DNA of 64,000 bases from Mesobacillus jeotgali. Lineage in GTDB: Bacteria; Bacillota; Bacilli; Bacillales; Cytobacillaceae. Position 1 is the first letter of the stretch. Every line of letters begins with the position of its first letter. The position numbers and the translations under genes were made by a program. Shown here in pieces: positions 1-64,000 of this stretch. Below the pieces are notes generated by a model. It searched no databases. It was not told where the DNA came from and saw nothing but the letters and a program-made list of their open reading frames with translations. The stretch spans positions 2,230,501-2,294,500 of the forward strand of contig NZ_CP134494.1 of NCBI RefSeq assembly GCF_031759225.1, in the 5' to 3' direction.

Positions 1-612
1 TTGAAGATTTCCAGGGCACTCGAAGATCTAGTAATTGCCAGCTTCCGCTTCGATTTTTTAGGGAGCGGAGAAAGTGATGGGAATTTTGAAGATATGACTG
101 TTTTAAATGAGTTAGCAGAAGCAGAAACGATCCTACAGTATGTTCGTTCGCATCCCAATATTGATGAGGAAAAAGTGATTGTTCTTGGATTCAGCATGGG
201 AGGATTAGTTGCCAGTCTCCTCGCTGGAGATCATCCAGATAAAATCGAGAAACTCATTTTACTCGCTCCTGCTGGCAATATGGCAGAGAAAGCAGAAGTC
301 ATGGAGAAAAATTCGGCCTATATAAAAGAGGAGGACGCCTTCGACATTGGCGGGAATTTAATAGGAAAAGATTTTATTGCTGAATTAAAATCCATTGATG
401 TATGGGAAAGGGCGAAATTTTTTAAACGTGATGTTTTGATCATTCATGGGTCAAGGGATGAAGCAGTATCGATTGAGGAATCCAAGACTTATCAGGAGAA
501 ATGCTACCAGGGGAAGGCAGCGCTACATATCGTGACAGGAGCAGACCATACCTTTAGTTCGTATCAATGGGAAAAAGAAGTCATCGAGAACATTTGTAAC
601 TTTATAAAATAG
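1..612 (+). CDS. alpha/beta hydrolase, 5' end cut by window edge
   Basis: C-terminal 203 residues of a cytoplasmic alpha/beta hydrolase (esterase/acyl-peptidase-like). The visible part starts within the strand that precedes RFDFLGSGES. It contains the nucleophile elbow GFSMGG (about residue 64), an acid in HGSRDEAV and a histidine in GADHTF, which together form a complete Ser-Asp-His triad. The first base begins an in-frame TTG, but family members have about 50 more N-terminal residues, so the real start lies upstream of the window. The stop at 610-612 is followed closely by the SDR gene, so the two may be co-transcribed. The substrate cannot be told from sequence. Confidence 0.85.
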   Translation: MKISRALEDLVIASFRFDFLGSGESDGNFEDMTVLNELAEAETILQYVRSHPNIDEEKVIVLGFSMGGLVASLLAGDHPDKIEKLILLAPAGNMAEKAEVMEKNSAYIKEEDAFDIGGNLIGKDFIAELKSIDVWERAKFFKRDVLIIHGSRDEAVSIEESKTYQEKCYQGKAALHIVTGADHTFSSYQWEKEVIENICNFIK

Positions 613-632
613 AACCTTTGGAGGTGCCTCAC

Positions 633-1526
633 ATGTTAAAGGAGAATTTATCAGGACAAACGGTTATTATTACCGGTGCAAATAGCGGTATCGGCTTTGA
701 AGCTGCCAGAAAGCTTTCTGAAAAAGGAGCACACGTCATCCTCGCTGTGAGAAATGGGGAAAAGGGAAGGGCTGCTGTAAATTCCATTCTGCAAGGAAAT
801 AGTGAAGCAAGCGTCGAATTGATGAAATTGGATCTTGCTGACCTTTCGAGTGTCCGCAATTTTTCATCTGCATTTATCGAAAAATATGATCACCTACATA
901 TATTGATCAATAACGCCGGGGTGATGATTCCTCCATACGGCAAGACAAAGGATGGGTTCGAGCTTCAGTTCGGCAGCAATCACCTCGGACATTTTGCGCT
1001 AACAGGGCTTTTACTGCCGCTTCTGAAAAAGACACCAGGATCCAGGGTTGTCACTTTAAGCAGCATCGCTCACCGTGGAGCTTCGATTGACTTTGACAAT
1101 CTGGACGGCTCTAAAGGTTACAAAGCGATGAAGTTTTACGGGCAAAGCAAGCTGGCAAACCTGTTATTCGCAAGGGAGCTGGATAACCGCTTAAAACTGC
1201 ATGGCATCCAAACAATCAGTGTTGCCTGTCACCCGGGAATATCAAATACAAATCTATTCAATTTAGGAAAAGGAGAAACGCCTAAATATATGAAAGGACT
1301 GATGAAACTGTTTTCCCAGCCTGCAGCAATGGGTGCCCTACCGACGATTTACGCTGCAGCGGATGACAGCTTGACGGGCGGTGAATACATCGGACCAGAC
1401 GGCAGGGGGAACAGAAAGGGTTTTCCGGCAATTGAAATCCCTGCACCTGGAGTTTTCAATGAAGTGACAATGAACAGGCTATGGTCAGTATCAGAAGAGT
1501 TGACCGGGGTGCAATTTGATTTTTAG
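633..1526 (+). CDS. short-chain dehydrogenase/reductase (SDR)
   Basis: A 297-residue classical SDR oxidoreductase. It has the Rossmann motif TGANSGIG near the N-terminus, the structural NNAG motif, a catalytic Ser in LSSIAH and the YGQSK active-site Tyr/Lys pair. The long C-terminal part and overall look resemble the retinol-dehydrogenase/WW-oxidoreductase-like group that acts on lipids or alcohols with NAD(P)H. The ATG at 633 is chosen because GGAGGTG lies 7 bases upstream; an in-frame TTG at 618 overlaps that Shine-Dalgarno and is unlikely. It follows the hydrolase gene by 20 bases. The exact substrate is unknown. Confidence 0.9.
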   Translation: MLKENLSGQTVIITGANSGIGFEAARKLSEKGAHVILAVRNGEKGRAAVNSILQGNSEASVELMKLDLADLSSVRNFSSAFIEKYDHLHILINNAGVMIPPYGKTKDGFELQFGSNHLGHFALTGLLLPLLKKTPGSRVVTLSSIAHRGASIDFDNLDGSKGYKAMKFYGQSKLANLLFARELDNRLKLHGIQTISVACHPGISNTNLFNLGKGETPKYMKGLMKLFSQPAAMGALPTIYAAADDSLTGGEYIGPDGRGNRKGFPAIEIPAPGVFNEVTMNRLWSVSEELTGVQFDF

Positions 1527-1551
1527 AGACTCTATAAAGAGTCTTTTTTTT
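1527..1551 (+). terminator. rho-independent terminator after SDR gene
   Basis: Stem AGACTC/GAGTCT with loop TATAAA directly after the stop codon, followed by a run of seven T. Confidence 0.85.
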
Positions 1552-1635
1552 ATATTAAAATAACAATATATTTGTAAGCGATTTCAAACCGTGAGAATTC
1601 ATTCCTTTGAATAAAAGATAATTATAATTCATACT

Positions 1636-1653
1636 TTGTTCAATATTTCACAA
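1636..1653. promoter_or_regulatory. Rex-like operator upstream of the small ORF
   Basis: TTGTTCAATATTTCACAA matches the Bacillus Rex consensus TTGTGAAATATTTCACAA at 16 of 18 positions. It sits within a longer dyad with ATACTTTG/CAAAGTAT arms. It lies 58 bases upstream of the small ORF at 1711. Rex represses fermentative genes when NADH is low. The assignment is by motif only. Confidence 0.55.
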
Positions 1654-1710
1654 AGTATTATTCTTTTTATGTGTTAATCTTTAATTAGAAAAGGAAAAGG
1701 AGTGATAAAA

Positions 1711-1938
1711 ATGATGTATTGTGAATTCAAACCCTTCTCAACCGATACTGAAACATATACCCAGGAAATGTTTGAGGAAGTCATCGGCGATGAGTTCGAA
1801 GCGATGATGTATAAGGAGGATCATGAGATACCAGCATACATCTGGACAGTCAACTTCGTTATCATTGTTAAAAGAAGCACTAAATTTGTTACGGACATCA
1901 GTTTTGAGAAAATACCCAGAAATCCAGTTTGTGAGTAA
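1711..1938 (+). CDS. small hypothetical protein between two Rex-like sites
   Basis: A 75-residue acidic protein (MMYCEFKPF start) of unknown family. It has one hydrophobic stretch (IWTVNFVIIVK, about residues 44-54) that is too short to be a confident membrane helix. ATG 1711 is chosen because AAAAGGAG lies 8 bases upstream; a GTG at 1702 overlaps that site. It ends 135 bases before adhE in the same orientation. With a Rex-like site on each side it may be expressed under low oxygen together with adhE. Function not recognised. Confidence 0.6.
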   Translation: MMYCEFKPFSTDTETYTQEMFEEVIGDEFEAMMYKEDHEIPAYIWTVNFVIIVKRSTKFVTDISFEKIPRNPVCE

Positions 1939-1953
1939 TTTTTTTGACAGCTC

Positions 1954-1971
1954 TTGTGAAAATATTCACAA
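1954..1971. promoter_or_regulatory. Rex operator of adhE
   Basis: TTGTGAAAATATTCACAA is a near-perfect Rex palindrome (arms TTGTGAA/TTCACAA). It lies 103 bases upstream of adhE and just downstream of a TTGACA -35-like hexamer at 1944-1949. AdhE is a classic Rex target in Firmicutes, so motif and gene context agree. Confidence 0.85.
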
Positions 1972-2073
1972 ATAAAACTTACTTCCACATCAATGAACCT
2001 AATTTAAAACTCCACAACATATGAACTACATAATTCTAGCAGTTGAACCAAAAAAAATGAGGAGGTCCTGAAC

Positions 2074-4677
2074 ATGGGGACAATCGAAAAAGTGGTAAAA
2101 GAGCAATCATCCGTTTCAAAAATGGTCGATAGTCTTTTAGAAAAAGGTTTAAATGCATTAGCGAAAATGCGGGAGCTTGACCAAGACGCAGTGAATAAAA
2201 TTGTAAAAGAAATGGCACTGGCCGGACTTGATCAGCATATGCCACTTGCTAAAATGGCGGTTGAAGAAACAAAACGTGGTGTTTATGAGGATAAGATCAT
2301 CAAGAATATGTTTGCAACTGAGTATGTGTATCACAATATCAAATACGATAAAACGGCGGGCATCATTGACGAAAATGAGCATGAAGGAATGATAACGATT
2401 GCTGAGCCTGTCGGAGTGATCGCCGGGGTGACGCCGGTAACGAACCCTACCTCTACCACCATGTTCAAAGCGTTAATCTCAATTAAGACAAGAAACCCAA
2501 TCATATTTGCTTTCCATCCGTCCGCGCAAAAATGCAGCAGTGAGGCAGCGAGAATTCTCCGCGATGCAGCCATAAGAGCTGGTGCACCCGAAGATTGCAT
2601 CCAGTGGATTGAGAAGCCTTCACTGGAAGCGACACAATCACTGATGAACCATCCGAAGATTTCTCTGATCTTGGCTACTGGCGGTGCGGGGATGGTGAAA
2701 TCCGCGTACAGTTCAGGAAAGCCAGCATTAGGTGTTGGACCAGGGAATGTGCCTTGCTATATCGAGCGGACTGCTAATGTGAAACGCGCAGTCAATGACC
2801 TGATTTTATCAAAAACTTTCGATAACGGAATGATCTGTGCTTCCGAACAGGCGGTCATCATTGATAAAGAGATCTATCATGATGTAAAAGCAGAAATGAT
2901 CGCCAATAGCTGCTACTTTTTAAATGAAGAAGAAAGGTCGAAGGTTGAGAAACTTGTCATCAATGAACACTCATGTGCAGTGAATGCAGATATTGTAGGG
3001 ATGCCGGCCCATAAGATTGCTGAAATGGCAGGTGTGAAAGTGCCTGAAGAAACGAAAATCCTTATTGCAGAGCTGAAGGGTGTCGGTGCGCAATATCCGC
3101 TTTCCCGTGAAAAGTTAAGCCCTGTGTTGGCCTGCTATAAAGTGAATGGAACCGAAGAAGGTCTTAAGCGGGCAGAAGAGATGCTTGAATTCGGCGGGCT
3201 TGGCCACTCTGCAGTCATTCATTCCACTAGTGATGAAGTTATAAGAGCATTCGGATTAAGAATGAAGGCAGGACGTGTCATCGTAAATGCTCCATCTTCC
3301 CAGGGGGCGATTGGTGACATCTATAATGCCTACATGCCATCCTTGACACTTGGCTGTGGAACGTACGGCGGGAACTCGGTTTCTACGAACGTCGGTGCCA
3401 TCAACCTGATCAATGTGAAAAAAGTTGCGAGAAGGAACGTGAATATGCAGTGGTTCAAGGTCCCATCAAAAATCTACTTTGAAAAGAACTCAACCCAGTA
3501 TCTTGCGAAAATGCCAAAAATCTCGAAAGCTTTCATTGTCACGGATCCTGGTATGGTGAAGCTTGGATATGTTGATAGAGTCCTTTATCACTTAAGAAAG
3601 CGCCCTGATTATGTACACTGTGAAATCTTCTCTGATGTAGAACCAGATCCATCTATTGAAACGGTCATGAAAGGTGCGGAAATGATGTCGAGCTTCCAGC
3701 CAGATGTCATCATTGCATTGGGCGGTGGATCAGCGATGGACGCAGCGAAAGGAATGTGGCTGTTCTATGAATATCCTGACGCAGATTTCCATGGGTTGAA
3801 GCAGAAATTCCTTGATATTCGCAAACGGATCGTCAAATACCCGCAGCTTGGCCGCAAAGCACAATTTGTTGCGATCCCAACAACATCTGGTACCGGATCA
3901 GAAGTGACATCTTTCTCGGTTATTACCGATAAAAAGGCCAATATCAAATATCCGCTCGCAGACTATGAATTGACTCCTGATGTCGCGATTGTCGATCCGC
4001 AGTATGTCATGACTGTGCCAAAACATATTACTGCCGATACAGGAATGGATGTACTGACACATGCCATTGAAGCGTATGTAAGCTGCATGGCAAACGACTA
4101 TACAGACGGCCTTGCGATTAAAGCCATCCAGCTAATCTTTGAGTATTTGCCAAGAGCGTATCGAAATGGGGAGGATGAAGTGGCGCGGGAGAAGGTCCAC
4201 AACGCCTCAACAATTGCAGGTATGGCGTTTGCCAATGCATTCCTGGGAATCAACCATAGTTTGGCGCATAAGCTCGGAGCAGAATTCCATATCGCTCACG
4301 GCCGCTCGAATACCATCTTGATGCCGCATGTCATCCGTTATAACGCAACAAAACCGAAGAAATTCACGGCATTCCCGAAGTATGAAAGCTTCGTCGCCGA
4401 CCAGCGTTACGCGGAAATCGCCCGGATCCTAGGCCTTCCATGCCGAACCACTGAAGAAGGTGTAGAAAGCCTTGTCCAGGCAATCATCAAATTAGCAAGG
4501 GAAATGGATATTCCAATGAGCATCGAGGCAAATGGTGTAGACAAAGCTGAATTTGAAGCAAAGGTAGACCTGCTTGCAGACCGAGCCTTTGAAGACCAGT
4601 GTACAACAGCAAACCCTAAGCTTCCATTAGTTTCAGAACTGGCTGAAATCTATCGACTGGCCTATAAGGGAGTTTAA
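2074..4677 (+). CDS. adhE: bifunctional acetaldehyde-CoA/alcohol dehydrogenase
   Basis: An 867-residue AdhE, the usual full length. The N-terminal half (about 1-440) is an acetaldehyde dehydrogenase (acetylating) with catalytic Cys in GMICASEQ and cofactor motif GVGPGNVP. The C-terminal half (about 460-867) is an iron-dependent alcohol dehydrogenase with GGGSAMDAAKG for NAD binding, a TSGTGSE loop and His ligands in THAIEAY and NHSLAHKLG. It reduces acetyl-CoA to ethanol and regenerates two NAD+ per acetyl-CoA under oxygen limitation, usually as spirosome filaments in the cytoplasm. GAGGAGGT precedes the ATG. It is monocistronic, preceded by a Rex operator and followed by a terminator. Confidence 0.98.
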   Translation: MGTIEKVVKEQSSVSKMVDSLLEKGLNALAKMRELDQDAVNKIVKEMALAGLDQHMPLAKMAVEETKRGVYEDKIIKNMFATEYVYHNIKYDKTAGIIDENEHEGMITIAEPVGVIAGVTPVTNPTSTTMFKALISIKTRNPIIFAFHPSAQKCSSEAARILRDAAIRAGAPEDCIQWIEKPSLEATQSLMNHPKISLILATGGAGMVKSAYSSGKPALGVGPGNVPCYIERTANVKRAVNDLILSKTFDNGMICASEQAVIIDKEIYHDVKAEMIANSCYFLNEEERSKVEKLVINEHSCAVNADIVGMPAHKIAEMAGVKVPEETKILIAELKGVGAQYPLSREKLSPVLACYKVNGTEEGLKRAEEMLEFGGLGHSAVIHSTSDEVIRAFGLRMKAGRVIVNAPSSQGAIGDIYNAYMPSLTLGCGTYGGNSVSTNVGAINLINVKKVARRNVNMQWFKVPSKIYFEKNSTQYLAKMPKISKAFIVTDPGMVKLGYVDRVLYHLRKRPDYVHCEIFSDVEPDPSIETVMKGAEMMSSFQPDVIIALGGGSAMDAAKGMWLFYEYPDADFHGLKQKFLDIRKRIVKYPQLGRKAQFVAIPTTSGTGSEVTSFSVITDKKANIKYPLADYELTPDVAIVDPQYVMTVPKHITADTGMDVLTHAIEAYVSCMANDYTDGLAIKAIQLIFEYLPRAYRNGEDEVAREKVHNASTIAGMAFANAFLGINHSLAHKLGAEFHIAHGRSNTILMPHVIRYNATKPKKFTAFPKYESFVADQRYAEIARILGLPCRTTEEGVESLVQAIIKLAREMDIPMSIEANGVDKAEFEAKVDLLADRAFEDQCTTANPKLPLVSELAEIYRLAYKGV

Positions 4678-4686
4678 TAGAAAGGT

Positions 4687-4720
4687 AAGAGGTGGATGAA
4701 AACTTTCCACCTCTTTTTTT
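4687..4720 (+). terminator. terminator after adhE
   Basis: Ten-base stem AAGAGGTGGA/TCCACCTCTT and a T-run, starting 10 bases after the stop codon. Confidence 0.9.
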
Positions 4721-4833
4721 CTGTGATTCTTTTCCTATTATTATATGAGATGCACTGAAAAACTATCCTATTTACCCAGTGAAAATAGTAATAATTTAAC
4801 TAGTTTTTATTTTTAGAATATTATATTATTTAC

Positions 4834-4864
4834 CCCGGACAAGGAATTTATTTATCCGGGAGGT
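4834..4864 (+). promoter_or_regulatory. hairpin overlapping the M28 peptidase ribosome binding site
   Basis: CCCGGA (4834-4839) pairs with TCCGGG (4855-4860). The 3' arm runs into the Shine-Dalgarno GGAGGT (4859-4864) of the peptidase gene. Such a stem could partly hide the site. This is inference from sequence alone. Confidence 0.35.
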
Positions 4865-4869
4865 AATGT

Positions 4870-6273
4870 ATGAAAAAGAAGCCCTATCTTTCCATCGCAT
4901 TAGCCACAGGTTTAGCACTAAGTTCTCTAGGAGCACCAGCCGCTTTTGCTAAGCCGGCAGAAACTCCGAACCAGGTACAGCCATTCAACGTTTTTGACAA
5001 TAAGGTCCTGAATCAGATCAATGTTGAAAATATCTACAATAACATTGAATACCTTTCAAGAACACCTCGTGTTGCCGGTACAGAAGCCGAGCATAATGCG
5101 ATTCAGTATGTCAAAGAGCAATTCGAGTCATACGGTTACGAAACAGAGCTTCAGGAATTTACTTTTTACGGATATACTGCACCAAACACAGTTGAATTGA
5201 CGGTAGATGGTTATACAGGTGAAATCAATCCGAAATCCTTTACATATGGGATGGATGGTTCTGTTGCAGGTGAAGTGGTTTATGCAGGATTAGGACAAGC
5301 AGCAGATTTTGAAGACGTAAATGTAACTGGTAAAATCGCATTAATTCAGCGTGGTTCGATTTCATTTGCTGATAAAGTCCTGAATGCAGCAGCAAACGGT
5401 GTAGCGGGAGTCATCATTTTTAACAATGCACCAGGAGATCTTAACGGAACATTTGGTGCTCCAAATGACGCCTATGTACCGGCTGTGGCAATAAGCCAGG
5501 AAACTGGACAAGCATTATTGGACAAGCTAACCAACGGTGAAGCTGTAACAGCTTCAATTAACATCGAGGGTGCAGAGGCCGGAATGAGAACATCCTATAA
5601 TGTCATTGCCACGAAAGCACCAACGAATAAAAATAAGGCAAAAGACGGTATTCTCGCAATGGGAGCCCATCATGATTCAGTTCCTGGAGCACCAGGAGCA
5701 AATGACGATGCATCTGGAACAGCAATGACGCTTGAACTCGCGCGTGTCATGAAGGATTTGCCGACGAATATGGAAATGCGCTTTATCACTTTTGGCGCTG
5801 AAGAGCTGGGCTTGATTGGATCTCGCTATTATGTTAGCCAGCTTTCGGAGGCTGAAAAAGACCGCTTTGTTGGATACTTCAACATGGATATGGTTGGTAG
5901 CCGGGATGCAGGGGATCTGGTCATCAATACACCGGACGGAACCAACAACATTGTTTCGCAAACCGCTCAGGCTTCCAGTGAACGTTTGAATGGAGAACCA
6001 ACTCCGATCCAGCCAGGGGGAAGCAGTGATCACGTATCGTTCTATGAAGGCGGTATTGCTTCGGCTTCGTTTATCCATAGACCTCTTGAGCCGTGGTATC
6101 ATACACCAGAAGACACGATCGATAAAATCAGCAAAGAAAAACTACAGGATGTAGCAGAAATTGTAGGTACCGCTGTCTATGATCTTGTCCGTCCAGAAAA
6201 CCAGGGACCAAAAGCAAATAGAGGGGAAGAACAAAAGGTTCCGCACCTATATTATGAGGAACAAATTAAATAA
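4870..6273 (+). CDS. secreted M28 aminopeptidase (YwaD-like)
   Basis: A 467-residue exported zinc aminopeptidase of family M28, close in length and layout to Bacillus YwaD. It has a signal peptide with a KKK start, hydrophobic core and AFA cleavage site (about residue 27). A PA (protease-associated) domain follows at about 115-240. The M28 catalytic domain has metal ligands in GAHHDS (His near 267), ANDDASG, EELGLIGS, NMDMVG and a C-terminal His in PWYHTPED. It removes N-terminal residues from peptides outside the cell. GGGAGGT lies just upstream of the ATG. It is monocistronic. Confidence 0.93.
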   Translation: MKKKPYLSIALATGLALSSLGAPAAFAKPAETPNQVQPFNVFDNKVLNQINVENIYNNIEYLSRTPRVAGTEAEHNAIQYVKEQFESYGYETELQEFTFYGYTAPNTVELTVDGYTGEINPKSFTYGMDGSVAGEVVYAGLGQAADFEDVNVTGKIALIQRGSISFADKVLNAAANGVAGVIIFNNAPGDLNGTFGAPNDAYVPAVAISQETGQALLDKLTNGEAVTASINIEGAEAGMRTSYNVIATKAPTNKNKAKDGILAMGAHHDSVPGAPGANDDASGTAMTLELARVMKDLPTNMEMRFITFGAEELGLIGSRYYVSQLSEAEKDRFVGYFNMDMVGSRDAGDLVINTPDGTNNIVSQTAQASSERLNGEPTPIQPGGSSDHVSFYEGGIASASFIHRPLEPWYHTPEDTIDKISKEKLQDVAEIVGTAVYDLVRPENQGPKANRGEEQKVPHLYYEEQIK

Positions 6274-6284
6274 GCCTTTGATCG

Positions 6285-6326
6285 CCAGGTTCACCAGTTT
6301 AAAGGTGGACCTGGTTTTTATTTTTC
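6285..6326 (+). terminator. terminator after M28 peptidase
   Basis: Eleven-base stem CCAGGTTCACC/GGTGGACCTGG (one G-U pair) followed by a T-rich tract. Confidence 0.85.
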
Positions 6327-6453
6327 TGAAATTATAATGTTGCCTAAGCTGGCATCTTGCAGGCATAGAAGAGCCATTGTTGTTTTACAAAAGGTCTAAT
6401 TTCCTCTGTATAAAATATATATATACAATAACTAATTATTGCTTGGAGGACCT

Positions 6454-6888
6454 ATGAGCCGGAAAAAGAGCGTGAATTCGATGGGTGAGGCCAGAAGGAT
6501 TCTTGGCGAGGATTTTTTTGAGGCAGTTTCTGATATCCTTCCTCTTGTCGGACCGAGAATCGATATGTTCCAGGGGGAAAATGAACTAGTTATAGTAGCT
6601 GAATTACCCGGTCTTGTGTCTCAGGACGATGTTCAACTATCATTGGAAGGGTACCATTTATCCATAAAGGGAGAGTTAAAGCGTCCTTATGTGACAGATG
6701 ATGATAAACTTCTGATGAATGAACGGGTGGAGGGCCCTTTTGAACGAAGGCTGAAAATCCCTCATCATTGTGACCTGGAGCTGATTCAGGCCGACTTTTT
6801 CAATGGTCTTCTATTTATCCGGATTCCATTCGTCCAACGACATTCCACCCATAATCGAGAATCAATCCAGATCAACTTCCATAGCTGA
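6454..6888 (+). CDS. Hsp20-like alpha-crystallin protein (GerT/CotP-type)
   Basis: A 144-residue small-heat-shock-fold protein. An alpha-crystallin domain covers about residues 35-140, with PRIDMFQGENELVIVAELPG at its start and a degenerate C-terminal RIP(F) motif in place of the usual A-x-x-x-G-V-L. ATG 6454 is chosen over TTG 6439 because GGAGGA lies 3 bases upstream. It heads a run of GerP-like genes, which suggests a spore coat or germination role like GerT of the B. cereus group rather than a general chaperone. It probably belongs to a mother-cell operon with the next three genes. Confidence 0.75.
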   Translation: MSRKKSVNSMGEARRILGEDFFEAVSDILPLVGPRIDMFQGENELVIVAELPGLVSQDDVQLSLEGYHLSIKGELKRPYVTDDDKLLMNERVEGPFERRLKIPHHCDLELIQADFFNGLLFIRIPFVQRHSTHNRESIQINFHS

Positions 6889-6903
6889 CCAGGAGATGAT
6901 GAT

Positions 6904-7107
6904 ATGACGAAAATTAACCTTAAAAATATAAGCATAAACTCTGTCAGCAATAGCTCAGCAGTGAATACAGGCGTAAATGTGCATCATAACTGGAAGCATC
7001 GGGGCAACAGCTCGGAGGGATTTGGAGTTATAGAAGGTAAATCAAACAGAATTTTCAACAACACAACCTCTTCACACCGAAAAAACGGAGAGAATCGAAA
7101 TGGATAA
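6904..7107 (+). CDS. GerPF/GerPA-like spore germination protein
   Basis: A 67-residue protein of the GerPA/GerPF family. It has the typical I-S-I-N-S-V-S-N-S-S-A-V-N-T-G start and a FGVIEG repeat-like strand. GerP proteins are small coat proteins that let germinants cross the spore coat. The GGAGATGATGAT region precedes the ATG. It overlaps the next gene by 8 bases, which indicates translational coupling. Confidence 0.75.
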   Translation: MTKINLKNISINSVSNSSAVNTGVNVHHNWKHRGNSSEGFGVIEGKSNRIFNNTTSSHRKNGENRNG

Positions 7108-7471
7108 CCAAGATCTCGTTAAGATGATCCAACATCTCAATGAAAAAATGGATTCCATGCAGAAGAATGAATACCATTTTCATATTGACAAACTGACAGT
7201 CGAACACCTTCAATTGGAGGAATTAGCCTATCATCTTGAAAAGATTGATATAAAAGAACTTAGCGGAATGATGAATTTAGGAAATATGTTCAGTCCCGAT
7301 CTCAAGACAGTAAAATCCCAATCAAAAAAACCTTTTGAGAAGAAGTCTGATAATGAACGAGATCAACCACCGAACATCAGCAGCAAACACCAAGATGAGA
7401 AGAGGGACGAACCAGCTTTAAGTGTTGTAATCAATGGCAAAGAAATTTTTCCGAATGGAGGGAGGAGTTAA
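7100..7471 (+). CDS. GerPC-like spore germination protein
   Basis: A 123-residue hydrophilic protein. An N-terminal coiled segment (LVKMIQHLNEKMDSMQ) is followed by a strand-rich part (HIDKLTVEHLQLEELAYHLEKIDIKELSG) resembling the C-terminal part of GerPC, and then a charged low-complexity tail. It is clearly shorter than GerPC of the canonical gerP operon (about 200 residues), so it is best called GerPC-like. It sits between GerPF-like and GerPE-like genes in the same orientation with overlapping starts and stops. Confidence 0.65.
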   Translation: MDNQDLVKMIQHLNEKMDSMQKNEYHFHIDKLTVEHLQLEELAYHLEKIDIKELSGMMNLGNMFSPDLKTVKSQSKKPFEKKSDNERDQPPNISSKHQDEKRDEPALSVVINGKEIFPNGGRS

Positions 7472-7472
7472 T

Positions 7473-7766
7473 TTGAAAACATTAAGCCCTGTCTTTTACA
7501 TAGGGACTATCCAAATCGGGACTGTCCAGGATGCTTCATGTGTGAATTTCGGCAACAGTTTCCCAAAGGATTTTACAAGTCAAAAAAATCAAAACCAGGG
7601 CTTCGGAAGTATTAGTGGGGATAATAATGATATACATGACATCATATCAAGGCTTACTCAAAGAAATATCGCTGAAATCTTCGGAGATACAGGAGGAGAT
7701 GAACAGCAGCCAGAATGGCTCGAAAATCTTTTGAAATCCCAGCAGGTCCAAATTGAACAAGAATGA
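7473..7766 (+). CDS. GerPE-like spore germination protein
   Basis: A 97-residue protein whose N-terminal SPVFYIGTIQIGTVQDASCVNFG matches the GerPE pattern of paired strands around a small Cys/Asn-rich loop. TTG 7473 is preferred: GGAGGGAGGAG sits just upstream and the stop of the previous gene is one base away. An in-frame ATG at 7434 would give 13 extra residues inside the GerPC-like gene. It is the last gene of the forward spore operon. Confidence 0.65.
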   Translation: MKTLSPVFYIGTIQIGTVQDASCVNFGNSFPKDFTSQKNQNQGFGSISGDNNDIHDIISRLTQRNIAEIFGDTGGDEQQPEWLENLLKSQQVQIEQE

Positions 7767-7803
7767 AGAGGCCCATCGTTATGAATCGCGGGGCCTCTTT
7801 TTT
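7766..7803 (+). terminator. terminator after GerPE-like gene
   Basis: Stem AAGAGGCCC/GGGCCTCTT followed by T-run. It overlaps the end of the convergent yetF-like gene. Confidence 0.85.
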
Positions 7804-8500
7804 AATGCAACAGATCATCTCTTTTATCAATATACAAATTCCCATCAGGCTGTAGTTCTGCATAAAAGACATCCTCTACTGATTGGACACCGGCCTGTTG
7901 CAGCTGCGTCTCCAGCCAGCTTTGATCCTTCTTCATCTTTGAGAGATTTTGGGCATTCACTTGTCCATCAGATACCAATTCTGTTGATAGCGGGACAAGT
8001 TTATCGGTAGACATCGTTATTTGCAAGTCACTTTTTGTAACGGTCTGTTTGCTATCCTTTTTCAAGACAGAAAGTTTTCCATCTGTTTCAAAAATGGCAT
8101 AATCGACATCATTCATGGAAAAAATGCTCTTCTCACGGAGCATCGCTTGTAGAGTGTCTATGTCAAGACGCGTCTGCCTGAGAGCATCCTCCATTATCTT
8201 TCCTTTTTTCACAACAATCACCGGGTCGCCCATCAGCAGCTTCCGGACTTTTTTGGATTTTAGATGAATTTGATCGGTTAAAACTGTAAAAACGGCCCAT
8301 CCTAGTAACGCAATAATTCCATTTGTTATACTTACGCTCGGATTGACTACAAGTGCAGCAGCTATAGACCCAAATGCGATAGCAGATACCAGGTTGAAAA
8401 ACGTCATTTGGCTGATTTCTTTTATGCCAGACCATCGTGCCATGGAAAATAAGACAATAAAGCCAATTGCGATTCTGAGCAATAATTCTAACTGATTCAA
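7802..8500 (-). CDS. YetF/DUF421 family membrane protein
   Basis: A 232-residue protein of the YetF/YrbG/DUF421 family. Three N-terminal membrane helices (about 5-25, 35-53, 58-77) are followed by a cytoplasmic alpha/beta domain with the family hallmarks ARWSGIKEISQMTFFNLV and RQTRLDIDTLQAMLREKSIFS. In Bacillus such proteins are often made in the forespore and in 2Duf-type spore membrane systems they affect heat resistance and germination. The start is TTG 8500 with a GGCGGGA-like site about 8 bases upstream. It is convergent with the GerPE-like gene and downstream of two GerPF-like genes on its own strand. Confidence 0.85.
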   Translation of the reverse strand: MNQLELLLRIAIGFIVLFSMARWSGIKEISQMTFFNLVSAIAFGSIAAALVVNPSVSITNGIIALLGWAVFTVLTDQIHLKSKKVRKLLMGDPVIVVKKGKIMEDALRQTRLDIDTLQAMLREKSIFSMNDVDYAIFETDGKLSVLKKDSKQTVTKSDLQITMSTDKLVPLSTELVSDGQVNAQNLSKMKKDQSWLETQLQQAGVQSVEDVFYAELQPDGNLYIDKRDDLLH

Positions 8501-8559
8501 TCATGATCCCGCCTTATCTATTGTTTTCTAAATTATTTGCTAAAAGGCGGATTACTATT

Positions 8560-8778
8560 CTATGTGACAGATTTTATGATTTCAATTTCTTTGTCATCTT
8601 TAATGAAACTAAAATTGCGGACAAGTTCATTTTTATCTCCTATTACTGAAAAACTATTATTTGTTTTTGTAGTCGAGAGAAAATTCAAACTTACATTTGT
8701 TCCGAAAAATACTCCGGATGAACTGGAGATACTATTGATATTAATTTTTCCAAAGGTAATTTTAATGGAATTCATCAT
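8560..8778 (-). CDS. GerPF-like spore protein
   Basis: A 72-residue protein with the GerPA/GerPF pattern IKITFGKININSISSSSGVFFGTNV. It starts 2 bases after the stop of the next GerPF-like gene, so the two form one transcript. It lacks a strong Shine-Dalgarno and is probably translated by coupling. The C-terminus is more charged than usual (KDDKEIEIIK). Confidence 0.7.
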   Translation of the reverse strand: MMNSIKITFGKININSISSSSGVFFGTNVSLNFLSTTKTNNSFSVIGDKNELVRNFSFIKDDKEIEIIKSVT

Positions 8779-8780
8779 TT

Positions 8781-9026
8781 TTAAAAAGCCTGCCCCTGAC
8801 TGGTCGGCTGTATATCCGGATCCGCATTAGGCAGGTCGACTCCATCATTGTCACTGATGAAATGCATGTTTCCGAAGTAAACATTTCCCTGGCCTGTGCC
8901 AAAAATGCCGTTGTTTTGCTTGGTTGGTGAATTCCATCCGGTTTGTGCATTACCACCGATAAAGACACCAGCATTACTTTGCATCGAATTGACATTTATT
9001 GAATTAAATAAAACGCTATTTGCCAT
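8781..9026 (-). CDS. GerPF/GerPA-like spore germination protein
   Basis: An 81-residue GerPF-type protein: SINVNSMQSNAGVFIGGNAQTGWNS start, Asn/Gly-rich middle, acidic tail ending DIQPTSQGQAF. GGGAGGGATC precedes the ATG. It is the first gene of a two-gene unit divergent from the Hsp20-led spore operon. Confidence 0.75.
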   Translation of the reverse strand: MANSVLFNSINVNSMQSNAGVFIGGNAQTGWNSPTKQNNGIFGTGQGNVYFGNMHFISDNDGVDLPNADPDIQPTSQGQAF

Positions 9027-9176
9027 GTTTGATCCCTCCCTGAAAAAAGGCCTTTAATAAAATTATTCGGTCCGCGGAGGATATGTGAATTTTGCTTGGT
9101 ATAGTGAGCAGGGATACAGTTTTAATAGGAGTGGTCGAATATTGAGGGAAGAGGGAGGGATTATAGACAGAACAAA

Positions 9177-9201
9177 AAGAAGGTCCCAGAGGAACCTTCT
9201 T
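9177..9201 (-). terminator. terminator of cspC
   Basis: Stem AAGAAGGT/ACCTTCTT followed on the minus strand by a T-rich tract, directly downstream of the cspC stop. Confidence 0.8.
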
Positions 9202-9219
9202 CATTTTACAAAACTAATA

Positions 9220-9420
9220 TTATAGTTTTGTTACGTTAGCAGCTTGTGGTCCGCGAGCGCCTTGCTCAACGTCGAAAGATACTTTTTGACCTTCGTCTAA
9301 TGATTTGAAACCTTCAGATTGGATAGCAGAGAAGTGTACGAATACGTCGTCTCCACCTTCGCGCTCGATGAATCCAAAACCTTTTTCTGCGTTAAACCAT
9401 TTTACTGTACCTTGTTCCAT
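9220..9420 (-). CDS. cspC: cold-shock protein CspC
   Basis: A 66-residue single cold-shock domain (OB fold) protein with both nucleic-acid-binding motifs, KGFGFIE (RNP1) and VFVHFSAI (RNP2). The sequence is very close to B. subtilis CspC from the [20 protein letters not shown] start onward. It binds single-stranded RNA and DNA as a chaperone. GGGAGGTAACAAG precedes the ATG. The leader is about 105 nt, as is common for cold-inducible csp genes. Confidence 0.97.
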
Positions 9421-9531
9421 TTCTTGTTACCTCCCAGTGCATTTGCACATTATGTTACTATCCTTGCCCAAAGTGATCATTAAGACGAAATAATTTCTAT
9501 CCTTTACACCGAACAAAAATAATTCTACTTC

Positions 9532-9560
9532 ATCATAACAGATACTGGAATCAATAGCAA
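9532..9560 (-). promoter_or_regulatory. candidate sigma-A promoter of cspC
   Basis: On the minus strand TTGCTA (9555-9560), a 17-base spacer and TATGAT (9532-9537), giving a leader of roughly 105 nt to the cspC start. Confidence 0.55.
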
Positions 9561-9602
9561 ACATTAATGGAAGATTTCATTCTAATTGCCTATTTATGCC
9601 CC

Positions 9603-9760
9603 AGCACTCGCCAATTATTCTCACAAGCAGCTCCGATTCTCCCATGTCTCTGGTTATATTCTGCTCTGCCATGTCTGCCGATGGTAGTTGGGAGGGACGC
9701 TGTATGATCAGGAGGCCGCGACACGCGAAAGGATCAGCGCTAAAGCTGTTCTTTTTTCTA
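9603..9760 (+). pseudogene. decayed 5S rRNA-like relic
   Basis: The gene-free stretch 9561-9867 contains GCCGATGGTAGTTGGGAGG at 9677-9695, which matches the universal 3' half of Firmicute 5S rRNA. Before it are CCGATTCTCCCAT and GCTCTGCC, resembling the 5S CCGTTCCCAT and GCTCTTC blocks. After it, CTGTATGATCAGGAGGCCGCGA resembles CTGTGAGAGTAGGACGCCGCCA. A T-run follows at about 9751-9756. Several helices would not close, so it reads as a degraded copy, not a working 5S gene. No 16S, 23S or tRNA gene is nearby. Confidence 0.45.
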
Positions 9761-9867
9761 TTTTATATAATACCTTGAGAGCAAAGCTAAGTATGTAACG
9801 CCTGATATTTAATGGTTATATATGGTATCATCAACTTAAAAGGATTTAACATGAGGGGGATTGGAAA

Positions 9868-10056
9868 TTGATTAAAAAAATGAAAAAGTCTTCAACAGAC
9901 AAGTCTATAAGTGGTGTTTGTGGAGGCATTGCTGAGTATTTTGGCATATCCTCTTTTGCGGTGAGACTATTATTTTTATTATTACCTGGCGTAAACATTC
10001 TAATCTATTTAACTCTAACTAATACGATGGCTGATCAGCCCCCGTCTTTATATTAA
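9868..10056 (+). CDS. PspC-domain protein
   Basis: A 62-residue PspC family protein with the signature DKSISGVCGGIAEYFGI (about residues 12-28) and one C-terminal membrane helix (VRLLFLLLPGVNILIYLTL). In Bacillus such short PspC proteins are linked to membrane stress. The start is TTG 9868, with GAGGGGGA about 9 bases upstream; ATG 9880 would leave the Shine-Dalgarno too far away. Monocistronic with its own terminator. Confidence 0.85.
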   Translation: MIKKMKKSSTDKSISGVCGGIAEYFGISSFAVRLLFLLLPGVNILIYLTLTNTMADQPPSLY

Positions 10057-10101
10057 AAAAACTGGTGCCTCAATCCAAGGTGATTGTAGCACCAGTTTTT
10101 A
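10056..10101 (+). terminator. terminator after PspC gene
   Basis: Stem ACTGGTGC/GCACCAGT with flanking A- and T-runs; the symmetry allows action in both directions. Confidence 0.85.
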
Positions 10102-10274
10102 GTATCTTTAGCTTAATTGATCATGGATCATTTGAAACTTTTACCAATCGAGAACGTACTAGTACTAGATGGTGTAGGGAAGGTGAAATAGTTTATGCTT
10201 CAAAACCTTACTCTTGGCCAAAGTTCAATCTTCACTATAAATGAAAAGCAGCAAATTATAAAGGTGTGGTATTC

Positions 10275-10721
10275 ATGAAAAGGGTTATGTTTTTATGCAT
10301 TTTATTAGCTCCGATCATCCTATGGGGATGCAGCCAAAATGAGGGGAGGTTTGACCATGCAGCACTCAAAGAAGAATTTAACAAAGAAGGAATCTTCCCA
10401 AAGCTTCCGACGAAGTTCCCAATAACCATTGTCGAGTATGAACGGGTTATTCCTCCTCACGAAACAAAAATAAACGAGGTGATTTTCAAAGGAGTAGAAG
10501 GAGGAATGCAGTTTTCATTGACTATACAACCAATCCCGGTTGAATATGTCAATTTTGAAGGTGAAAAAGTTAAGGTTAACGGAATTAGCGGTTTCTATAC
10601 AGCGGGACCAGGTTCATCGATTCATTGGAGTGATGGGGATTATCATTACATATTGACATCTTATATAGATAAAAACGGAACTAAGGAAAAAATGGTTGAA
10701 ACAGCTGAGTCCTTTGAATAA
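10275..10721 (+). CDS. hypothetical lipoprotein
   Basis: A 148-residue predicted lipoprotein. A short signal with hydrophobic core ends in lipobox LWGC (Cys about residue 19). The mature part is mostly beta and contains a PxLPTKFPI segment and IHWSDGDYHYILTSY, similar in style to DUF4367-type extracellular domains. ATG 10275 (MKRVMFLC) is favoured over an upstream GTG at 10266, which overlaps the AAGGTG site. No family confidently recognised. Confidence 0.7.
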   Translation: MKRVMFLCILLAPIILWGCSQNEGRFDHAALKEEFNKEGIFPKLPTKFPITIVEYERVIPPHETKINEVIFKGVEGGMQFSLTIQPIPVEYVNFEGEKVKVNGISGFYTAGPGSSIHWSDGDYHYILTSYIDKNGTKEKMVETAESFE

Positions 10722-10883
10722 GAAAATGGCTATCTTCATCAACTACCTTTTGCTAATCTAGGTTGAACAATGGATATTATCTGAATTCCTTATCGAACAG
10801 AGAAAGCACGTGTAAGAGACAGAAAATTTCATTCACTCATGTTTTGTTGATTTTTCTCAAGATATTATTAAAGGAGATCCATA

Positions 10884-11093
10884 ATGCCAGTGATTTTAAT
10901 TAGTCTTTTTTCAGCTATAATTATTGTTATTACGGTTTATTCAATGGTGAAAGTTTTAAGTATCGCCTATAAAAGAGAAGAAATTTCCGTTCTGAAATTT
11001 AGAGTTTTAGCAACTTCCTTTATCGCAACAGGTATCTTAGTTGCTGTATTGTTGCCTTTTGGTTATCAAAGGCTTTTCGATTTAATCCTTTAA
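10884..11093 (+). CDS. small two-helix membrane protein
   Basis: A 69-residue protein with two predicted membrane helices (about 3-25 and 43-60) joined by a basic loop (YKREEISVLKFR). A good AAAGGAGATC lies 8 bases upstream of the ATG. No known family recognised. Confidence 0.6.
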   Translation: MPVILISLFSAIIIVITVYSMVKVLSIAYKREEISVLKFRVLATSFIATGILVAVLLPFGYQRLFDLIL

Positions 11094-11190
11094 AATCAAG
11101 CAGTATCACAAATAATCAAAAAGCTGCCATCCCATTGAACTTTAACACTTTTAAAACATTCTAAAGAAAGATCCATTATGATCTCCAGTA

Positions 11191-11242
11191 AAAAAAGGGG
11201 GAGTAACTACAAGCCTAAAGGCCTGCAAGCTACTCCCTTTTT
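11191..11242. terminator. bidirectional terminator between small membrane gene and bioY
   Basis: GGGAGTA...TACTCCC stem with poly-A on the left and poly-T on the right flank. It sits between convergent genes, so it can stop transcription from both sides. Confidence 0.75.
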
Positions 11243-11309
11243 CCTCATTGACTCATGAACACACTTTCTTGTTGGTGTGTTTCAGTTAATCCTAATCCCT
11301 TTATAGTTT

Positions 11310-11900
11310 CTAAGCAGCTTTTCTTAAGTGTTTGAAGCTGCCTTTGGATAGGACCGTTTTTTCCAGTCTGTGGCCCATCATGCCAGCGAATACGGCAAGG
11401 ATAATATCTTTTGGAAGCGGGGCAACCATCCAAAGCCATGCCATTGTATAGGTAAATCCTTCAGGAGCAGCTGCCCAAAATTTATAGGCAAAATACATCC
11501 AATTTGTCCCGAATACATAATTGATGACGAGACCGATTAATGAAGCAATAACAAAAGCAGAAAGAGTCCTGTTCTTTTCGACGACTTTGCCTACGGCATA
11601 AGCGGTTAAAATGAAAGAAAGAATAAATCCGAATGTTGGACTGATAATAGTAGAAAAACCAGCTCCAAATTTAGCGAAGATTGGGACGCCTACTAATCCT
11701 ACTAATGCGTAGACAGTCATTGAAATCGCTCCTAATCTGCTGCCGAGGATGGTCCCAGCTAATATGGCAAAGAAGGTTTGCAGTGTGATCGGTACACCCC
11801 CAACGACCATGAACGGAACAAAAGAGGTAATATTTGCTCCAATAGCCATCAGGCCGACAAACATAGATGCCAGAGTTAAATCTAATGCTTTGAACTTCAT
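11310..11900 (-). CDS. bioY: biotin transporter BioY (S component)
   Basis: A 196-residue integral membrane protein of the BioY family, the substrate-binding component of an ECF biotin importer. It has about six helices and the conserved GGVPITLQTFFAILAGTILG segment. ATG 11900 (MKFKALDLTLAS) follows AAAAGGAGA by 9-10 bases; a longer ORF to 11978 runs through the promoter and is rejected. It stands alone, so it would use a shared EcfAA'T module encoded elsewhere. Expression is probably controlled by biotin through the BirA site upstream. Confidence 0.95.
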   Translation of the reverse strand: MKFKALDLTLASMFVGLMAIGANITSFVPFMVVGGVPITLQTFFAILAGTILGSRLGAISMTVYALVGLVGVPIFAKFGAGFSTIISPTFGFILSFILTAYAVGKVVEKNRTLSAFVIASLIGLVINYVFGTNWMYFAYKFWAAAPEGFTYTMAWLWMVAPLPKDIILAVFAGMMGHRLEKTVLSKGSFKHLRKAA

Positions 11901-11956
11901 GTGTGATGCTCTCCTTTTACGTAATATACATAAAGAATAAACTTTCCGAATATTTA

Positions 11957-11986
11957 ATGTCAACCTAAAAATATACAAGTTAACAA
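11957..11986 (-). promoter_or_regulatory. BirA-type biotin operator upstream of bioY
   Basis: On the minus strand TTGTTAAC, about 13 bases, then GGTTGACA: the split palindrome recognised by the biotin protein ligase/repressor BirA in Bacillus. It is centred about 70 bases upstream of the bioY start. Confidence 0.85.
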
Positions 11987-12062
11987 ATAATGATTAAAAG
12001 GGACGGAGAAGCTGGGGATGGTTTATTTTAAGAGAGAGTACAACGCAGAAATGTATAAAAAC

Positions 12063-12092
12063 AAGGTGCACGGAAAAAAATCCGTGCACCTT
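12063..12092. terminator. terminator downstream of hypothetical gene at 12096
   Basis: Perfect 12-base stem AAGGTGCACGGA/TCCGTGCACCTT with a six-A loop. On the minus strand it is followed by TTGTTTTTATAC. Confidence 0.8.
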
Positions 12093-12095
12093 CGC

Positions 12096-12404
12096 TTATC
12101 TAATGCGGTTATTCAATGCCCGTTCTGGCAACGGCCGCTCTATATCCTTGTTTTTGTCTGTTTCTAAAGCGGGATTTTCTTTTGGGTCATCCTTGTAATC
12201 TTCAAAAGCGGGTTCTCCCATATCAAGTTTGCCTGGACTAAAAGCATTTGTAGGGTATTTTTTAGTGTGTTTCTTTTCTACGTTATAGCCGGAAATGGAA
12301 TTGTTAACTGGATGATCTTTTTCGTCTTTAATTTTTTCAATTGAACCAATGGCTTCCTGCTCGTTTTTATATGACTTAAGGATATGCTTTTTTTCAATTT
12401 CCAT
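12096..12404 (-). CDS. hypothetical hydrophilic protein
   Basis: A 102-residue very hydrophilic, Lys/Glu/Pro-rich protein. The first 28 residues (HILKSYKNEQEAIGSIEKIKDE) look like the first strand-helix of the YflT/general-stress-17M fold. The rest (EKKHTKKYPTNAFSPG onward) appears disordered. ATG 12404 is chosen because TAGGAGG is 9 bases upstream; a longer reading frame to 12458 has no such site. Monocistronic. Function unknown. Confidence 0.65.
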   Translation of the reverse strand: MEIEKKHILKSYKNEQEAIGSIEKIKDEKDHPVNNSISGYNVEKKHTKKYPTNAFSPGKLDMGEPAFEDYKDDPKENPALETDKNKDIERPLPERALNNRIR

Positions 12405-12557
12405 TTCAATCAGCCTCCTATCGGTTTTATTTATATATACCCAGGAAATGGTTCGCACTAACTTTTACAAAATCCCGCTTAACGGTCTTTTTTTTCACAG
12501 TTTCTGATAAACTATTTTTAAAAAGAATCTGAAATAGGGAAAAAGGGGATCGTGATT

Positions 12558-13523
12558 GTGAAGAAAAAGCTAATATGGATAGGGACTGGAACGGTTATGG
12601 CGATTTTCATTCTATTGATTGCAGCTGGCAATTACTTTTATAATGTGGCCATCAATCGTGGTGAGGAATCTGTTGACCTTCATGGTGGCGGGAAAAGTGT
12701 CACGGCTGCCAAACTGTTAAGTGAAGAGGAGGAGCAGAGGAAGCTGGAGGAAATCACCGACTGGACTGCAAAACAGGATTTTGAGCTGGTAGAAATAGAA
12801 TCAGAAGACGGACTAAAGCTGAAGGCACGTTTTTTAAAGAATGACACCCCATCAGGTAAAGCAGTGATTCTTGCCCATGGATATAAAGGAAACAGTGAGC
12901 AAATGCCTGGGATCACGAAGTTTTATTATGAGCAGGGGTATGATATTCTTAAGCCTGATGCGAGGGGACACGGTCTTAGCGAAGGTGATTATATAGGGTA
13001 TGGCTGGCATGATCGCAGAGATTATGTTCGATGGTCAAGTTTTTTAGCTGAAGAAGCTGGAGCAGAATCAATTTTCTTGCATGGCTTCTCCATGGGTGCA
13101 GCAACGGTCCTTATGGCGAGCGGCGAAAAACTGCCGGAGCAGGTCAAGGGAATCATTGCTGACAGTGGATATACGACGGTTCTTGAAGAATTAAGCCACC
13201 AATTGAAGTATCTGTACAAGCTGCCCTCTTTTCCGGTCATGCAGATTACAAGTGTCATTACGAAGATCAGGGCAGATTATACATTCGCTGAAGCGTCGGC
13301 AATTGACAGTGTTGCAAAAAATAAACTCCCGCTACTCATCATTCACGGAGATCAGGATGCACTTGTGCCAACTGAAATGGGAAAACGTTTATTTGAGGAA
13401 GCTAATAGCGAGAAAGAACTTTGGATTGTGCCGGGAGCTGGGCACACGGAGGCATATACAATTGCTGAAGATGAATATCAAGAAAAATTAAAGGCGTTCT
13501 GGAAAAAAGCCATAGGAAATTAG
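12558..13523 (+). CDS. membrane-anchored alpha/beta hydrolase (YqkD-like)
   Basis: A 321-residue alpha/beta hydrolase with one N-terminal membrane anchor (about residues 5-27), like Bacillus YqkD. The hydrolase domain has the oxyanion region HGYKGN, the nucleophile motif HGFSMGA, the acid in HGDQDALVP and the His in GAGHTEAY. The GTG at 12558 is preferred over GTG 12552 because AAAAGGGG is 9 bases upstream. The stop is 9 bases before the next gene, so the two are probably co-transcribed. Substrate unknown. Confidence 0.88.
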   Translation: MKKKLIWIGTGTVMAIFILLIAAGNYFYNVAINRGEESVDLHGGGKSVTAAKLLSEEEEQRKLEEITDWTAKQDFELVEIESEDGLKLKARFLKNDTPSGKAVILAHGYKGNSEQMPGITKFYYEQGYDILKPDARGHGLSEGDYIGYGWHDRRDYVRWSSFLAEEAGAESIFLHGFSMGAATVLMASGEKLPEQVKGIIADSGYTTVLEELSHQLKYLYKLPSFPVMQITSVITKIRADYTFAEASAIDSVAKNKLPLLIIHGDQDALVPTEMGKRLFEEANSEKELWIVPGAGHTEAYTIAEDEYQEKLKAFWKKAIGN

Positions 13524-13532
13524 GTGAATTGA

Positions 13533-14387
13533 ATGCAATCAATTGAAAGAATCGGCGAGCGATTTTGGTATATGACGCCGGTTTCTGACACAGACAGGCC
13601 AATCCTCGGAATCGTTACAGGCAGCGAAAAAACACTTATGATAGACGCCGGAAATTCTGAGGCACACGCCAGCCTTTTTATGGAAATGGTAAAGGAAAAG
13701 GGAGTGGATTTGCCTTCTTATGTAGTTTTGACCCACTGGCATTGGGACCATATTTTCGGCCTGTCGGCGCTGGAAAATACGCTATCCATCTCTTCGACGA
13801 AGACTAAGAAAGAAATGGAAAAGCTGCGCCCATTATCCTGGTCCAATGAGGCAATCGATCAAAGGGTCACAGAAGGAACAGAGATTGAATTTTGCGCGAA
13901 TGCGATAAAACTGGAGTTTCCAGATAAGCGGGACATTACCATCACTCTGCCTGTAATGACTTTCGAAGGTGAAGTTGAGGTCGACCTTGGCGGCATCACA
14001 TGCTTCATTAAGCATGTGGGTGGCGACCATGCTGATGATTCAGTGGTCATCTATGTCAAAGAGGAAAAGATATTGTTCCTGGCAGACTGCTTTTACCCAG
14101 ATATTTTTTCAGAAAAAGACAACTATACAGTCAATGGAATCAGGGAATTATTGAATAAACTTGAAGCTTTTGATGCTGACCATTATATTCTGTCGCATAC
14201 CGGCATCTTGTCTAAGCAACAGTTCGCTGATGAAGTTAAACTCCTTAGGTCTATCGCGGATTTGACTGAAAGGCATAAAGGAGATTCAACAATGATCATC
14301 GAGCAATACAGGAACCAAACTTGCAGGGAGCTTACCGAGGACGAACTTGAAACAGTTCATTTTTTCGTCAATGGATATGAAATATAG
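13533..14387 (+). CDS. metallo-beta-lactamase fold hydrolase
   Basis: A 284-residue MBL-fold protein. The zinc-binding motif HWHWDH is at about residue 68, with further ligands in HVGGDHADDSVV and LADCFYP and a C-terminal His in ILSHTG. It is likely a cytoplasmic hydrolase of esters or thioesters; the substrate is unclear. It follows the YqkD-like hydrolase with a weak Shine-Dalgarno (TTAGGTGA), which fits translational coupling. Confidence 0.85.
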   Translation: MQSIERIGERFWYMTPVSDTDRPILGIVTGSEKTLMIDAGNSEAHASLFMEMVKEKGVDLPSYVVLTHWHWDHIFGLSALENTLSISSTKTKKEMEKLRPLSWSNEAIDQRVTEGTEIEFCANAIKLEFPDKRDITITLPVMTFEGEVEVDLGGITCFIKHVGGDHADDSVVIYVKEEKILFLADCFYPDIFSEKDNYTVNGIRELLNKLEAFDADHYILSHTGILSKQQFADEVKLLRSIADLTERHKGDSTMIIEQYRNQTCRELTEDELETVHFFVNGYEI

Positions 14388-14395
14388 TAAACATC

Positions 14396-14422
14396 AAAAC
14401 ACATCTGAAATGGTGTGTTTTT
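14396..14422 (+). terminator. terminator after MBL-fold gene
   Basis: Stem AAACACATC/GGTGTGTTT (one G-U pair) and a short T-run, 8 bases after the stop. Confidence 0.75.
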
Positions 14423-14592
14423 GTGTTTTGTAAAGGGAATATATTATTTGGGTGTTGGGGTAATAATCAGGTGATTCCGACTGGATTAGAAGTTTAGTAC
14501 AATAGCAAACTAGCCTTTTAAAAAGTATGGACAAAGTATAAATCGGTAAGGAAAACATATATCTCATAAAGGATACAAAAGGAGGAGATATC

Positions 14593-15045
14593 ATGCCAGA
14601 AGGAAAACATGAGATTGTCATTGATGTTCCAATCGAACAGGTCTGGGATTTCGTGAAAGACATGGACAACTGGGCGCCATTGTTGCCCGGATATATCAGC
14701 CATGAAAAATTGAACGAAAAACAGTCCAATTGGACATTCAAGGAAACTGTAGGTGTATTGAAGAAAAAAATCAGTTTGCAGGTGAGCATCAAGGAATGGA
14801 TTGAGCCGACTAGAGTGACATTTGATTTGAAGGGGATTAATGAAAACATGACTGGGAACGGATATTTTAACGCAGAAGCGTTGGACAAAAACCGGACAAA
14901 GATGACTGGTTATCTGGCAATGACCGCAGAAGGCGCACTTGCACCGGTCATGAATGCCGTAATGAAGACTTCACTGCCGAAAAGCGGGCAAGAACTGACG
15001 ATCTCAATCGCACAAAAGCTTGAGGAAAGAAAAGTGATTCGATAA
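14593..15045 (+). CDS. CoxG-type SRPBCC protein
   Basis: A 150-residue START/SRPBCC fold protein of the CoxG (carbon monoxide dehydrogenase subunit G-like) group. It has the usual VPIEQVWDFVKDMDNWAPLLPGY start and a long C-terminal helix (MNAVMKTSLPKSGQELTISI). Such proteins bind hydrophobic ligands or membranes; no CO dehydrogenase genes are present here, so a CO role is not implied. AAAGGAGGAGATATC precedes the ATG. Monocistronic. Confidence 0.85.
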   Translation: MPEGKHEIVIDVPIEQVWDFVKDMDNWAPLLPGYISHEKLNEKQSNWTFKETVGVLKKKISLQVSIKEWIEPTRVTFDLKGINENMTGNGYFNAEALDKNRTKMTGYLAMTAEGALAPVMNAVMKTSLPKSGQELTISIAQKLEERKVIR

Positions 15046-15051
15046 AATGAG

Positions 15052-15090
15052 AGGGAGCCGGCAAACAGCTGGCTCCCTAGTCGGTTTTTT
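15052..15090 (+). terminator. terminator after CoxG-like gene
   Basis: Eleven-base stem AGGGAGCCGGC/GCTGGCTCCCT (one G-U pair) and a T-run; it overlaps the end of the convergent gene. Confidence 0.85.
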
Positions 15091-15385
15091 CAATTTTTAC
15101 AGGTCCGTCAATCCGACCTCTTTTATCAAAGTAAACTAGAATAGAATCACCACTTTCAATATTCTCGCTGTCTGGAATTTTTTCTTTTTTAAAATAAATG
15201 CTTTTGCCATCTTTACTTGCTCCGTAATATCCAGAATCATCACTCTCACTGATTGTGTATTCCTCAGCAATATATTGAGTTTCAGTCTCGTTTGAAGCTC
15301 TTTTTGCTTCATCCATTTCAACCTTCAAGTAAATCATCAATCCAAGAAGCATGGTCAATAAGAACAGGAACAATACCCTCATCAT
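15077..15385 (-). CDS. hypothetical membrane-anchored protein
   Basis: A 102-residue protein with an N-terminal hydrophobic helix (MRVLFLFLLTMLLGLMIYL) and then an extracytoplasmic, acidic, mostly beta domain (SGDSILVYFDKRGRIDGPVKIEK). The end looks like a small OB/YxeA-like barrel. Two ATGs in tandem follow GGAGGATGA. Family not recognised with confidence. Confidence 0.65.
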   Translation of the reverse strand: MMRVLFLFLLTMLLGLMIYLKVEMDEAKRASNETETQYIAEEYTISESDDSGYYGASKDGKSIYFKKEKIPDSENIESGDSILVYFDKRGRIDGPVKIEKTD

Positions 15386-15507
15386 TCATCCTCCACTGCT
15401 TAATCCGTAAACATTATATGTAGAAGGCTTGTCTAAATGACTTAATCATTTAAAAAGTTTGCTATAATGATAGGAAAAACTGCAGGATGGACAGAAGGGT
15501 TTGACAC

Positions 15508-16218
15508 ATGACGAAACTTTACGAAGCCGATTTATATGAGCCGATCCGCAAGCATTTTATAAAACTAGGCTATCGTGTCAATGGTGAGGTGCACGATTGC
15601 GATTTAACCGCTGTCAAGGATGACAATCTCATAATCGTGGAATTAAAACTAACTCTGAATATCGATCTATTGCTTCAGGCTACTAGAAGGCAGCGCCTGA
15701 CAGACCTTGTTTATATTGCCATTCCTAAACCAAAAAGGATCACCAGGAAACGCTGGAATGATATCACCCAATTGATCCAAAGGCTTGAACTGGGCCTGAT
15801 TATCGTATCATTTGCTGGTAACCGGAAAAAAGTTGAATTCAAAATACACCCCGAACCTTATAAACGTATGGCAAGCAAGAATACCAGGAAAAAAGCAGCG
15901 CTGATCAAGGAGATAGAAGGAAGAAGCGCCGACTATAATATTGGCGGCAGCAGCAAAACCAAGATCATGACTGCCTACAAAGAAAACTGCATCCAAATTG
16001 CCTGTTATCTTGAAAAGCTAGGCCAACTGTCTCCGAAAGCCCTGGTTGCTCTTGGAACAGGAAATAAAACGCCTTTGATTCTTCAGAAAAACTATTATAA
16101 ATGGTTTGAACGAGTGGAGCGAGGCATTTATGTAATTACAGAGCAAGGAAGGTCCGAACTAAAAGACTACCCAGAACTCGTGGAGTACTATTTAAGTAAA
16201 CTTGATCAGGAATCCTGA
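15508..16218 (+). CDS. DUF2161-type PD-(D/E)XK nuclease-like protein
   Basis: A 236-residue protein of the DUF2161 type. The N-terminal half (about 5-105) has a PD-(D/E)XK-like core: acidic residues in VHDCDLTAV, then IIVELKLTLNIDLLLQA, where E-x-K would be catalytic, and then QRLTDLVYIAIP. The C-terminal half holds a winged-helix-like segment (KALVALGTGNKTPLILQKNYYKWFERVERGIYVIT). A DNA-processing role is plausible but not shown. AGAAGGG precedes the ATG. Monocistronic. Confidence 0.8.
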   Translation: MTKLYEADLYEPIRKHFIKLGYRVNGEVHDCDLTAVKDDNLIIVELKLTLNIDLLLQATRRQRLTDLVYIAIPKPKRITRKRWNDITQLIQRLELGLIIVSFAGNRKKVEFKIHPEPYKRMASKNTRKKAALIKEIEGRSADYNIGGSSKTKIMTAYKENCIQIACYLEKLGQLSPKALVALGTGNKTPLILQKNYYKWFERVERGIYVITEQGRSELKDYPELVEYYLSKLDQES

Positions 16219-16278
16219 TTTTATGGAACATACTGTGTAGTAAGTAATCTAAAGGTGGTTTTTAATCGCAAGTGGACT

Positions 16279-16313
16279 GGGCAGAAACAATGAAGTTTTC
16301 TGCCCCTTTTTTT
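16279..16313 (+). terminator. terminator after DUF2161 gene
   Basis: Stem GGGCAGAAA/TTTCTGCCC followed by CTTTTTTT; it touches the end of the convergent tetR gene. Confidence 0.85.
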
Positions 16314-17181
16314 ATGCTTTTTCAAGTAGATTCTCATCGATTATCGCTTGTAAAACGTTAAATTCATTTTGATCAATCGCGGTCATTGTTTGAAGGACAC
16401 TATCAATCAGGAATTTTCTTGGTGAGGATGAACGAAGGATTTCTTCCTCAATGAAATTAAGCTTCCTTACATAATCTATGTTAGTACAATTAAGCTTCTT
16501 CATGCGTGAAATAATCGAATGAACTTTAACCCTCCAGTCAAGCTCCTCTGTATTAGAAACGGGCAGCCACTTATCCATAATTTCAGGGGGCACTAATTGT
16601 TCCCCGGAAAATACAAGCTCATCCAGCATATTCAGAATTCGAGTGACACTATAGCGTACAACAAGCTGTAAACTGGATGTTTCGCTGGTTGCTTTACGGT
16701 GAAACCTGATGTTCTGAAGGAGAATGCCATTAAGCATGATCGCTGCATCGAGAAGATAAGGCTGGGTACTTTCATCAGTTATCTGTCCCAGGCGTTCAGC
16801 GAACCAGCGTAACACCTTCAATTGTCCCACCTCGATGAATTGCTTCAATTCTTTGTCTCCCGAGAAAAACACTTCTTCAAAAAGAGGAATGATTTTATTC
16901 TCTCGGTTAGCTGTCATATGGTATTCAATTTGACTGATAAAAATTTCTGCGTCTCCAGGATCTTTACCAAGCAACATGCCATTCCGTTCATTCTCCATCT
17001 TGCGGAAAGCTGTCCTGAAAATATCCATGAGCAGCTCGTTTTTAGATGAGAAATAATTATAGAAGGTTCCTTTTGATATTCCGCTGTAATCAAGGATATC
17101 CTGAATAGAGGTAGCCTGGAATCCTTTTTCTATGAAAAGCTGATGTGCTTTTTCAATAACATGCCTTTTTCTGTCGTTCAT
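16312..17181 (-). CDS. TetR/AcrR family regulator of the adjacent MFS pump
   Basis: A 289-residue TetR-type repressor, longer than the usual ~200 because of an extended C-terminal ligand domain. The helix-turn-helix is at about residues 10-57 (FQATSIQDILDYSGISKGTFYNYFSSK). It is transcribed divergently from the MFS transporter with 182 bases between, and two similar dyads lie in that gap. The likely role is repression of itself and of the pump, relieved by a pump substrate. Ligand unknown. Confidence 0.9.
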   Translation of the reverse strand: MNDRKRHVIEKAHQLFIEKGFQATSIQDILDYSGISKGTFYNYFSSKNELLMDIFRTAFRKMENERNGMLLGKDPGDAEIFISQIEYHMTANRENKIIPLFEEVFFSGDKELKQFIEVGQLKVLRWFAERLGQITDESTQPYLLDAAIMLNGILLQNIRFHRKATSETSSLQLVVRYSVTRILNMLDELVFSGEQLVPPEIMDKWLPVSNTEELDWRVKVHSIISRMKKLNCTNIDYVRKLNFIEEEILRSSSPRKFLIDSVLQTMTAIDQNEFNVLQAIIDENLLEKA

Positions 17182-17200
17182 TTCATCACCTTGACCTTTT

Positions 17201-17215
17201 TGTACCGGTTGTATA
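17201..17215. promoter_or_regulatory. putative TetR operator 1
   Basis: TGTACCGGTTGTATA, 20 bases upstream of the tetR start. It resembles the second site at 17289-17303 in TGTACCG and GTATA. Confidence 0.5.
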
Positions 17216-17288
17216 AAAAATATACTACATCAAATTTTCGGACATTACAAATCCCTTTGTTAAGGTGATTTAAAAACGTTGCAAAAAT

Positions 17289-17303
17289 TGTACCGTTGGT
17301 ATA
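17289..17303. promoter_or_regulatory. putative TetR operator 2
   Basis: TGTACCGTTGGTATA with a TACC/GGTA dyad, 61 bases upstream of the MFS start. Same pattern as site 1. Confidence 0.5.
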
Positions 17304-17363
17304 TGCTAAGTTCTATGCAATTACATTGTTGACAAATTTGTGAACAATTTAGGGGGAAATAGA

Positions 17364-18902
17364 ATGGAACAAAATATGCAGACACCCGACAAACCGCCTT
17401 ACGGTATACTCGCAGTATTAATTGTTGGAGCTTTTATTGCATTTTTAAATAATACATTGTTAAATATAGCTTTGCCATCCATCATGACTGACTTGAAAGT
17501 TGAGGCGACGACAGTCCAATGGCTGACAACTGGCTTCATGCTCGTAAGTGGTGTCATGATTCCGCTTAGTGCCTATTTGATTCAAAAGTATTCGGTCAGA
17601 CAATTATTCCTGGCAGCAATGGGTCTATTCACAGCAGGTACCATCTTAGCCGGAGCAGCCCACGTATTCCCGCTTTTATTGGCAGGGCGTATGATCCAGG
17701 CCTCCGGTACGGCAATCATGATGCCGTTATTGATGAATGTTATGCTTGTTAGCTTCCCGATTGAGAAACGCGGAACTGCAATGGGAGTATTCGGTTTGGT
17801 ACTAATGTTCGCACCAGCGATAGGTCCGACACTTTCAGGCTGGCTCATCGAGCACTACGATTGGAGGATGCTTTTCCACTTTGTGACGCCAATCGCAGCA
17901 CTTGTCTTGTTACTAGGATTTTTCATGTTAAAAGATAAAAAAGAAAAAGTGTATATGCGTCTTGACATCATTTCATTATCATTGTCGAGCATCGGCTTTG
18001 GCGGGCTTTTGTACGGCTTCAGTTCTGCCGGTTCGAAGGGGTGGGATAGTCCGCATGTATATTTAACCTTAGCAATCGGCGCAATCGCATTGATTGTCTT
18101 TATTCTTCGTCAATTAAAACAGGATAATCCGATGCTGAACTTCAGGATATATAAGTATCCAATGTTCGCATTATCCTCCGTGATCTCTATGATCGTGACA
18201 ATGGCGATGTTCTCAGGTATGCTGCTATTGCCGATTTATGTACAGACCATCCGAGGAATTTCTCCACTGGATGCAGGGTTGATGTTATTGCCAGGCGCGA
18301 TTGCCATGGCGATCATGTCTCCTGTCACAGGACGATTATTTGACAAATTCGGCGGCCGTGCCTTGGCGATTATTGGTTTGGCCATTACGCTTGTGACTAG
18401 TTATTATTTCAGCAAACTCTCAATGGAAACAACGTACACACAGCTAATCATCCTTTACACAGTGCGTATGTTCGGTATGTCGATGGTGAACATGCCTGTT
18501 AACACAAACGGACTAAATCAGCTGCCTGCACGTTATTATCCACACGGCACGGCTATGAACAACACTATGCAGCAGGTTTCTGGTGCAATTGGAACAGCAT
18601 TGCTGGTTACAGTCATGTCCATGCGTGCAGAATCATATGGAAAAGAATTAGCTGCCTCTGCGCTTAAGGAAGCTTCAGCTGCAGGGAAAGCCGTTACACC
18701 TGCAGTTCAGGCGGAAATGGAACAGCAGATTGCCATGCAGGCGATGCTGCAAGGAATCAATGACGCATTTTATGTCACTGTTTTCTTATCAGCCATTGCC
18801 TTGGTGCTTGCGTTCTTTATCAAACGCGCTACACAGGCAGAAGACACAATTGGCAAAAAAGCCCCAGTTAAGAAGCATAGTCCAAAATTGGTCAATAATT
18901 AA
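17364..18902 (+). CDS. DHA2-type MFS multidrug transporter
   Basis: A 512-residue MFS protein of the 14-helix drug:H+ antiporter (DHA2/EmrB/LmrB-like) group. It has motif A-like AYLIQKYSVRQLF and motif C GLVLMFAPAIGPTLSGWL, typical of exporters. It sits in the cytoplasmic membrane and probably exports lipophilic drugs. ATG 17364 follows AGGGGGAAAT; an in-frame GTG at 17340 has no site. Divergent from the TetR gene, with a strong terminator after it. Confidence 0.93.
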   Translation: MEQNMQTPDKPPYGILAVLIVGAFIAFLNNTLLNIALPSIMTDLKVEATTVQWLTTGFMLVSGVMIPLSAYLIQKYSVRQLFLAAMGLFTAGTILAGAAHVFPLLLAGRMIQASGTAIMMPLLMNVMLVSFPIEKRGTAMGVFGLVLMFAPAIGPTLSGWLIEHYDWRMLFHFVTPIAALVLLLGFFMLKDKKEKVYMRLDIISLSLSSIGFGGLLYGFSSAGSKGWDSPHVYLTLAIGAIALIVFILRQLKQDNPMLNFRIYKYPMFALSSVISMIVTMAMFSGMLLLPIYVQTIRGISPLDAGLMLLPGAIAMAIMSPVTGRLFDKFGGRALAIIGLAITLVTSYYFSKLSMETTYTQLIILYTVRMFGMSMVNMPVNTNGLNQLPARYYPHGTAMNNTMQQVSGAIGTALLVTVMSMRAESYGKELAASALKEASAAGKAVTPAVQAEMEQQIAMQAMLQGINDAFYVTVFLSAIALVLAFFIKRATQAEDTIGKKAPVKKHSPKLVNN

Positions 18903-18908
18903 TTCATT

Positions 18909-18931
18909 CCCCCTGTTTACAGGGGGTTTTT
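18909..18931 (+). terminator. terminator after MFS gene
   Basis: Stem CCCCCTG/CAGGGGG followed by TTTTTG. Confidence 0.9.
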
Positions 18932-18974
18932 GTATAATTGGAAGTGAACTAATTCTAATTGAGGAGACCAGACA

Positions 18975-19313
18975 ATGGAAAGAATATCAGAAATGCTCGC
19001 GCAAAAGCAGCTTGAGGCCTATAATAAACAAGATTTAGAAGAGTTTTTATCTGTGTATAGTGATGATGTGGTCATCATGGAGTTTCCCGGCAATAAGATA
19101 ATGACAAATGGTATTGATGAAATGCGATCCAGATATGGCCAGCTTTTTAAAAATCATCCTAATAATCATGCGGAATTATTGGCAAGGATGGTCCATGGAA
19201 ACAGAGTAGTTGATCATGAACTTGTCACAGGCAGGGAAAATTCAGCGCCCAAAAAAGCAGTTGCCATATATGAAATAGAGGGTGAAAAGATAGCGAAAGT
19301 ATGGTTTTTATAA
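18975..19313 (+). CDS. SnoaL/NTF2-like protein (ketosteroid-isomerase fold)
   Basis: A 112-residue NTF2-like protein: helix LEAYNKQDLEEFLSVYSDDVVIMEFPG, then DEMRSRYGQLFKNHPN, then a final sheet ending AIYEIEGEKIAKVWFL, which is the usual SnoaL/steroid delta-isomerase layout. Such proteins are isomerases or ligand-binding proteins. GAGGAGACC precedes the ATG. Function cannot be narrowed. Confidence 0.85.
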   Translation: MERISEMLAQKQLEAYNKQDLEEFLSVYSDDVVIMEFPGNKIMTNGIDEMRSRYGQLFKNHPNNHAELLARMVHGNRVVDHELVTGRENSAPKKAVAIYEIEGEKIAKVWFL

Positions 19314-19329
19314 TTTGTTTAAAAAGAAA

Positions 19330-19366
19330 GCCAGCACCCCTTTTACAACAAGGTGTCGGCTTTTTT
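19330..19366 (+). terminator. terminator after SnoaL-like gene
   Basis: Imperfect stem GCCAGCACC/GGTGTCGGC followed by TTTTTT. Confidence 0.7.
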
Positions 19367-19679
19367 CTTTGCGATGAACTAATATAGATGTTGTTTGAGC
19401 CTGTTTTAATCATAAACTGTAAAAGCTGACCATAACAGGGCAGTAATACAATTATAATTTCGTTTTCGAGGGGGATTCTATCCTTAAATAAACAGAAGGG
19501 TTACAAAAAGTGACGCAACAGGAAAATAGATAAGACGTCACCTCTATTTTCACAAACTGTTTATTGGAAAGATTGACTTGTATGGTTATTTTGAGATGAT
19601 GAGCGGGATTAACAGCCACCGCTTGCTGATTGATTTAAAAGACGTAATATCGCTCTTAATTGAAAGGAGGTGTGCCGGA

Positions 19680-19826
19680 ATGCATAAGGAAAAAACGGGT
19701 CACAATAGCGAGGTAGCTCAATTATTCGGGCTTGATGAAGAAACAAGTCTGCAATCCGTTAATTTCGCAACAACTGAAACCTCTCTTTTAAATGAACATT
19801 TCCAGGAGGAACAGAAAAATAAATAA
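19680..19826 (+). CDS. small hypothetical protein
   Basis: A 48-residue hydrophilic protein (MHKEKTGHNSEVAQLFGLDE start). ATG 19680 is preferred because a near-perfect AAAGGAGGTG lies 7 bases upstream; the same frame is open back to 19578 but without a Shine-Dalgarno. Function unknown; the small size lowers confidence. Confidence 0.5.
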   Translation: MHKEKTGHNSEVAQLFGLDEETSLQSVNFATTETSLLNEHFQEEQKNK

Positions 19827-19847
19827 AAGCCAGGCGTTAGGCCCAGC

Positions 19848-20684
19848 TTAATTTTGGCGGTTTGCCAATACGGCATCCGCTTTATGCTGTTGTTGGAATT
19901 GCTTTAACATTTGACTGGATATTGCTGTATTTCCTGAGGGGTTTGGGTGCACTCCATCACTTGCCAGGTACTCAAGATTTTTACTGTTAATGACATTCGT
20001 AGTTTGAACCACGATAGATGACGATGTGCTATTTGCAGCTTCGTAAATCATTAAATTCCACTGAGGCAAAAGCTTATCTGCCAATGAGTAAAATTGGTGA
20101 TCTGCTGGCATTGGGTTATAAAGTTCTAGAAAGACAATTGTCGCGGCGGGATTCAACTCTCCAATTTTTGATGTGATTTCAGCAAGATTTTTCGAGAACC
20201 CTTCCTGCAGGCTGTCAAATGATTTAAGAGCACTATAGATATCGCTCTGTTTAACCATTTTAAGAATGTCATTGCCACCGACATTAACAGTTATGATGTC
20301 AGCCTCTTTGATTGCTTCGTCATACACTCCATCCTGAATCAGAACGTTCAGCCTCTCACTGGTAATTCCAATCACACCTTCATTTTGAGAAAGTACCTGT
20401 TTACCGGTTTCCACACCCAGCTGGGTGGAGAATTGACTGATGATATTTTCGTCATCTCGGATTCGGTAGCCACGGATAATCGAGTCACCGAGTGCGAGGT
20501 GATTGATAGTACTGTCCGGTATGGTCCTATAATAATCTATATAAGTAAGCTTATTGGTCTTTTCAGTTGTTGGTGCATTTTCCTGTTTGATTTTATTTAT
20601 CTGGTATTGTGGATAATAGATCCATGCGGAAAATGACAGAAGAGCAAGCAGAGACGACAAAAGAAGAATTTTGATGATTTTCAT
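19848..20684 (-). CDS. SGNH/GDSL-type esterase, membrane-anchored or secreted
   Basis: A 278-residue protein with an N-terminal hydrophobic signal/anchor (about 5-24) and a SGNH hydrolase domain. Block I LGDSIIRGYR carries the Ser, block III VGGNDI the Asn, and block V DGVHPNPSG the Asp-His. It is a predicted extracellular lipase/esterase like Bacillus YpmR. GAGGAGTGAATCAAC precedes the ATG. Monocistronic. Confidence 0.9.
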   Translation of the reverse strand: MKIIKILLLSSLLALLSFSAWIYYPQYQINKIKQENAPTTEKTNKLTYIDYYRTIPDSTINHLALGDSIIRGYRIRDDENIISQFSTQLGVETGKQVLSQNEGVIGITSERLNVLIQDGVYDEAIKEADIITVNVGGNDILKMVKQSDIYSALKSFDSLQEGFSKNLAEITSKIGELNPAATIVFLELYNPMPADHQFYSLADKLLPQWNLMIYEAANSTSSSIVVQTTNVINSKNLEYLASDGVHPNPSGNTAISSQMLKQFQQQHKADAVLANRQN

Positions 20685-20856
20685 GTTGATTCACTCCTCG
20701 ATAGTACTTCTATTGTATCAAGGATTTCAAAGGAAATAATTAGGGGGGTATTTCCATTTTTAAAATAATATTAATAATTCGTGATTCAAAAAATTTCGGT
20801 TCCTGAAATGATATTTTGTTATAATTATATAATTACTATATTCAAGGAGTACACAG

Positions 20857-22224
20857 ATGTACCAGACATATTCGACAAAAGAAAAAATAAAACAGATTTT
20901 TGTCATGCTGATCCCGATTTTGATTACACAGTTAGGTATGTTTTCAATGGTATTTTTCAATACCATCATGTCGGGAAAATACAATTCCTCGGACCTTGCA
21001 GGTGTAGCGATTGGCTCCTCGATTTGGAGTCCGGTTTTTACAGGGCTCAGCGGAATCCTTCTTGCTGTTTCGCCGATTGCAGCTCAGCGATTTGGTGAGA
21101 AAAAGGGAAGAGAGGTATCTTCCATCCTCACACATGGTATTTATTTAGCTTTGATCATCGCTGTACTTGTCATCATCTTGGGGATTTTTCTGCTAAATCC
21201 AATTTTAACAGCGATGAATCTCCCGGAAAGCGTTCATGAAACGGCATTTCGCTATCTGGCTGGTTTAGGTTTTGGTATCATGCCACTATTTATTTTTAAT
21301 GTATTGAGATCATTCATATATGCTATAGGAAAAACAAGAGTGGTCATGTATATCCTGCTGCTGTCATTGCCGATCAACTTCTTTTTGAACTATGTATTGA
21401 TTTTCGGCCACTGGGGTTTTCCTGAATTAGGAGGAGCCGGAGCTGGTTATGCCACCTCGATCACTTATTATGTGATAGCGGGATTGACAGCATGGGTCAT
21501 CATTAAGCAAAAACCATTCTCGGAGTTTGTCGGTTTGACATACTTCAAGGAATTTTCTGGTGAAAAAGTGAAGGAGATTCTGAAAATCGGTGTACCGATG
21601 GGATTATCAATCTTCTTTGAGACTAGCATGTTTGCTGTTGTCACCATTCTCATCAGCAAATTCAATATTACAACGATAGCTGCCTACCAGTCAGCACTGA
21701 ATATAGTTTCCTTTCTATATATGATTCCGATGAGTATTTCGATGGCTCAAACTGTACTGGTCGGTTTTGAGGTAGGTGCAGGTCGTTATGAAGATGCCAA
21801 AGCATACAGCTGGATGGGGATTTATCTGGGAGCCATCATCGCTGTCGGAGCCGGATTGCTTGTCGTTCTATTCCGATATAAGGTTGCCGGTTTTTATTCG
21901 AATGAGCCCGCCGTCATTGATTTAACAGGCCAATTTTTGATTTATGCATTGTTCTTTATGATCTCTGACGCCATCCAGGCCACTGCGCTAGCAGCATTGC
22001 GAGGGTATAGAGATGTGAATATATCCTTTATCATCACATTGATCGCCTACTGGCTCATCTGCCTGCCGGTCGGATACCTGCTGGCACACAACACCGGTCT
22101 AGGAGCTTCGGGATATTGGGTTGGATTGACAATCGGGTTGCTTGCAGCTGGAATCTCCTTATCATTGAGATTGATATTTATCCAAAAGCGCCGTTTTAAC
22201 GCTAATATGGCAGAGGTTGTTTAA
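20857..22224 (+). CDS. MATE family efflux transporter
   Basis: A 455-residue, about 12-helix MATE (NorM-type) antiporter with two pseudo-symmetric halves: MSGKYNSSDLAGVAIGSSIW in the first and ISKFNITTIAAYQSALNIVSF in the second. It exports cationic drugs or metabolites using Na+ or H+. CAAGGAGTACACAG precedes the ATG. The preceding gene is divergent and the gene has its own terminator. Confidence 0.95.
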   Translation: MYQTYSTKEKIKQIFVMLIPILITQLGMFSMVFFNTIMSGKYNSSDLAGVAIGSSIWSPVFTGLSGILLAVSPIAAQRFGEKKGREVSSILTHGIYLALIIAVLVIILGIFLLNPILTAMNLPESVHETAFRYLAGLGFGIMPLFIFNVLRSFIYAIGKTRVVMYILLLSLPINFFLNYVLIFGHWGFPELGGAGAGYATSITYYVIAGLTAWVIIKQKPFSEFVGLTYFKEFSGEKVKEILKIGVPMGLSIFFETSMFAVVTILISKFNITTIAAYQSALNIVSFLYMIPMSISMAQTVLVGFEVGAGRYEDAKAYSWMGIYLGAIIAVGAGLLVVLFRYKVAGFYSNEPAVIDLTGQFLIYALFFMISDAIQATALAALRGYRDVNISFIITLIAYWLICLPVGYLLAHNTGLGASGYWVGLTIGLLAAGISLSLRLIFIQKRRFNANMAEVV

Positions 22225-22229
22225 ATTTG

Positions 22230-22262
22230 AGTGGGGTTCCAATAGGAATCTCACTTTTTTTG
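22230..22262 (+). terminator. terminator after MATE gene
   Basis: Stem AGTGGGGTTCC/GGAATCTCACT with G-U pairs, then a T-run. Confidence 0.7.
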
Positions 22263-22386
22263 TCTGCACTTTGATTTTCTTGATTATCACTCGTACTTAA
22301 ACTTATAAAAAAATCCTGATACTGGAAAAAACAAAGAAGGAATTCTCCCTTTTTGGAGGAATAAATATTTCATGGAGGTGTTCAAA

Positions 22387-22902
22387 ATGGATTATTTAAA
22401 GTTGGTCACTGAGAATTTCAAAAGCATAAAAAATCAGTCTGAAAAAGCGATGGAACAATTGAATTTAGAGGAGCTTCACTATTCGGCAAGCGAAGAATCA
22501 AACAGCATTGCCATTATTGCCAAGCATATGAGCGGTAATCTTCAATCAAGATTCCGTGAATTTTTGACAAGTGATGGTGAAAAGCCTGACCGCAACAGGG
22601 ACGGGGAATTCGAGGGGGCATTTCACACGAAGGAGGATTTGATTTCTCATTGGAATGCTGGCTGGGATGTACTTTTCCAAACACTTTCACAGTTATCACA
22701 GGATGACTTGGGTAAAACAGTCTACATTAGAAATGAACCCCACACCGCCATTGAAGCGATTCAGCGTCAGGTTGTCCATCAAGCAACACATGCCGGACAG
22801 ATCGTCTATTTAGCGAAGTTGATCAAAAATGAGGAATGGAGAACCCTCAGTATTCCAAAGGGTAAATCACAGCAATTCAATGAAAAAATGATGGGGATCT
22901 AA
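22387..22902 (+). CDS. DUF1572 (DinB-like) family protein
   Basis: A 171-residue four-helix-bundle protein of the DUF1572/DinB-like superfamily. The putative metal ligands are His in AIIAKHMSGN and a pair in VVHQATHAGQIVYLAKL, the usual three-His pattern. These Bacillus proteins may act as thiol transferases or stress proteins; the role here is unknown. ATG 22387 has GGAGGTG upstream; an in-frame ATG at 22372 also has GGAGGA upstream and cannot be excluded. Confidence 0.85.
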   Translation: MDYLKLVTENFKSIKNQSEKAMEQLNLEELHYSASEESNSIAIIAKHMSGNLQSRFREFLTSDGEKPDRNRDGEFEGAFHTKEDLISHWNAGWDVLFQTLSQLSQDDLGKTVYIRNEPHTAIEAIQRQVVHQATHAGQIVYLAKLIKNEEWRTLSIPKGKSQQFNEKMMGI

Positions 22903-22910
22903 ACAAAGAA

Positions 22911-22930
22911 GAGACCTAATAGAAGGTCTC
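22911..22930 (-). terminator. terminator of the DUF4395 gene
   Basis: Stem GAGACCT/AGGTCTC, followed on the minus strand by TTCTTTGTTT. Confidence 0.65.
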
Positions 22931-22932
22931 TC

Positions 22933-23364
22933 TTAAGAATTGACAGCATGTTTTTTTGGTTTGTATTTAGAATATTGAAAACGAATGAAGCAGCCAATGC
23001 AAAATCCCAGGATTGCTATAAATGCGGCTAACGCTACCATGATAGTGAAAATGTGACCCAATACCGTTAAACCAGAGGCGTAAGCAAGGAGTCCGCCTGT
23101 TAAGCAGCCAACAGCAATTTTTTGATTGAATTGCTGTTGATCCCAGTCTTCCGGGATATAGTCTGATTTTTTCTTTCTAAGAAAGGTGCTCGCTGTTCTC
23201 ATTACTGGATTATAGGCAAATAGCAGGCCTGAAATTCCTGCGAGAAGCGGCAAAGCCAGGATCCATTCAAGACCAGTTAACCATGTGCTAATGACACTTA
23301 TGACAATAAACCACTGATTGGTTCTTACCAGCGGCCTAGGAATCGTACGAATTTCAGCAGTCAT
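22933..23364 (-). CDS. DUF4395 family membrane protein
   Basis: A 143-residue membrane protein with about four helices. It has the family-typical RTIPRPLVRTNQW start, an FAYNPVMR segment before a basic loop, and GFCIGCFIRFQYSKY near the end, whose two Cys recall thioredoxin-like partners of this family. Function unknown. Convergent with the DUF1572 gene. Confidence 0.8.
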   Translation of the reverse strand: MTAEIRTIPRPLVRTNQWFIVISVISTWLTGLEWILALPLLAGISGLLFAYNPVMRTASTFLRKKKSDYIPEDWDQQQFNQKIAVGCLTGGLLAYASGLTVLGHIFTIMVALAAFIAILGFCIGCFIRFQYSKYKPKKHAVNS

Positions 23365-23536
23365 ATTAATTCCGACCTTTCATATTGGTTTATTAGTATT
23401 TTATCTTTTTTTCTTAAAAATGTGAAGCCAAGAGTATTTATTTTTATTTTATAAGGAACTTACGGAAATATGGAAAAGTATTCCTGAATATAATAGAATG
23501 CTGGTTTTTAATATATAGAGGAATGATGGGGGTAAC

Positions 23537-24559
23537 ATGGGGAGAAAAATGAAGGTTACTTGGCTGTTGATTGTTGTGGTATTCATTGGATTAACTGGCT
23601 GTTCCCAACCTGTAGCAGAGAAGGCAGAGACAGAGAATAAGGTGATTGAACAGAAAGGCGAGGAAGAAAAAGAACAGGCAAATGACGACCAAGACGAAAA
23701 TGAGCCTGTTGAAGAAGAAGAAGAGGCTCAACCAATTGTAGTGAATGTGATCGAGCCTACCACTCAAGAAGTGATAAAATCACTTACACCTATTGAAATG
23801 GGTTACGAAAGCGATGATGAGAAGTATAGAACAGAATTGAAGAAGTGGGCTAGTGAATTGGCTCGAGGTACGGATACGACTCCAGGATATGACCAAAGGA
23901 TGATTCCGGATAAACTTGGGCAGGATGGCCAGGTGAAAAAAGGGAGCCCTTTAATCATTTTGGAAGAAGCTGAACTAGTGGAAAATATTATCCAGGCTTC
24001 AGAAAAAGGAGGAACTGTCGAGCTTCCGCTGTATGTGACGGCAAGCGGGTATGAATTAAGTGATGCTGCCCAGCTCGGGGAGGTAGTTGTGGGTAAATAT
24101 ACAACTTACTATAATGCATCGGTTGCTGGCAGGACGAAGAACATCGAGCTGTCTGCGGAGGCAATCAACAATGTCATCCTGGGGGTAGGAGATGTATTTT
24201 CATTCAATACCACTGTCGGTCCCAGTGATGAAGCACATGGATATCAGCCTGCTGAGGAAATTGTCAACAAAAAGCTGGTTATGGGAATCGGCGGGGGCAT
24301 CTGCCAGACCTCGTCTACTTTATACAATGCTGTTGATGTTCTGGGTGTTGGATACGTGGAAAAACATCATCACTCGCTATCTGTAGGCTATGTCCCAGAG
24401 GGAAGGGACGCAACGGTTTCCTATGGAGGCAAGGATTTCAGGTTCGAGAACACAACAGGAGTACCGCTTTTACTAAAAGCAATCGTAGGAAAAGGGTCTT
24501 TGACAGTAGAAGTGAGAACATCAAAGGAATACGAAGCACAAATAAAAAAAGGCATATAA
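23537..24559 (+). CDS. VanW-family lipoprotein
   Basis: A 340-residue exported protein. The signal ends in lipobox LTGC (about residue 22). An acidic linker (EEEKEQANDDQDENEPVEEEEE) probably spans the wall, followed by a VanW domain at about 185-310 with FSFNTTVGPSDEAHGY, GIGGGICQTSSTLYNA and HHSLSVGYVPEGRDATVSYG. VanW proteins of Bacillus are envelope or spore related; there is no van resistance cluster here. The ATG has ATGGGGGTAAC upstream. Confidence 0.9.
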   Translation: MGRKMKVTWLLIVVVFIGLTGCSQPVAEKAETENKVIEQKGEEEKEQANDDQDENEPVEEEEEAQPIVVNVIEPTTQEVIKSLTPIEMGYESDDEKYRTELKKWASELARGTDTTPGYDQRMIPDKLGQDGQVKKGSPLIILEEAELVENIIQASEKGGTVELPLYVTASGYELSDAAQLGEVVVGKYTTYYNASVAGRTKNIELSAEAINNVILGVGDVFSFNTTVGPSDEAHGYQPAEEIVNKKLVMGIGGGICQTSSTLYNAVDVLGVGYVEKHHHSLSVGYVPEGRDATVSYGGKDFRFENTTGVPLLLKAIVGKGSLTVEVRTSKEYEAQIKKGI

Positions 24560-24669
24560 AGGTCTTAAAAGCAATCCGCCAAAAGACGTAGAAAGAATCA
24601 ATCTGATGGTGAATGTTTCCATATACGAATTCCCTTATTCTTGAATTAAGAACAAGGGAGGCGAACAAT

Positions 24670-24816
24670 ATGGAAATGAATTATTTAGCATTAGAATATA
24701 TTTGGAATACAAAGAAAGAAGAAATGAAAAGGAAGGATGAATTTCGAGAAGCGTATAAACTTTATAACCGTTTTAATTGGAACAATTCTGAAAGGAGAGA
24801 GAAGCGGTCAAAATAA
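24670..24816 (+). CDS. small hypothetical protein
   Basis: A 48-residue basic, aromatic-rich protein (MEMNYLALEYIWNTKKEEMKRK). ATG 24670 follows AAGGGAGGCG by 9 bases; upstream open frame to 24613 has no site. It ends before a terminator and the transposon-interrupted gene. Function unknown. Confidence 0.5.
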   Translation: MEMNYLALEYIWNTKKEEMKRKDEFREAYKLYNRFNWNNSERREKRSK

Positions 24817-24837
24817 ATAGGGCTAAGCATAACAAAA

Positions 24838-24872
24838 GAAAACAGCGGCTGAAAATCAATCCGCTGTTTTCT
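24838..24872 (+). terminator. terminator after small ORF
   Basis: Stem AAAACAGCGG/CCGCTGTTTT followed by CTTAATTT. Confidence 0.8.
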
Positions 24873-24911
24873 TAATTTAGCTCAAGCCAGGACTTACTGC
24901 ATCTTATTCTG

Positions 24912-24962
24912 TCAGGAAGTCCGCTTCTTTTCATTGACATTCACCAAAAGGCCGCGTTTGAT
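24912..24962 (-). pseudogene. 3' fragment of the gene split by the transposon
   Basis: Seventeen codons ending in TGA (IKRGLLVNVNEKKRTS). They continue in frame from the 5' fragment at 28246-28413 once the transposon and one CCAAT copy are removed. See the 5' fragment entry. Confidence 0.8.
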
Positions 24963-24967
24963 CCAAT
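24963..24967. repeat. target-site duplication, left copy (CCAAT)
   Basis: CCAAT directly before the transposon end TGTTAATGACG; identical to 28246-28250. Confidence 0.9.
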
Positions 24968-24973
24968 TGTTAA

Positions 24974-25038
24974 TGACGTTCTACAATGTCCAGAACTTGA
25001 CGATGTTAATTGTCCTAAAACTGACGGAACTACTGTCC
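24974..25038 (+). repeat. left-end transposase-binding repeats (3 units)
   Basis: Three direct repeats at 24974-24991 (TGACGTTCTACAATGTCC), 24998-25015 (TGACGATGTTAATTGTCC) and 25022-25038 (TGACGGAACTACTGTCC), each start 24 bases apart. Confidence 0.85.
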
Positions 25039-25079
25039 AAAATTGAAAGGGAAGCAGTTCACATGCTTCCCAAAAGTTT

Positions 25080-25316
25080 TTACAAATCAACTTGATAGGT
25101 CTCATTTTTCTTAAGATAGAATCTAACGTCATTTCGGCCGGTAAGAATATACCAATCTCTGCCCAGCTCCAGGCGGCAGGAAAGGGTCCGACCATTTCCT
25201 AGATGTAAATCAAACCATTCACCACATCGCATCTTATAGCCGGAGTTCTCTCCCCAAAACACAACCCAACAATCCAATTCTTCATTATAATTCATCTCTT
25301 TCCAGCGGGTTTTCAT
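25080..25316 (-). CDS. DUF5348-like small transposon protein
   Basis: A 78-residue mostly beta protein with many aromatic residues (ELDCWVVFWGENSGYKMRCGEWFDLHLG, then DWYILTGRNDVRFYLKKNETYQVDL). It recalls the DUF5348 family found beside AAA ATPase genes in such elements; the assignment is from memory of the pattern. Its ATG overlaps the ATPase stop (ATGA), so translation is coupled. It lies next to the left end. It may assist target choice or regulate transposition, but this is not shown. Confidence 0.7.
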   Translation of the reverse strand: MKTRWKEMNYNEELDCWVVFWGENSGYKMRCGEWFDLHLGNGRTLSCRLELGRDWYILTGRNDVRFYLKKNETYQVDL

Positions 25317-26113
25317 GAAAGTTCCCCCTGGATGACTTGCTTGATCATATGATCATCAATGATCCTTCGGCCATTTTGTGAACCATAGAGAAGACTATGT
25401 GTACAGAGCTTATTAATGAGCCTTGCGGCACCACCAGAGAAGCGATGAATCTCGTCAAGTGCTCCATCAGAGAATATTGGTTGATCAACACCGGCATATC
25501 GAAGGTGCCTAGAAACATATTCTTCAACCTGGGCACGGTCGAGATGTCCTAGCTGAAACTGGATATCGATTCTTTGGCGTATGGCTGCGTATGATTGGAG
25601 TCGAAGCCGATCCCATAATTCACTTTGACCGACCAGGATAAGCGCCATCGGGCTTTGCGAATCCATTTTGAAGTTCAGTAGGAAACGAACCTCTTCAAGC
25701 ATTTCCCGGTCCAGAAGATGAGCTTCATCCACTACCACTACAGGTTGTAGCCCTCGTATGCCTTTCATTAATTCAATCTCACGATGAAGCTGCCGTTTTG
25801 CATCTCCTCGATAAAACTTCGCTTCAGAGCCTAACTGTTCCAAAAGACCTTTGTAAAAATGACGAGGCGTTAACTTAGAGTCGGACAGGTAAAGGATATG
25901 GAATTTCCCTTTATCCAATTTGTCCACAAACTTACGGATGGTTGTGGTCTTTCCAGTACCACTATCCCCACTCAGAACGGCAAAAAGCTGTCTTTCAGCT
26001 GTGTACTTCAGCCTACCAAGGATTTCTTGCACCATGGAGGAATCATACAATTGATCAGTCGGAAGATCTCTGGCGAAAGGAGTGTTGTCCATTTCATAGA
26101 ATGCTTCAAACAC
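25313..26113 (-). CDS. AAA+ ATPase, ExeA/TnsC-like transposition regulator
   Basis: A 266-residue AAA+ protein. It has Walker A SGDSGTGKTT (about residues 49-58), Walker B VVVVDEAH, sensor LILVGQSEL and an Arg-rich AIRQRID region. This is the ExeA/TnsC/MuB type, which binds target DNA and activates the transposase. GTG 26113 (MFEAFYEMDNTPF) is preferred: AGGAGG lies 9 bases upstream and the start overlaps the transposase stop by 8 bases. A longer frame to 26140 overlaps the transposase further. Confidence 0.9.
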   Translation of the reverse strand: MFEAFYEMDNTPFARDLPTDQLYDSSMVQEILGRLKYTAERQLFAVLSGDSGTGKTTTIRKFVDKLDKGKFHILYLSDSKLTPRHFYKGLLEQLGSEAKFYRGDAKRQLHREIELMKGIRGLQPVVVVDEAHLLDREMLEEVRFLLNFKMDSQSPMALILVGQSELWDRLRLQSYAAIRQRIDIQFQLGHLDRAQVEEYVSRHLRYAGVDQPIFSDGALDEIHRFSGGAARLINKLCTHSLLYGSQNGRRIIDDHMIKQVIQGELS

Positions 26114-27461
26114 GGGAATCTTCCTCCTTCCAAACGGCACGGAAGGTCACGGCAGGTTTCTGTTCGGTTAGGCGTTCCTGGTTCTTTCGTTCAGCTGCCT
26201 TTAATAGTCTTGAAGATTCTACACCCTGCACCTGCAGGTGCTCAGGTAATGCAGGACGCTTCCCAGCTCTTTCCCCAATGACAAGTTTCTTGGCTTTCCA
26301 AGGAGTATGATCCTCGAACTCAATGGTAAGCTCCTCGATATTCGCAGGATCATAAACCACCTCAACCTGTCGTCCAATGAAAGCCAGGCCGACCTCATAT
26401 TTTTGATCCATGAAACTTATGCATCCTGATTTATCGACTTTCCTTGTTTCACAATGGAGGAATGCATTACTCAAGGTATCAGGATCGATGAACCTAATCG
26501 CTTTTTTATCTGAACGAAATGCCGTTTCCGGGCTGATTTTCTCCCCAAGTGCAGAATGAGGCTTATTCTGATAACACTCTGTGAGCCACACTTGGAAAAG
26601 CTCATTCAGACGATCAAGTGTATTGGGCTTTTCGATGACAGCCTCACTAATGAATGAATCTATGATTCTATTGAAGCGTTCAATTTTCCCTTTTGATTCA
26701 GCTGAGTACGGCCGTGTGTAAGTAAGGCGGGTGCCTATTTTTGAGCAGGTACGCGACATCCATTTGGTTCGATATTGCTTTCCATTATCAAAATAAACAG
26801 CCTCTGGAACACCATACTTCTGGATAGCCTGGCGGAAGGCATCCTCGATGATCCTTGAATCCAAGGTAGGATAGAAAGCTGCGTGAAGCACAAACCTGGT
26901 GGCGTCATCGATAAAGGCGACAAGATACACTTGTTTCTTTATTCCATTCGGACCAATCGGCAAGTAGGGACCATACTTGATATCTGACTGCCAGAGTTGG
27001 TTGCGATGTCGCTTCTGAAATCTTCTGGCAGCTACTCCTGTCTGGGAATAGAGTCGCATATGCCGGGTGCTGTAACCTTTTTCAGCGAGCTTTTCCTGGA
27101 GCGTTGATCTTTTGATCTGCCCTGGTTCAGCCAACCCTTCCCATTCGAGTATCTGTATGATTTGAGCCACGCTCCGGCTCGGCACTTCCTTACGCAGAAG
27201 GATTGCCTGTTCCAATAAATGAGGAGGGATAGCCTCAGACTTTCGAGCACCTTTTCTTCCTTGTGGCTTTAGTCCCCCAAACCCATCTTCCTGAAATTGA
27301 GCCAAATATCGCCTGATGGTTCTTTCTGAAAGACCGCTGGCCTTCGCTATCTGGTCTCTTAATTCCTTTACTTTCCCAGCGTCAAGCCCCTCTGCTAATA
27401 AAGGGGATATTAGCTGAAAACGATGCACTGCCAATTCTTCTGATTTCTTATGATCACTCAT
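26106..27461 (-). CDS. DDE transposase, Mu/TnsB/IS481-type integrase core
   Basis: A 451-residue transposase. N-terminal helix-turn-helix segments (ASGLSERTIRRYLAQFQEDG, about 40-60, and a second near 110-130) bind the end repeats. The RNase-H-like catalytic core (about 160-310) has D in LWQSDIKYG, D in VYFDNGKQYR and E 35 residues later in SKGKIERFNR. A C-terminal beta-barrel (SFMDQKYEVGLAFIGRQVEVVYDP) is as in MuA/TnsB. GAGGAGAG precedes the ATG. The frame is intact. Confidence 0.93.
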   Translation of the reverse strand: MSDHKKSEELAVHRFQLISPLLAEGLDAGKVKELRDQIAKASGLSERTIRRYLAQFQEDGFGGLKPQGRKGARKSEAIPPHLLEQAILLRKEVPSRSVAQIIQILEWEGLAEPGQIKRSTLQEKLAEKGYSTRHMRLYSQTGVAARRFQKRHRNQLWQSDIKYGPYLPIGPNGIKKQVYLVAFIDDATRFVLHAAFYPTLDSRIIEDAFRQAIQKYGVPEAVYFDNGKQYRTKWMSRTCSKIGTRLTYTRPYSAESKGKIERFNRIIDSFISEAVIEKPNTLDRLNELFQVWLTECYQNKPHSALGEKISPETAFRSDKKAIRFIDPDTLSNAFLHCETRKVDKSGCISFMDQKYEVGLAFIGRQVEVVYDPANIEELTIEFEDHTPWKAKKLVIGERAGKRPALPEHLQVQGVESSRLLKAAERKNQERLTEQKPAVTFRAVWKEEDSRV

Positions 27462-27505
27462 GATACACTCTCCTCTCTGTGTCTATCACGAGTGTAAATC
27501 AGGTG

Positions 27506-28036
27506 CTATTGGACAATGAATGCGGAACGGGTATGTATCCATAAATTAATATTTACGATGGGCCGGACAATTCTTGTCAGCCATCCATTGGCATCTCCTG
27601 CCAAGCGTCCTATCCTTTGAAGTGCGGTCCCTGAACATTTGGACGTGACATCCTGGGGGATATTTCCCTGGTTGGTCCTGATCATGATGGAATTCAAACA
27701 GCCAATCCAATAATCCACAAATTGATGAAACCAGCCGTGCCATCTCGAAAGAGTGGAATCATCGGCAGCAACAATATGGGCGGACGGGTTCGTAAGAACG
27801 TCTTCGATACATTCAGCCTCATAGCGTTTATAAGGAATCAATAAATCTGGAAGTTCATGATGGATGGTCTGACAATTGGTGCACTGCAATCTTCGGATGT
27901 TATATGTTTTACTCTGACCTGTATGATCCTTGGCTTTTCGATTCTTTGTACCTCTAACCAACATGTCTTTACCACAGCATGGGGAAGGAATCCTCCCCGC
28001 ACCCCTAACTAAAAACTCCAGTATGAGTGTTTTCAA
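27506..28036 (-). CDS. zinc-ribbon transposon protein (DUF6431-like)
   Basis: A 176-residue protein whose N-terminal part has a zinc-ribbon: PCCGKDM and, about 30 residues on, CTNCQTIHHELPD. It is followed by a helical part with LIPYKRYEAECIEDVL and a STLSRWHGWF helix-turn-helix-like segment. It resembles the DUF6431 family that accompanies transposases like this one. The start is TTG 28036 right after an in-frame stop, with no clear Shine-Dalgarno. It is the first gene of the transposon and its role is unknown. Confidence 0.7.
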   Translation of the reverse strand: MKTLILEFLVRGAGRIPSPCCGKDMLVRGTKNRKAKDHTGQSKTYNIRRLQCTNCQTIHHELPDLLIPYKRYEAECIEDVLTNPSAHIVAADDSTLSRWHGWFHQFVDYWIGCLNSIMIRTNQGNIPQDVTSKCSGTALQRIGRLAGDANGWLTRIVRPIVNINLWIHTRSAFIVQ

Positions 28037-28076
28037 TCAGCTGATAATCTGATACAATAACCATATACTTTTTGGT

Positions 28077-28129
28077 GGGACGTCTCCTGTATAACTGTTG
28101 GCGCAGTTATACATTTATGGGGGACGTCT
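28077..28129. promoter_or_regulatory. hairpin and GACGTC repeats inside the transposon right end
   Basis: Perfect inverted repeat GTATAACTG/CAGTTATAC (28089-28112), flanked on each side by GGGACGTCT (28077-28085 and 28121-28129). It lies between the right end repeats and the first transposon gene, so it could be an autoregulatory site or a barrier to read-in transcription. Confidence 0.45.
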
Positions 28130-28174
28130 TTTCCTTTCTCCAGAATAAATGTCGAAATGTTTCGAATTATATAC

Positions 28175-28239
28175 GGACATTATAATCGACTAATTCTGGA
28201 CAGGCAATACCGTCAACTTTCGGATAATTAATGGCGTCA
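28175..28239 (-). repeat. right-end transposase-binding repeats (3 units)
   Basis: On the minus strand: TGACGCCATTAATTATCC (28222-28239), TGACGGTATTGCCTGTCC (28198-28215) and the weaker AGTCGATTATAATGTCC (28175-28191), 24 and 23-24 bases apart. Inverted relative to the left-end set. Confidence 0.85.
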
Positions 28240-28245
28240 AAAACA

Positions 28246-28250
28246 CCAAT
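28246..28250. repeat. target-site duplication, right copy (CCAAT)
   Basis: CCAAT immediately after the transposon end ...AAAAACA; identical to 24963-24967. Confidence 0.9.
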
Positions 28251-28413
28251 AATCAAAATTATCCACTGGAAAAACACTCCGATTCTCCGCGTTATTCATT
28301 TTGATGATCACGCTGCTGTTGGAAACCTCCAAAACCCTCAACCTGTCTGAATTATACATATTCGGCAAAAAGCCATGTTGGATTTCAAACTCCATATTAT
28401 TTTGATATTCCAT
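28246..28413 (-). pseudogene. 5' fragment of a small gene interrupted by the transposon
   Basis: Fifty-six codons from ATG 28413 (MEYQNNMEFEIQHGFLPNMY) down to DNFDYW at the insertion point, with a CTGGAGG Shine-Dalgarno 8 bases upstream. Joining to 24912-24962 after removing the element and one CCAAT gives an uninterrupted 72-residue protein. The protein is small and mixed-charge and no family was recognised. The precise frame restoration supports both a real gene and a recent insertion. Confidence 0.8.
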
Positions 28414-28490
28414 AGAAAAACCTCCAGCATTTCTTCATGGAATTAATATTTACCAATTAGTGATTATTTATCCATTATCGAAAACCCTAA

Positions 28491-28516
28491 AAAGCAAGAG
28501 GGAGAACCTCTTGCTT
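28491..28516 (-). terminator. terminator of the met operon
   Basis: Stem AAGCAAGAGG/CCTCTTGCTT, followed on the minus strand by TTTTTAGGGTTTT, directly after metH. Confidence 0.85.
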
Positions 28517-28530
28517 CGACCTAACTTCTT

Positions 28531-31500
28531 TTAATTCTTCAATACATTGAAATATCTTGCCTCTGGATGGGAAAAGACGATTGCGGTAACTGATGCTTCA
28601 GGTTCCATCATGAATCCCTCAGTCAAGTGAATACCGATATCTTCTGGTTTGATCAAGTTGAAAAGCTTTCGTTGATCTTCTAAATCAGGACAGGCAGGAT
28701 AGCCGAATGAGAAGCGCTGGCCTTGATACTTAGCAGCAAATCGGTCCTTCATTGTCATATCAGGTGTGTCAGGAAAACCCCATCGATCACGGATTTGGCG
28801 GTGGATCAATTCAGCAAATCCTTCTGCCGTCTCAAGTGCAAGTGCCTGAAGGGCATGGCTTTCCAGGAATCTGCCTTCGCTTTTCAGTTGTTCTGCTGCC
28901 TGGCGTATTCCTGCACCTGCTGTGACTGCGAACATCCCAACGTAATCCTTTTCGGAATCGCTGACAGGGCGGACGTAATCTGCAAGGCATAATCCCGGTG
29001 AAACCTCTTGTCTCGGGAATTCAAAAGTCTCAATAATTTGATCACGCTGTTCAGGATTGAATATATGCAGTTTATCTTCTTCTGACTGAGCAGGGAAGAA
29101 CTGATAAACAGCAGCTGGTTTAATCCATTCATTTGCTTTTGCTTCTTTTAAAAGCGATTGAACAACCTCGTGAAGCTTGACTGCCTTCTCATTTCCATCC
29201 GCCAGCAATCTATCTACTTTTCCCTTTAATCCGAGATGATGCCCTAGCAGCATTTGCTGATTGATATAGGGCTCAATATGGGACAGGGAGTATGATTTAA
29301 CCAGATGTCTTTTTGTATCCTGCGGAATGAATACCGGTGCCATTGCTGTTACTTTTGGACGGTCTAAAACGGTTGTGGCAGAGGTTCGGCCCGGTGCCGA
29401 ATATTCCTGCTTATTCATCGCGGCTTCTTGCTTAGCTTTTTGTTCTGTTAAAAATTGTTCGTACCCGTCCGGCTCCCTGAGTTGATTAGCGATAGACAGA
29501 CCGTTCATCGCATCTTTTGCATAAAGTACAAGTCCGTCATACTCTTTAGCGATTTTTGTATCTGTGAATTTCCTGGATAAAGCAGCACCGCCCACAAGGA
29601 TGGGAGTGTCGATTCCTGCTTGCTTCATATCATGGGCAGTCAGGACCATCTGCTGAGCGGATTTCACCAGCAATCCTGAGAGACCGATGATATCAGGCTT
29701 TTCCTTTTTGATCTCCTCAATAAGGACAGTTGGGGTAACCTTGATCCCAAGATCGACCACATCATAACCGTTATTGCTGAGGATAATATCCACCAGGTTT
29801 TTGCCTATATCATGCACATCGCCTTTCACAGTGGCGAGCAGCACCTTTCCTTTTGCGGCGGTTGAAGCATTTTTCTCCATAAAAGGCTCCAAGTAAGACA
29901 CGGCAGCTTTCATGACTTCTGCACTCTGAAGGACCTCGGCCACAATTAATTGGTTATCATTGAACAGCCTGCCAACTTCCTTCATTCCGTCCATCAATGG
30001 ACCATTGATGATATCAAGCGGGGCAGGGTAGCTTTCGAGTGCTGTTTCAAGGTCTGGGAGGAGACCTTCTTTCGTGCCTTCAACTACATAATAGGCCAAC
30101 CTTTCTTCAAGCGTCATATCCGGAAGGGTGCTTTTTGTTTCCTTCTTTTTATCACGGTAAAAATCAGTGAATTCTGCAAGTGTTTGATCTGTAGTATTGA
30201 ATAATAAGTCTTCCGCCATTTTAATTTCCTGTGGACTTATTGAAGCAAAGCGTTCTAGTTTTTCCGTGTTCACAATGGCGTAATCCAGTCCAGCCTGGGT
30301 GCAATGATAAAGAAAAACAGAATTTAATACTTCACGGCCAACAGGAGGGAGGCCGAAAGAAACATTACTGATACCAAGGATTGTTTGTGTTTCCGGCAAA
30401 GCTTCCTTAATCCTCCTGATTCCATCCACGGTTGCCTTCGCTGAGCCAATATACTGTTCATCTCCGGTGCCGACAGGAAAGACGAGCGGATCAAAAATCA
30501 AGTCCTGTGCCGGTATTTTATACTTATTGACAAGCAGGTCGTATGAACGTTTGGCAATTTCCAACTTCCTTTCAGCAGTCACCCCCATACCCTCTTCATC
30601 AATCGTTCCGACAACCACTGCGCCCCCATACTTATGGATCAGAGAAGCAACTGACTTGAATCGTTCTTCACCGTCCTCCAAATTGATGGAATTAATGATC
30701 GCCTTACCCTGGGAATAACTGAGCGCTTTTTCGATTACTTCATCATCAGTAGAATCAATCACGAGCGGCGCCTTCACCTTTTTAACAACTTCCTTAATAA
30801 ATCCTTCCATATCCTGAAGCTCATCTCTGTCAGGGTCAGCCAGGCAGATATCAATGACATGCGCTCCGTTTCTAACCTGTGCCCTTGCAATCTCTGCTGC
30901 TTCTTCCAATTTTCCTTCTGAAATCAGGCGTTTGAATTTCCGTGACCCAATTACGTTGGTACGTTCTCCTACCATAATTGGCCTTAGTGTCGGATCGTCA
31001 TAGATGAAAGGCTCAATCCCCGAAACCATGTGAAGCTTATTCTCTTCCGTCTGCCTTGGCTGGCGCTGCTGCATTTTTTCAGAAATCGCCTTTATATGTG
31101 CGGGTGTTGTACCACAGCAGCCACCGACGATATTCAGCCAGCCTTCACGCGCAAAATCGGAAAGCTTCTGGGCAAGCGTGTCAGGTGTTTCATGATATTG
31201 ACCTTCCTCATCTGGCAGGCCAGCGTTCGGATAACAGCTGACAGCAGAAGTCGAAAGGGAGGACAGTGAACGCAGATGTTCCTGCATGAATTCCGGCCCT
31301 GTTGCGCAATTCAGTCCGATCGCAATCGGATTCATATGCTGCACTGAAATATAAAAAGCTTCGATCGATTGGCCAGCGAGTGTGGTCCCCATTGGTTCGA
31401 TAGTGGCAGAAATCATAAGAGGGAGCTCTTTGCCACTTTTATTGAATGCACGCTGGATGCCCGTATAGGCCGCTTTTACATTCAGCAAATCCTGGCTCGT

Positions 31501-31983
31501 TTCAAGCAAAAGCAAGTCGACATGGCCATCAATCAACCCAAGAGCCTGTTCCTCATACGAAGCAGACATCTCCTCAAAAGTTGCGCCGCCAGTGACACTA
31601 AGAGTTTTGGTTGTCGGGCCCATAGAACCAGCCACAAATCGGGGCTGAGAAGGAGTGGAGACTTTGTCGGCTGCTTTCCTGGCAATCAGGGCTGCTTCCT
31701 TGTTGATCTCGTAAGCCCTGTGGCCCAGGCCATATTCGTCAAGTACAAGACTGGTGGCTCCGAAAGTATTCGTCTCCACGATGTCCGCACCGGCTTCAAA
31801 GTATTCCACATGTATTTTTTCAATCAATTCCGGGAGCGTTATATTCAGAATTTCGTTACACCCGTCATACTCTTCTCCGCCAAAGTCTTCTGGGGTCAAA
31901 TCTGCCTGCTGGAGCATCGTGCCCATCGCGCCATCCATGATCAGGATTTTTTTCTTCATCTGTTCAGTTAACAAGGTTGACAT
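28531..31983 (-). CDS. metH: cobalamin-dependent methionine synthase
   Basis: An 1150-residue full-length MetH. The homocysteine-binding barrel (about 1-325) has the zinc site GGCCGT near residue 287. The pterin-binding barrel (about 335-620) includes VGERTNVIGSRKF. The B12 module has the ligand motif DVHDIGKN near residue 721, and a C-terminal SAM-dependent reactivation domain runs from about 890. It methylates homocysteine to methionine using 5-methyltetrahydrofolate. GAGGAGG precedes the ATG, which overlaps the end of yitJ by 20 bases. Last gene of the SAM-riboswitch operon. Confidence 0.98.
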   Translation of the reverse strand: MSTLLTEQMKKKILIMDGAMGTMLQQADLTPEDFGGEEYDGCNEILNITLPELIEKIHVEYFEAGADIVETNTFGATSLVLDEYGLGHRAYEINKEAALIARKAADKVSTPSQPRFVAGSMGPTTKTLSVTGGATFEEMSASYEEQALGLIDGHVDLLLLETSQDLLNVKAAYTGIQRAFNKSGKELPLMISATIEPMGTTLAGQSIEAFYISVQHMNPIAIGLNCATGPEFMQEHLRSLSSLSTSAVSCYPNAGLPDEEGQYHETPDTLAQKLSDFAREGWLNIVGGCCGTTPAHIKAISEKMQQRQPRQTEENKLHMVSGIEPFIYDDPTLRPIMVGERTNVIGSRKFKRLISEGKLEEAAEIARAQVRNGAHVIDICLADPDRDELQDMEGFIKEVVKKVKAPLVIDSTDDEVIEKALSYSQGKAIINSINLEDGEERFKSVASLIHKYGGAVVVGTIDEEGMGVTAERKLEIAKRSYDLLVNKYKIPAQDLIFDPLVFPVGTGDEQYIGSAKATVDGIRRIKEALPETQTILGISNVSFGLPPVGREVLNSVFLYHCTQAGLDYAIVNTEKLERFASISPQEIKMAEDLLFNTTDQTLAEFTDFYRDKKKETKSTLPDMTLEERLAYYVVEGTKEGLLPDLETALESYPAPLDIINGPLMDGMKEVGRLFNDNQLIVAEVLQSAEVMKAAVSYLEPFMEKNASTAAKGKVLLATVKGDVHDIGKNLVDIILSNNGYDVVDLGIKVTPTVLIEEIKKEKPDIIGLSGLLVKSAQQMVLTAHDMKQAGIDTPILVGGAALSRKFTDTKIAKEYDGLVLYAKDAMNGLSIANQLREPDGYEQFLTEQKAKQEAAMNKQEYSAPGRTSATTVLDRPKVTAMAPVFIPQDTKRHLVKSYSLSHIEPYINQQMLLGHHLGLKGKVDRLLADGNEKAVKLHEVVQSLLKEAKANEWIKPAAVYQFFPAQSEEDKLHIFNPEQRDQIIETFEFPRQEVSPGLCLADYVRPVSDSEKDYVGMFAVTAGAGIRQAAEQLKSEGRFLESHALQALALETAEGFAELIHRQIRDRWGFPDTPDMTMKDRFAAKYQGQRFSFGYPACPDLEDQRKLFNLIKPEDIGIHLTEGFMMEPEASVTAIVFSHPEARYFNVLKN

Positions 31984-33826
31984 TTTGTTTCCTCCTCTTT
32001 AGAAGGCTGCTGTATTCATTAGCGTAGCTGGATAACTCGACACTCATTTCATAGTTCATAAAAGGGGTGATGATATAGATTCCGTTAAACAGTTCTGCTG
32101 CAGCCTCGATCAATCCCTTTGTAATCGCGATGCCTTCCTTTTTCGATTGAAGTGGTTCATTATTGAATTTCGCCATAATGTCGAGTACTTCCTGTGCAAT
32201 TTTGATGCCAGGAACCTCATTGTGAAGGAATTCAGCGTTTCGGCTGCTCGTAAGCGGCATCAGTCCTATATATACAGGAGCATCGATATGCTTTGTTGCT
32301 TCATGGACATCCAGAAGCATTTTTTGAGAATAAACTGGCTGGGTGATGAAATAATGTGCACCAGCCCGGATTTTCTTTTCCATCCTCATGACAGCCTTAT
32401 CGAGGGAACGGACATTTGGATTGAAGGCTGCACCTATTGAAAAAGCTCCTTTTTGTCCTAAATCTTTTCCAGAGTAGGAGAGACCCTCGTTAAACTGCGT
32501 GATCATCTCAATTAGTTCAAATGAAGAGACATCAAAAACAGAAGATGCGCCTGGAAAATCACCTACTCGTGCTGGATCGCCAGTAACGGCTAACACATCA
32601 TGCAGTCCAAGTGTATGCAAACCCATTAAATGAGATTGAAGTCCTATGATATTTCGGTCGCGGCATGTTAGATGCACAAGCGGTCGCAAGCCTACTTTTT
32701 CCTTCACAAGCTGCCCGATTGCCGCATTTGAAATCCTTGGCGAAGCAAGTGAATTGTCAGCCAGGGTAAGGGCGTCAATTCCTGTATCCTTTAGTGCCTT
32801 TGCTCCTTCAAAAAATCGGGTAGTATCCAGTTTTCGCGGTGAATCAAGCTCTACAATCACAGAAGGCCGCTCTTGTACTACCTGATGAAGTGGAGCCATC
32901 GGCCTTTTTACATCAGTTGGAGTGACAATGATTTTCGGTTTCTTTGCTGGGATTTTCTTATTTAATACCGGGGCTAAACCCTTTAGCTCATCAGCAAATG
33001 CCTTAATATGTTGAGGAGTCGTTCCACAGCAGCCCCCAATCAGCCTGACACCCTGGTCCCGGAAACTGCCGGCCGATTTTCCGAAATAGTCAGGATCGCC
33101 TTCGTAATGGAATTTACCATCCGTATAAGCAGGCAAACCGGCATTAGGATAGGCTGAAAGAAATGCCTTTGAAGGCAGTTCGATCTGCTCCAGGCTTGAA
33201 ATCATATGATGGGGCCCAAGTCTGCAATTAAGGCCGACCAGATTTGCACCAAGATCTTCGAGTCTATGGAAGGCCTCCTGCAGGGGAGTTTGGTCCTGCA
33301 TGATCCCGATTTCCTGAAGGGATACCTGGGCGATGATTGGCAGATTGGTTTCCTTTCTGGCAATTTCGAGAACGGTCTCGATTTCTTCCATATCATAAAA
33401 AGTTTCCAGCAGAAGTCCGTCTACACCTTCAAGGAGAAGGCAGTAGAGCTGCTCCCTGAAACTTCTTTTGATTTCCTCAATGGGAATGGCAGATGGTCTT
33501 ATACCCCTGTTCCCGCCAATTGTCCCAAGTACATATGCATCAGTGCCGGCTGCCTGGCGGGCGAGCTTAACTGCCGCACTATTAATCTCTTTTACCTGGT
33601 CCTCGAGTCCATATCTTTCAAGTTTAATATAATTCGCCGCGTAAGTATTGGTCTGGATCAGATCAGCACCTGCATTTATATAAGCTTTATGGATCTGGAT
33701 GATGTCATCTGGATGTGAAATGTTCAACTCCTCATAACAAGTACCGGCTCCATAAGAGTGAAGGAGAGTCCCAATCGCTCCATCGGCAATTAAAATTTCA
33801 TTTTCCAGGCGTTTCAGGAAACTCAT
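31964..33826 (-). CDS. yitJ: bifunctional homocysteine S-methyltransferase / methylene-THF reductase
   Basis: A 620-residue fusion like B. subtilis YitJ (612). The N-terminal homocysteine methyltransferase domain (about 1-290) has the zinc motif GGCCGT near residue 263. The C-terminal methylenetetrahydrofolate reductase domain (about 320-610) has LTLADNSLASPRISN and HLTCRDRN. It makes 5-methyl-THF for MetH and may itself move methyl groups to homocysteine. Its start overlaps the metC stop (ATGA). Confidence 0.96.
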   Translation of the reverse strand: MSFLKRLENEILIADGAIGTLLHSYGAGTCYEELNISHPDDIIQIHKAYINAGADLIQTNTYAANYIKLERYGLEDQVKEINSAAVKLARQAAGTDAYVLGTIGGNRGIRPSAIPIEEIKRSFREQLYCLLLEGVDGLLLETFYDMEEIETVLEIARKETNLPIIAQVSLQEIGIMQDQTPLQEAFHRLEDLGANLVGLNCRLGPHHMISSLEQIELPSKAFLSAYPNAGLPAYTDGKFHYEGDPDYFGKSAGSFRDQGVRLIGGCCGTTPQHIKAFADELKGLAPVLNKKIPAKKPKIIVTPTDVKRPMAPLHQVVQERPSVIVELDSPRKLDTTRFFEGAKALKDTGIDALTLADNSLASPRISNAAIGQLVKEKVGLRPLVHLTCRDRNIIGLQSHLMGLHTLGLHDVLAVTGDPARVGDFPGASSVFDVSSFELIEMITQFNEGLSYSGKDLGQKGAFSIGAAFNPNVRSLDKAVMRMEKKIRAGAHYFITQPVYSQKMLLDVHEATKHIDAPVYIGLMPLTSSRNAEFLHNEVPGIKIAQEVLDIMAKFNNEPLQSKKEGIAITKGLIEAAAELFNGIYIITPFMNYEMSVELSSYANEYSSLLKRRKQNVNLVN

Positions 33827-35007
33827 CTGACTTCCTCCTTTTTCACTGCAAAAATTCCTATGGTATTCAAAGCTTGTTCGATGTCCGCAATCAAGTCCTC
33901 TGCGCTCTCCAACCCGACTGAGAGGCGGAGGAGTCCTTCACTGATTCCGCGTCTTTCACGTTCATGCTGCGGCATGGCTGCATGGGACATTTTCGCTGGG
34001 TAGGAGAGGATGGATTCAACCGCTCCAAGACTTACAGCAAAAACTGGCAGTTTCACTTGTTCTATGAATCTGGATAAAACCTCTGCATTTTCAAGTTCAA
34101 AGGATAATACCGCTCCTGTGCCATATGCCTGCTGCTTTTGAATGCCTGATTGCGGGTGGTTCAGTAGACCAGGGTAATAAACATTCTTGATTAGAGGTTG
34201 TTTTAGTAAAAATCCAGCGATCTTCCGTGCGCTTTCCTGAGATTGATTCATTCTGACCGACAGGGTCTTTATGCCTCGCATCACAAGCCATGCATCCTGC
34301 ACGCCCAAAACTGCACCGAAAGAGTTTTGAAGAGAATACAGCCTTTTTGCCAGTTCTTCATCTTTGACTACCGCTAAACCCGCGACCGTATCACTGTGGC
34401 CTGAAAGAAACTTTGTGGCGCTATGGAGGACAATATCAGCTCCGAGATCAAGCGGGCGCTGCAAGTATGGAGTCATGAAAGTATTGTCGACAAATGTTAG
34501 TGCGCTGTGTTTCTTCGCTATTTCGCTGATAGCACGAATATCCGTTACTTTTAACAGCGGATTAGAAGGCGTTTCTGCATATAGCAAGGCAGTGTTTGGC
34601 CTAATTGCTTCTTCCACCGCCTCAAGGTCGGTCATATCGACAAAAGTGTGCTCAATACCAAAACGGTTCAACACCTGTGTCACCATCCGGTATGTCCCTC
34701 CATAAACATCCTCAGTGACGACCACATGATCTCCTTGTGAGAGAAGCAAAAATGCCGTTGAAATAGCAGCCATTCCGGACGAAAAGGCAAAACCGCGAAC
34801 ACCGCCTTCCAGCTCGGCGATAATTTCCTCAAGCGCCTCTCTGGTGGGATTAAGGCTGCGGCTATAATCGTATTTTCCGAACTCATCCGCAGAAACCTGA
34901 TGGAAGGTAGAGGCATGCTGTATGGGCACACTCACTCCTCCGGTGGCCGGGTCAACTTTATGTTTGTTATGCAGCAGCTGGGTTTCGAATGTATAGCGTT
35001 GGCTCAT
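33823..35007 (-). CDS. metC: cystathionine beta-lyase
   Basis: A 394-residue PLP enzyme of the Cys/Met metabolism family, matching B. subtilis MetC in length and position. PLP Lys is in HSATKFLSGHSD, and YSRSLNPTREALE binds the cofactor phosphate. It cleaves cystathionine to homocysteine, pyruvate and ammonia. Its ATG overlaps the metI stop (ATGA), preceded by AGGAGG. Distinguishing it from cystathionine gamma-lyase rests on operon context. Confidence 0.93.
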   Translation of the reverse strand: MSQRYTFETQLLHNKHKVDPATGGVSVPIQHASTFHQVSADEFGKYDYSRSLNPTREALEEIIAELEGGVRGFAFSSGMAAISTAFLLLSQGDHVVVTEDVYGGTYRMVTQVLNRFGIEHTFVDMTDLEAVEEAIRPNTALLYAETPSNPLLKVTDIRAISEIAKKHSALTFVDNTFMTPYLQRPLDLGADIVLHSATKFLSGHSDTVAGLAVVKDEELAKRLYSLQNSFGAVLGVQDAWLVMRGIKTLSVRMNQSQESARKIAGFLLKQPLIKNVYYPGLLNHPQSGIQKQQAYGTGAVLSFELENAEVLSRFIEQVKLPVFAVSLGAVESILSYPAKMSHAAMPQHERERRGISEGLLRLSVGLESAEDLIADIEQALNTIGIFAVKKEEVR

Positions 35008-36119
35008 ATCACTTCAGCCTCCTGGCGTGCCTTATTGAATGCTTCTTCCAAATCAGATTTTAAATCCTCAACATTCTCGATTCCCACAGAGAACCGCAGC
35101 AGCCGGTCACAAACTCCCGTTTTTTCACGAATTTCTGCCGGGATGTCGGCATGTGTCTGGGTTGCAGGGTAGGTGATGAAGCTTTCAACACCGCCGAGAC
35201 TTTCTGCAAACGTGATGACCGACAGACTTTTTAAAAATGGATTGACCATGGCAAGGGAGTGGACCCTGAAGGAAATCATTCCGCCTCTACCTGGATAAAG
35301 GACATCCTTGACTGAAGGATGATGCTGTAAATAATCGACCAGCTCACTGGCATTTTTCTCGTGACGTTCCATTCTTAATGACAATGTCTTCATACCGCGG
35401 ATGAGCAGCCAGGAGTCGAATGGACTCAAAACCGCACCACCGCCATTATGATGGAGGAAGAGGGATTCACAAAGGTGCTGCCCTTTTGCCACGATCAATC
35501 CTGCAAGGACATCATTATGACCGCCCAGATATTTAGTTGCACTGTGGATTACGATATCTGCACCTAATGTCAATGGCTTTTGCAGCAGGGGAGTGTAGAA
35601 GGTATTATCAACAATCAGCAGAATACCGTTCTCTTTGGCAATTTTAGCAATTGCTTCAATATCAGCTTGCTCCATGAGCGGATTAGTCGGCGTCTCTACA
35701 AAAAGAGCCTTCGTCTTTTGTGTTATGGCCGATTTGACTTCGTTTAGATCAGACAGGTCAGCATATGTACTTTGTAATCCCCATTTTTTGAAGCCTTGTT
35801 CGAGAAGACGATAAGTTCCTCCATATAGATCCTTAGAGACAATCCATTCATCGCCGTGCTCAAATAAAGAAAGAACAGTCCAGATTGCTGCCATTCCTGA
35901 GCTGCAGGCAAATCCCCGGTCACCCTCTTCCAGGTCTGCAATCGCCTTTTCAAGAATTTCACGAGTAGGATTGCCGGTGCGGACATAATCATAACCACTG
36001 GATTGGCCAATCCCTTCGTGCCGATAGGCTGTCGTTAAATAGATTGGCGGATTGACCGCACCTGTTGTAGATTCACTCCTGTTTCCAAGCTGCGCTAGCT
36101 TTGTATCGATTTTTGCCAA
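35004..36119 (-). CDS. metI: cystathionine gamma-synthase / O-acetylhomoserine thiolyase
   Basis: A PLP enzyme of about 371 residues, like B. subtilis MetI (373): YDYVRTGNPTREILE and PLP Lys in HSATKYLGGHND. It joins O-acetylhomoserine with cysteine (or sulfide) in the first step of the operon's pathway. TTG 36119 is preferred, with AGGAG 8 bases upstream; GTG 36128 in the same frame touches the Shine-Dalgarno. First gene of metI-metC-yitJ-metH, transcribed from the SAM riboswitch leader. Confidence 0.94.
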   Translation of the reverse strand: MAKIDTKLAQLGNRSESTTGAVNPPIYLTTAYRHEGIGQSSGYDYVRTGNPTREILEKAIADLEEGDRGFACSSGMAAIWTVLSLFEHGDEWIVSKDLYGGTYRLLEQGFKKWGLQSTYADLSDLNEVKSAITQKTKALFVETPTNPLMEQADIEAIAKIAKENGILLIVDNTFYTPLLQKPLTLGADIVIHSATKYLGGHNDVLAGLIVAKGQHLCESLFLHHNGGGAVLSPFDSWLLIRGMKTLSLRMERHEKNASELVDYLQHHPSVKDVLYPGRGGMISFRVHSLAMVNPFLKSLSVITFAESLGGVESFITYPATQTHADIPAEIREKTGVCDRLLRFSVGIENVEDLKSDLEEAFNKARQEAEVI

Positions 36120-36245
36120 TTTACTCACTCCTATGGATTGTAGTGGAGGGCAATTTTTGTTTTATAAAAAAAGACGAGATCTTCGACTTAAAGCAGACAA
36201 TTCCACAAAAGCTCCAGAAAACATTGCGGTGAGTCCTTAATAAAA

Positions 36246-36273
36246 CAAAAAAAGCCTTCTTAAGAAGAAGACT
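36246..36273 (-). terminator. SAM riboswitch expression-platform terminator
   Basis: On the minus strand, stem AGTCTTCTT/AAGAAGGCT followed by TTTTTTTG, about 20 bases after the aptamer. Confidence 0.85.
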
Positions 36274-36293
36274 TTTACAGATGATAGCCATTC

Positions 36294-36406
36294 TTCTTAT
36301 CTGCCAAGTTTAAAAACTTGCTGGAATTAGCACCTTTTCAACAAACATGGTTGAAGGTTGCTGAAGCTTCATTGGGCCAGACCCTCAGCTTCTCTGGATA
36401 AGATTT
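36294..36406 (-). ncRNA. SAM (S-box, SAM-I) riboswitch aptamer
   Basis: The minus strand reads CTTATCCAGAGAAGCTGAGG, then GGTCTGGCCC, then GAAGCTTCAGCAACC, then GGTGCTAATTCCAGCA, then AACTTGGCAGATAAG. These are the conserved P1-P4 blocks of the S-box in order. It precedes metI, so high SAM would favour the terminator at 36246-36273 and switch off the whole four-gene operon. Confidence 0.97.
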
Positions 36407-36524
36407 CATATTATTGAATAATTAAATTTCTCTAAATATTACAGCTGTTGGAGATGAATGTCAATCATTTTATTAAAGCGGTAAAGTAAATAGGTAAAAA
36501 ATCAGGGGGCTAAGGGGGCTAAGA

Positions 36525-36713
36525 CTGTCAAGAATCTGCTGTTATTCTGACAGCTTTGCAGCTTATGGACGCAATCCTGTCAAGATTCTGCTGTTATTCT
36601 GACAGCTTTTCAGCTTATGGGTGCAAACCTGTCAAGAATCTGTTGTTATTTTGACAGCTACCTACTTTCGGACTTAAAGTTGTCAAAAACCGCTGAACTA
36701 TCTGACGAGCAGC
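36525..36713. repeat. tandem 52-bp repeat, about 3.6 units, each with a dyad
   Basis: Units start at 36525, 36577, 36629 and 36680 (diverged). Each begins with CTGTCAAGAAT...ATTCTGACAG (arms about 10 bases) followed by a CAGCTTATGG-like tail. The gene-free stretch 36407-36741 holds nothing else recognisable. No open reading frame runs through all units. Confidence 0.85.
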
Positions 36714-36741
36714 AAAACGTATTAAAAAACACAATAATAAA

Positions 36742-36770
36742 ACTGGCTCACCTCTAAAAGATGAGCCAGT
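36742..36770 (-). terminator. terminator of the M4 protease gene
   Basis: Stem ACTGGCTCA/TGAGCCAGT followed on the minus strand by TTTTATTATTG. Confidence 0.85.
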
Positions 36771-36789
36771 CTTGCTAAATATATAACTA

Positions 36790-38442
<1,653 letters not shown>

Positions 38443-38673
38443 CTAGCTAATAAATATTAGTAGATTATCATAGTTATACTCCCATAGTCTGAACATTTCA
38501 ACAATTAAGTCGCAAAATGTCGAATTTGTATGTTGGGAAATTTTTTTGCGAATTGAGAAAGGATGCCAAAACAAAATTTGTTATAAAAGTAGTCAGAATT
38601 TATTGACTAGTCAGGTAATATATTTTTATTATTAAGTTGTAGTACCAACTTATAAAAAAGGAGGTTAAAATCA

Positions 38674-40416
38674 ATGAATTCTTTATGGTTAGCCGTAATC
38701 GGGATGATTGTCTTTGCGATTGGCTATCGATTTTATTCTAGGTGGGTAGCTGAAAAGATTTACCGTCTTGATCCGAATTATGTGACACCGGCGCACCAAT
38801 ATTCTGACGGGGTTGATTTTGTCCCAACAAAGAAAATGATCCTCTGGGGACATCATTTTACGTCAGTAGCAGGGGCGGCACCAATTGTAGGGCCGGCGAT
38901 CGCTGTCTATTGGGGATGGCTTCCTGCTTTCCTTTGGGTTACTTTAGGGACGGTCTTCGCGGCAGGTGTCCATGATTTCGGAACTCTTGTCCTTTCAGTC
39001 AGGAATAAGGGACAGTCAGTAGGTACAATCACAAATAAGCTGATTGGCAAACGTGCAAAAATTATGTTCTTATTCATTATTTTAATTCTTGTTTTGATGG
39101 TCAACGCTGTTTTCGCATGGGTCATCGCGAACTTATTTGTCAGTTTCCCTGCGAGTGTCCTGTCCGTATTTTTACAGATTCCGCTTGCGATCTGGATTGG
39201 TTATGCAGTGTATAAAAAGAAAAAAGGAATGCTTCTGCCTTCCTTGGTCGCACTTGCTGTCATGTATGGCGCCGCCATCCTCGCCAGCCGTGTTCCAGCA
39301 TTGCAAATTGATCTTGTGAAATACTTTGGCGGGGCGGATAATACCGTCATGTTTGGCCTAAGCGGTGTTTCCATGGCATTCCTGGTCTGGATTGTCGTGT
39401 TGATGGTCTATGTTTACATTGCCTCGACTTTACCTGTCTGGAAGCTCCTGCAGCCTCGTGATTATATCAATTCACACCAGTTGGTTGTAGGATTATTCAT
39501 TTTATATGCCGGACTGGTTTTCCTTCAGCCTGAAGTAACGGCACCAGCATTGAATGGAGCGCCAAGTGATGTGTCCTGGTTCCCGCTGTTGTTCATCACG
39601 ATTGCCTGCGGTGCGATTTCCGGTTTCCATGGACTTGTTTCTTCGGGAACATCTTCCAAGCAGCTGGAAAAAGAAACGGATGCCCGTTTTGTTGGATACC
39701 TTGGGGCGGTTGGTGAAGGGATTCTTGCCCTGATTGCCATCATCGCGGTGGTAACCGTTTTTGCGACAAAGGCTGATTTTTCTGCTGCTTATTCAAGCTT
39801 TGCGGCAGCAAGCTCGGGAGGTCTTGGCAACTTTATCAATGGTGCCGCCCAGCTTGCGACTGGCATCTGGATTCCTGCCGATATTGCCAGAACAATTGTT
39901 TCTATCATCGTTGTCAGCTTTGCTGCTACGACATTGGATACTTCTGTAAGATTGATGCGTTATATCATTGCTGAAATAGGAAGTGAATACAACATCAAGT
40001 CTTTGACAAATGCTCATGTCGCTACAACAGTTGCTGTTGTTTCAAGTGCAGCGCTTGTACTCCTGCCAAAAGGCCCTAACGGATTCGGTTCTGGTGGATA
40101 CTTGTTGTGGCCATTGTTCGGAACAAGCAACCAGCTTTTGGCTGGAGTCAGCCTGCTGCTCATTTCTATCTGGCTGAAGCGTCAGGGAAGGAATTACCTT
40201 GTCACCTTCATTCCGATGGTGTTCGTATTCTTCATGACACTCTGGGCCATGATTCAACAGGTTGTTTTCCAGTGGTCTGGATATGGAAGCGGCGAGTTGA
40301 ATATGCTGCTCTTTGGCATCGGCGGCCTGATCCTGATTTTTGTATTCTGGATCATCCTCGAGGCAATAACAGCCTTCAGCAGGAATAATCCACCGCCAAT
40401 AGGCAAGGAAATGTAA
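38674..40416 (+). CDS. cstA: carbon starvation protein CstA-type peptide/pyruvate transporter
   Basis: A 580-residue polytopic membrane protein (about 15-16 helices) of the CstA/BtsT family. It starts with the conserved ADPNYVTPAHQ-like region (RLDPNYVTPAHQYSDGVDFVPT) and has GHHFTSVAGAAPIVGPA and HDFGTLVLSVRNKGQSVG. Family members import peptides or pyruvate when carbon is short. AAAGGAGG lies 8 bases upstream. It is followed by the two genes below in the same orientation, which are unusual partners. Confidence 0.93.
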   Translation: MNSLWLAVIGMIVFAIGYRFYSRWVAEKIYRLDPNYVTPAHQYSDGVDFVPTKKMILWGHHFTSVAGAAPIVGPAIAVYWGWLPAFLWVTLGTVFAAGVHDFGTLVLSVRNKGQSVGTITNKLIGKRAKIMFLFIILILVLMVNAVFAWVIANLFVSFPASVLSVFLQIPLAIWIGYAVYKKKKGMLLPSLVALAVMYGAAILASRVPALQIDLVKYFGGADNTVMFGLSGVSMAFLVWIVVLMVYVYIASTLPVWKLLQPRDYINSHQLVVGLFILYAGLVFLQPEVTAPALNGAPSDVSWFPLLFITIACGAISGFHGLVSSGTSSKQLEKETDARFVGYLGAVGEGILALIAIIAVVTVFATKADFSAAYSSFAAASSGGLGNFINGAAQLATGIWIPADIARTIVSIIVVSFAATTLDTSVRLMRYIIAEIGSEYNIKSLTNAHVATTVAVVSSAALVLLPKGPNGFGSGGYLLWPLFGTSNQLLAGVSLLLISIWLKRQGRNYLVTFIPMVFVFFMTLWAMIQQVVFQWSGYGSGELNMLLFGIGGLILIFVFWIILEAITAFSRNNPPPIGKEM

Positions 40417-40471
40417 AACAGTGGAGGCCGGGCGACCGGTCTCTATTGTCATTTTGGAAAGGGGGTAAAGC

Positions 40472-40738
40472 ATGATGGGTTTCTACGACAAATTCAAGCG
40501 TGCCATCGCTGTATACGATGAAATCCTCAGGCAGCCGCACAGGACCGAAATTGCCCGTGAGTTAAGAGATGAAGAAGACTTGTTCATGCTGCTTTGTTTT
40601 TCGGAAATGCTCGGTCTGCCCAATCCGGCATTTTACTATACTCTGGAACTCTATCCTGTCATCATCGAACGTTTCCATGATTGGCATCTGAGGGCAGGAA
40701 TGGAAAAATCCCCGCTTGAAGGAATACGCTGCTGTTAG
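40472..40738 (+). CDS. cory-CC-star type small protein
   Basis: An 88-residue soluble, helical protein whose last two residues are cysteines (GIRCC then stop). This matches the family named for a C-terminal CC followed by the stop codon. A central FSEMLGLPNPAFYYTLELYP segment is typical. GGGGGTAAAGC precedes tandem ATGs. It stands between cstA and an ArsA-like ATPase with 11 bases to the latter. The C-terminal Cys pair may bind metal or a partner; function unknown. Confidence 0.8.
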   Translation: MMGFYDKFKRAIAVYDEILRQPHRTEIARELRDEEDLFMLLCFSEMLGLPNPAFYYTLELYPVIIERFHDWHLRAGMEKSPLEGIRCC

Positions 40739-40749
40739 GAGGAAGTGTT

Positions 40750-41715
40750 ATGTCTATGATGGACAAGAAGATCTATTTTATTGGCGGAAAAGGCGGTGTT
40801 GGCAAAAGTACAACATCCGCGGCCATGGCACTCTTGCTTGCTAAAAAAGAGAAAAGGATTCTGCTGGTTTCAACAGATCCCGCCCATAATACAGGGGATT
40901 TATTCCATCGGAACTTTACTGGGGGGAAAATTGAAAGAGCAACCCGTAATCTTGATGTTTTGGAGATTGACTCGGAGCAGGAGTCCAGGAACTACATCAA
41001 TGGAGTAAAAGGAAATTTGAAAGGCCTCGTGAAAGCGACAATGCTGGAGGAGGTCAACAGGCAGATTGATATGGCCGCTTCCTCCCCTGGGGCAGAAGAA
41101 GCAGCGCTGTTTGACAAAATCACCTCATTGGTACTTGAGGAAATAGCAAATTATGATGCCATTGTTTTTGATACAGCACCGACAGGTCATACCATCCGGC
41201 TGCTGACTCTGCCGGAGTTGATGGGTGTTTGGATGGACGGGCTATTGGAACGGCGCAAAAAGGTGAACGAGAACTACGCGCAGTGGATGAATGATGGTGA
41301 AATCGTTGACGACCCTTTATATGACAAGCTGAATGAACGAAAAAATCGCTTCAAGCGTGTAAGGGAAATCCTGCTTGATGGTACTCAAACAGAGTATATA
41401 TTTGTTCTAAACGCCGAACGTCTACCCATCCTTGAAACCGTCAAAGCAATCGAAACACTGCATCAGCATGGAATCCATGTAAACTCAATCGTTGTCAACA
41501 AGGTCATCCCTGAGGAGGCAGATGGAAGGTTCATGGCACAAAGGAGATCGAACGAGCGATTGTATCTAGATGAAATTGAAGAAAAATTCAAGAATCAGAG
41601 ACAAATTTTCTTGCCTCTTCTTGAGCAGGATATCTCCTCGCTTAGCTCCCTGGAATTAATTTCAGGAATTTTGGGAAAACAAATTAATATGAGTTTAAAC
41701 TATAGTCAAAAGTAG
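40750..41715 (+). CDS. ArsA/Get3-family ATPase
   Basis: A 321-residue P-loop ATPase of the ArsA/Get3 group. It has the deviant Walker A GGKGGVGKST, switch I STDPAHN and switch II DTAPTGHT. It is a single-domain form, as in Get3, and lacks the arsenite Cys triad. No arsB, arsR or arsenate reductase is nearby, so arsenic efflux is unlikely. GGAGGAAGTGTT precedes the ATG. It is the last gene of the cstA unit and probably acts with the CC-ending protein on CstA or another membrane client. Confidence 0.88.
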   Translation: MSMMDKKIYFIGGKGGVGKSTTSAAMALLLAKKEKRILLVSTDPAHNTGDLFHRNFTGGKIERATRNLDVLEIDSEQESRNYINGVKGNLKGLVKATMLEEVNRQIDMAASSPGAEEAALFDKITSLVLEEIANYDAIVFDTAPTGHTIRLLTLPELMGVWMDGLLERRKKVNENYAQWMNDGEIVDDPLYDKLNERKNRFKRVREILLDGTQTEYIFVLNAERLPILETVKAIETLHQHGIHVNSIVVNKVIPEEADGRFMAQRRSNERLYLDEIEEKFKNQRQIFLPLLEQDISSLSSLELISGILGKQINMSLNYSQK

Positions 41716-41830
41716 AGTTTTCATTTCATTAATTAGGGTTATATAAAAGCATGGTTTAATATTTTGGGAAGTATGGAAACTAATGCTATTGATAGTGGAT
41801 GGTAACTGCGACACAGAAAGGGGCATGAAA

Positions 41831-42508
41831 ATGAGGCGTATCTTTGCCGGCTCGATTACATCCTATAGTCAGTTCGGACATTTGAAGGTCCCAAAGGGCA
41901 TTAGAAATATTTGTCCAGTTTGCAAGGAGAAGGTGGAGTTTGTTCTTAAGTCCACGTATCAGAGCAGCAAACATGGACTGATGACTGAAAGTGTTTGTCC
42001 CTCATGTAAAAAAAGTGTTCCGTTTGTGATCATTACAAGGGAAAACGAGACACAGCCTGATGTATACATATATGATCCACAGAGCTCAACCGATCCAACA
42101 AACCAGATACAGCACATTCCTAAAATACCAGAGGAATTGGTCAGGGCTTATAAATCAGCAGTCAGCGTCTATCTTTCAAAAGAAAATACTGCGACTGCGG
42201 TACTTGCAAAGAGAGTCCTTGAGAATGTATTAAAGAACTTTTTAGGTGACAAGGCAAAGGGCATGACTCTCGACCAGCAATTCGAAGTGCTTCCGGACCA
42301 TATTCATTTAGATAAAGCCGTCACTTCATTAAGCCCTTTGATGAAACCTGAAGGGGCGCTCCATAAAATGCTTGAGTTGGAATCCGAGATGGATGATGAA
42401 ATGACGGAACTAATCATGGATCTACTGGAAGATTTGATTCAATATCTGTTCGTGTTACCCGGAAAAATTGAAATGACCCGAGAACAAATTGAAAAAAAGC
42501 TAAATTGA
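41831..42508 (+). CDS. DUF4145-like protein with zinc-ribbon
   Basis: A 225-residue cytoplasmic protein. An N-terminal zinc-ribbon (CPVCKEKVEF... and CPSCKKSVPF) is followed by a DUF4145-type helical domain (YKSAVSVYLSKENTATAVLAKRVLENVLKNFLGDKAKG). DUF4145 domains often accompany restriction or defence enzymes, but here the gene is alone. ATG 41831 has AAAGGGG 7 bases upstream; an in-frame ATG at 41825 is too close to it. Confidence 0.75.
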   Translation: MRRIFAGSITSYSQFGHLKVPKGIRNICPVCKEKVEFVLKSTYQSSKHGLMTESVCPSCKKSVPFVIITRENETQPDVYIYDPQSSTDPTNQIQHIPKIPEELVRAYKSAVSVYLSKENTATAVLAKRVLENVLKNFLGDKAKGMTLDQQFEVLPDHIHLDKAVTSLSPLMKPEGALHKMLELESEMDDEMTELIMDLLEDLIQYLFVLPGKIEMTREQIEKKLN

Positions 42509-42513
42509 CTTTC

Positions 42514-42541
42514 GCAGCTTCCACTGGAGGCTGCTTTTTAT
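42514..42541 (+). terminator. terminator after DUF4145-like gene
   Basis: Stem GCAGCTTCC/GGAGGCTGC (one G-U pair) followed by TTTTTA. Confidence 0.85.
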
Positions 42542-42634
42542 ATTCAATATCCGGGGATCTTTTGCTAAAGCAGGAGGGGGGAAAAGGGGGAAACAGCAGG
42601 AGAAGAATTTGACTGCAGTATTTTCAGCGGGCTT

Positions 42635-42835
42635 TTGTTCTCGATACTATTTTTCCTCACCCTTCCGATGAAAAAGGCTTTAGGGAGAAGGACACTGATC
42701 GCTCGCAGAATGTGGAGCAAAAAATGGGTACTTAACCTTTTGCTTGGGATCATTTTTGCTTTCTTATGCTACATCACCGTTCTGCTTTTACTGGTGGAAG
42801 TGCTCCATCTTTTGAAAAGTAAAAAACGCAAGTGA
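42635..42835 (+). CDS. possible small membrane protein
   Basis: A 66-residue frame with two hydrophobic stretches (MFSILFFLTLP and VLNLLLGIIFAFLCYITVLLLLVEVLHLL) and basic ends. It starts with TTG and no convincing Shine-Dalgarno is present. It could be a real peptide or chance; no family recognised. Confidence 0.3.
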   Translation: MFSILFFLTLPMKKALGRRTLIARRMWSKKWVLNLLLGIIFAFLCYITVLLLLVEVLHLLKSKKRK

Positions 42836-42845
42836 AGATGAAGTA

Positions 42846-42949
42846 CAGAAATCATGGCCATTTCTGAAAAAATGACCATCATAAAAGTCATGACGGTCAG
42901 AAATCACGGCTATATCAATAAATATGTCCGTCATCAAAGTTTCAACGGC
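42846..42949. repeat. two imperfect 52-bp direct repeats with dyads
   Basis: Units start at 42846 and 42898. Each begins CAGAAATCAYGGCYAT and ends near RACGG. The first contains the dyad CAGAAAT/ATTTCTG around CATGGCC. The gene-free region 42836-43029 holds nothing else obvious. Confidence 0.65.
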
Positions 42950-43029
42950 CAAGAATGAAAGACTTTACTCCATCCATTTGAATGGCGCTTACTTTTTTTA
43001 TAGGACGTTAGATTAGGGCAGCACTTTCC

Positions 43030-43815
43030 CTAAGGGGCCGCGATCTTCAGCAGTTTGAAGAAATCATCGCGATTATTTGCCTCGTAGAGCAATCGTTCAT
43101 GATTGAAGATGGCGTAGTATGGCAATGCTTCGATTGTTAGATCGGGGAATTGCTGGCGTGCTTCTTCAACGCTGTTCACCTGCATGGATTGTGCTTTATG
43201 GACATACTCATTATTTACCTGTTCCAGGGCCCAGTTTTGTTGCTGTGTATCTGGTTGGTATAGTTCCAATACAGCTAAATGGCCTTTTTCTTCGGCAAGT
43301 TGGGATTGATACGAAATTACTTCTTCTATGATAATCGGAAAAGTATAGTGATAGACTCGATCCTTCCTGGTGGCTTCTATAATAACCGTACTTAGCCCAG
43401 CCACATTGTTAAAAGTATAGGTATCATCGAAAATTGTTTCCAAAGGCAGAGGCCCCATTTCCAAATCACCTCGTGAGCGATAAACGGATATAGTATCAAT
43501 CTGCGCTTTTTCAGGAAAGTCGATCTTCATCTTACTGAATGGTTTCGCGCTGACTGGCAGCAAATCATGAAACAGGATTGGTGGCTCATCCTGGTCGACG
43601 ACAGGTCCGGTTCCTTTTTCTACCCAGGAAAACGCACCTGATTTATACAATACTTCCTGTCCGTTAATCGTGATGGCTGCTTCCGGGAAACTGATTGATT
43701 CTTCTTCTTTTTCAGACTCTGGCATACGTGACTTGTATGTGTCAAATGTATAAATCATTAAGACAGAAATAAAAACGAGTGCGTAAGGGAGCCATTTTTT
43801 ATTCAAGGCTATCAT
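43030..43815 (-). CDS. hypothetical membrane-anchored protein
   Basis: A 261-residue protein with an N-terminal anchor (LPYALVFISVLMIYTF, about 9-25) and an extracytoplasmic beta-rich domain with no family recognised. It includes SFPEAAITINGQEVLYKSG and LPYYAIFNHERLLYEANNRDDFFKLLK. It overlaps the upstream 54-residue gene by 17 bases, so the two are translationally coupled. Divergent from the KinB-like kinase. Confidence 0.7.
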   Translation of the reverse strand: MIALNKKWLPYALVFISVLMIYTFDTYKSRMPESEKEEESISFPEAAITINGQEVLYKSGAFSWVEKGTGPVVDQDEPPILFHDLLPVSAKPFSKMKIDFPEKAQIDTISVYRSRGDLEMGPLPLETIFDDTYTFNNVAGLSTVIIEATRKDRVYHYTFPIIIEEVISYQSQLAEEKGHLAVLELYQPDTQQQNWALEQVNNEYVHKAQSMQVNSVEEARQQFPDLTIEALPYYAIFNHERLLYEANNRDDFFKLLKIAAP

Positions 43816-43963
43816 TCTTCGCGGTTAGCATATTTTCGATTTCCTCAACTGATGGCGGAACCTTTGGATTTAAAAAATCATACAATCGGTCGACCTTTCT
43901 ATGCAGTCTTACAACATCAATAAGTATGAGCACGAGCAAAATAATGATGACCCATAATAACAT
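43799..43963 (-). CDS. small single-pass membrane protein
   Basis: A 54-residue protein: one membrane helix (MLLWVIIILLVLILIDVV), then a basic/acidic coiled tail (LHRKVDRLYDFLNPKVPPSVEEIENML). ATG 43963 follows AAAAAGGAG by 11 bases; the longer frame to 44002 lacks a site. It overlaps the following gene. Function unknown. Confidence 0.65.
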   Translation of the reverse strand: MLLWVIIILLVLILIDVVRLHRKVDRLYDFLNPKVPPSVEEIENMLTAKNDSLE

Positions 43964-44087
43964 ATACAACACTCCTTTTTTCCAATATAAAACAAACGGC
44001 AAGGAATAAAAAGGTGATAATGGGTAAAATTTGCGCTGTCCACAGGATTATAATACTATCTTTATATGTACTTATGGTGGTGTTGCA

Positions 44088-45328
44088 GTGGAAATTACAA
44101 AGCATTTATTAATGAATCTCTCGCTTCTCCTTGTTCTGCTATTTTTTACCCAGTTAATCATTGAAAGACAAGTAGAGGAAGAAAAGCGCGAAAGGTATCA
44201 ATTAATCTATTTCATAATATCGATTTTTACCTGTTATATATTTTCAGTAGAAGTACAGAACGGCATTCGCTTTGATCTTCGACAGGTGCCGATGATCCTA
44301 GGAAGTCTCTATACCGGACATAGTTTTCTTCTTGCAGGTGTTACTCTTTTAATGCGAGGTTTTTTAGGTATAAACGATGGGTTCTGGGTTTCAGTGGGGG
44401 TCTTTTTTGGACTTGCCATCCTCCTCAAATGGATTCACCCATGGTTTAACAGATTGACCTTAAACAGCAGAGTCGGGGTTTCTGTCTTATTGACAGTCAT
44501 TACATCCTTTTTATTGATGCAGATGGTCGCCGTAGTAAACGCCCCAATCAGACATCCAGAAGCATGGATCAGCTTCATCTTGATTCCGGCTCTTACTTCC
44601 GGTTTAGTCAGTTATTCAATTGAGACAATCCGCCAAACATTCATTATCCGCCAAAGGTTGGCAAAGGCCGATAAAATCGAAGCCGTCAGCCATTTAAGTG
44701 CGGCTATTTCTCATGAAATCCGCAATCCGCTTACAACGGTAAAGGTTTTTTACAGCTATTAGGTGAGAACAGCTATCCTGAGGTTAAAAAAAAGGAATTC
44801 ATTGATATTGCTGTCCAGGAATTGAATCGGGCGGAAGAGGTGATCAATGACTACCTGACCTTTGCAAGGCCAGCGTTTGAAAAGGAAGAGGAAATCGAAG
44901 TCGAAAAGGAACTGAATCAGGTACTTAATGTACTTAGCCCATTGGCTAATTTCAATGGTGTGAAAATAACGAAAAAGTTCAGTCCGGGATTAGTCATCTC
45001 AGGAGACCAATCGAAGTTCAAGCAGGGATTCATCAACCTGATGAAGAACGGTTTGGAGGCCATGCCTAATGGCGGGGAACTGCTCATCCAGACGTTTACG
45101 ACCGGTCCAGTGGTCCATATTCTTGTCAGGGATACAGGGATTGGGATGAATGAAGAGCAAATTGCCCGGCTTGGAGAACCTTACTACACAACGAAAGGAC
45201 AGCAAGGAACGGGTCTTGGCATGATGGTAACATTCAGCATTATACGTGCAATGAGAGGAAAGGTAGAAGTGAAAAGCCAGGTTGGAAAGGGAACAACCTT
45301 CCATATTCGCTTCAGCAAAATGGAGTAA
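44088..45328 (+). pseudogene. KinB-like sporulation histidine kinase with a -1 frameshift
   Basis: The N-terminal part (44088-44762) codes for several membrane helices of the 5TM/KinB type and the phosphoacceptor motif SHEIRNPLTTVK (His near residue 209). The frame then shifts: TAAAGGTTTTTTACAG lacks one base at about 44741-44746. In the next frame the expected GFLQLLGEN...LNRAEEVINDYLTFARP continues to 45328 with HATPase motifs NLMKNGLEAM, DTGIGM and GTGLGMMV. The first frame stops at TAG 44760-44762. GTG 44088 is the likely start, with GGTGGTG upstream. It is broken unless the base is a sequencing error. Confidence 0.85.
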
Positions 45329-45381
45329 AGATGTCTTGCCAGCTGACTTTTGAAAAAATGGTTAATATTACTTGGCCTTTA

Positions 45382-45410
45382 TTGACAATAAAATCCATCA
45401 TTGCTATATT
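45382..45410 (+). promoter_or_regulatory. sigma-A promoter of the cspD-like gene
   Basis: TTGACA (45382-45387), 17-base spacer, TATATT (45405-45410). Predicted start near 45417, giving a leader of about 150 nt, as is typical for cold-shock genes with a thermoresponsive leader. Confidence 0.75.
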
Positions 45411-45565
45411 GAAATTAGCTGATTGCACACGTATTAGGCACTATGCAATTTGCTTATTCCAATGTTTTAAGACGTTTGAATAGGTCATGTATGAGGGAAC
45501 TAGTCGTTGTGATTTGGTTAATTTTATCATGGCTTGTTCGGCCGATCTAGGAGGATTTCTTTCAC

Positions 45566-45766
45566 ATGAAAAACGGTAAAGTAAAATGGTTCAATGCAGA
45601 AAAAGGTTTTGGATTCATCGAATCAGAAGACGGAAATGATGTTTTCGTACATTACTCTGCCATTCAAACAGAAGGTTTCAAAACATTGGAAGAAGGCCAG
45701 GAAGTTTCTTTCGAGGTTGTGGAAGGTGCTCGAGGACCACAAGCTTCCAATGTTACTAAACTATAA
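45566..45766 (+). CDS. cspD: cold-shock protein (CspD-like)
   Basis: A 66-residue cold-shock domain protein with RNP1 KGFGFIE and RNP2 VFVHYSAI. The [10 protein letters not shown] start and [13 protein letters not shown] end are closer to B. subtilis CspD than CspC. It acts as an RNA chaperone. The AGGAGG lies 10-14 bases before the ATG. Confidence 0.95.
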
Positions 45767-45784
45767 TTCTTAATCTGATCTTAA

Positions 45785-45811
45785 AGCTCAGCCACCAGGC
45801 TGGGCTTTTTT
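45785..45811 (+). terminator. terminator after cspD-like gene
   Basis: Stem AGCTCAGCC/GGCTGGGCT followed by TTTTT. Confidence 0.9.
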
Positions 45812-45903
45812 AATGACATAAAATTTTATACACCTTGAAACCTTTTCACTAAGAAAACCGTATTAACCTTAACAATGATTCCATAAGGGGAGGTGCATGA
45901 TAG

Positions 45904-46857
45904 ATGGGTATTTTCTTAACAATTGCCGCTGGAGCAGGGATATTATTTGCGATATCCTATTTATCTGGCAAAGGAAGCAAGAAGAAAGTTTTATTGAAGG
46001 AGAACATCCCGAATCGCCTTGGCTTGCTGGAAGAAGTGCCGGCTTCTGCCATCCTTCATAAACTGGAGAACGCACTGCCATATGAATACATCAATCAAGT
46101 GAAACTACGTTTTTTAAGTGACCACCCCCAAATTTCTGATGATGAATTCGAGTGGCGTCTTTTTGAATTAAAGCGCTATTTCTTCCTTAATTCAATTATG
46201 AAAAGTACACCGATGTTCAGCAGCAAGGTCGATGAGGTTTGGCATGACATGCTGATGTTCACAAAGCAATATGAAGCATTTTCTGAACGATATCTTGGGA
46301 AAATGCTTCATCATACGCCAAACTTGGAGCCTGAACCCGCACCCCAGGAAAGAGCGTTTTTCGATTGGGCATTCGCTCAGCTGTTTGAAATAACAGAGTA
46401 TACGTGGCAGGCTTGGGGAGATTTTTTCCATTATCCAATGGATCGGGAAGTACTCCAAAAGATGAGTTCATTTAGTGACGATGAGTTGAAACAGCAATTA
46501 TTTAACGTAAAAGAAGATAATCAGGAACTGGTGAATTACTTAATAACCCAGCTAAGAGCGCAACTGAGAGAATCTCAAGAAATTTATAATTCAGATAAAA
46601 AAGGGGCATTTGAAAGGCCAGTGTTATTTGGCGACCTATCCGGATTAAGCTTGGTAATGGTGTTTTATTCTTACTACTACTTTGATGAGTATTGGGATTA
46701 TGCTCAAGCATATGCCTATTCAACCCAGGCGCATGGTACATCGAGCTGCAGTGCCGTATTTTGTGGTACGGGAGGGCATAATGATTCTCATAACGACGGA
46801 GGAGGCCATAGCTGTTCAAGCAGTTGTTCAAGCTGTGGCGGAGGATGCTCCTCTTAA
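45904..46857 (+). CDS. glycine-rich domain protein (GRDP-like) with Cys/Ser/Gly tail
   Basis: A 317-residue protein. It has a short N-terminal hydrophobic helix (about 4-20). The central domain carries the GRDP-like motif VDEVWHDMLMFTKQYEAFSERYLGKMLHHTP (about 103-133), with the W-H and HH positions that mark that family. The tail from about residue 280 is rich in His, Gly, Ser and Cys (HSCSSSCSSCGGGCSS). The tail could bind metal or cross-link by disulfides. GGGAGGTGC precedes the ATG. Function unknown. Confidence 0.75.
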   Translation: MGIFLTIAAGAGILFAISYLSGKGSKKKVLLKENIPNRLGLLEEVPASAILHKLENALPYEYINQVKLRFLSDHPQISDDEFEWRLFELKRYFFLNSIMKSTPMFSSKVDEVWHDMLMFTKQYEAFSERYLGKMLHHTPNLEPEPAPQERAFFDWAFAQLFEITEYTWQAWGDFFHYPMDREVLQKMSSFSDDELKQQLFNVKEDNQELVNYLITQLRAQLRESQEIYNSDKKGAFERPVLFGDLSGLSLVMVFYSYYYFDEYWDYAQAYAYSTQAHGTSSCSAVFCGTGGHNDSHNDGGGHSCSSSCSSCGGGCSS

Positions 46858-46862
46858 AAAGA

Positions 46863-46895
46863 AAAACCTGCTAGTGGCTTGCTAGCAGGTTTTAG
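46863..46895. terminator. bidirectional terminator between convergent genes
   Basis: Stem AAACCTGCTAG/CTAGCAGGTTT between the GRDP-like gene and the rsbR-like gene. Confidence 0.8.
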
Positions 46896-47734
46896 CTTTG
46901 GATGATTTTTTTTACGACATTCTGGAGGTTACCTTCCGTTGTAATACCTGAAAAGTCGATTCCTAGCTGGACAGCGGTTTGGGCAACCTCAGGTCTGATC
47001 CCCGTAACGATCGATCGCACGCCAAGGAGATTTAATGCGTCCATCAGTTTGAAGATTTGATGGGCTACCATCGTATCAACCATCACTACTCCAGAAAGAT
47101 CGACAATCAAGGTGTTGATTCTTGCATCAATGCTTTGTGTAAGTGTTGATTCCATCAAGCCTTTTGCTCTCGTTGTATCGATTTCACCAATCAAAGGAAG
47201 AAGGCCGACTTCTTTTGTCAAGCTAATAACAGGTGCGCTCAGTTCCTTGATCAGTGTGGCTTGGGACGCTAAGCGGTTCATAAGGATTTCCATGAAAACA
47301 ACGATAAAAGTTTCAAAGACATAATCAAGCGTGTAATTGATCTTCTTTTCCCATGTAAAAACATCGTCCAATGTGATTTCCATTTCCGTCTGTTTTACAA
47401 ACTTCTGAACATACTCCCAGTAAACACGGCGGAAAACACCTGAATTCCATGCTACTTCTGTCAGGTCTGTTTTAGATTTGATCCGGTCAGCTGCAGTCTG
47501 GCTCGTCCATGCTGAAATGGTTTCCTTCATCTCTTCCTCAGTTTGATAAAGTGATTTTGCCACAAGACGAACATAGTTTGAATTCTGTTCCTTCACTCTA
47601 TTCATTACTTCTGCCGGTGCGTCAGCAGAGTAATCCGATCCTTTTATCACTCGCTGGCGTTTCATCCAATCCTCTGTGAAATTGGTTGCATGCTCTACTA
47701 AATATTCATATAAAGCCTTTGATCTTGTTTCCAT
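46892..47734 (-). CDS. RsbR-type stressosome co-antagonist (STAS domain)
   Basis: A 280-residue protein. The N-terminal non-heme-globin-like helical domain (about 1-145) is followed by a C-terminal STAS domain (about 160-275) with LSAPVISLTKEVGLLPLIGEIDTTRAK. The DTTRAK Thr matches the second RsbR phosphorylation site and a Ser stands where RsbRA has Thr171. In the stressosome RsbR paralogs (A-D; length fits RsbRD/YqhA) gate sigma-B. No rsbS or rsbT is nearby. Orphan gene. Confidence 0.88.
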   Translation of the reverse strand: METRSKALYEYLVEHATNFTEDWMKRQRVIKGSDYSADAPAEVMNRVKEQNSNYVRLVAKSLYQTEEEMKETISAWTSQTAADRIKSKTDLTEVAWNSGVFRRVYWEYVQKFVKQTEMEITLDDVFTWEKKINYTLDYVFETFIVVFMEILMNRLASQATLIKELSAPVISLTKEVGLLPLIGEIDTTRAKGLMESTLTQSIDARINTLIVDLSGVVMVDTMVAHQIFKLMDALNLLGVRSIVTGIRPEVAQTAVQLGIDFSGITTEGNLQNVVKKIIQS

Positions 47735-48019
47735 TTTTATCCCTGCTTTTATAATTTGTCATACCTCTATTGTGGAAAACCGCAAAAGAAAAGTCAAATC
47801 TGAGAATCAATTACTAACTGTTAAATAATAGACAATATAAGAGGAAAATTCAGGTAGATATTAAATTGGATGTTTGATAAAATCAGAACAAACGTTCCTG
47901 ATCCTTTCCTTTTTTTGAGTGCCCAATAGATTTTTGAGTTTGATATAATAGTAACATTGTCAAAAAAGCATTTAACAATAATTTAAATAGATTAATTTAA
48001 TTTACAGGGGTGATTGGGG

Positions 48020-49165
48020 ATGAAATTTATCCATACTGGTGACTGGCATCTCGGGAAGCTAGTCCATGGAATGTACATGACTGAAGATCAGCGTGAAGTA
48101 TTGAATCAATTTGTTGACCTTGTCGCAGAGGAACAGCCTGATGCTGTCGTGATTGCGGGTGATTTGTATGATAGGTCAGTACCTCCGACTGATGCCGTTG
48201 AGCTTCTTGATGAAGTACTGTTCCGGATCAATGTGGAGCTGAACACGCCGATTGTTGCGATTGCAGGCAACCACGATAGTGCTGAGCGACTATCATTTGG
48301 GAGCTCATGGTATCGCCATAATCATTTTTACCTTACAGGAAAATTAACGACCGATTTTAAGCCTGTACATATCAATGGCGTGAATTTTCATTTGATTCCC
48401 TATGCTGAACCCGGAGTAGTCCGCCATTTACTGGACGATTCATCCATCCATTCCCATCAGGATGCGATGAGAGCAGTTGTAGGAAAAATAGAAGAAAACC
48501 TGAACCCGAACGAACCAAACGTTTTTGTCGGACATGCCTTCGTTCTTGGCGGGGACTCTTGTGATTCAGAGAGGTCATTATCAGTTGGCGGTTCTGGCTG
48601 TGTCACGCAGGACCTCTTTGATCCATTCGCTTTTACTGCGCTGGGGCATCTTCACAGCCCGGATGCGATCAAACATGACAAGATTAAGTACTCTGGCTCC
48701 CTATTAAAATATTCATTTTCCGAGGCAAAACAGCGGAAATCCATATCAATCGTAGAAATGAATGATAACGGATCTTTTGATATGCGCTATAAGACCTTGA
48801 AACCGAAACAGGATATGCGGGAGCTGGAAGGCCATCTTGAACAGCTCCTGGATCCTTCCTTTTATGAAAAAGAGAATACGAATGACTATCTAAAAGTAAC
48901 TTTGCTTGATGACGGGGCCATGATCGACCCAATGGGCAAATTGCGCCAGGTCTTCCCGAATGTTCTCCACCTTGAGAGAAAAATTGAATCCATTGACCAG
49001 AAGCATAAACATAGCTTCACCTCCATAAGGGAAGACAGAAAGTCAGAACTCGAGCTATTTCAACAGTTCTACCAGGAAATGACCACAAGTGATTTCACAG
49101 AAGAAAAACGTGGCGTCATGACAGATGTGATTAGCAATGTGCTGAAAGAGGAGGGGCAAAAATGA
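48020..49165 (+). CDS. sbcD: exonuclease SbcCD subunit D
   Basis: A 381-residue Mre11-like phosphodiesterase with all metal motifs: TGDWHLGK, AGDLYDRS, GNHDSAE, GHAFVLGG and LGHLHSP. With SbcC it opens hairpins and degrades blocked DNA ends. ATG 48020 follows AGGGGTGATTGGG; an in-frame TTG at 48014 lies inside that site. It overlaps sbcC by 4 bases (ATGA). Confidence 0.97.
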   Translation: MKFIHTGDWHLGKLVHGMYMTEDQREVLNQFVDLVAEEQPDAVVIAGDLYDRSVPPTDAVELLDEVLFRINVELNTPIVAIAGNHDSAERLSFGSSWYRHNHFYLTGKLTTDFKPVHINGVNFHLIPYAEPGVVRHLLDDSSIHSHQDAMRAVVGKIEENLNPNEPNVFVGHAFVLGGDSCDSERSLSVGGSGCVTQDLFDPFAFTALGHLHSPDAIKHDKIKYSGSLLKYSFSEAKQRKSISIVEMNDNGSFDMRYKTLKPKQDMRELEGHLEQLLDPSFYEKENTNDYLKVTLLDDGAMIDPMGKLRQVFPNVLHLERKIESIDQKHKHSFTSIREDRKSELELFQQFYQEMTTSDFTEEKRGVMTDVISNVLKEEGQK

Positions 49166-52100
49166 AACCTCTTAAACTGATCATGCAGGCGTTCGGTCCT
49201 TATGCCGGTACCGAAACAGTCGATTTCAAACAGCTGGAGAACAGGACGATGTTTGTCATTTCAGGGAAAACAGGTTCAGGTAAAACAACAATTTTTGATG
49301 GAATCAGTTATGCGATTTACGGCAAGGCAAGCGGGGAGGATCGGAATGGTCCTGACTTGCGGAGCCAGTTTGCGGACGATGATGTTTTGACCGAGGTTTC
49401 CTTGGAGTTTTCTCTTCGCCGAAAGACTTATCGAATCACAAGATCTCCACAACAGGAGAGGAAAAAGAAGTCAGGTGAAGGAACAACCAATGTCGGAGCG
49501 AAGGCCGAGCTCTATTTGATTGACGAAAATGGTGAATTGCAGCTGCTAGCATCCAATGTGCGGGAAGTTGATGAAAAAATAAAGGAAATCATGATCATTG
49601 ACAGCAATCAATTCCGGCAGATCCTGATGATTCCCCAGGGGGAATTCCGCAAGCTGCTGACATCCGACAGCAAGGAAAAGGAAGTCATCCTGCAGAGATT
49701 ATTCCATACTGAAATTTACAAAAGAGTAGAAGAGAAGCTTAAAGAAGAAGCAACTCTTTTGAAAAAATCGGTTGAGGACCAGGTCGAAAAGCGGAACTCC
49801 CATTTACGCAGCATTAAGGCTGTCGAGAATGATGAACTCAAGGAGCTTGTAGCAGCAGGCAGTGTGAATGATACCCTGATTCTCCCGCTTCTGAAAAAGG
49901 AAATATGTGCAATGGAAGCAAGGCTTCAGGTACTGGCAAAAGATCGTGAAAAACTTCAACTTGAACGCGACCAGATGCAGCAGCGCCTATTCGAAGCCGA
50001 AGCTACATTGAAACAAATTCAATCTCTAGAGACCTTGAAGACAGTGAAGGAAAAACTGGAAGCACAGGAGTCTTTATTTACTGAAAAAGAGCAGCAGTCC
50101 GTGCTCGCGAAAAAAGCAGCACTGCTTGACGCCCAGGAACAGCTCTGCCACAGATTGAAGGCTGATTTTGACTCCATTTCGAACCAGGCTGCCCAGATTA
50201 CGAAGCGAATCGAAGACCTAACAGTGAAACTGAAGTCTGCTGAACAGGAGCAGCAGAAGCAAATTGACCGTGAACCAGAACGGAAGGCGGCAGTTGACCA
50301 ACTAAGTAAACTCGCTAATATGAAAGAAGAGGTCCTGGCTTTTGACAGCATTGATTCCGAGGTAAAGAAAATTAAAGCAAGCTTCGATGCCAAAAAACAG
50401 GAGCGTGAAAAGGGTGAAAATACCCTTAAGTTGGCTGAAGACCGTCTCAAGGTTTTGCAGGCTGGTAAGGAAGAGGCAGAAACAGCTCAGATCACTTACT
50501 TCGAAAACGACAGACAGCTGGATAAACTGATCCGTGAACTGGACAAGCTGAAAAAGCTTTCCATTCATAATCAAAGATTCCTCCAGGCTCAAAAAAGCTT
50601 TGAAGCAAGAAAGGGCCTATTTAACCAGGCTGTTGCCCGTTTAAACGATGGCAAGTCCGCAGCAGAAGAGCTGGAGCAAAAATGGCTTCACTCCCAGGCG
50701 GCTGTACTGGCCGGAAAGCTGCACGATGGCAATGCCTGCCCGGTCTGCGGTTCAGATCATCATCCTGCACCAGCAAAAGTAAGTGGAGGCTTCATTCCGA
50801 CTGAGGAGGATTTAAAAGCTGCACGTGAACAAGTATCACTTCTTGAAAAAGAGAAGAGCAGTGCTGAAAAATCCTTTATCGAAGCAGAAGCGGCCATTAG
50901 GTCTTTGACCGAAGCTGGAGAGGAATTACTTTCTGATATTACCGGCTTCCGTCCTGGATTTGAACTGGAAGAGCTGTCTGATGCTGTGCTGTTTACAGAA
51001 AGTGATATTGAAAAACTGAAAAAAGAGCAGAATAACCTTTCAATGAAGAAAGACAACCTTGAGAAAATAAAAGCAGAAATCACCAGATTCGAAGACGGAA
51101 AAGAAAAATTGCATCAGCAATTAAAACAGCTCGACGAAGACTTTCAAAAACTTATCATAGAGTATACAGAAAAGAAGACGACCCTGGAGCGAATGACTGA
51201 AAGGATACCAGAAGAACTTCGATCACTAAAGGCATTCGAGGCAAGGCTCCATTCTGCGGAAATTTTACAAAAACAGCTTGATCAGGAACTTGAACTAGCC
51301 CGGAAGAACTTCCAGGATGCCAAGGAACTGCTGGGAACGGAAAAAGCCCGTCGTGAAGAAGCTGATAAAAGGATAAAAGAAATAGAAGCAAAATTGATCA
51401 TGGAACGTCAAACATTCAAAGAAAATATGACAGCGCAGGGGTTTGAAAACTACCAATCTTATAGTGAGGCTAAGATTTCTGAGCAAGCAATACAAAAGCT
51501 AGAAACAGATGTCAGGAATTATCGTGAAGAGGTCAGATCTGTAAGGGATCGTTTTACAGAACTGACAGAGACGTTAAAGGATGTTAAAAAGCCTGATATG
51601 GATACACTCCAAAATCGCTTTGCAGAATTAAACAATAAAATTAAAGAAGCTGACGAGGCGTATCAGGATTTAAATATGAAAAAACGAGACAATTCATCGG
51701 TCTTTGAACAGGTTGTTACCTTGAATGAACAAATGAAGCTGCTTGAGGATAAATATAAGCTTGTCGGTCATTTATATGAAATCTCAAAAGGGCAGAACAC
51801 TTACAGGATCACATTCGAGCGCTTTGTGCTTGCAGCTTTCCTCGATGATATCCTTCGCGAGGCAAATGTAAGGCTGCACAAAATGACGAGTGGCCGATAT
51901 CGGCTAATGAGGAAGACGGATCGTTCAAAAGGCAATGTTCAGAGTGGGTTGGAACTTCTCGTGCTAGACGCCTATACAGGGCAGGAGAGGCATGTCAAGA
52001 CGTTGTCCGGGGGTGAAAGCTTCAAAGCCGCGCTTTCACTGGCACTTGGCCTGGCCGATGTAGTACAGAATTACGCTGGCGGTGTTTCACTCGAAACCAT

Positions 52101-52299
52101 GTTCATCGATGAAGGTTTCGGAACCCTTGATCCGGAATCACTCGATCAGGCAATAGAAGCTTTGATCGATATACAAAGCAGCGGCCGACTTGTCGGGATC
52201 ATTTCCCACGTTCCTGAACTAAAGGAAAGAATTGATGCAAGACTTGAGGTCATCTCTACACAAACGGGTAGCAAAACAGAATTTGTTCTAATGAATTGA
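49162..52299 (+). CDS. sbcC: exonuclease SbcCD subunit C
   Basis: A 1045-residue Rad50-like ATPase. N-terminal Walker A GKTGSGKTT (about 35-43), two long coiled-coil arms separated by the zinc hook CPVC near residue 525, and a C-terminal signature TLSGGESFKAALSLALGLAD with Walker B TMFIDEGFG. It forms the ATP-driven clamp of SbcCD. Translationally coupled to sbcD. Confidence 0.97.
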   Translation: MKPLKLIMQAFGPYAGTETVDFKQLENRTMFVISGKTGSGKTTIFDGISYAIYGKASGEDRNGPDLRSQFADDDVLTEVSLEFSLRRKTYRITRSPQQERKKKSGEGTTNVGAKAELYLIDENGELQLLASNVREVDEKIKEIMIIDSNQFRQILMIPQGEFRKLLTSDSKEKEVILQRLFHTEIYKRVEEKLKEEATLLKKSVEDQVEKRNSHLRSIKAVENDELKELVAAGSVNDTLILPLLKKEICAMEARLQVLAKDREKLQLERDQMQQRLFEAEATLKQIQSLETLKTVKEKLEAQESLFTEKEQQSVLAKKAALLDAQEQLCHRLKADFDSISNQAAQITKRIEDLTVKLKSAEQEQQKQIDREPERKAAVDQLSKLANMKEEVLAFDSIDSEVKKIKASFDAKKQEREKGENTLKLAEDRLKVLQAGKEEAETAQITYFENDRQLDKLIRELDKLKKLSIHNQRFLQAQKSFEARKGLFNQAVARLNDGKSAAEELEQKWLHSQAAVLAGKLHDGNACPVCGSDHHPAPAKVSGGFIPTEEDLKAAREQVSLLEKEKSSAEKSFIEAEAAIRSLTEAGEELLSDITGFRPGFELEELSDAVLFTESDIEKLKKEQNNLSMKKDNLEKIKAEITRFEDGKEKLHQQLKQLDEDFQKLIIEYTEKKTTLERMTERIPEELRSLKAFEARLHSAEILQKQLDQELELARKNFQDAKELLGTEKARREEADKRIKEIEAKLIMERQTFKENMTAQGFENYQSYSEAKISEQAIQKLETDVRNYREEVRSVRDRFTELTETLKDVKKPDMDTLQNRFAELNNKIKEADEAYQDLNMKKRDNSSVFEQVVTLNEQMKLLEDKYKLVGHLYEISKGQNTYRITFERFVLAAFLDDILREANVRLHKMTSGRYRLMRKTDRSKGNVQSGLELLVLDAYTGQERHVKTLSGGESFKAALSLALGLADVVQNYAGGVSLETMFIDEGFGTLDPESLDQAIEALIDIQSSGRLVGIISHVPELKERIDARLEVISTQTGSKTEFVLMN

Positions 52300-52304
52300 C
52301 GTTG

Positions 52305-52338
52305 AAATACAGCATCCACAAACAGATGCTGTATTTTC
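52305..52338 (+). terminator. terminator after sbcC
   Basis: Stem AATACAGCATC/GATGCTGTATT followed by TTCC. Confidence 0.8.
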
Positions 52339-52417
52339 CGATTATTGGATTTCCATAAATCTAATAAATGCTTATTTAGGAAGCATTCATCAAATATAGT
52401 CAGCAGGGAGTTTTATC

Positions 52418-53479
52418 ATGGAATTTGAAGTTCAGTACCTTTCTTTTTATGTTGTACAGGTAGAAGGGAAAGGTGAGCAGGCAGATAAAAGATATAAGCA
52501 TTTCCAGACCTTGAATGAGGAAGAATATGAATCCGGCCCTTTAAAGGATTTCCTCGATGGGGAGTTTGCAAAAATCGTCAAGCGCAAGGTTGAACGTCAT
52601 CCAAAAACTGACGAAGTTCCTACAAAACTAGGATACTTCATCGTTGAAGAAGGACATGATTTAACATCCAACCCAAACTACAATCTGTTCCATCGTGTCC
52701 GTTTTGCGGAGTCAAAAGAGGCATTCCAGCAAGAGAGTGAAAAGTTCGCCATCGCTTACGTTGATACAAGCGCAGTCAGATGCGGTGCATTCATCGTGGC
52801 ACGAGCAAAGCTTCGCAAGTTTTTTGACGATGCGTTTGTGTTCATCCTGAAATGTGACTTTGAACCAAAAGTAGCTTCAATATCTGATGAATCTACATTG
52901 ATTCGTCAGGTTGAAATGGCTATTACGACTAAAAACATGAAATCCATCCAATATCCATATATGCCTGAAGAAGGCATGATCCAGGACAACGAACTAAAAA
53001 TCAATCAATCATCACATGCACGATACTTTGAAGATTTCCTCAAATATGTAGAGTATGGCCAGTCGATGCCGGAAATCGTAAAAACTCAGGTCATCGAAAT
53101 GGTCAGAGGGCATATGGAAGAAACCTTTGAGCCTGAAAGCGAGGAACGGGAGCAGCTCGAGAATGCGATGGAAATCTGGGCCGCAAGCGATAAACGTGAG
53201 CTCCAGGAGCGGTTCGAACCAGAGCAGGTGATTGAAGCGGCTGCACAGTTGATCGAGCATACACCTGAACTGGAGCTAAAGATGAAGCTCGACCACATTT
53301 TTGTAAAAGGGCTGCTAGCAGATTATGGTGACAGTATCCATCTTGCAAAGGTTAATGGAAAGTATGTCATCATGATTGAAGCTGATACGATTACCTTTGA
53401 AAAAGGATTTTCGCCAGTCGAATTTGCCAAACCAGATGAAATAGGCACTGTTGTTGAAAGAATCAGGCAAAAGGGCTGA
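52418..53479 (+). CDS. DUF3900-like protein (nucleoid-associated-like)
   Basis: A 353-residue acidic cytoplasmic protein. It starts MEFEVQYLSFYVVQVEGKGEQADKRYKHF and has no membrane segment. The pattern fits the DUF3900 family of Bacillus and faintly recalls nucleoid-associated NdpA-like proteins. Function unknown. CAGGGAG lies upstream of the ATG. It stands 119 bases after sbcC behind a terminator. Confidence 0.7.
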   Translation: MEFEVQYLSFYVVQVEGKGEQADKRYKHFQTLNEEEYESGPLKDFLDGEFAKIVKRKVERHPKTDEVPTKLGYFIVEEGHDLTSNPNYNLFHRVRFAESKEAFQQESEKFAIAYVDTSAVRCGAFIVARAKLRKFFDDAFVFILKCDFEPKVASISDESTLIRQVEMAITTKNMKSIQYPYMPEEGMIQDNELKINQSSHARYFEDFLKYVEYGQSMPEIVKTQVIEMVRGHMEETFEPESEEREQLENAMEIWAASDKRELQERFEPEQVIEAAAQLIEHTPELELKMKLDHIFVKGLLADYGDSIHLAKVNGKYVIMIEADTITFEKGFSPVEFAKPDEIGTVVERIRQKG

Positions 53480-53623
53480 CAGATGTTCATAGCCATAGCA
53501 GTTCAGCATATTTAATACTTATAGAAACACTGGCATATTCAATGGCCAGTGTTTTTTATATTGTCACACACTTCACATTTTGGTTACAATTGGAAAGTAG
53601 GGTGTTGGCAAGGGGGAGTAAGG

Positions 53624-54115
53624 ATGGTCACAACATATGTAAACTGGGGCAATGCAAGAGTTAAGTTATCATGGCTGGAAGAGGGTTCGCTTCCTCCCAG
53701 GGATTTAATCAGCAGTGTCCATGGCTTTTGCTTTCGCGATGACAAGGTGCTCCTAGTTAACTTGAATCGACGCGGCTGGGATATGACGGGCGGTCATATT
53801 GAGGCAGATGAAACTGCTGAAGAGTGTTTTAAGAGGGAAACTATGGAGGAGGCCTATGTTTCTGGTGAATGCACACTTTTAGGTTCGATTATGGTCGATC
53901 ATAGTGCAAACTCGCAATGGAATGAGGATAGTCCTTATCCTAAAATCGGTTTTCAGGTGTTTTACCGGATGGACATAACGGAAGTACATGAGTTCGAAGC
54001 AGAATACGAATCCTCAGAACGAATTTTCGTGGATCCAGATCAGGTACAAGAATATTACCATGATTGGCACCAGCTTTATGAGCATATTTTAAGAATCGCA
54101 GCAGGCAAAAAATAA
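53624..54115 (+). CDS. NUDIX hydrolase
   Basis: A 163-residue NUDIX protein. The Nudix box is at about 61-83 (GHIEADETAEECFKRETMEEA), matching G-x5-E-x7-R-E-x2-E-E. It hydrolyses a nucleoside diphosphate derivative of unknown identity with Mg2+. ATG 53624 has GGGGGAGTAAGG directly upstream; a longer frame to 53549 lacks a site. It lies 27 bases before the methyltransferase gene. Confidence 0.9.
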   Translation: MVTTYVNWGNARVKLSWLEEGSLPPRDLISSVHGFCFRDDKVLLVNLNRRGWDMTGGHIEADETAEECFKRETMEEAYVSGECTLLGSIMVDHSANSQWNEDSPYPKIGFQVFYRMDITEVHEFEAEYESSERIFVDPDQVQEYYHDWHQLYEHILRIAAGKK

Positions 54116-54142
54116 TAGATTAAGATAGTTAGGGTGAAGAAG

Positions 54143-54922
54143 ATGGACGCAATTAAGCAAAATAGTCTTGCATGGGACAAGAAGGTAGAAAGTGAGTCAG
54201 TATATACCAAAGCGGTCTCCAGGGAGATAATTGAAAAAAGCAAAGCAAGCGAATGGGAAATTACCGTGACAACGGGAAAACCGGTTCCAAGAAACTGGTT
54301 TCCTCAATCGTTGGCAGGCTTGAAGGTTCTATGTCTTGCTTCTGGCGGAGGACAGCAGGGGCCTGTTCTGGCGGCAGCTGGCGCTGATGTAACGGTTGTT
54401 GATATTTCCAGAAAACAGCTGGAGCAGGATGAGTTTGTCGCTAAAAGAGAAGGACTTCAATTATGCACTCTGCAATGCAGCATGACAGATCTTTCGGCAT
54501 TCAGCGATGAAGAATTTGATTTGATCGTCCACCCGGTGGCCAATGTCTTTGTTGAGGAAATTTCCCAGGTGTGGAAAGAAGCTTCAAGAGTATTGAAAAA
54601 CAAAGGAACACTTATTTCGGGCTTTACAAATCCCCTCTTATTCATCTTTGATGATGAAGAAGATATGAAAGGGAATCTTGTGGTGAAGAATAAAATTCCC
54701 GGATCTTCTTTGGACAACCTTACAGACTATGAAAAAGAAAAATATATAGAATCAGGTAATACCATTGAATTCTTTCATACACTAGAAGACCAGATTCAAG
54801 GTCAGATCGATGCCGGATTTGTCATTGCCGGATTGTATGAAGATGATTTTGGCGGCAGAAGGCCACTGGATGAGTTTATTCAATGTTTTGTCGCAACAAA
54901 AGCAATTAAAATAAAGCTCTGA
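54143..54922 (+). CDS. SAM-dependent methyltransferase, class I
   Basis: A 259-residue Rossmann-fold methyltransferase. Motif I is LKVLCLASGGGQQGPVLAAAGA, unusual in carrying SGGGQQG instead of D-x-G-x-G but typical of this UbiE/Methyltransf_11-like group. The acidic motif II is VTVVDISRKQLEQ and motif IV FDLIVHPVANVFVEE. Substrate unknown. ATG 54143 has AGGGTG upstream; GTG 54134 is the alternative. Probably co-transcribed with the NUDIX gene. Confidence 0.85.
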   Translation: MDAIKQNSLAWDKKVESESVYTKAVSREIIEKSKASEWEITVTTGKPVPRNWFPQSLAGLKVLCLASGGGQQGPVLAAAGADVTVVDISRKQLEQDEFVAKREGLQLCTLQCSMTDLSAFSDEEFDLIVHPVANVFVEEISQVWKEASRVLKNKGTLISGFTNPLLFIFDDEEDMKGNLVVKNKIPGSSLDNLTDYEKEKYIESGNTIEFFHTLEDQIQGQIDAGFVIAGLYEDDFGGRRPLDEFIQCFVATKAIKIKL

Positions 54923-54931
54923 AAATTTTTA

Positions 54932-54956
54932 CCCTAAGTAACCCTTAGGGCTTTTC
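54932..54956 (+). terminator. weak terminator after methyltransferase gene
   Basis: Stem CCCTAA/TTAGGG followed by CTTTTCTT. Confidence 0.55.
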
Positions 54957-55063
54957 TTATTATATCTGGATTAAACCATATTACCCGGAGTAGTACCAAG
55001 CTCCAGCTACCTTCACCCTGAGTAGTCCCTTGGATAAATTTATTAGAATATTTAGACTAATAG

Positions 55064-55091
55064 TTGAATATTTCAATATAAACGTTATAAT
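55064..55091 (+). promoter_or_regulatory. promoter of the acyl-CoA operon
   Basis: TTGAAT (55064-55069), 16-base spacer, TATAAT (55086-55091). Predicted start near 55098, just before the TetR-type operator. Confidence 0.7.
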
Positions 55092-55106
55092 AAAGTTACC
55101 AATACA

Positions 55107-55122
55107 TACCGACCGGTTAGTA
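55107..55122. promoter_or_regulatory. TetR-type operator A
   Basis: TACCGACCGGTTAGTA, a 16-base near-palindrome just downstream of the predicted start site and 22 bases before the SDR ATG. It differs by one base from operator B at 58249-58264. Confidence 0.75.
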
Positions 55123-55143
55123 GAAAATAGTAGGGGGAATAAT

Positions 55144-55896
55144 ATGAGATTTGAAAACAAGACGGCAATCATAACTGGCGGGGCCAGTGGAATTGGACGT
55201 GCAGCCGCACTCCGCTTTGCTCATGAAGGGGCCCAGGTTGTAATCGGTGATTTAAATGTTGATGGCGGCCGGGCAACAGCAGGCCTGATAGAAGAGCAGG
55301 GAGGAAGTGCACTTTTTGCCGAAATAAATGTAAGCGATTCCAAGCAGATGAAGGAACTTATTTCGGTAACTGTCGAAACCTTCGGGAAGCTGGATATTCT
55401 TTTTAATAACGCAGGGATAGGAAATCCGAATGTGAAAAGTGTCGATCTCGCGGAAGAGGAATGGGACCAGATCATTGATATTAACCTTAAAGGCGTTTTC
55501 CTCGGTATTAAATATGCTGTTCCAGAGATGAAAAAGACTGGCGGCGGCGCAATCATCAACACCTCAAGCTTGCTTGGGATAAAAGGGCAAAAATATCTAG
55601 CAGCTTACAACGCATCGAAAGCCGGGATCATCCTGCTGACCAAAAATGCAGCTTTGGAATATGGGAGAGATGGTATCCGTGTAAATGCCATTGCACCTGG
55701 TGTGATCGATACCAAGATTATAGATGGTTGGAAAAATGATGAGAGGAAATGGCCGATTATTTCGAGAGCTAATGCGTTAGGCAGAATCGGGACACCTGAA
55801 GAGGTCGCTGATGCGGTCCTGTTCCTCGCTTCAGATGAAGCTTCTTTTATTACCGGTGCCACTTTGTCAGTCGACGGCGGTGGACTGACATTTTAG
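55144..55896 (+). CDS. SDR oxidoreductase (FabG/3-hydroxyacyl-CoA dehydrogenase-like)
   Basis: A 250-residue classical SDR with TGGASGIG, NNAG, NTSSLLG and YNASK, ending ATLSVDGGGLTF. The GDLN after the second strand (Asp at its end) suggests NAD over NADP. The context with acyl-CoA ligase, crotonase and thioesterase points to a 3-hydroxyacyl-CoA or alcohol dehydrogenase step. ATG 55144 follows AGGGGGAATAAT; the upstream frame to 55030 runs through promoter and operator. First gene of the operon. Confidence 0.9.
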   Translation: MRFENKTAIITGGASGIGRAAALRFAHEGAQVVIGDLNVDGGRATAGLIEEQGGSALFAEINVSDSKQMKELISVTVETFGKLDILFNNAGIGNPNVKSVDLAEEEWDQIIDINLKGVFLGIKYAVPEMKKTGGGAIINTSSLLGIKGQKYLAAYNASKAGIILLTKNAALEYGRDGIRVNAIAPGVIDTKIIDGWKNDERKWPIISRANALGRIGTPEEVADAVLFLASDEASFITGATLSVDGGGLTF

Positions 55897-55936
55897 CCAT
55901 ATAAAATTAAGTTAACAATTGAATGGGGGAAATTAA

Positions 55937-57550
55937 ATGAGCGAGAATAATGTCTGGCTTTCCAAGTATCCTGACTCCATTGCTACAACAATTACTATTC
56001 CTGAGAAGTCTTTGCCGCAAATGCTGCGAGAATCAGCAGAGAAGTATCCTCACAATAATGCTTTATCCTTCTATGGCAGAAAAGTCACCTATGAACAATT
56101 ATCCCAAACAGTTACACATTTTGCTTCAGCACTGCAAAACAGAGGTGTGGAAGCTGGAGACCGGGTTGCCATCATGCTTCCAAACTGTCCACAATATGTC
56201 ATTTCCTATTATGGTATATTGACCGCAGGTGCGATCGTTACCCAGGTTAACCCTATGTCTGTTGAACGTGAGCTTGAATATATTCTCAATGATTCAGGAG
56301 CGGAAACGATTGTAGTGTTTGATGCTCTCTATGCGAAGGTTAAAAGTGTTCAGGCCTCTACGAAGCTACGAAACATTATCGTAGTCAGCCTGCAGCCCTC
56401 TGAACACTCTTTTGCCCCGGACACTAAATTTGAAGCGTTTTTATCAGAAAGCAGCGGCAGGACATCAGTGGTGGATGTTAATCCGGCGAATGATATCGCT
56501 GTCCTGCAGTATACGGGCGGGACTACAGGAAGATCCAAGGGTGCGATGCTGACCCATCGTAATCTCCTGGCCAATGTACTGCAATCACATGAATTCTTCA
56601 AGCATGACATCAAACCTGGGGTTGAGCGCTCATTGACGGTCATCCCCCTGTTCCATGTATTCGGGATGACAGCATGCATGAATCTATCAATCTATACAGG
56701 CGCAGAAATCATCTTATTGCCTCGCTTTGACCTGGAAGAAGTACTTAATACTATAAAAAATGAGCAGCCAACTATGTTCCCAGGTGTACCGACCATGTAT
56801 GTCGCAATCACGAACCATCCGAAAGCGGAGGAGTTTGGAATTGGCAGCATAGAAATTTGCAACAGCGGCAGTGCACCAATGCCAGTAGAGCTGATGAAGG
56901 AATTCGAGAGAAAAACCGGCTCAAAAATCCTAGAAGGGTATGGCCTATCAGAAGCCTCTCCTACTACACATTGCAATCCAAGCTTTGCGGAGAGAAAGCC
57001 TGGCAGTGTCGGTATCGGCATGCCTTCAACAGAATACAGAGTCGTCGACCTGGCAACAGGGACAGAAAACGTTCCGGCTGGAGAGCTCGGTGAAGTCATC
57101 ATCAAAGGTCCGCAGGTAATGAAAGGTTACTGGAATATGCCGGAAGAGACAGCCAACACCTTAAGAGATGGGTGGCTATATACAGGAGATATCGCTAAAG
57201 TAGATGAAGACGGATATCTCTACATTGTCGACAGGAAAAAAGACATGATCATCGCGAGCGGATACAATATTTATCCGCGTGATATTGAAGAAGTCCTATA
57301 TGAGCACCCAGCTGTACAGGAGGCGGTTGTCATTGGCATCCCGGATGAATACCGCGGCGAAGCTGTAAAAGCAGTGATCGTCCTAAAAGCTGGCAAAGAA
57401 GCAGATGAGGACCAGATCAAGGAATTTTGCCGGGAAAATATGGCCGCATACAAGGTCCCGAACGTCGTCGAATTCCGTGAACAGCTTCCAAAGACAAGTG
57501 TTGGCAAGATTTTACGAAGAGCCCTAAGAGAAGAAGTGAAGAGTAGATAA
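55937..57550 (+). CDS. long-chain acyl-CoA ligase-like AMP-binding enzyme
   Basis: A 537-residue ANL-superfamily acyl-CoA synthetase. AMP-binding P-loop YTGGTTGRSKGAMLTH is near 193-208, followed by EGYGLSEASP, YTGDIAK and GYNIYPRDIEE, and a final catalytic Lys in PKTSVGKILRR. It activates a carboxylic acid to its CoA ester, starting the pathway. The sequence resembles FadD/LcfA and related degradative ligases. 40 bases after the SDR gene; the ATG has ATGGGGGAAA. Confidence 0.93.
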   Translation: MSENNVWLSKYPDSIATTITIPEKSLPQMLRESAEKYPHNNALSFYGRKVTYEQLSQTVTHFASALQNRGVEAGDRVAIMLPNCPQYVISYYGILTAGAIVTQVNPMSVERELEYILNDSGAETIVVFDALYAKVKSVQASTKLRNIIVVSLQPSEHSFAPDTKFEAFLSESSGRTSVVDVNPANDIAVLQYTGGTTGRSKGAMLTHRNLLANVLQSHEFFKHDIKPGVERSLTVIPLFHVFGMTACMNLSIYTGAEIILLPRFDLEEVLNTIKNEQPTMFPGVPTMYVAITNHPKAEEFGIGSIEICNSGSAPMPVELMKEFERKTGSKILEGYGLSEASPTTHCNPSFAERKPGSVGIGMPSTEYRVVDLATGTENVPAGELGEVIIKGPQVMKGYWNMPEETANTLRDGWLYTGDIAKVDEDGYLYIVDRKKDMIIASGYNIYPRDIEEVLYEHPAVQEAVVIGIPDEYRGEAVKAVIVLKAGKEADEDQIKEFCRENMAAYKVPNVVEFREQLPKTSVGKILRRALREEVKSR

Positions 57551-57629
57551 ATACTTTAAACTGAATCGGACAGGGGGTAAAATATGGTATAATTTCTGTG
57601 CAGACTAGTAGGATTGCGAGGACAGCAAA

Positions 57630-58193
57630 GTGAAAGAAAAAATTACCGAACACAGTATAAAATTATTTGAGAAGAAAGGCTTCAGTGAGACATCCATCCA
57701 GGATATTGTCGATTCCATTGGAGTAACTAAAGGTTCGTTTTATTATTATTTTTCCAGCAAAGAAGAATTACTGATGGATATACATCTCAGATATATTGAC
57801 GAATTATTGGCTCGTCAGGAAGAGATACTCTTAGAACAGTCAACAAGCAAACAAAAATTATACGATATTGTTTATATGCTGATCAGCAGCATTAAGTCTA
57901 AAGGGGCATCCGCAAAAATCTTTTTCAGGGAAATGCGTCACTTAAGTGATGACAGGCTGGCACAGATTGTTGCAAAGCGGGATCAATTTAGATTGAACGT
58001 GGAATTGCTTATTCGTAAGGGTATTGACAGTGGCGAATTCCGTCAGGATTTAAATCCAATTATCGTCACCTTTGGCATTCTGGGCGCTGCTAATTGGAGC
58101 TACCAGTGGTTCAATCCAATGGGAAAGGTATCCGATCGTGAAGTGGCCGAGATTTTTGTCGAAATGATCCTGAAGGGAATCGAAGTTAGCTGA
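57630..58193 (+). CDS. TetR family regulator of the acyl-CoA operon
   Basis: A 187-residue TetR-type repressor. The helix-turn-helix is at about residues 5-50 (FSETSIQDIVDSIGVTKGSFYYYFSSKEELLMDI), close in sequence to the regulator at 16312-17181. The C-terminal domain is of the kind that senses acyl-CoA in FadR/KstR2-like proteins. Its likely sites are the two 16-base operators flanking it. Start GTG 57630. It lies 79 bases after the ligase in the same orientation. Confidence 0.9.
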   Translation: MKEKITEHSIKLFEKKGFSETSIQDIVDSIGVTKGSFYYYFSSKEELLMDIHLRYIDELLARQEEILLEQSTSKQKLYDIVYMLISSIKSKGASAKIFFREMRHLSDDRLAQIVAKRDQFRLNVELLIRKGIDSGEFRQDLNPIIVTFGILGAANWSYQWFNPMGKVSDREVAEIFVEMILKGIEVS

Positions 58194-58204
58194 AGAATAG
58201 TGTA

Positions 58205-58240
58205 GAAGGAGGCGTGTTAAAGCTTGGCCTCTTTCTTTGC
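58205..58240 (+). terminator. terminator-like hairpin after tetR
   Basis: Stem GAAGGAGGC/GCCTCTTTC (one G-U pair) followed by TTTGC, between tetR and operator B. Confidence 0.55.
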
Positions 58241-58248
58241 TATTTACA

Positions 58249-58264
58249 TACCAACCGGTTAGTA
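58249..58264. promoter_or_regulatory. TetR-type operator B
   Basis: TACCAACCGGTTAGTA, one base different from operator A and closer to a perfect palindrome. It lies 45 bases upstream of the thioesterase ATG. It marks a second controlled transcription unit. Confidence 0.75.
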
Positions 58265-58309
58265 CGAGAAGATCAATTTAAATTCACCGAAGTGAAAGTG
58301 GGGAGACCT

Positions 58310-58717
58310 ATGCAGGAGATCCAGGTACAGGCACGATTTGGAGAAACAGATGCACTGGGGCATATCAACAACACTAGCTATTTTGTTTATTTGGAGGAGG
58401 CACGGATCCGCTTTTTTGAATCATTGGGATACAGCATGGAATTGAATGACTGGAAGTTCATTTTAGCATCAACTAAGTGTGATTTTGTCAGCCAGGGTTA
58501 TTTTGACCAGCTATTAACTGTTAAGACTTATGTATCAAGAATCGGCTCGAAAAGCTTCCAGCTTGAGCATGACATTGTTTGTTCACAAACACAGCTGCTG
58601 ATTGCTAAGGGAACCGCAATCATTGTGTACTATGATTTTAAAAATCAAAAGAGTGAAATTTTACCCGAATTGCTGAAAGAAGGGCTGAAAAGTTATTTAT
58701 TGCCTATAAATAACTGA
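58310..58717 (+). CDS. acyl-CoA thioesterase (4HBT hot-dog fold)
   Basis: A 135-residue YbgC/4HBT-type thioesterase: ARFGETDALGHINNTSYFVYLEEAR with the catalytic Asp in the usual DxxGHxNN block. It hydrolyses an acyl-CoA, perhaps to recover CoA. ATG 58310 has GGGGAGACC upstream; the frame back to 58214 crosses operator B. First gene of the second unit. Confidence 0.88.
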   Translation: MQEIQVQARFGETDALGHINNTSYFVYLEEARIRFFESLGYSMELNDWKFILASTKCDFVSQGYFDQLLTVKTYVSRIGSKSFQLEHDIVCSQTQLLIAKGTAIIVYYDFKNQKSEILPELLKEGLKSYLLPINN

Positions 58718-58748
58718 ATATTTCGTAAAAATAAAGGAGGTGAAAGGA

Positions 58749-59528
58749 TTGAGATTCGCAGAAACAGTGGTTCTTGTTACAGGAGCGGGGAGTGGAATCG
58801 GAAAAGCGGCCGCCGCCCGGTTTGCTAGTGAAGGGGCAAAAGTAATATTGGTCGGACGAACGAAATCCAAGCTTGAGAGAGCGGCAAAAGAAATAAATGA
58901 ATCACTCAATATTCCCATGGCTGAAATCTTTCCTGCCGACGTGACTGACGAGGAAGATGTTTTAGAGTTAGCAAGATACGTAGAGGAGCAATTTGGGGAA
59001 CTGCATGTTCTTGTGAATAATGCCGGAGGTTCTGTCCACTCAAAAATCATGGACACTACAGCACAGGATTGGGATTTTGTCCAAAATACAAATTTAAAAA
59101 GCGTTTTTCTGGTTTCGAAAATACTTGGAAAACTTATGGCTGAATGTGCAGACAAGGAATCGGATATTTCACATAACCGTTCAATTGTGAACGTGGCCAG
59201 TTTATCCGGACACCAGGCTGGTGCGCATATCCCCCACTATAGTGCCGCTAAGGCGGGTGTCATCAATTTTACAAAAGCATTGGCATTGGAATTGTCCCAA
59301 TACGGAATCAGGGTAAATTCAGTTTCACCAGGATTCGTGGAAACACCCTTGACTGAGCAGGGAATGCAGAATGAACAATTTGTAAAAGCAATAAGAAAAA
59401 ATACAGCCTTAAAGCGAGCTGGCAAGGCCGATGAAATCGCGAATGTGATTGCTTTTGCCGCTTCACAGGAAGCTTCCTACATGACGGGTTCTGACATACT
59501 TGTTGATGGCGGCTGGCTGATTAAATAA
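58749..59528 (+). CDS. SDR oxidoreductase
   Basis: A 259-residue SDR with TGAGSGIG, VGRTKSKL (basic, suggests NADP), NNAGG, NVASLSG and YSAAK, ending SDILVDGGWLIK. Its substrate is unknown but by context a hydroxyacyl-CoA or cyclic alcohol. TTG 58749 is preferred, with AAAGGAGGTG 8 bases upstream; GTG 58740 overlaps that site. Confidence 0.88.
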   Translation: MRFAETVVLVTGAGSGIGKAAAARFASEGAKVILVGRTKSKLERAAKEINESLNIPMAEIFPADVTDEEDVLELARYVEEQFGELHVLVNNAGGSVHSKIMDTTAQDWDFVQNTNLKSVFLVSKILGKLMAECADKESDISHNRSIVNVASLSGHQAGAHIPHYSAAKAGVINFTKALALELSQYGIRVNSVSPGFVETPLTEQGMQNEQFVKAIRKNTALKRAGKADEIANVIAFAASQEASYMTGSDILVDGGWLIK

Positions 59529-59566
59529 GCTTAAGACTCTTCTAAGTCTATGAAAGGGTGATATTT

Positions 59567-60358
59567 TTGACGAATGTTAAAACAAATGACCATTTGGTAA
59601 ATAACAAAAATGGGAGCGTACTTTCCTTAACGCTAAACAGACCTGAAAGCTTGAATGCCTTCAGTCCGGAAATGATCCTAACACTGACAGATACATTACG
59701 AGATGCACAGAACGACCCTGAGGTAAAGGTAATCGTTTTGTCAGGCGCCGGACGATCGTTCAGTGCTGGCGGCGATGTAAAAACGATGGGCCAGGCAAAC
59801 GCGGCAGGAGTATATGACCATATAGGCAGGCTGAACGAATGTATCCTTGCAATGAAAGCTTTGGAGAAGCCGATTATTGCAGCGGTTCATGGCTTTGCTG
59901 CTGGCGCAGGTTTTAATCTCGCACTTGCTTGTGACTTGATTGTCGCTGCGGATGACAGTAAATTTGCGCTAAGCTTTTCGCAGGTCGGCCTTGTCTCAGA
60001 TGGCGGCGGTTCCTATTTCGTCCCTAGACTAGTCGGTCCACACCTGGCAAAACAATTTATGTTCACTGCAGAACCAATACCGGCACAGCGTTTATACCAG
60101 CTTGGAGTCATAAACTATCTCGTGCCTTCTGCACAATTACAGGAAGAGACACTTAAGCTAGCCGGACTTCTTGCAAGTGGGCCATCGAGAACATATGGGA
60201 TGATTAAAAAACTGGTCGACCATTCCTTGACAGCGACGCTTGAAGAGATTCTTGAACAGGAACGGATTACACAGACTATGATGGTTTCCACGGAAGATCA
60301 TCAAGAAGGCATTGCAGCCTTTAAGGAAAAAAGAAAACCAAACTTTACAGGCAACTAA
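59567..60358 (+). CDS. enoyl-CoA hydratase/isomerase (crotonase family)
   Basis: A 263-residue crotonase. Oxyanion-hole segments are GAGRSFSAGGDVKTMG and VHGFAAGAGFNLALACD. The second catalytic position is in GLVSDGGGSYFVPRLVG, where an Asp replaces the Glu of classic hydratases, as in PaaG-type isomerases. TTG 59567 has AAAGGGTG upstream. Downstream gene starts 14 bases on. Confidence 0.9.
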   Translation: MTNVKTNDHLVNNKNGSVLSLTLNRPESLNAFSPEMILTLTDTLRDAQNDPEVKVIVLSGAGRSFSAGGDVKTMGQANAAGVYDHIGRLNECILAMKALEKPIIAAVHGFAAGAGFNLALACDLIVAADDSKFALSFSQVGLVSDGGGSYFVPRLVGPHLAKQFMFTAEPIPAQRLYQLGVINYLVPSAQLQEETLKLAGLLASGPSRTYGMIKKLVDHSLTATLEEILEQERITQTMMVSTEDHQEGIAAFKEKRKPNFTGN

Positions 60359-60372
60359 GGAGGAGGCAAATC

Positions 60373-61347
60373 ATGAAAGCAATTCAACTGAAAGAATATG
60401 GCGGTCCGGAGGTTCTCCAGGTAGTAGAGCTGGAACGCCCAGTTCCTAAAGGGCATCAAGTTCTAATCGAAATCCATGCAATCGGTGTCAACTATGCTGA
60501 CACTGCAAGGAGAGAAGGACAGTATGTTGTTCCAACAAAACTTCCGTTTATCCCTGGTGCAGAGGTTGCGGGCGTAGTCGTTGAAACAGGAGAATCCGTA
60601 ACAAATGTTCAGGCAGGCGACCGCGTTGTTACCTTGATTGAATCTGGAGGTTACGCTGAGTTTGCCCTGGCTGACAGCCGTGGACTAATACCTTTGCAGG
60701 ACAAAATGGAATTTGAGCAGGCGGTCGCACTCCCGCTTCAGGGTCTGAGTGCTTATCATATCCTGAAGACGATGGGACGCCTGGAAGCAGGAGAAACCGT
60801 TCTGGTCCATGCGGCAGCAGGTGGAGTCGGCACGCTGGCTGTCCAGCTTGCAAAGCTATCAGGCGCAAGCAAAGTAATAGCTACTGCTAGCACTGAGGAC
60901 AAACTGGTTTTGGCCGCTGATATGGGAGCTGATGTTCTTATCAATTATACGGAAGAAGGCTGGGAGGAAAAGGTTCTCGAGGCAACAGAGGGCAAAGGGG
61001 TCGATGTCGCACTGGAAATGGCAGGCGGCGAAATTTTCAATAAAACCCTCAAATGTCTTGCCACTTTTGGGCGTCTGGTGATCTATGGAGTTGCCAGCGG
61101 GGAACAGAGCCGCTTTTATCCGTCTTCCTTGATGGCGAGAAACCAGTCTGTCATAGGCTTTTTTCTTCCACAAATCATGAGGAAGCCAGCCTTGATTCAA
61201 TCAAGTATGGCTGAAATGCTTGGTTATTTATCAAAGGGGCAATTAAAGCTTACAATCGGAGGAGTATTCTCCCTCGAGGAAGCAGCTGAAGTCCATCGTC
61301 TTTTACAATCAAGGCAGACGAAGGGAAAGCTGATTCTTAAACCTTAA
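60373..61347 (+). CDS. quinone oxidoreductase-like MDR enzyme
   Basis: A 324-residue medium-chain reductase of the zinc-free quinone oxidoreductase (Qor/enoyl reductase) type. N-terminal GroES-like part has GVNYADTARREGQY and the NADPH-binding site is HAAAGGVGTLAVQLAKLSGA. It may reduce an enoyl-CoA or quinone. AAGGAGGAGGC precedes the ATG. Confidence 0.92.
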   Translation: MKAIQLKEYGGPEVLQVVELERPVPKGHQVLIEIHAIGVNYADTARREGQYVVPTKLPFIPGAEVAGVVVETGESVTNVQAGDRVVTLIESGGYAEFALADSRGLIPLQDKMEFEQAVALPLQGLSAYHILKTMGRLEAGETVLVHAAAGGVGTLAVQLAKLSGASKVIATASTEDKLVLAADMGADVLINYTEEGWEEKVLEATEGKGVDVALEMAGGEIFNKTLKCLATFGRLVIYGVASGEQSRFYPSSLMARNQSVIGFFLPQIMRKPALIQSSMAEMLGYLSKGQLKLTIGGVFSLEEAAEVHRLLQSRQTKGKLILKP

Positions 61348-61362
61348 AAAGGGGGGATTTGA

Positions 61363-62361
61363 ATGGCAAGTATTAATACGGTAACTGGTCCTATTAAAGC
61401 TGAGCAAATGGGTAAGACACTGATTCATGAGCACTTTATCTTTGGTTATCCTGGTTTCCAGGGAGATGTAACATTGGGTGCCTTCAATGAAGAATCCGCT
61501 CTGGAAGAGGCAATTAACATTGCCAGGTACATGCAAAGCTTTGGTGTAAAGACAGTCGTGGATCCGACGCCTAATGAGTGTGGAAGGAACCCGGAATTTT
61601 TAAAGAAAATCTCGGAAGCTACCGGTCTGCAAATTATTTGTGCTACCGGCTACTATTATGAAGGCGAAGGAGCAACACCCTATTTTAAGTTCAGGCAGGC
61701 CTTGGGAACAGCCGAAGAAGAAATCTATCAAATGTTCAAGGAAGAGCTCACCGAAGGTATTGCAGGGTCGGGAATAAAACCAGGAGTGATCAAGCTTGCT
61801 TCAAGCAAAAATGAAATCACAGAGTATGAAAAAATGTTTTTCAGGGCAGGCGCACGTGTACAGCAGGAGACTGGCGCAGTAATCCTTACACACACCCAGG
61901 AAGGAACGATGGGACCTGAACAGGTAAGGCTGTTGATTGAGAATAGAGCAGATCCAGGCAAAATCATCATCGGCCATATGTGTGGAAACACCGACCCTGA
62001 ATATCATAAGGAGGTTATGGATCAGGGAGTCAGGATCGGCCTGGACCGCTTTGGCATCCAGGGGATGGTAGGTGCTCCTTTCGACCAGGAACGGATTCAG
62101 ACTTTATTGACTTTGCTAAATGAAGGATACCAAGATCAAATTTTGCTGGCACATGACACCGTGAATATCTGGCTCGGTCGCCCTCCTGTTATGCCGGAAC
62201 AGGCAGCAAAAATCATGGAAAACTGGCAGCCAGGCCATATCTTCAATAACATTTTGCCACGGCTTAGAGAAAATGGAGTGTCAGAAACTCAAATTGATAA
62301 GATGCTCGGCGGAAATGCAGTTGGGCTTTTCACTGGCGCTCCTGCAAAGGTAGTTTCCTAG
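61363..62361 (+). CDS. phosphotriesterase-family hydrolase (lactonase-like)
   Basis: A 332-residue amidohydrolase-fold PTE homolog with all metal ligands: LIHEHF (HxH), carbamylated Lys in GVIKLASSK, His in LTHTQEG and GHMCGN, and the Asp in LAHDTVN. PTE homologs of this type are mostly lactonases. In an acyl-CoA pathway it may open a lactone or cyclic ester. AAGGGGGG precedes the ATG. Confidence 0.92.
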   Translation: MASINTVTGPIKAEQMGKTLIHEHFIFGYPGFQGDVTLGAFNEESALEEAINIARYMQSFGVKTVVDPTPNECGRNPEFLKKISEATGLQIICATGYYYEGEGATPYFKFRQALGTAEEEIYQMFKEELTEGIAGSGIKPGVIKLASSKNEITEYEKMFFRAGARVQQETGAVILTHTQEGTMGPEQVRLLIENRADPGKIIIGHMCGNTDPEYHKEVMDQGVRIGLDRFGIQGMVGAPFDQERIQTLLTLLNEGYQDQILLAHDTVNIWLGRPPVMPEQAAKIMENWQPGHIFNNILPRLRENGVSETQIDKMLGGNAVGLFTGAPAKVVS

Positions 62362-62410
62362 AAACATTTCTTGCAGCTGATTTAAGATCCTAAGAAAGGG
62401 GCGAAGACCT

Positions 62411-63355
62411 ATTCAAAAAATTATACCGCTTACGCTGGATTCGCCTTTTTCTGAAGGAATCGTTGTTGTATATGCGGTTTTAGGTGAAACAGCGACACTT
62501 ATAGATACAGGCAATCCAGGCGAGAAATCCTTTTACCAGCTGAAATCTCTGCTAAAAGATCATGATCTCAGTTTTAGAGACTTTGACCATATCATTGTGA
62601 CCCACATGCATACAGACCATTGTGGAGGAGTCAGCCTGATTCAGCAGGAGGCCAGCCTTCCTGTGTATGTACATGAACTCGCCAGGCCAGTGATTACAGG
62701 AGGAGAAACAGAGTTTAATAGAATCAATCTTTTTTTCAGTGATTTTCTAAAGGAATGTGGTGCTGACCCTGCCGTTCATCAGCATGCACGGAAATACAAA
62801 GAAGAAATCTGGCAGAATGTTCATTATGTCAATGAAGGCGATGAAGTTTACATAGGTGGAAGACCCTACAGTGTATTGCATGTTCCCGGACATAGCCAGA
62901 CGGATATCCTTCTGATTGATGAGCTGCAGGGGATTACATTTGTCGGAGACCATATCATTCCCGAGCTGGCCGTCAACGCCTTCATAGAGCCTCCTGTACC
63001 AGGTAGGAAACATCGTCCGTCTCCCTTGATTCAATACAGGGAATCCCTGATTCGCTCAAAGGGCATTAAGCTTGGAAAATGTTATTCAGGACATGGATTA
63101 CCCTTCACACAGCACAATGAGCTCATTGATAAAAGGTTGGCACAGCAGGATGCACGCTGTCAGCAAATCCTCAAGGTGTTAAAAGAGGGTGATAAAAATG
63201 TTTATGAAATTTGCCAGAAGGTATACCCGCACTTGAAGGGGAAGATCGTTTTCCTTGGGCTCTCACAAATACAAGGCCATCTTGATTTGATGGAAGCCCG
63301 AAATGAGGTGATGAAAGAGGAACGAGATTCAATTGTTTATTATAGGGTGATCTGA
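62411..63355 (+). CDS. MBL-fold hydrolase with probable ATT start
   Basis: A protein of about 314 residues. It begins IQKIIPLTLDSPFSEGIVVVY, the usual first strand of this family, and has zinc motif THMHTDHCGG (about 65-74), HVPGHSQTD, FVGDHIIPE and GHGLPF. The frame has no ATG, GTG or TTG between the upstream stop at 62378-62380 and GTG 62597, which would delete the N-terminal strands. ATT 62411 has AAAGGGG 10 bases upstream and is the most likely start. Could hydrolyse thioesters or lactones. Confidence 0.75.
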   Translation: MQKIIPLTLDSPFSEGIVVVYAVLGETATLIDTGNPGEKSFYQLKSLLKDHDLSFRDFDHIIVTHMHTDHCGGVSLIQQEASLPVYVHELARPVITGGETEFNRINLFFSDFLKECGADPAVHQHARKYKEEIWQNVHYVNEGDEVYIGGRPYSVLHVPGHSQTDILLIDELQGITFVGDHIIPELAVNAFIEPPVPGRKHRPSPLIQYRESLIRSKGIKLGKCYSGHGLPFTQHNELIDKRLAQQDARCQQILKVLKEGDKNVYEICQKVYPHLKGKIVFLGLSQIQGHLDLMEARNEVMKEERDSIVYYRVI

Positions 63356-63396
63356 TAGTTGGCTAGCTTCTTATACTTTTATCAGGAGTGGATTAA

Positions 63397-64000
63397 ATGA
63401 AGCTGAAAGAGCTGCTTGAAAATAATATCAGTAAATACGGTGCATATCCATTTATCTATTATAAAGACCAACAGTATACAAATATAGAAACACGGTCTTA
63501 TGCTGACAAGATCGCGAATGGCCTCCATAAACTTGGAGTAGGAAAAGGCGACCGGGTAGTCGTCTGTATGCCAAATAACCCTGAAGTGATATTTTCCTAT
63601 CAAGGCATTACCAGGAGCGGCGCTGTCATTGTTCCAATCATGTTCACCCTGCATCCAAAAGAAATTCAGTACATCATCAAAAATTGCGAAGCCAAAGTTG
63701 TCATTGCCTCTTCCTATACAGCAGAAAATATGAAAAAGGCGATAGAAGCCCTGGAAGTCAAACCAATCCTGGTTGTTACAGATCTTCCTGGCAGTGATGA
63801 TTCGTTAAACCTATATGATTTGATGTCTTCAGAATCAGCTGACACCGAGGAAGATTCTGATGAAAACGGAACCGCCGTGATTTTATACACCTCAGGAACG
63901 ACTGGAAATCCGAAAGGCGTTCTATTGACCCACAAAAACCTCTACACCAATGCAGTCAACTCCGCAGCCCATAATGAAACCGAAAGAGGCGTTACGATTG
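63397..64000 (+). CDS. acyl-CoA ligase, 3' end beyond window
   Basis: The first 201 residues of a second ANL-superfamily acyl-CoA synthetase: MKLKELLENNISKYGAYPF start, MPNNPEVIFSYQGITRSGAV, and P-loop ILYTSGTTGNPKGVLLTH near 165-182. ATG 63397 has CAGGAGTGG upstream. It is open to the last base of the window. It belongs to the same transcription unit as the MBL-fold gene and resembles benzoate- or cyclic-acid-CoA ligases only in general pattern. Confidence 0.9.
   Translation, partial: MKLKELLENNISKYGAYPFIYYKDQQYTNIETRSYADKIANGLHKLGVGKGDRVVVCMPNNPEVIFSYQGITRSGAVIVPIMFTLHPKEIQYIIKNCEAKVVIASSYTAENMKKAIEALEVKPILVVTDLPGSDDSLNLYDLMSSESADTEEDSDENGTAVILYTSGTTGNPKGVLLTHKNLYTNAVNSAAHNETERGVTI

Follow-up and report, generated by a model that had tools for sequence, protein, structure and literature searches.

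A DDE/AAA transposon of Mesobacillus jeotgali with a predicted antisense RNA and a predicted leader frameshift

The 64,000-nucleotide stretch of Mesobacillus jeotgali DNA analysed here (the window) contains an element of 3278 bp (24968-28245, termini TGTTAATGACG and TGTTTTTGACG) which appears to be a recently active DDE/AAA transposon of insertion-sequence size. On the basis of sequence comparison, we consider it likely that the element is held down by an antisense RNA together with a frameshift in the leader that precedes its DUF6431 gene. IS10 is the best-known case of antisense control of transposition, and the frameshifts familiar in transposons serve to produce transposase. Here the two devices appear to meet in a DDE/AAA operon at its first gene, which encodes an accessory protein. 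If true, an antisense RNA combined with a built-in frame shift would be an unusual form of self-restraint for a jumping element.

Ends, copies and target sites

The first-pass annotation placed exact boundaries between two CCAAT repeats, and three repeats spaced by roughly 24 bp inward from each end. Both proposals hold. The M. jeotgali genome carries eight copies, all 3278 bp long and 100% identical, with the same termini and each with its own direct repeat. The end repeats are units resembling TGACG-N7/8-TGTCC (8-10 of 10 matches each), which start at positions 7, 31 and 55 from both ends, a spacing of 24 bp. There are three at each end, compared to at most two units in all in 5000 shuffles of both 90-bp ends.

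The annotation also assumed a fixed duplication of 5 bp, and expected other copies to show the same ends with differing 5-bp repeats. The ends are as expected, but the length is not constant. The duplications at the eight copies are 7, 6, 6, 5, 6, 7, 6 and 7 bp. In 72 copies they are 6 bp in 35, 7 bp in 16, 5 bp in six, 4 bp in two and absent in 13, the ends perhaps being mis-picked in some of the last 15. This count covers distinct, untruncated copies with a transposase identity of at least 55% and both ends passing the end score; repeated copies, copies cut by contig ends, and those with end scores under 9 or 10 were left out. The duplication made by the element is 5-7 bp, with a mode of 6.

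Among 20 further genomes from the genus, 19 have contiguous flanks and no element at the insertion site of the window. Four of the eight host-genome sites lie within ORFs (551, 130, 72 and 144 aa), one lies within a 60-aa ORF only, and three have no spanning ORF of at least 60 aa. A fixed attachment site was considered and rejected, because the sites differ in ORF context, being scattered across ORFs and non-ORF DNA. Insertion seems to be nearly random in sequence, with a weak palindromic preference (nT..An). Target choice, left open in the first-pass annotation, is thereby narrowed to scattered insertion with this preference and a 5-7 bp stagger. Joined ends with a spacer of 0-12 bp, as in circle or tandem intermediates, were found in none of 193 genomes of the family, using an exact pattern which diverged relatives would escape. 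The host genome held no end-only or non-autonomous derivatives apart from short chance matches.

Table 1. Features of the element, in window coordinates
Feature	Position	Strand	Basis
Target-site duplication CCAAT, left	24963..24967		direct repeat; empty site in congeneric genomes
Left end: TG terminus and three TGACG-N7/8-TGTCC repeats, starts 24974, 24998, 25022	24968..25038	+	repeat scan with shuffles
Terminator-like hairpin, T-tail in both directions, past last gene	25049..25071		consensus scan only (4 sites, 3.2 expected by chance)
DUF5348 gene, 78 aa, apparently dispensable	25080..25316	-	PF17295, E 2.4e-16
AAA ATPase, 275 aa, TniB/ExeA/MuB-like; GDSGTGKTT, VVVDEAH	25313..26140	-	Pfam/NCBIfam profiles, solved relative
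DDE transposase, 451 aa, rve and Mu-transpos_C	26106..27461	-	profiles, solved relative, alignment of relatives
DUF6431 zinc-ribbon gene, own frame; first start past stop is TTG 28036	27506..28036	-	PF20020, E 3.8e-32
Leader ORF MVIVSDYQLIENTHTGVFS (then stop), predicted DUF6431 N-terminus, other frame	28005..28064	-	comparison with relatives, including one-frame homologues
Predicted frameshift site GTT TTT AGT (leader frame)	28008..28016	-	T-run at joint
Predicted antisense promoter TTTTCA-17-TACAAT, TG of extended -10, inside leader codons	28030..28058	+	consensus scan (8 sites, 5.7 by chance); TGnTAnnnT in 62/62 elements
Predicted antisense RNA forming a hairpin with a UUGGCG loop; length about 75 nt, from inferred ends	28065..28140	+	covariation, strand test, fold, model R1 match 28065-28143
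U-tract TTTTCCTTT after antisense hairpin	28129..28137	+	TTTCCTTT in 44 of the 46 elements with tract form listed (of 51)
Right end: TG terminus and three repeats, starts 28239, 28215, 28191 (read on - strand)	28175..28245	-	repeat scan with shuffles
Predicted operon promoter TTGCCT-17-TATAAT, within right-end repeats	28179..28207	-	scan; exact hexamers and spacing in 43/62 elements
Target-site duplication CCAAT, right	28246..28250		direct repeat

Genes and family

The four genes all run in one direction, reading from the right end. Profile matches confirm the coding set first proposed for them (zinc-ribbon protein, DDE transposase, ExeA/TnsC-like ATPase, DUF5348-like protein). No match to TnsA, TniQ or a resolvase is among those listed for the four proteins; this and the eight copies bear out the earlier description of a complete mobile DDE and AAA-ATPase transposon lacking all three. 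Lacking them, the element is not a member of Tn7. Residues D160, D225 and E261 of the transposase, which we take to be catalytic, are invariant in 8 aligned relatives.

The label 'TnsB/TnsC-type' given to the element stands in part. The transposase passes the cut-off for Mu-transpos_C (PF09299, 30.5 bits against 21.7), and the ATPase that for TniB (PF05621, 25.6 bits against 22.4). However, the best curated NCBIfam model for the transposase is IS481 (179.4 bits, E 1.1e-52, under the cut-off of 224), and its best solved relative is the transposase of IS5376, an IS21-family element; the NCBIfam IS21 model gives 63.2 bits, under the cut-off of 160. The best solved relative of the ATPase is 'ATP-dependent target DNA activator B', presumably MuB, and IstB is not among the best 25 of 27 Pfam families for this protein.

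DUF5348 had been counted within the needed core, which is not supported. It appears to be dispensable, since a match to it (E 1e-3) is missing in 22 short elements (2994-3066 bp), all with target-site duplications of 5-7 bp. The DUF6431 gene precedes the transposase and ATPase core in nearly all relatives examined, and the order zinc ribbon, DDE, ATPase is kept in relatives at about 31-37% transposase identity (partly judged by eye). A sample of 398 genomes of the phylum contains 88 with DUF6431 above cut-off, and a set of 14 control genomes contains none. DUF6431 shows no likeness to TniQ by sequence or profile: PF06527 is not among the matches listed for the four proteins or for the read-through DUF6431, a profile comparison with one host TniQ gave a probability of 0.2%, and fold comparison gave no confident match.

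This is apparently a widespread and undescribed IS family, although a named ISfinder entry may exist. In the literature searched, DUF6431 appears in a gene table of one paper (PMC12323340), and DUF5348 is mentioned nowhere. Titles and abstract openings of work on TnsC/TnsB/TniQ, IS481, IS21, IS10 antisense RNA, U-turn loops and frameshifting gave no account of the family, and a search for antisense RNA with frameshift control in a Tn7 or IS21 context returned only unrelated work.

The leader and the hairpin

The frameshifted leader and the antisense hairpin, which are the two most unusual features of the element, are absent from the first-pass annotation. In none of the 63 distinct elements surveyed does the leader share the DUF6431 frame: the offset is 1 in 59 and 2 in four, one of which (L146) has a mis-picked ATG, is really offset 1, and is excluded from the counts of 62. 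The survey took loci up to L150 with identity of at least 55%, repeats removed. It skipped 16 loci, of which five lack an ATG, two lack the first Cys pair and nine lack the zinc-ribbon motif. Of the five, L018, L019, L021 and L150 show a leader with GTG instead, and L089 shows none.

A run of 4-6 T lies at the joint between the leader and the DUF6431 frame in 62 of 62 elements. In four relatives (L158, L174, L175 and L176) leader and DUF6431 form a single ORF, and the read-through product aligns residue 1 to residue 1 with L158 (46% identity) and L175 (38%). Conserved coding in different frames on both sides of a slippery site was found, along with fused homologues. Because the leader is conserved in another frame, meets DUF6431 at a T-run, and in a few relatives shares its frame, we predict that it is the true N-terminus of DUF6431, joined by a programmed frameshift. 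The slip would be either -2 or +1 in the window element, and -1 in a few relatives. AlphaFold gives no structural support for the leader folding with the zinc ribbon, since the first two blocks of ten residues in L158 have low pLDDT (34 and 47).

The hairpin spans the part of the 5' leader that precedes the leader ATG. Conservation of the control region extends to elements from several classes within the phylum. Alignments A3/A4, which comprise 51 of the 57 listed hairpin regions (L107, L134, L144, L145, L148 and L149 being left out as diverged), contain 158 cells changed on both sides, whereas shuffles gave 52 +/- 5.7 and slid controls 16-30. One of five pair measures fails against shuffles (further pair types, 29 against a shuffle mean of 32.1). 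Of 29 further DUF6431 loci, the model R1 detects the hairpin at E < 1e-8 in 15, though some of these loci are not independent of the training set. R1 also matches five of the six diverged loci at E <= 1e-6, L149 not being among the matches listed; L146, outside the 57, gave E 0.22, and the one-frame L158 a weak match of 22 bits. At E <= 1, no Rfam family matches the interval 24900-28300.

The promoter and terminator scans returned no more sites than expected by chance, and the argument for these predicted sites is entirely one of conservation. All 62 elements have a leader codon 4 ending in TA and a leader codon 5 ending in CA. In comparison, other such leader codons end in TA in 23 of 261 cases and in CA in 11 of 82, and those of the transposase gene in the window in 21 of 92 and 26 of 84.

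It is possible to read the leader as a separate regulatory peptide, with DUF6431 begun by coupled re-initiation at TTG 28036 and no frameshift. This could operate in 55 of the 63 elements, since these have some ATG, GTG or TTG in the DUF6431 frame upstream of the zinc cysteines; in many, a TTG lies 48-57 nt upstream of the first of these cysteines, and the leader stop in the window lies downstream of its TTG. We nevertheless regard it as unlikely: the remaining eight elements have no such codon between the last in-frame stop and the cysteines, one of them (L042, which represents L042-L045, the four copies of G186) carries a stop codon that separates the TTG from the zinc ribbon, the one-frame relatives join the two parts naturally, and in 17 of 62 elements the leader continues beyond the joint and exceeds 20 residues in all. 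If instead the frame were restored by transcriptional slippage and not by the ribosome, the universal T-run would be explained, but the runs are just 4-6 T, against a slippage-prone length of nine in a large proportion of genomes in the available text of PMC1088944, and this is very unlikely.

The hairpin might also be a device of the mRNA, such as an attenuator or a control of RNase or ribosome sites, given its place within the 5' leader, downstream from the operon promoter, and its ability to fold on both strands (z -7.3 for mRNA, -6.8 for antisense). This seems distinctly improbable when the strands are compared. On the mRNA strand, C.A cells outnumber G.U by 55 to 13 (30 to 6 for 24 representatives). 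In 43 of 51 elements it is the antisense strand that folds better. The T-tract, too, belongs to the antisense side, and the leader codons keep an outward extended -10 unchanged. The covarying hairpin and its U-tract thus fit an antisense RNA, from the + strand of the window, better than they fit the mRNA. Finally, the Mu-transpos_C and TniB matches might mark an ordinary element of Tn7/Tn5053 type from which TniQ and resolvase have been lost, with an unremarkable control region. We give this very little credence, as the reduced gene set extends to the distant relatives described above, making it a family rule and not a loss in a single copy, and the control region is conserved across several classes.

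Proposed mechanism and known systems

Under the preferred reading, of antisense RNA and leader frameshift, the IS481/IS21/TnsB-like transposase would bind to the three repeats found at either end, while target DNA would be picked or prepared by the ATPase in the manner of IstB, MuB or TnsC. The operon would be transcribed from the promoter-like site buried in the right-end repeat array, and the antisense hairpin RNA, about 75 nt long, from a promoter concealed within the operon's first codons. Inhibition would rise with copy number because the antisense RNA pairs with the 5' leader of the transposition mRNA, like RNA-OUT of IS10. Ribosomes would start at the leader ATG (28064) and have to slip at GTTTTT (-2 or +1) to make DUF6431, a zinc-ribbon protein that may serve transposition as a limiting DNA-binding cofactor or as a regulator.

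More tentatively, we hypothesise a widespread undescribed class of ATPase-assisted IS in Bacillota with a two-lock switch: an RNA-OUT-like antisense RNA with its promoter in leader codons, and a frameshift (-2/+1, sometimes -1) to a zinc ribbon that replaces TniQ as the limiting cofactor. The preferred reading, if true, would account for some database copies of DUF6431 that start past the first zinc cysteines, and would offer a tractable system for an AAA transposon working without TniQ, along with a natural series of elements with changed frame offset (-2/+1, -1, fused).

Like Tn7, Tn5053, Tn552 and Mu (TnsB-TnsC, TniA-TniB, MuA-MuB), the element has a transposase with rve and Mu-transpos_C, a TniB/MuB-like ATPase, and TG..CA ends with several repeats; duplications of Tn552 are likewise 6-7 bp. 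It differs in lacking TnsA, TniQ and resolvase, in its size of about 3 kb and in its variable duplication of 5-7 bp. The IS481 family provides the best curated model for the transposase core, under that model's cut-off, and its elements are about 1 kb with one gene. With IS21 (IstA/IstB) it shares the two-protein plan of DDE transposase and AAA ATPase, and IS21 also has repeated binding sites at each end (PMC10122671, in part) and no target selector reported in the available text of PMC10293859. Unlike IS21, it has an ATPase apparently of another Pfam family (no IstB among the best 25 of 27), a transposase under the IS21-model cut-off, an added DUF6431 gene and a predicted antisense and frameshift control region.

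IS10 makes a 69-nt antisense RNA that blocks ribosome binding and exerts control in multicopy (PMC5006887, in part). The likeness to RNA-IN/RNA-OUT lies in a short predicted antisense RNA, a predicted outward promoter close to where the first gene begins, a hairpin and the proposed copy-number-dependent inhibition. The transposons are unrelated, however, and here the predicted antisense promoter lies in codons of the frameshifted leader, with the hairpin upstream of the ATG. Programmed frameshifting occurs in IS1/IS3-type elements. In phage Mu, -2 shifting is known, and adds one residue relative to +1 (PMC5009743, in part). The element resembles these in having a slippery run inside a mobile-element gene, but its predicted shift would yield an accessory zinc-ribbon protein and not a transposase, and the offset varies among its relatives (+1/-2, -1, fused).

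Anatomy and affiliation of the element

Both ends of the element can be read directly in the sequence, and the boundaries proposed in the first-pass annotation (CCAAT with termini at 24968 and 28245) are correct to the base. The three repeats per end that it described, spaced by 24 bp, are also present (3+3): TGACG-N7/8-TGTCC-like units start at positions 7, 31 and 55 of either end, in one register, while 5000 shuffles of the two ends gave at most two such units in total. From the right end leftwards, the four genes encode a DUF6431 zinc ribbon, a DDE transposase, an AAA ATPase and a DUF5348 protein. As that annotation had it, there are no matches to TnsA, TniQ or a resolvase within the element.

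Features of the window copy, in window positions
Feature	Position	Strand	Sequence	Remarks
Left end	from 24968		CCAAT, then TGTTAATGACG	read in sequence
Right end	up to 28245		CGTCAAAAACA, then CCAAT	read in sequence
Operon promoter	28207-28179	-	TTGCCT-17-TATAAT	inside right-end repeats; exact in 43/62 elements
Leader ORF	28064-28005	-	MVIVSDYQLIENTHTGVFS*	conserved, upstream of DUF6431
Predicted antisense promoter	28030-28058	+	TTTTCA-17-TACAAT, TG before it	promoter scan; within leader codons
Flanks of split 72-aa ORF	28237-28413 and 24941-24967

The transposase has rve and Mu-transpos_C domains above cut-off. Among NCBIfam models IS481 ranks first, with a score below cut-off, and its top relative of solved structure is the IS5376 transposase (IS21 family). 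The ATPase scores above cut-off for TniB; its own top relative of solved structure, going by the molecule title, is MuB. The relation to TnsB/TnsC-type elements claimed earlier holds for Mu-transpos_C and TniB, but the affiliation to Tn7 does not, there being no TnsA or TniQ, and IS481 and IS5376 being the closest model and structure. The element may already bear an ISfinder name. The predicted structure of DUF6431 is a zinc ribbon plus helices (a middling model), with no TniQ likeness and no confident fold match.

Of 193 genomes in the same family, 36 (the host among them) contain relatives of the transposase at E <= 1e-20. A scan of named genomes found 145 stretches encoding relatives; the 80 best were retained, ten of these from Tumebacillus avium. 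At approximately 31-37% transposase identity the order zinc ribbon, DDE, ATPase is kept (ORFs judged by eye) and the fourth gene is different or absent; the Pfam DUF6431 model is over cut-off in locus L061 and just below in L028, and L057 has no intact zinc-ribbon ORF. Among 57 copies with a target-site duplication (TSD) of 5-7 bp, DUF5348 is matched (E 1e-3) in none of the 22 elements of 2994-3066 bp and in 33 of the 35 longer ones. Because these short, TSD-flanked elements have no such match, the core consists of three genes, and DUF5348, previously counted in the coding set, falls outside it. L028 and L069 have instead a fourth gene of 60-81 aa, coiled-coil-looking by eye.

Copies and target sites

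The element is mobile and has been active recently. The host genome contains eight copies, all 3278 bp long and 100% identical, each with its own direct repeat and each looking like a simple insertion. Of 20 other genomes searched in the genus, 19 have the window's insertion site unbroken across the junction, and with it the DNA of the 72-aa ORF that this copy splits; the twentieth had no match. The adjoining 1150-aa ORF may encode methionine synthase. Two further genomes are multicopy, one with five copies and one with eight, the latter as four each of two variants, and joined element ends were found in none of the 193 genomes scanned.

A fixed 5-bp TSD, as first proposed, is not borne out; its length ranges over 5-7 bp. 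The eight host copies have TSDs of 7, 6, 6, 5, 6, 7, 6 and 7 bp, and in a set of 72 copies, all distinct, untruncated and with ends that scored well, 6 bp is commonest (35), followed by 7 bp (16), 5 bp (6) and 4 bp (2), with none in 13. With fixed termini, TSD length depends on the register of both flanks rather than on chance extension. Target preference takes the form of a weak palindromic pattern: 6-bp sites have T at position 2 in 21/35 and A at position 5 in 20/35, and 7-bp sites have T2 in 10/16, A3 in 13/16, T5 in 11/16 and A6 in 13/16. Insertion sites are scattered, four of the eight host copies lying within ORFs of 72-551 aa.

Some full-length loci with intact ends (L012/L056 in genome G067; L053, L054 in G038) have no direct repeat in register, possibly through recombination or adjacent rearrangement; L056 has CATGG on both sides, one base off each end. 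It is worth adding that the host genome has four TniQ matches, all outside element copies. Joined across copy L200 (host C1:207455-210732), the flanks form a 551-aa ORF, and this ORF overlaps in part with a TniQ match (PF06527, 48 bits); a second match lies just upstream in a 582-aa ORF, and L200 is possibly a jumping element within a resident Tn7-like transposon. The two other matches lie 2-8 kb from another host copy.

A probable frameshift in the first gene

In 63 distinct elements with an identifiable leader (59-100% transposase identity), the leader is never in the DUF6431 frame. The offset is 1 in 60, counting L146 with its ATG corrected, although the distance from ATG to zinc ribbon varies, and 2 in three (L102, L120, L135). 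The leader is conserved as far as GVF, and conservation resumes at VR in the frame of DUF6431; between them there is a run of 4-6 T in 62/62, mostly GTTTTTTGTT or GTTTTTAGTT. Eight of the 63 have no ATG, GTG or TTG from the last stop to the first zinc cysteine; the remaining 55 retain some codon able to start DUF6431, which counts against a frameshift. Short database homologues of DUF6431 (150-154 aa, 24 of 85), those shown aligned beginning past the first zinc cysteines, fit a leader out of frame.

Most tellingly, natural loci with leader and zinc ribbon in one ORF, namely L158 (MVILSEYDLVETPKRVFFVRSGEQNPCPVC...) and L174-L176, argue for frameshifting. The read-through product of the window aligns from residue 1 with L158 (46% over 183 columns) and L175 (38% over 186 columns). 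In this product, as in L158, the Pfam domain begins at residue 27. Of the 30 PF20020 loci, the 25 in which the zinc-ribbon motif was found comprise 14 with offset 1 (one being the host's own), two with offset 2, four in one frame whose N-terminus is of the leader type, and five in frame with an N-terminus of another type. Against this, the N-terminus of the one-frame protein is modelled at low confidence.

Offset 1 could be reached by +1 or -2. Of these we infer -2: tRNA-Phe on TTT/TTC would slip back onto the preceding TTT and stay paired, including in the four GTTTTC cases; the product would have two residues ahead of VR, as does L158 (VFFVR). A +1 shift is a possible alternative for these elements. 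The three offset-2 elements require -1, two of them at T TTT TTC, a classical heptamer. Shifting by -2, which gives one residue more than +1, is documented in phage Mu (extract of PMC5009743). The frame might instead be restored through RNA polymerase slippage, but this is less likely because the runs at the joint are only 4-6 T, as against the nine given as slippage-prone in a large proportion of genomes (extract of PMC1088944).

A predicted antisense hairpin and possible control

The predicted antisense promoter comes from a scan with no overall excess (8 sites against 5.7 +/- 2.5 by chance). Leader codon 4 nevertheless ends TA in 62/62 elements while encoding V, I or L (GTA 45, ATA 13, TTA 4), and codon 5 ends CA in 62/62 while encoding S, T or A. 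For other V/I/L and S/T/A codons of the leaders the figures are 23/261 (TA) and 11/82 (CA), and for those of the window transposase gene 21/92 and 26/84. An outward TGnTAnnnT, made up of the bases that matter most in an extended -10, is found in 62/62 (39/39 representatives at 90% and 21/21 at 80% identity).

Between the operon promoter and the leader ATG there is a hairpin, in which 90.6% of cells pair across 51 aligned elements, with both-side changes at 15 of 18 pairs. Cells changed on both sides number 158, against 52 +/- 5.7 when shuffled and 16-30 when slid; of five measures only further pair types (29 against 32.1) are not above shuffles. The hairpin can fold on both strands, which counts against an antisense reading, but the strands can be distinguished, since a C.A cell in one becomes a G.U pair in the other. 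Read as mRNA, the hairpin has 55 C.A, 13 G.U and 31 other non-Watson-Crick cells (C.A 30 and G.U 6 in 24 representatives). The antisense strand folds better in 43/51 (-28.8 kcal/mol on average, against -23.4; Wilcoxon p 2e-8, uncorrected for relatedness). On it, TTTCCTTT comes directly after the stem in 44 of the 46 elements (of 51) for which the form of the tract was listed. In the UUGG of the commonest loop, TTGGCG (20/51), we see a fit to the YUNR U-turn, a motif that reportedly accelerates antisense pairing (extract of PMC4485353).

Of 29 further DUF6431 loci, 15 are matched at E < 1e-8 by a hairpin model built from the 51 elements, and four more at 0.001-0.0025, these E-values being rough and some loci close to training members; matches elsewhere within the window start at E 0.07. 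In the one-frame L158 the hairpin scores weakly, at 22 bits, which counts against the reading. Weak matches are also seen at distant DUF6431-type loci that are in frame with another N-terminus (L172, L173, L177-L179, L028, L069), just 5' of the start in L172, L173, L178, L179 and L028; L172, L173, L178 and L179 retain the outward TACAAT, and the antisense RNA may therefore predate the frameshift.

By analogy with known relatives, the transposase would act on the end repeats and the ATPase would handle target DNA; in IS21, IstB is required for correct duplications (extract of PMC10122671). Because the operon promoter is located in the end repeats, self-repression is possible. From the sequence we infer a further, dual control, in which the frameshift would limit DUF6431 synthesis and an antisense RNA covering the 5' leader would lower translation as copy number rises. 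This control region was overlooked in the first-pass annotation, and merits a laboratory test of the element. The model for the proposed antisense RNA is the 69-nt RNA-OUT of IS10 (extract of PMC5006887).
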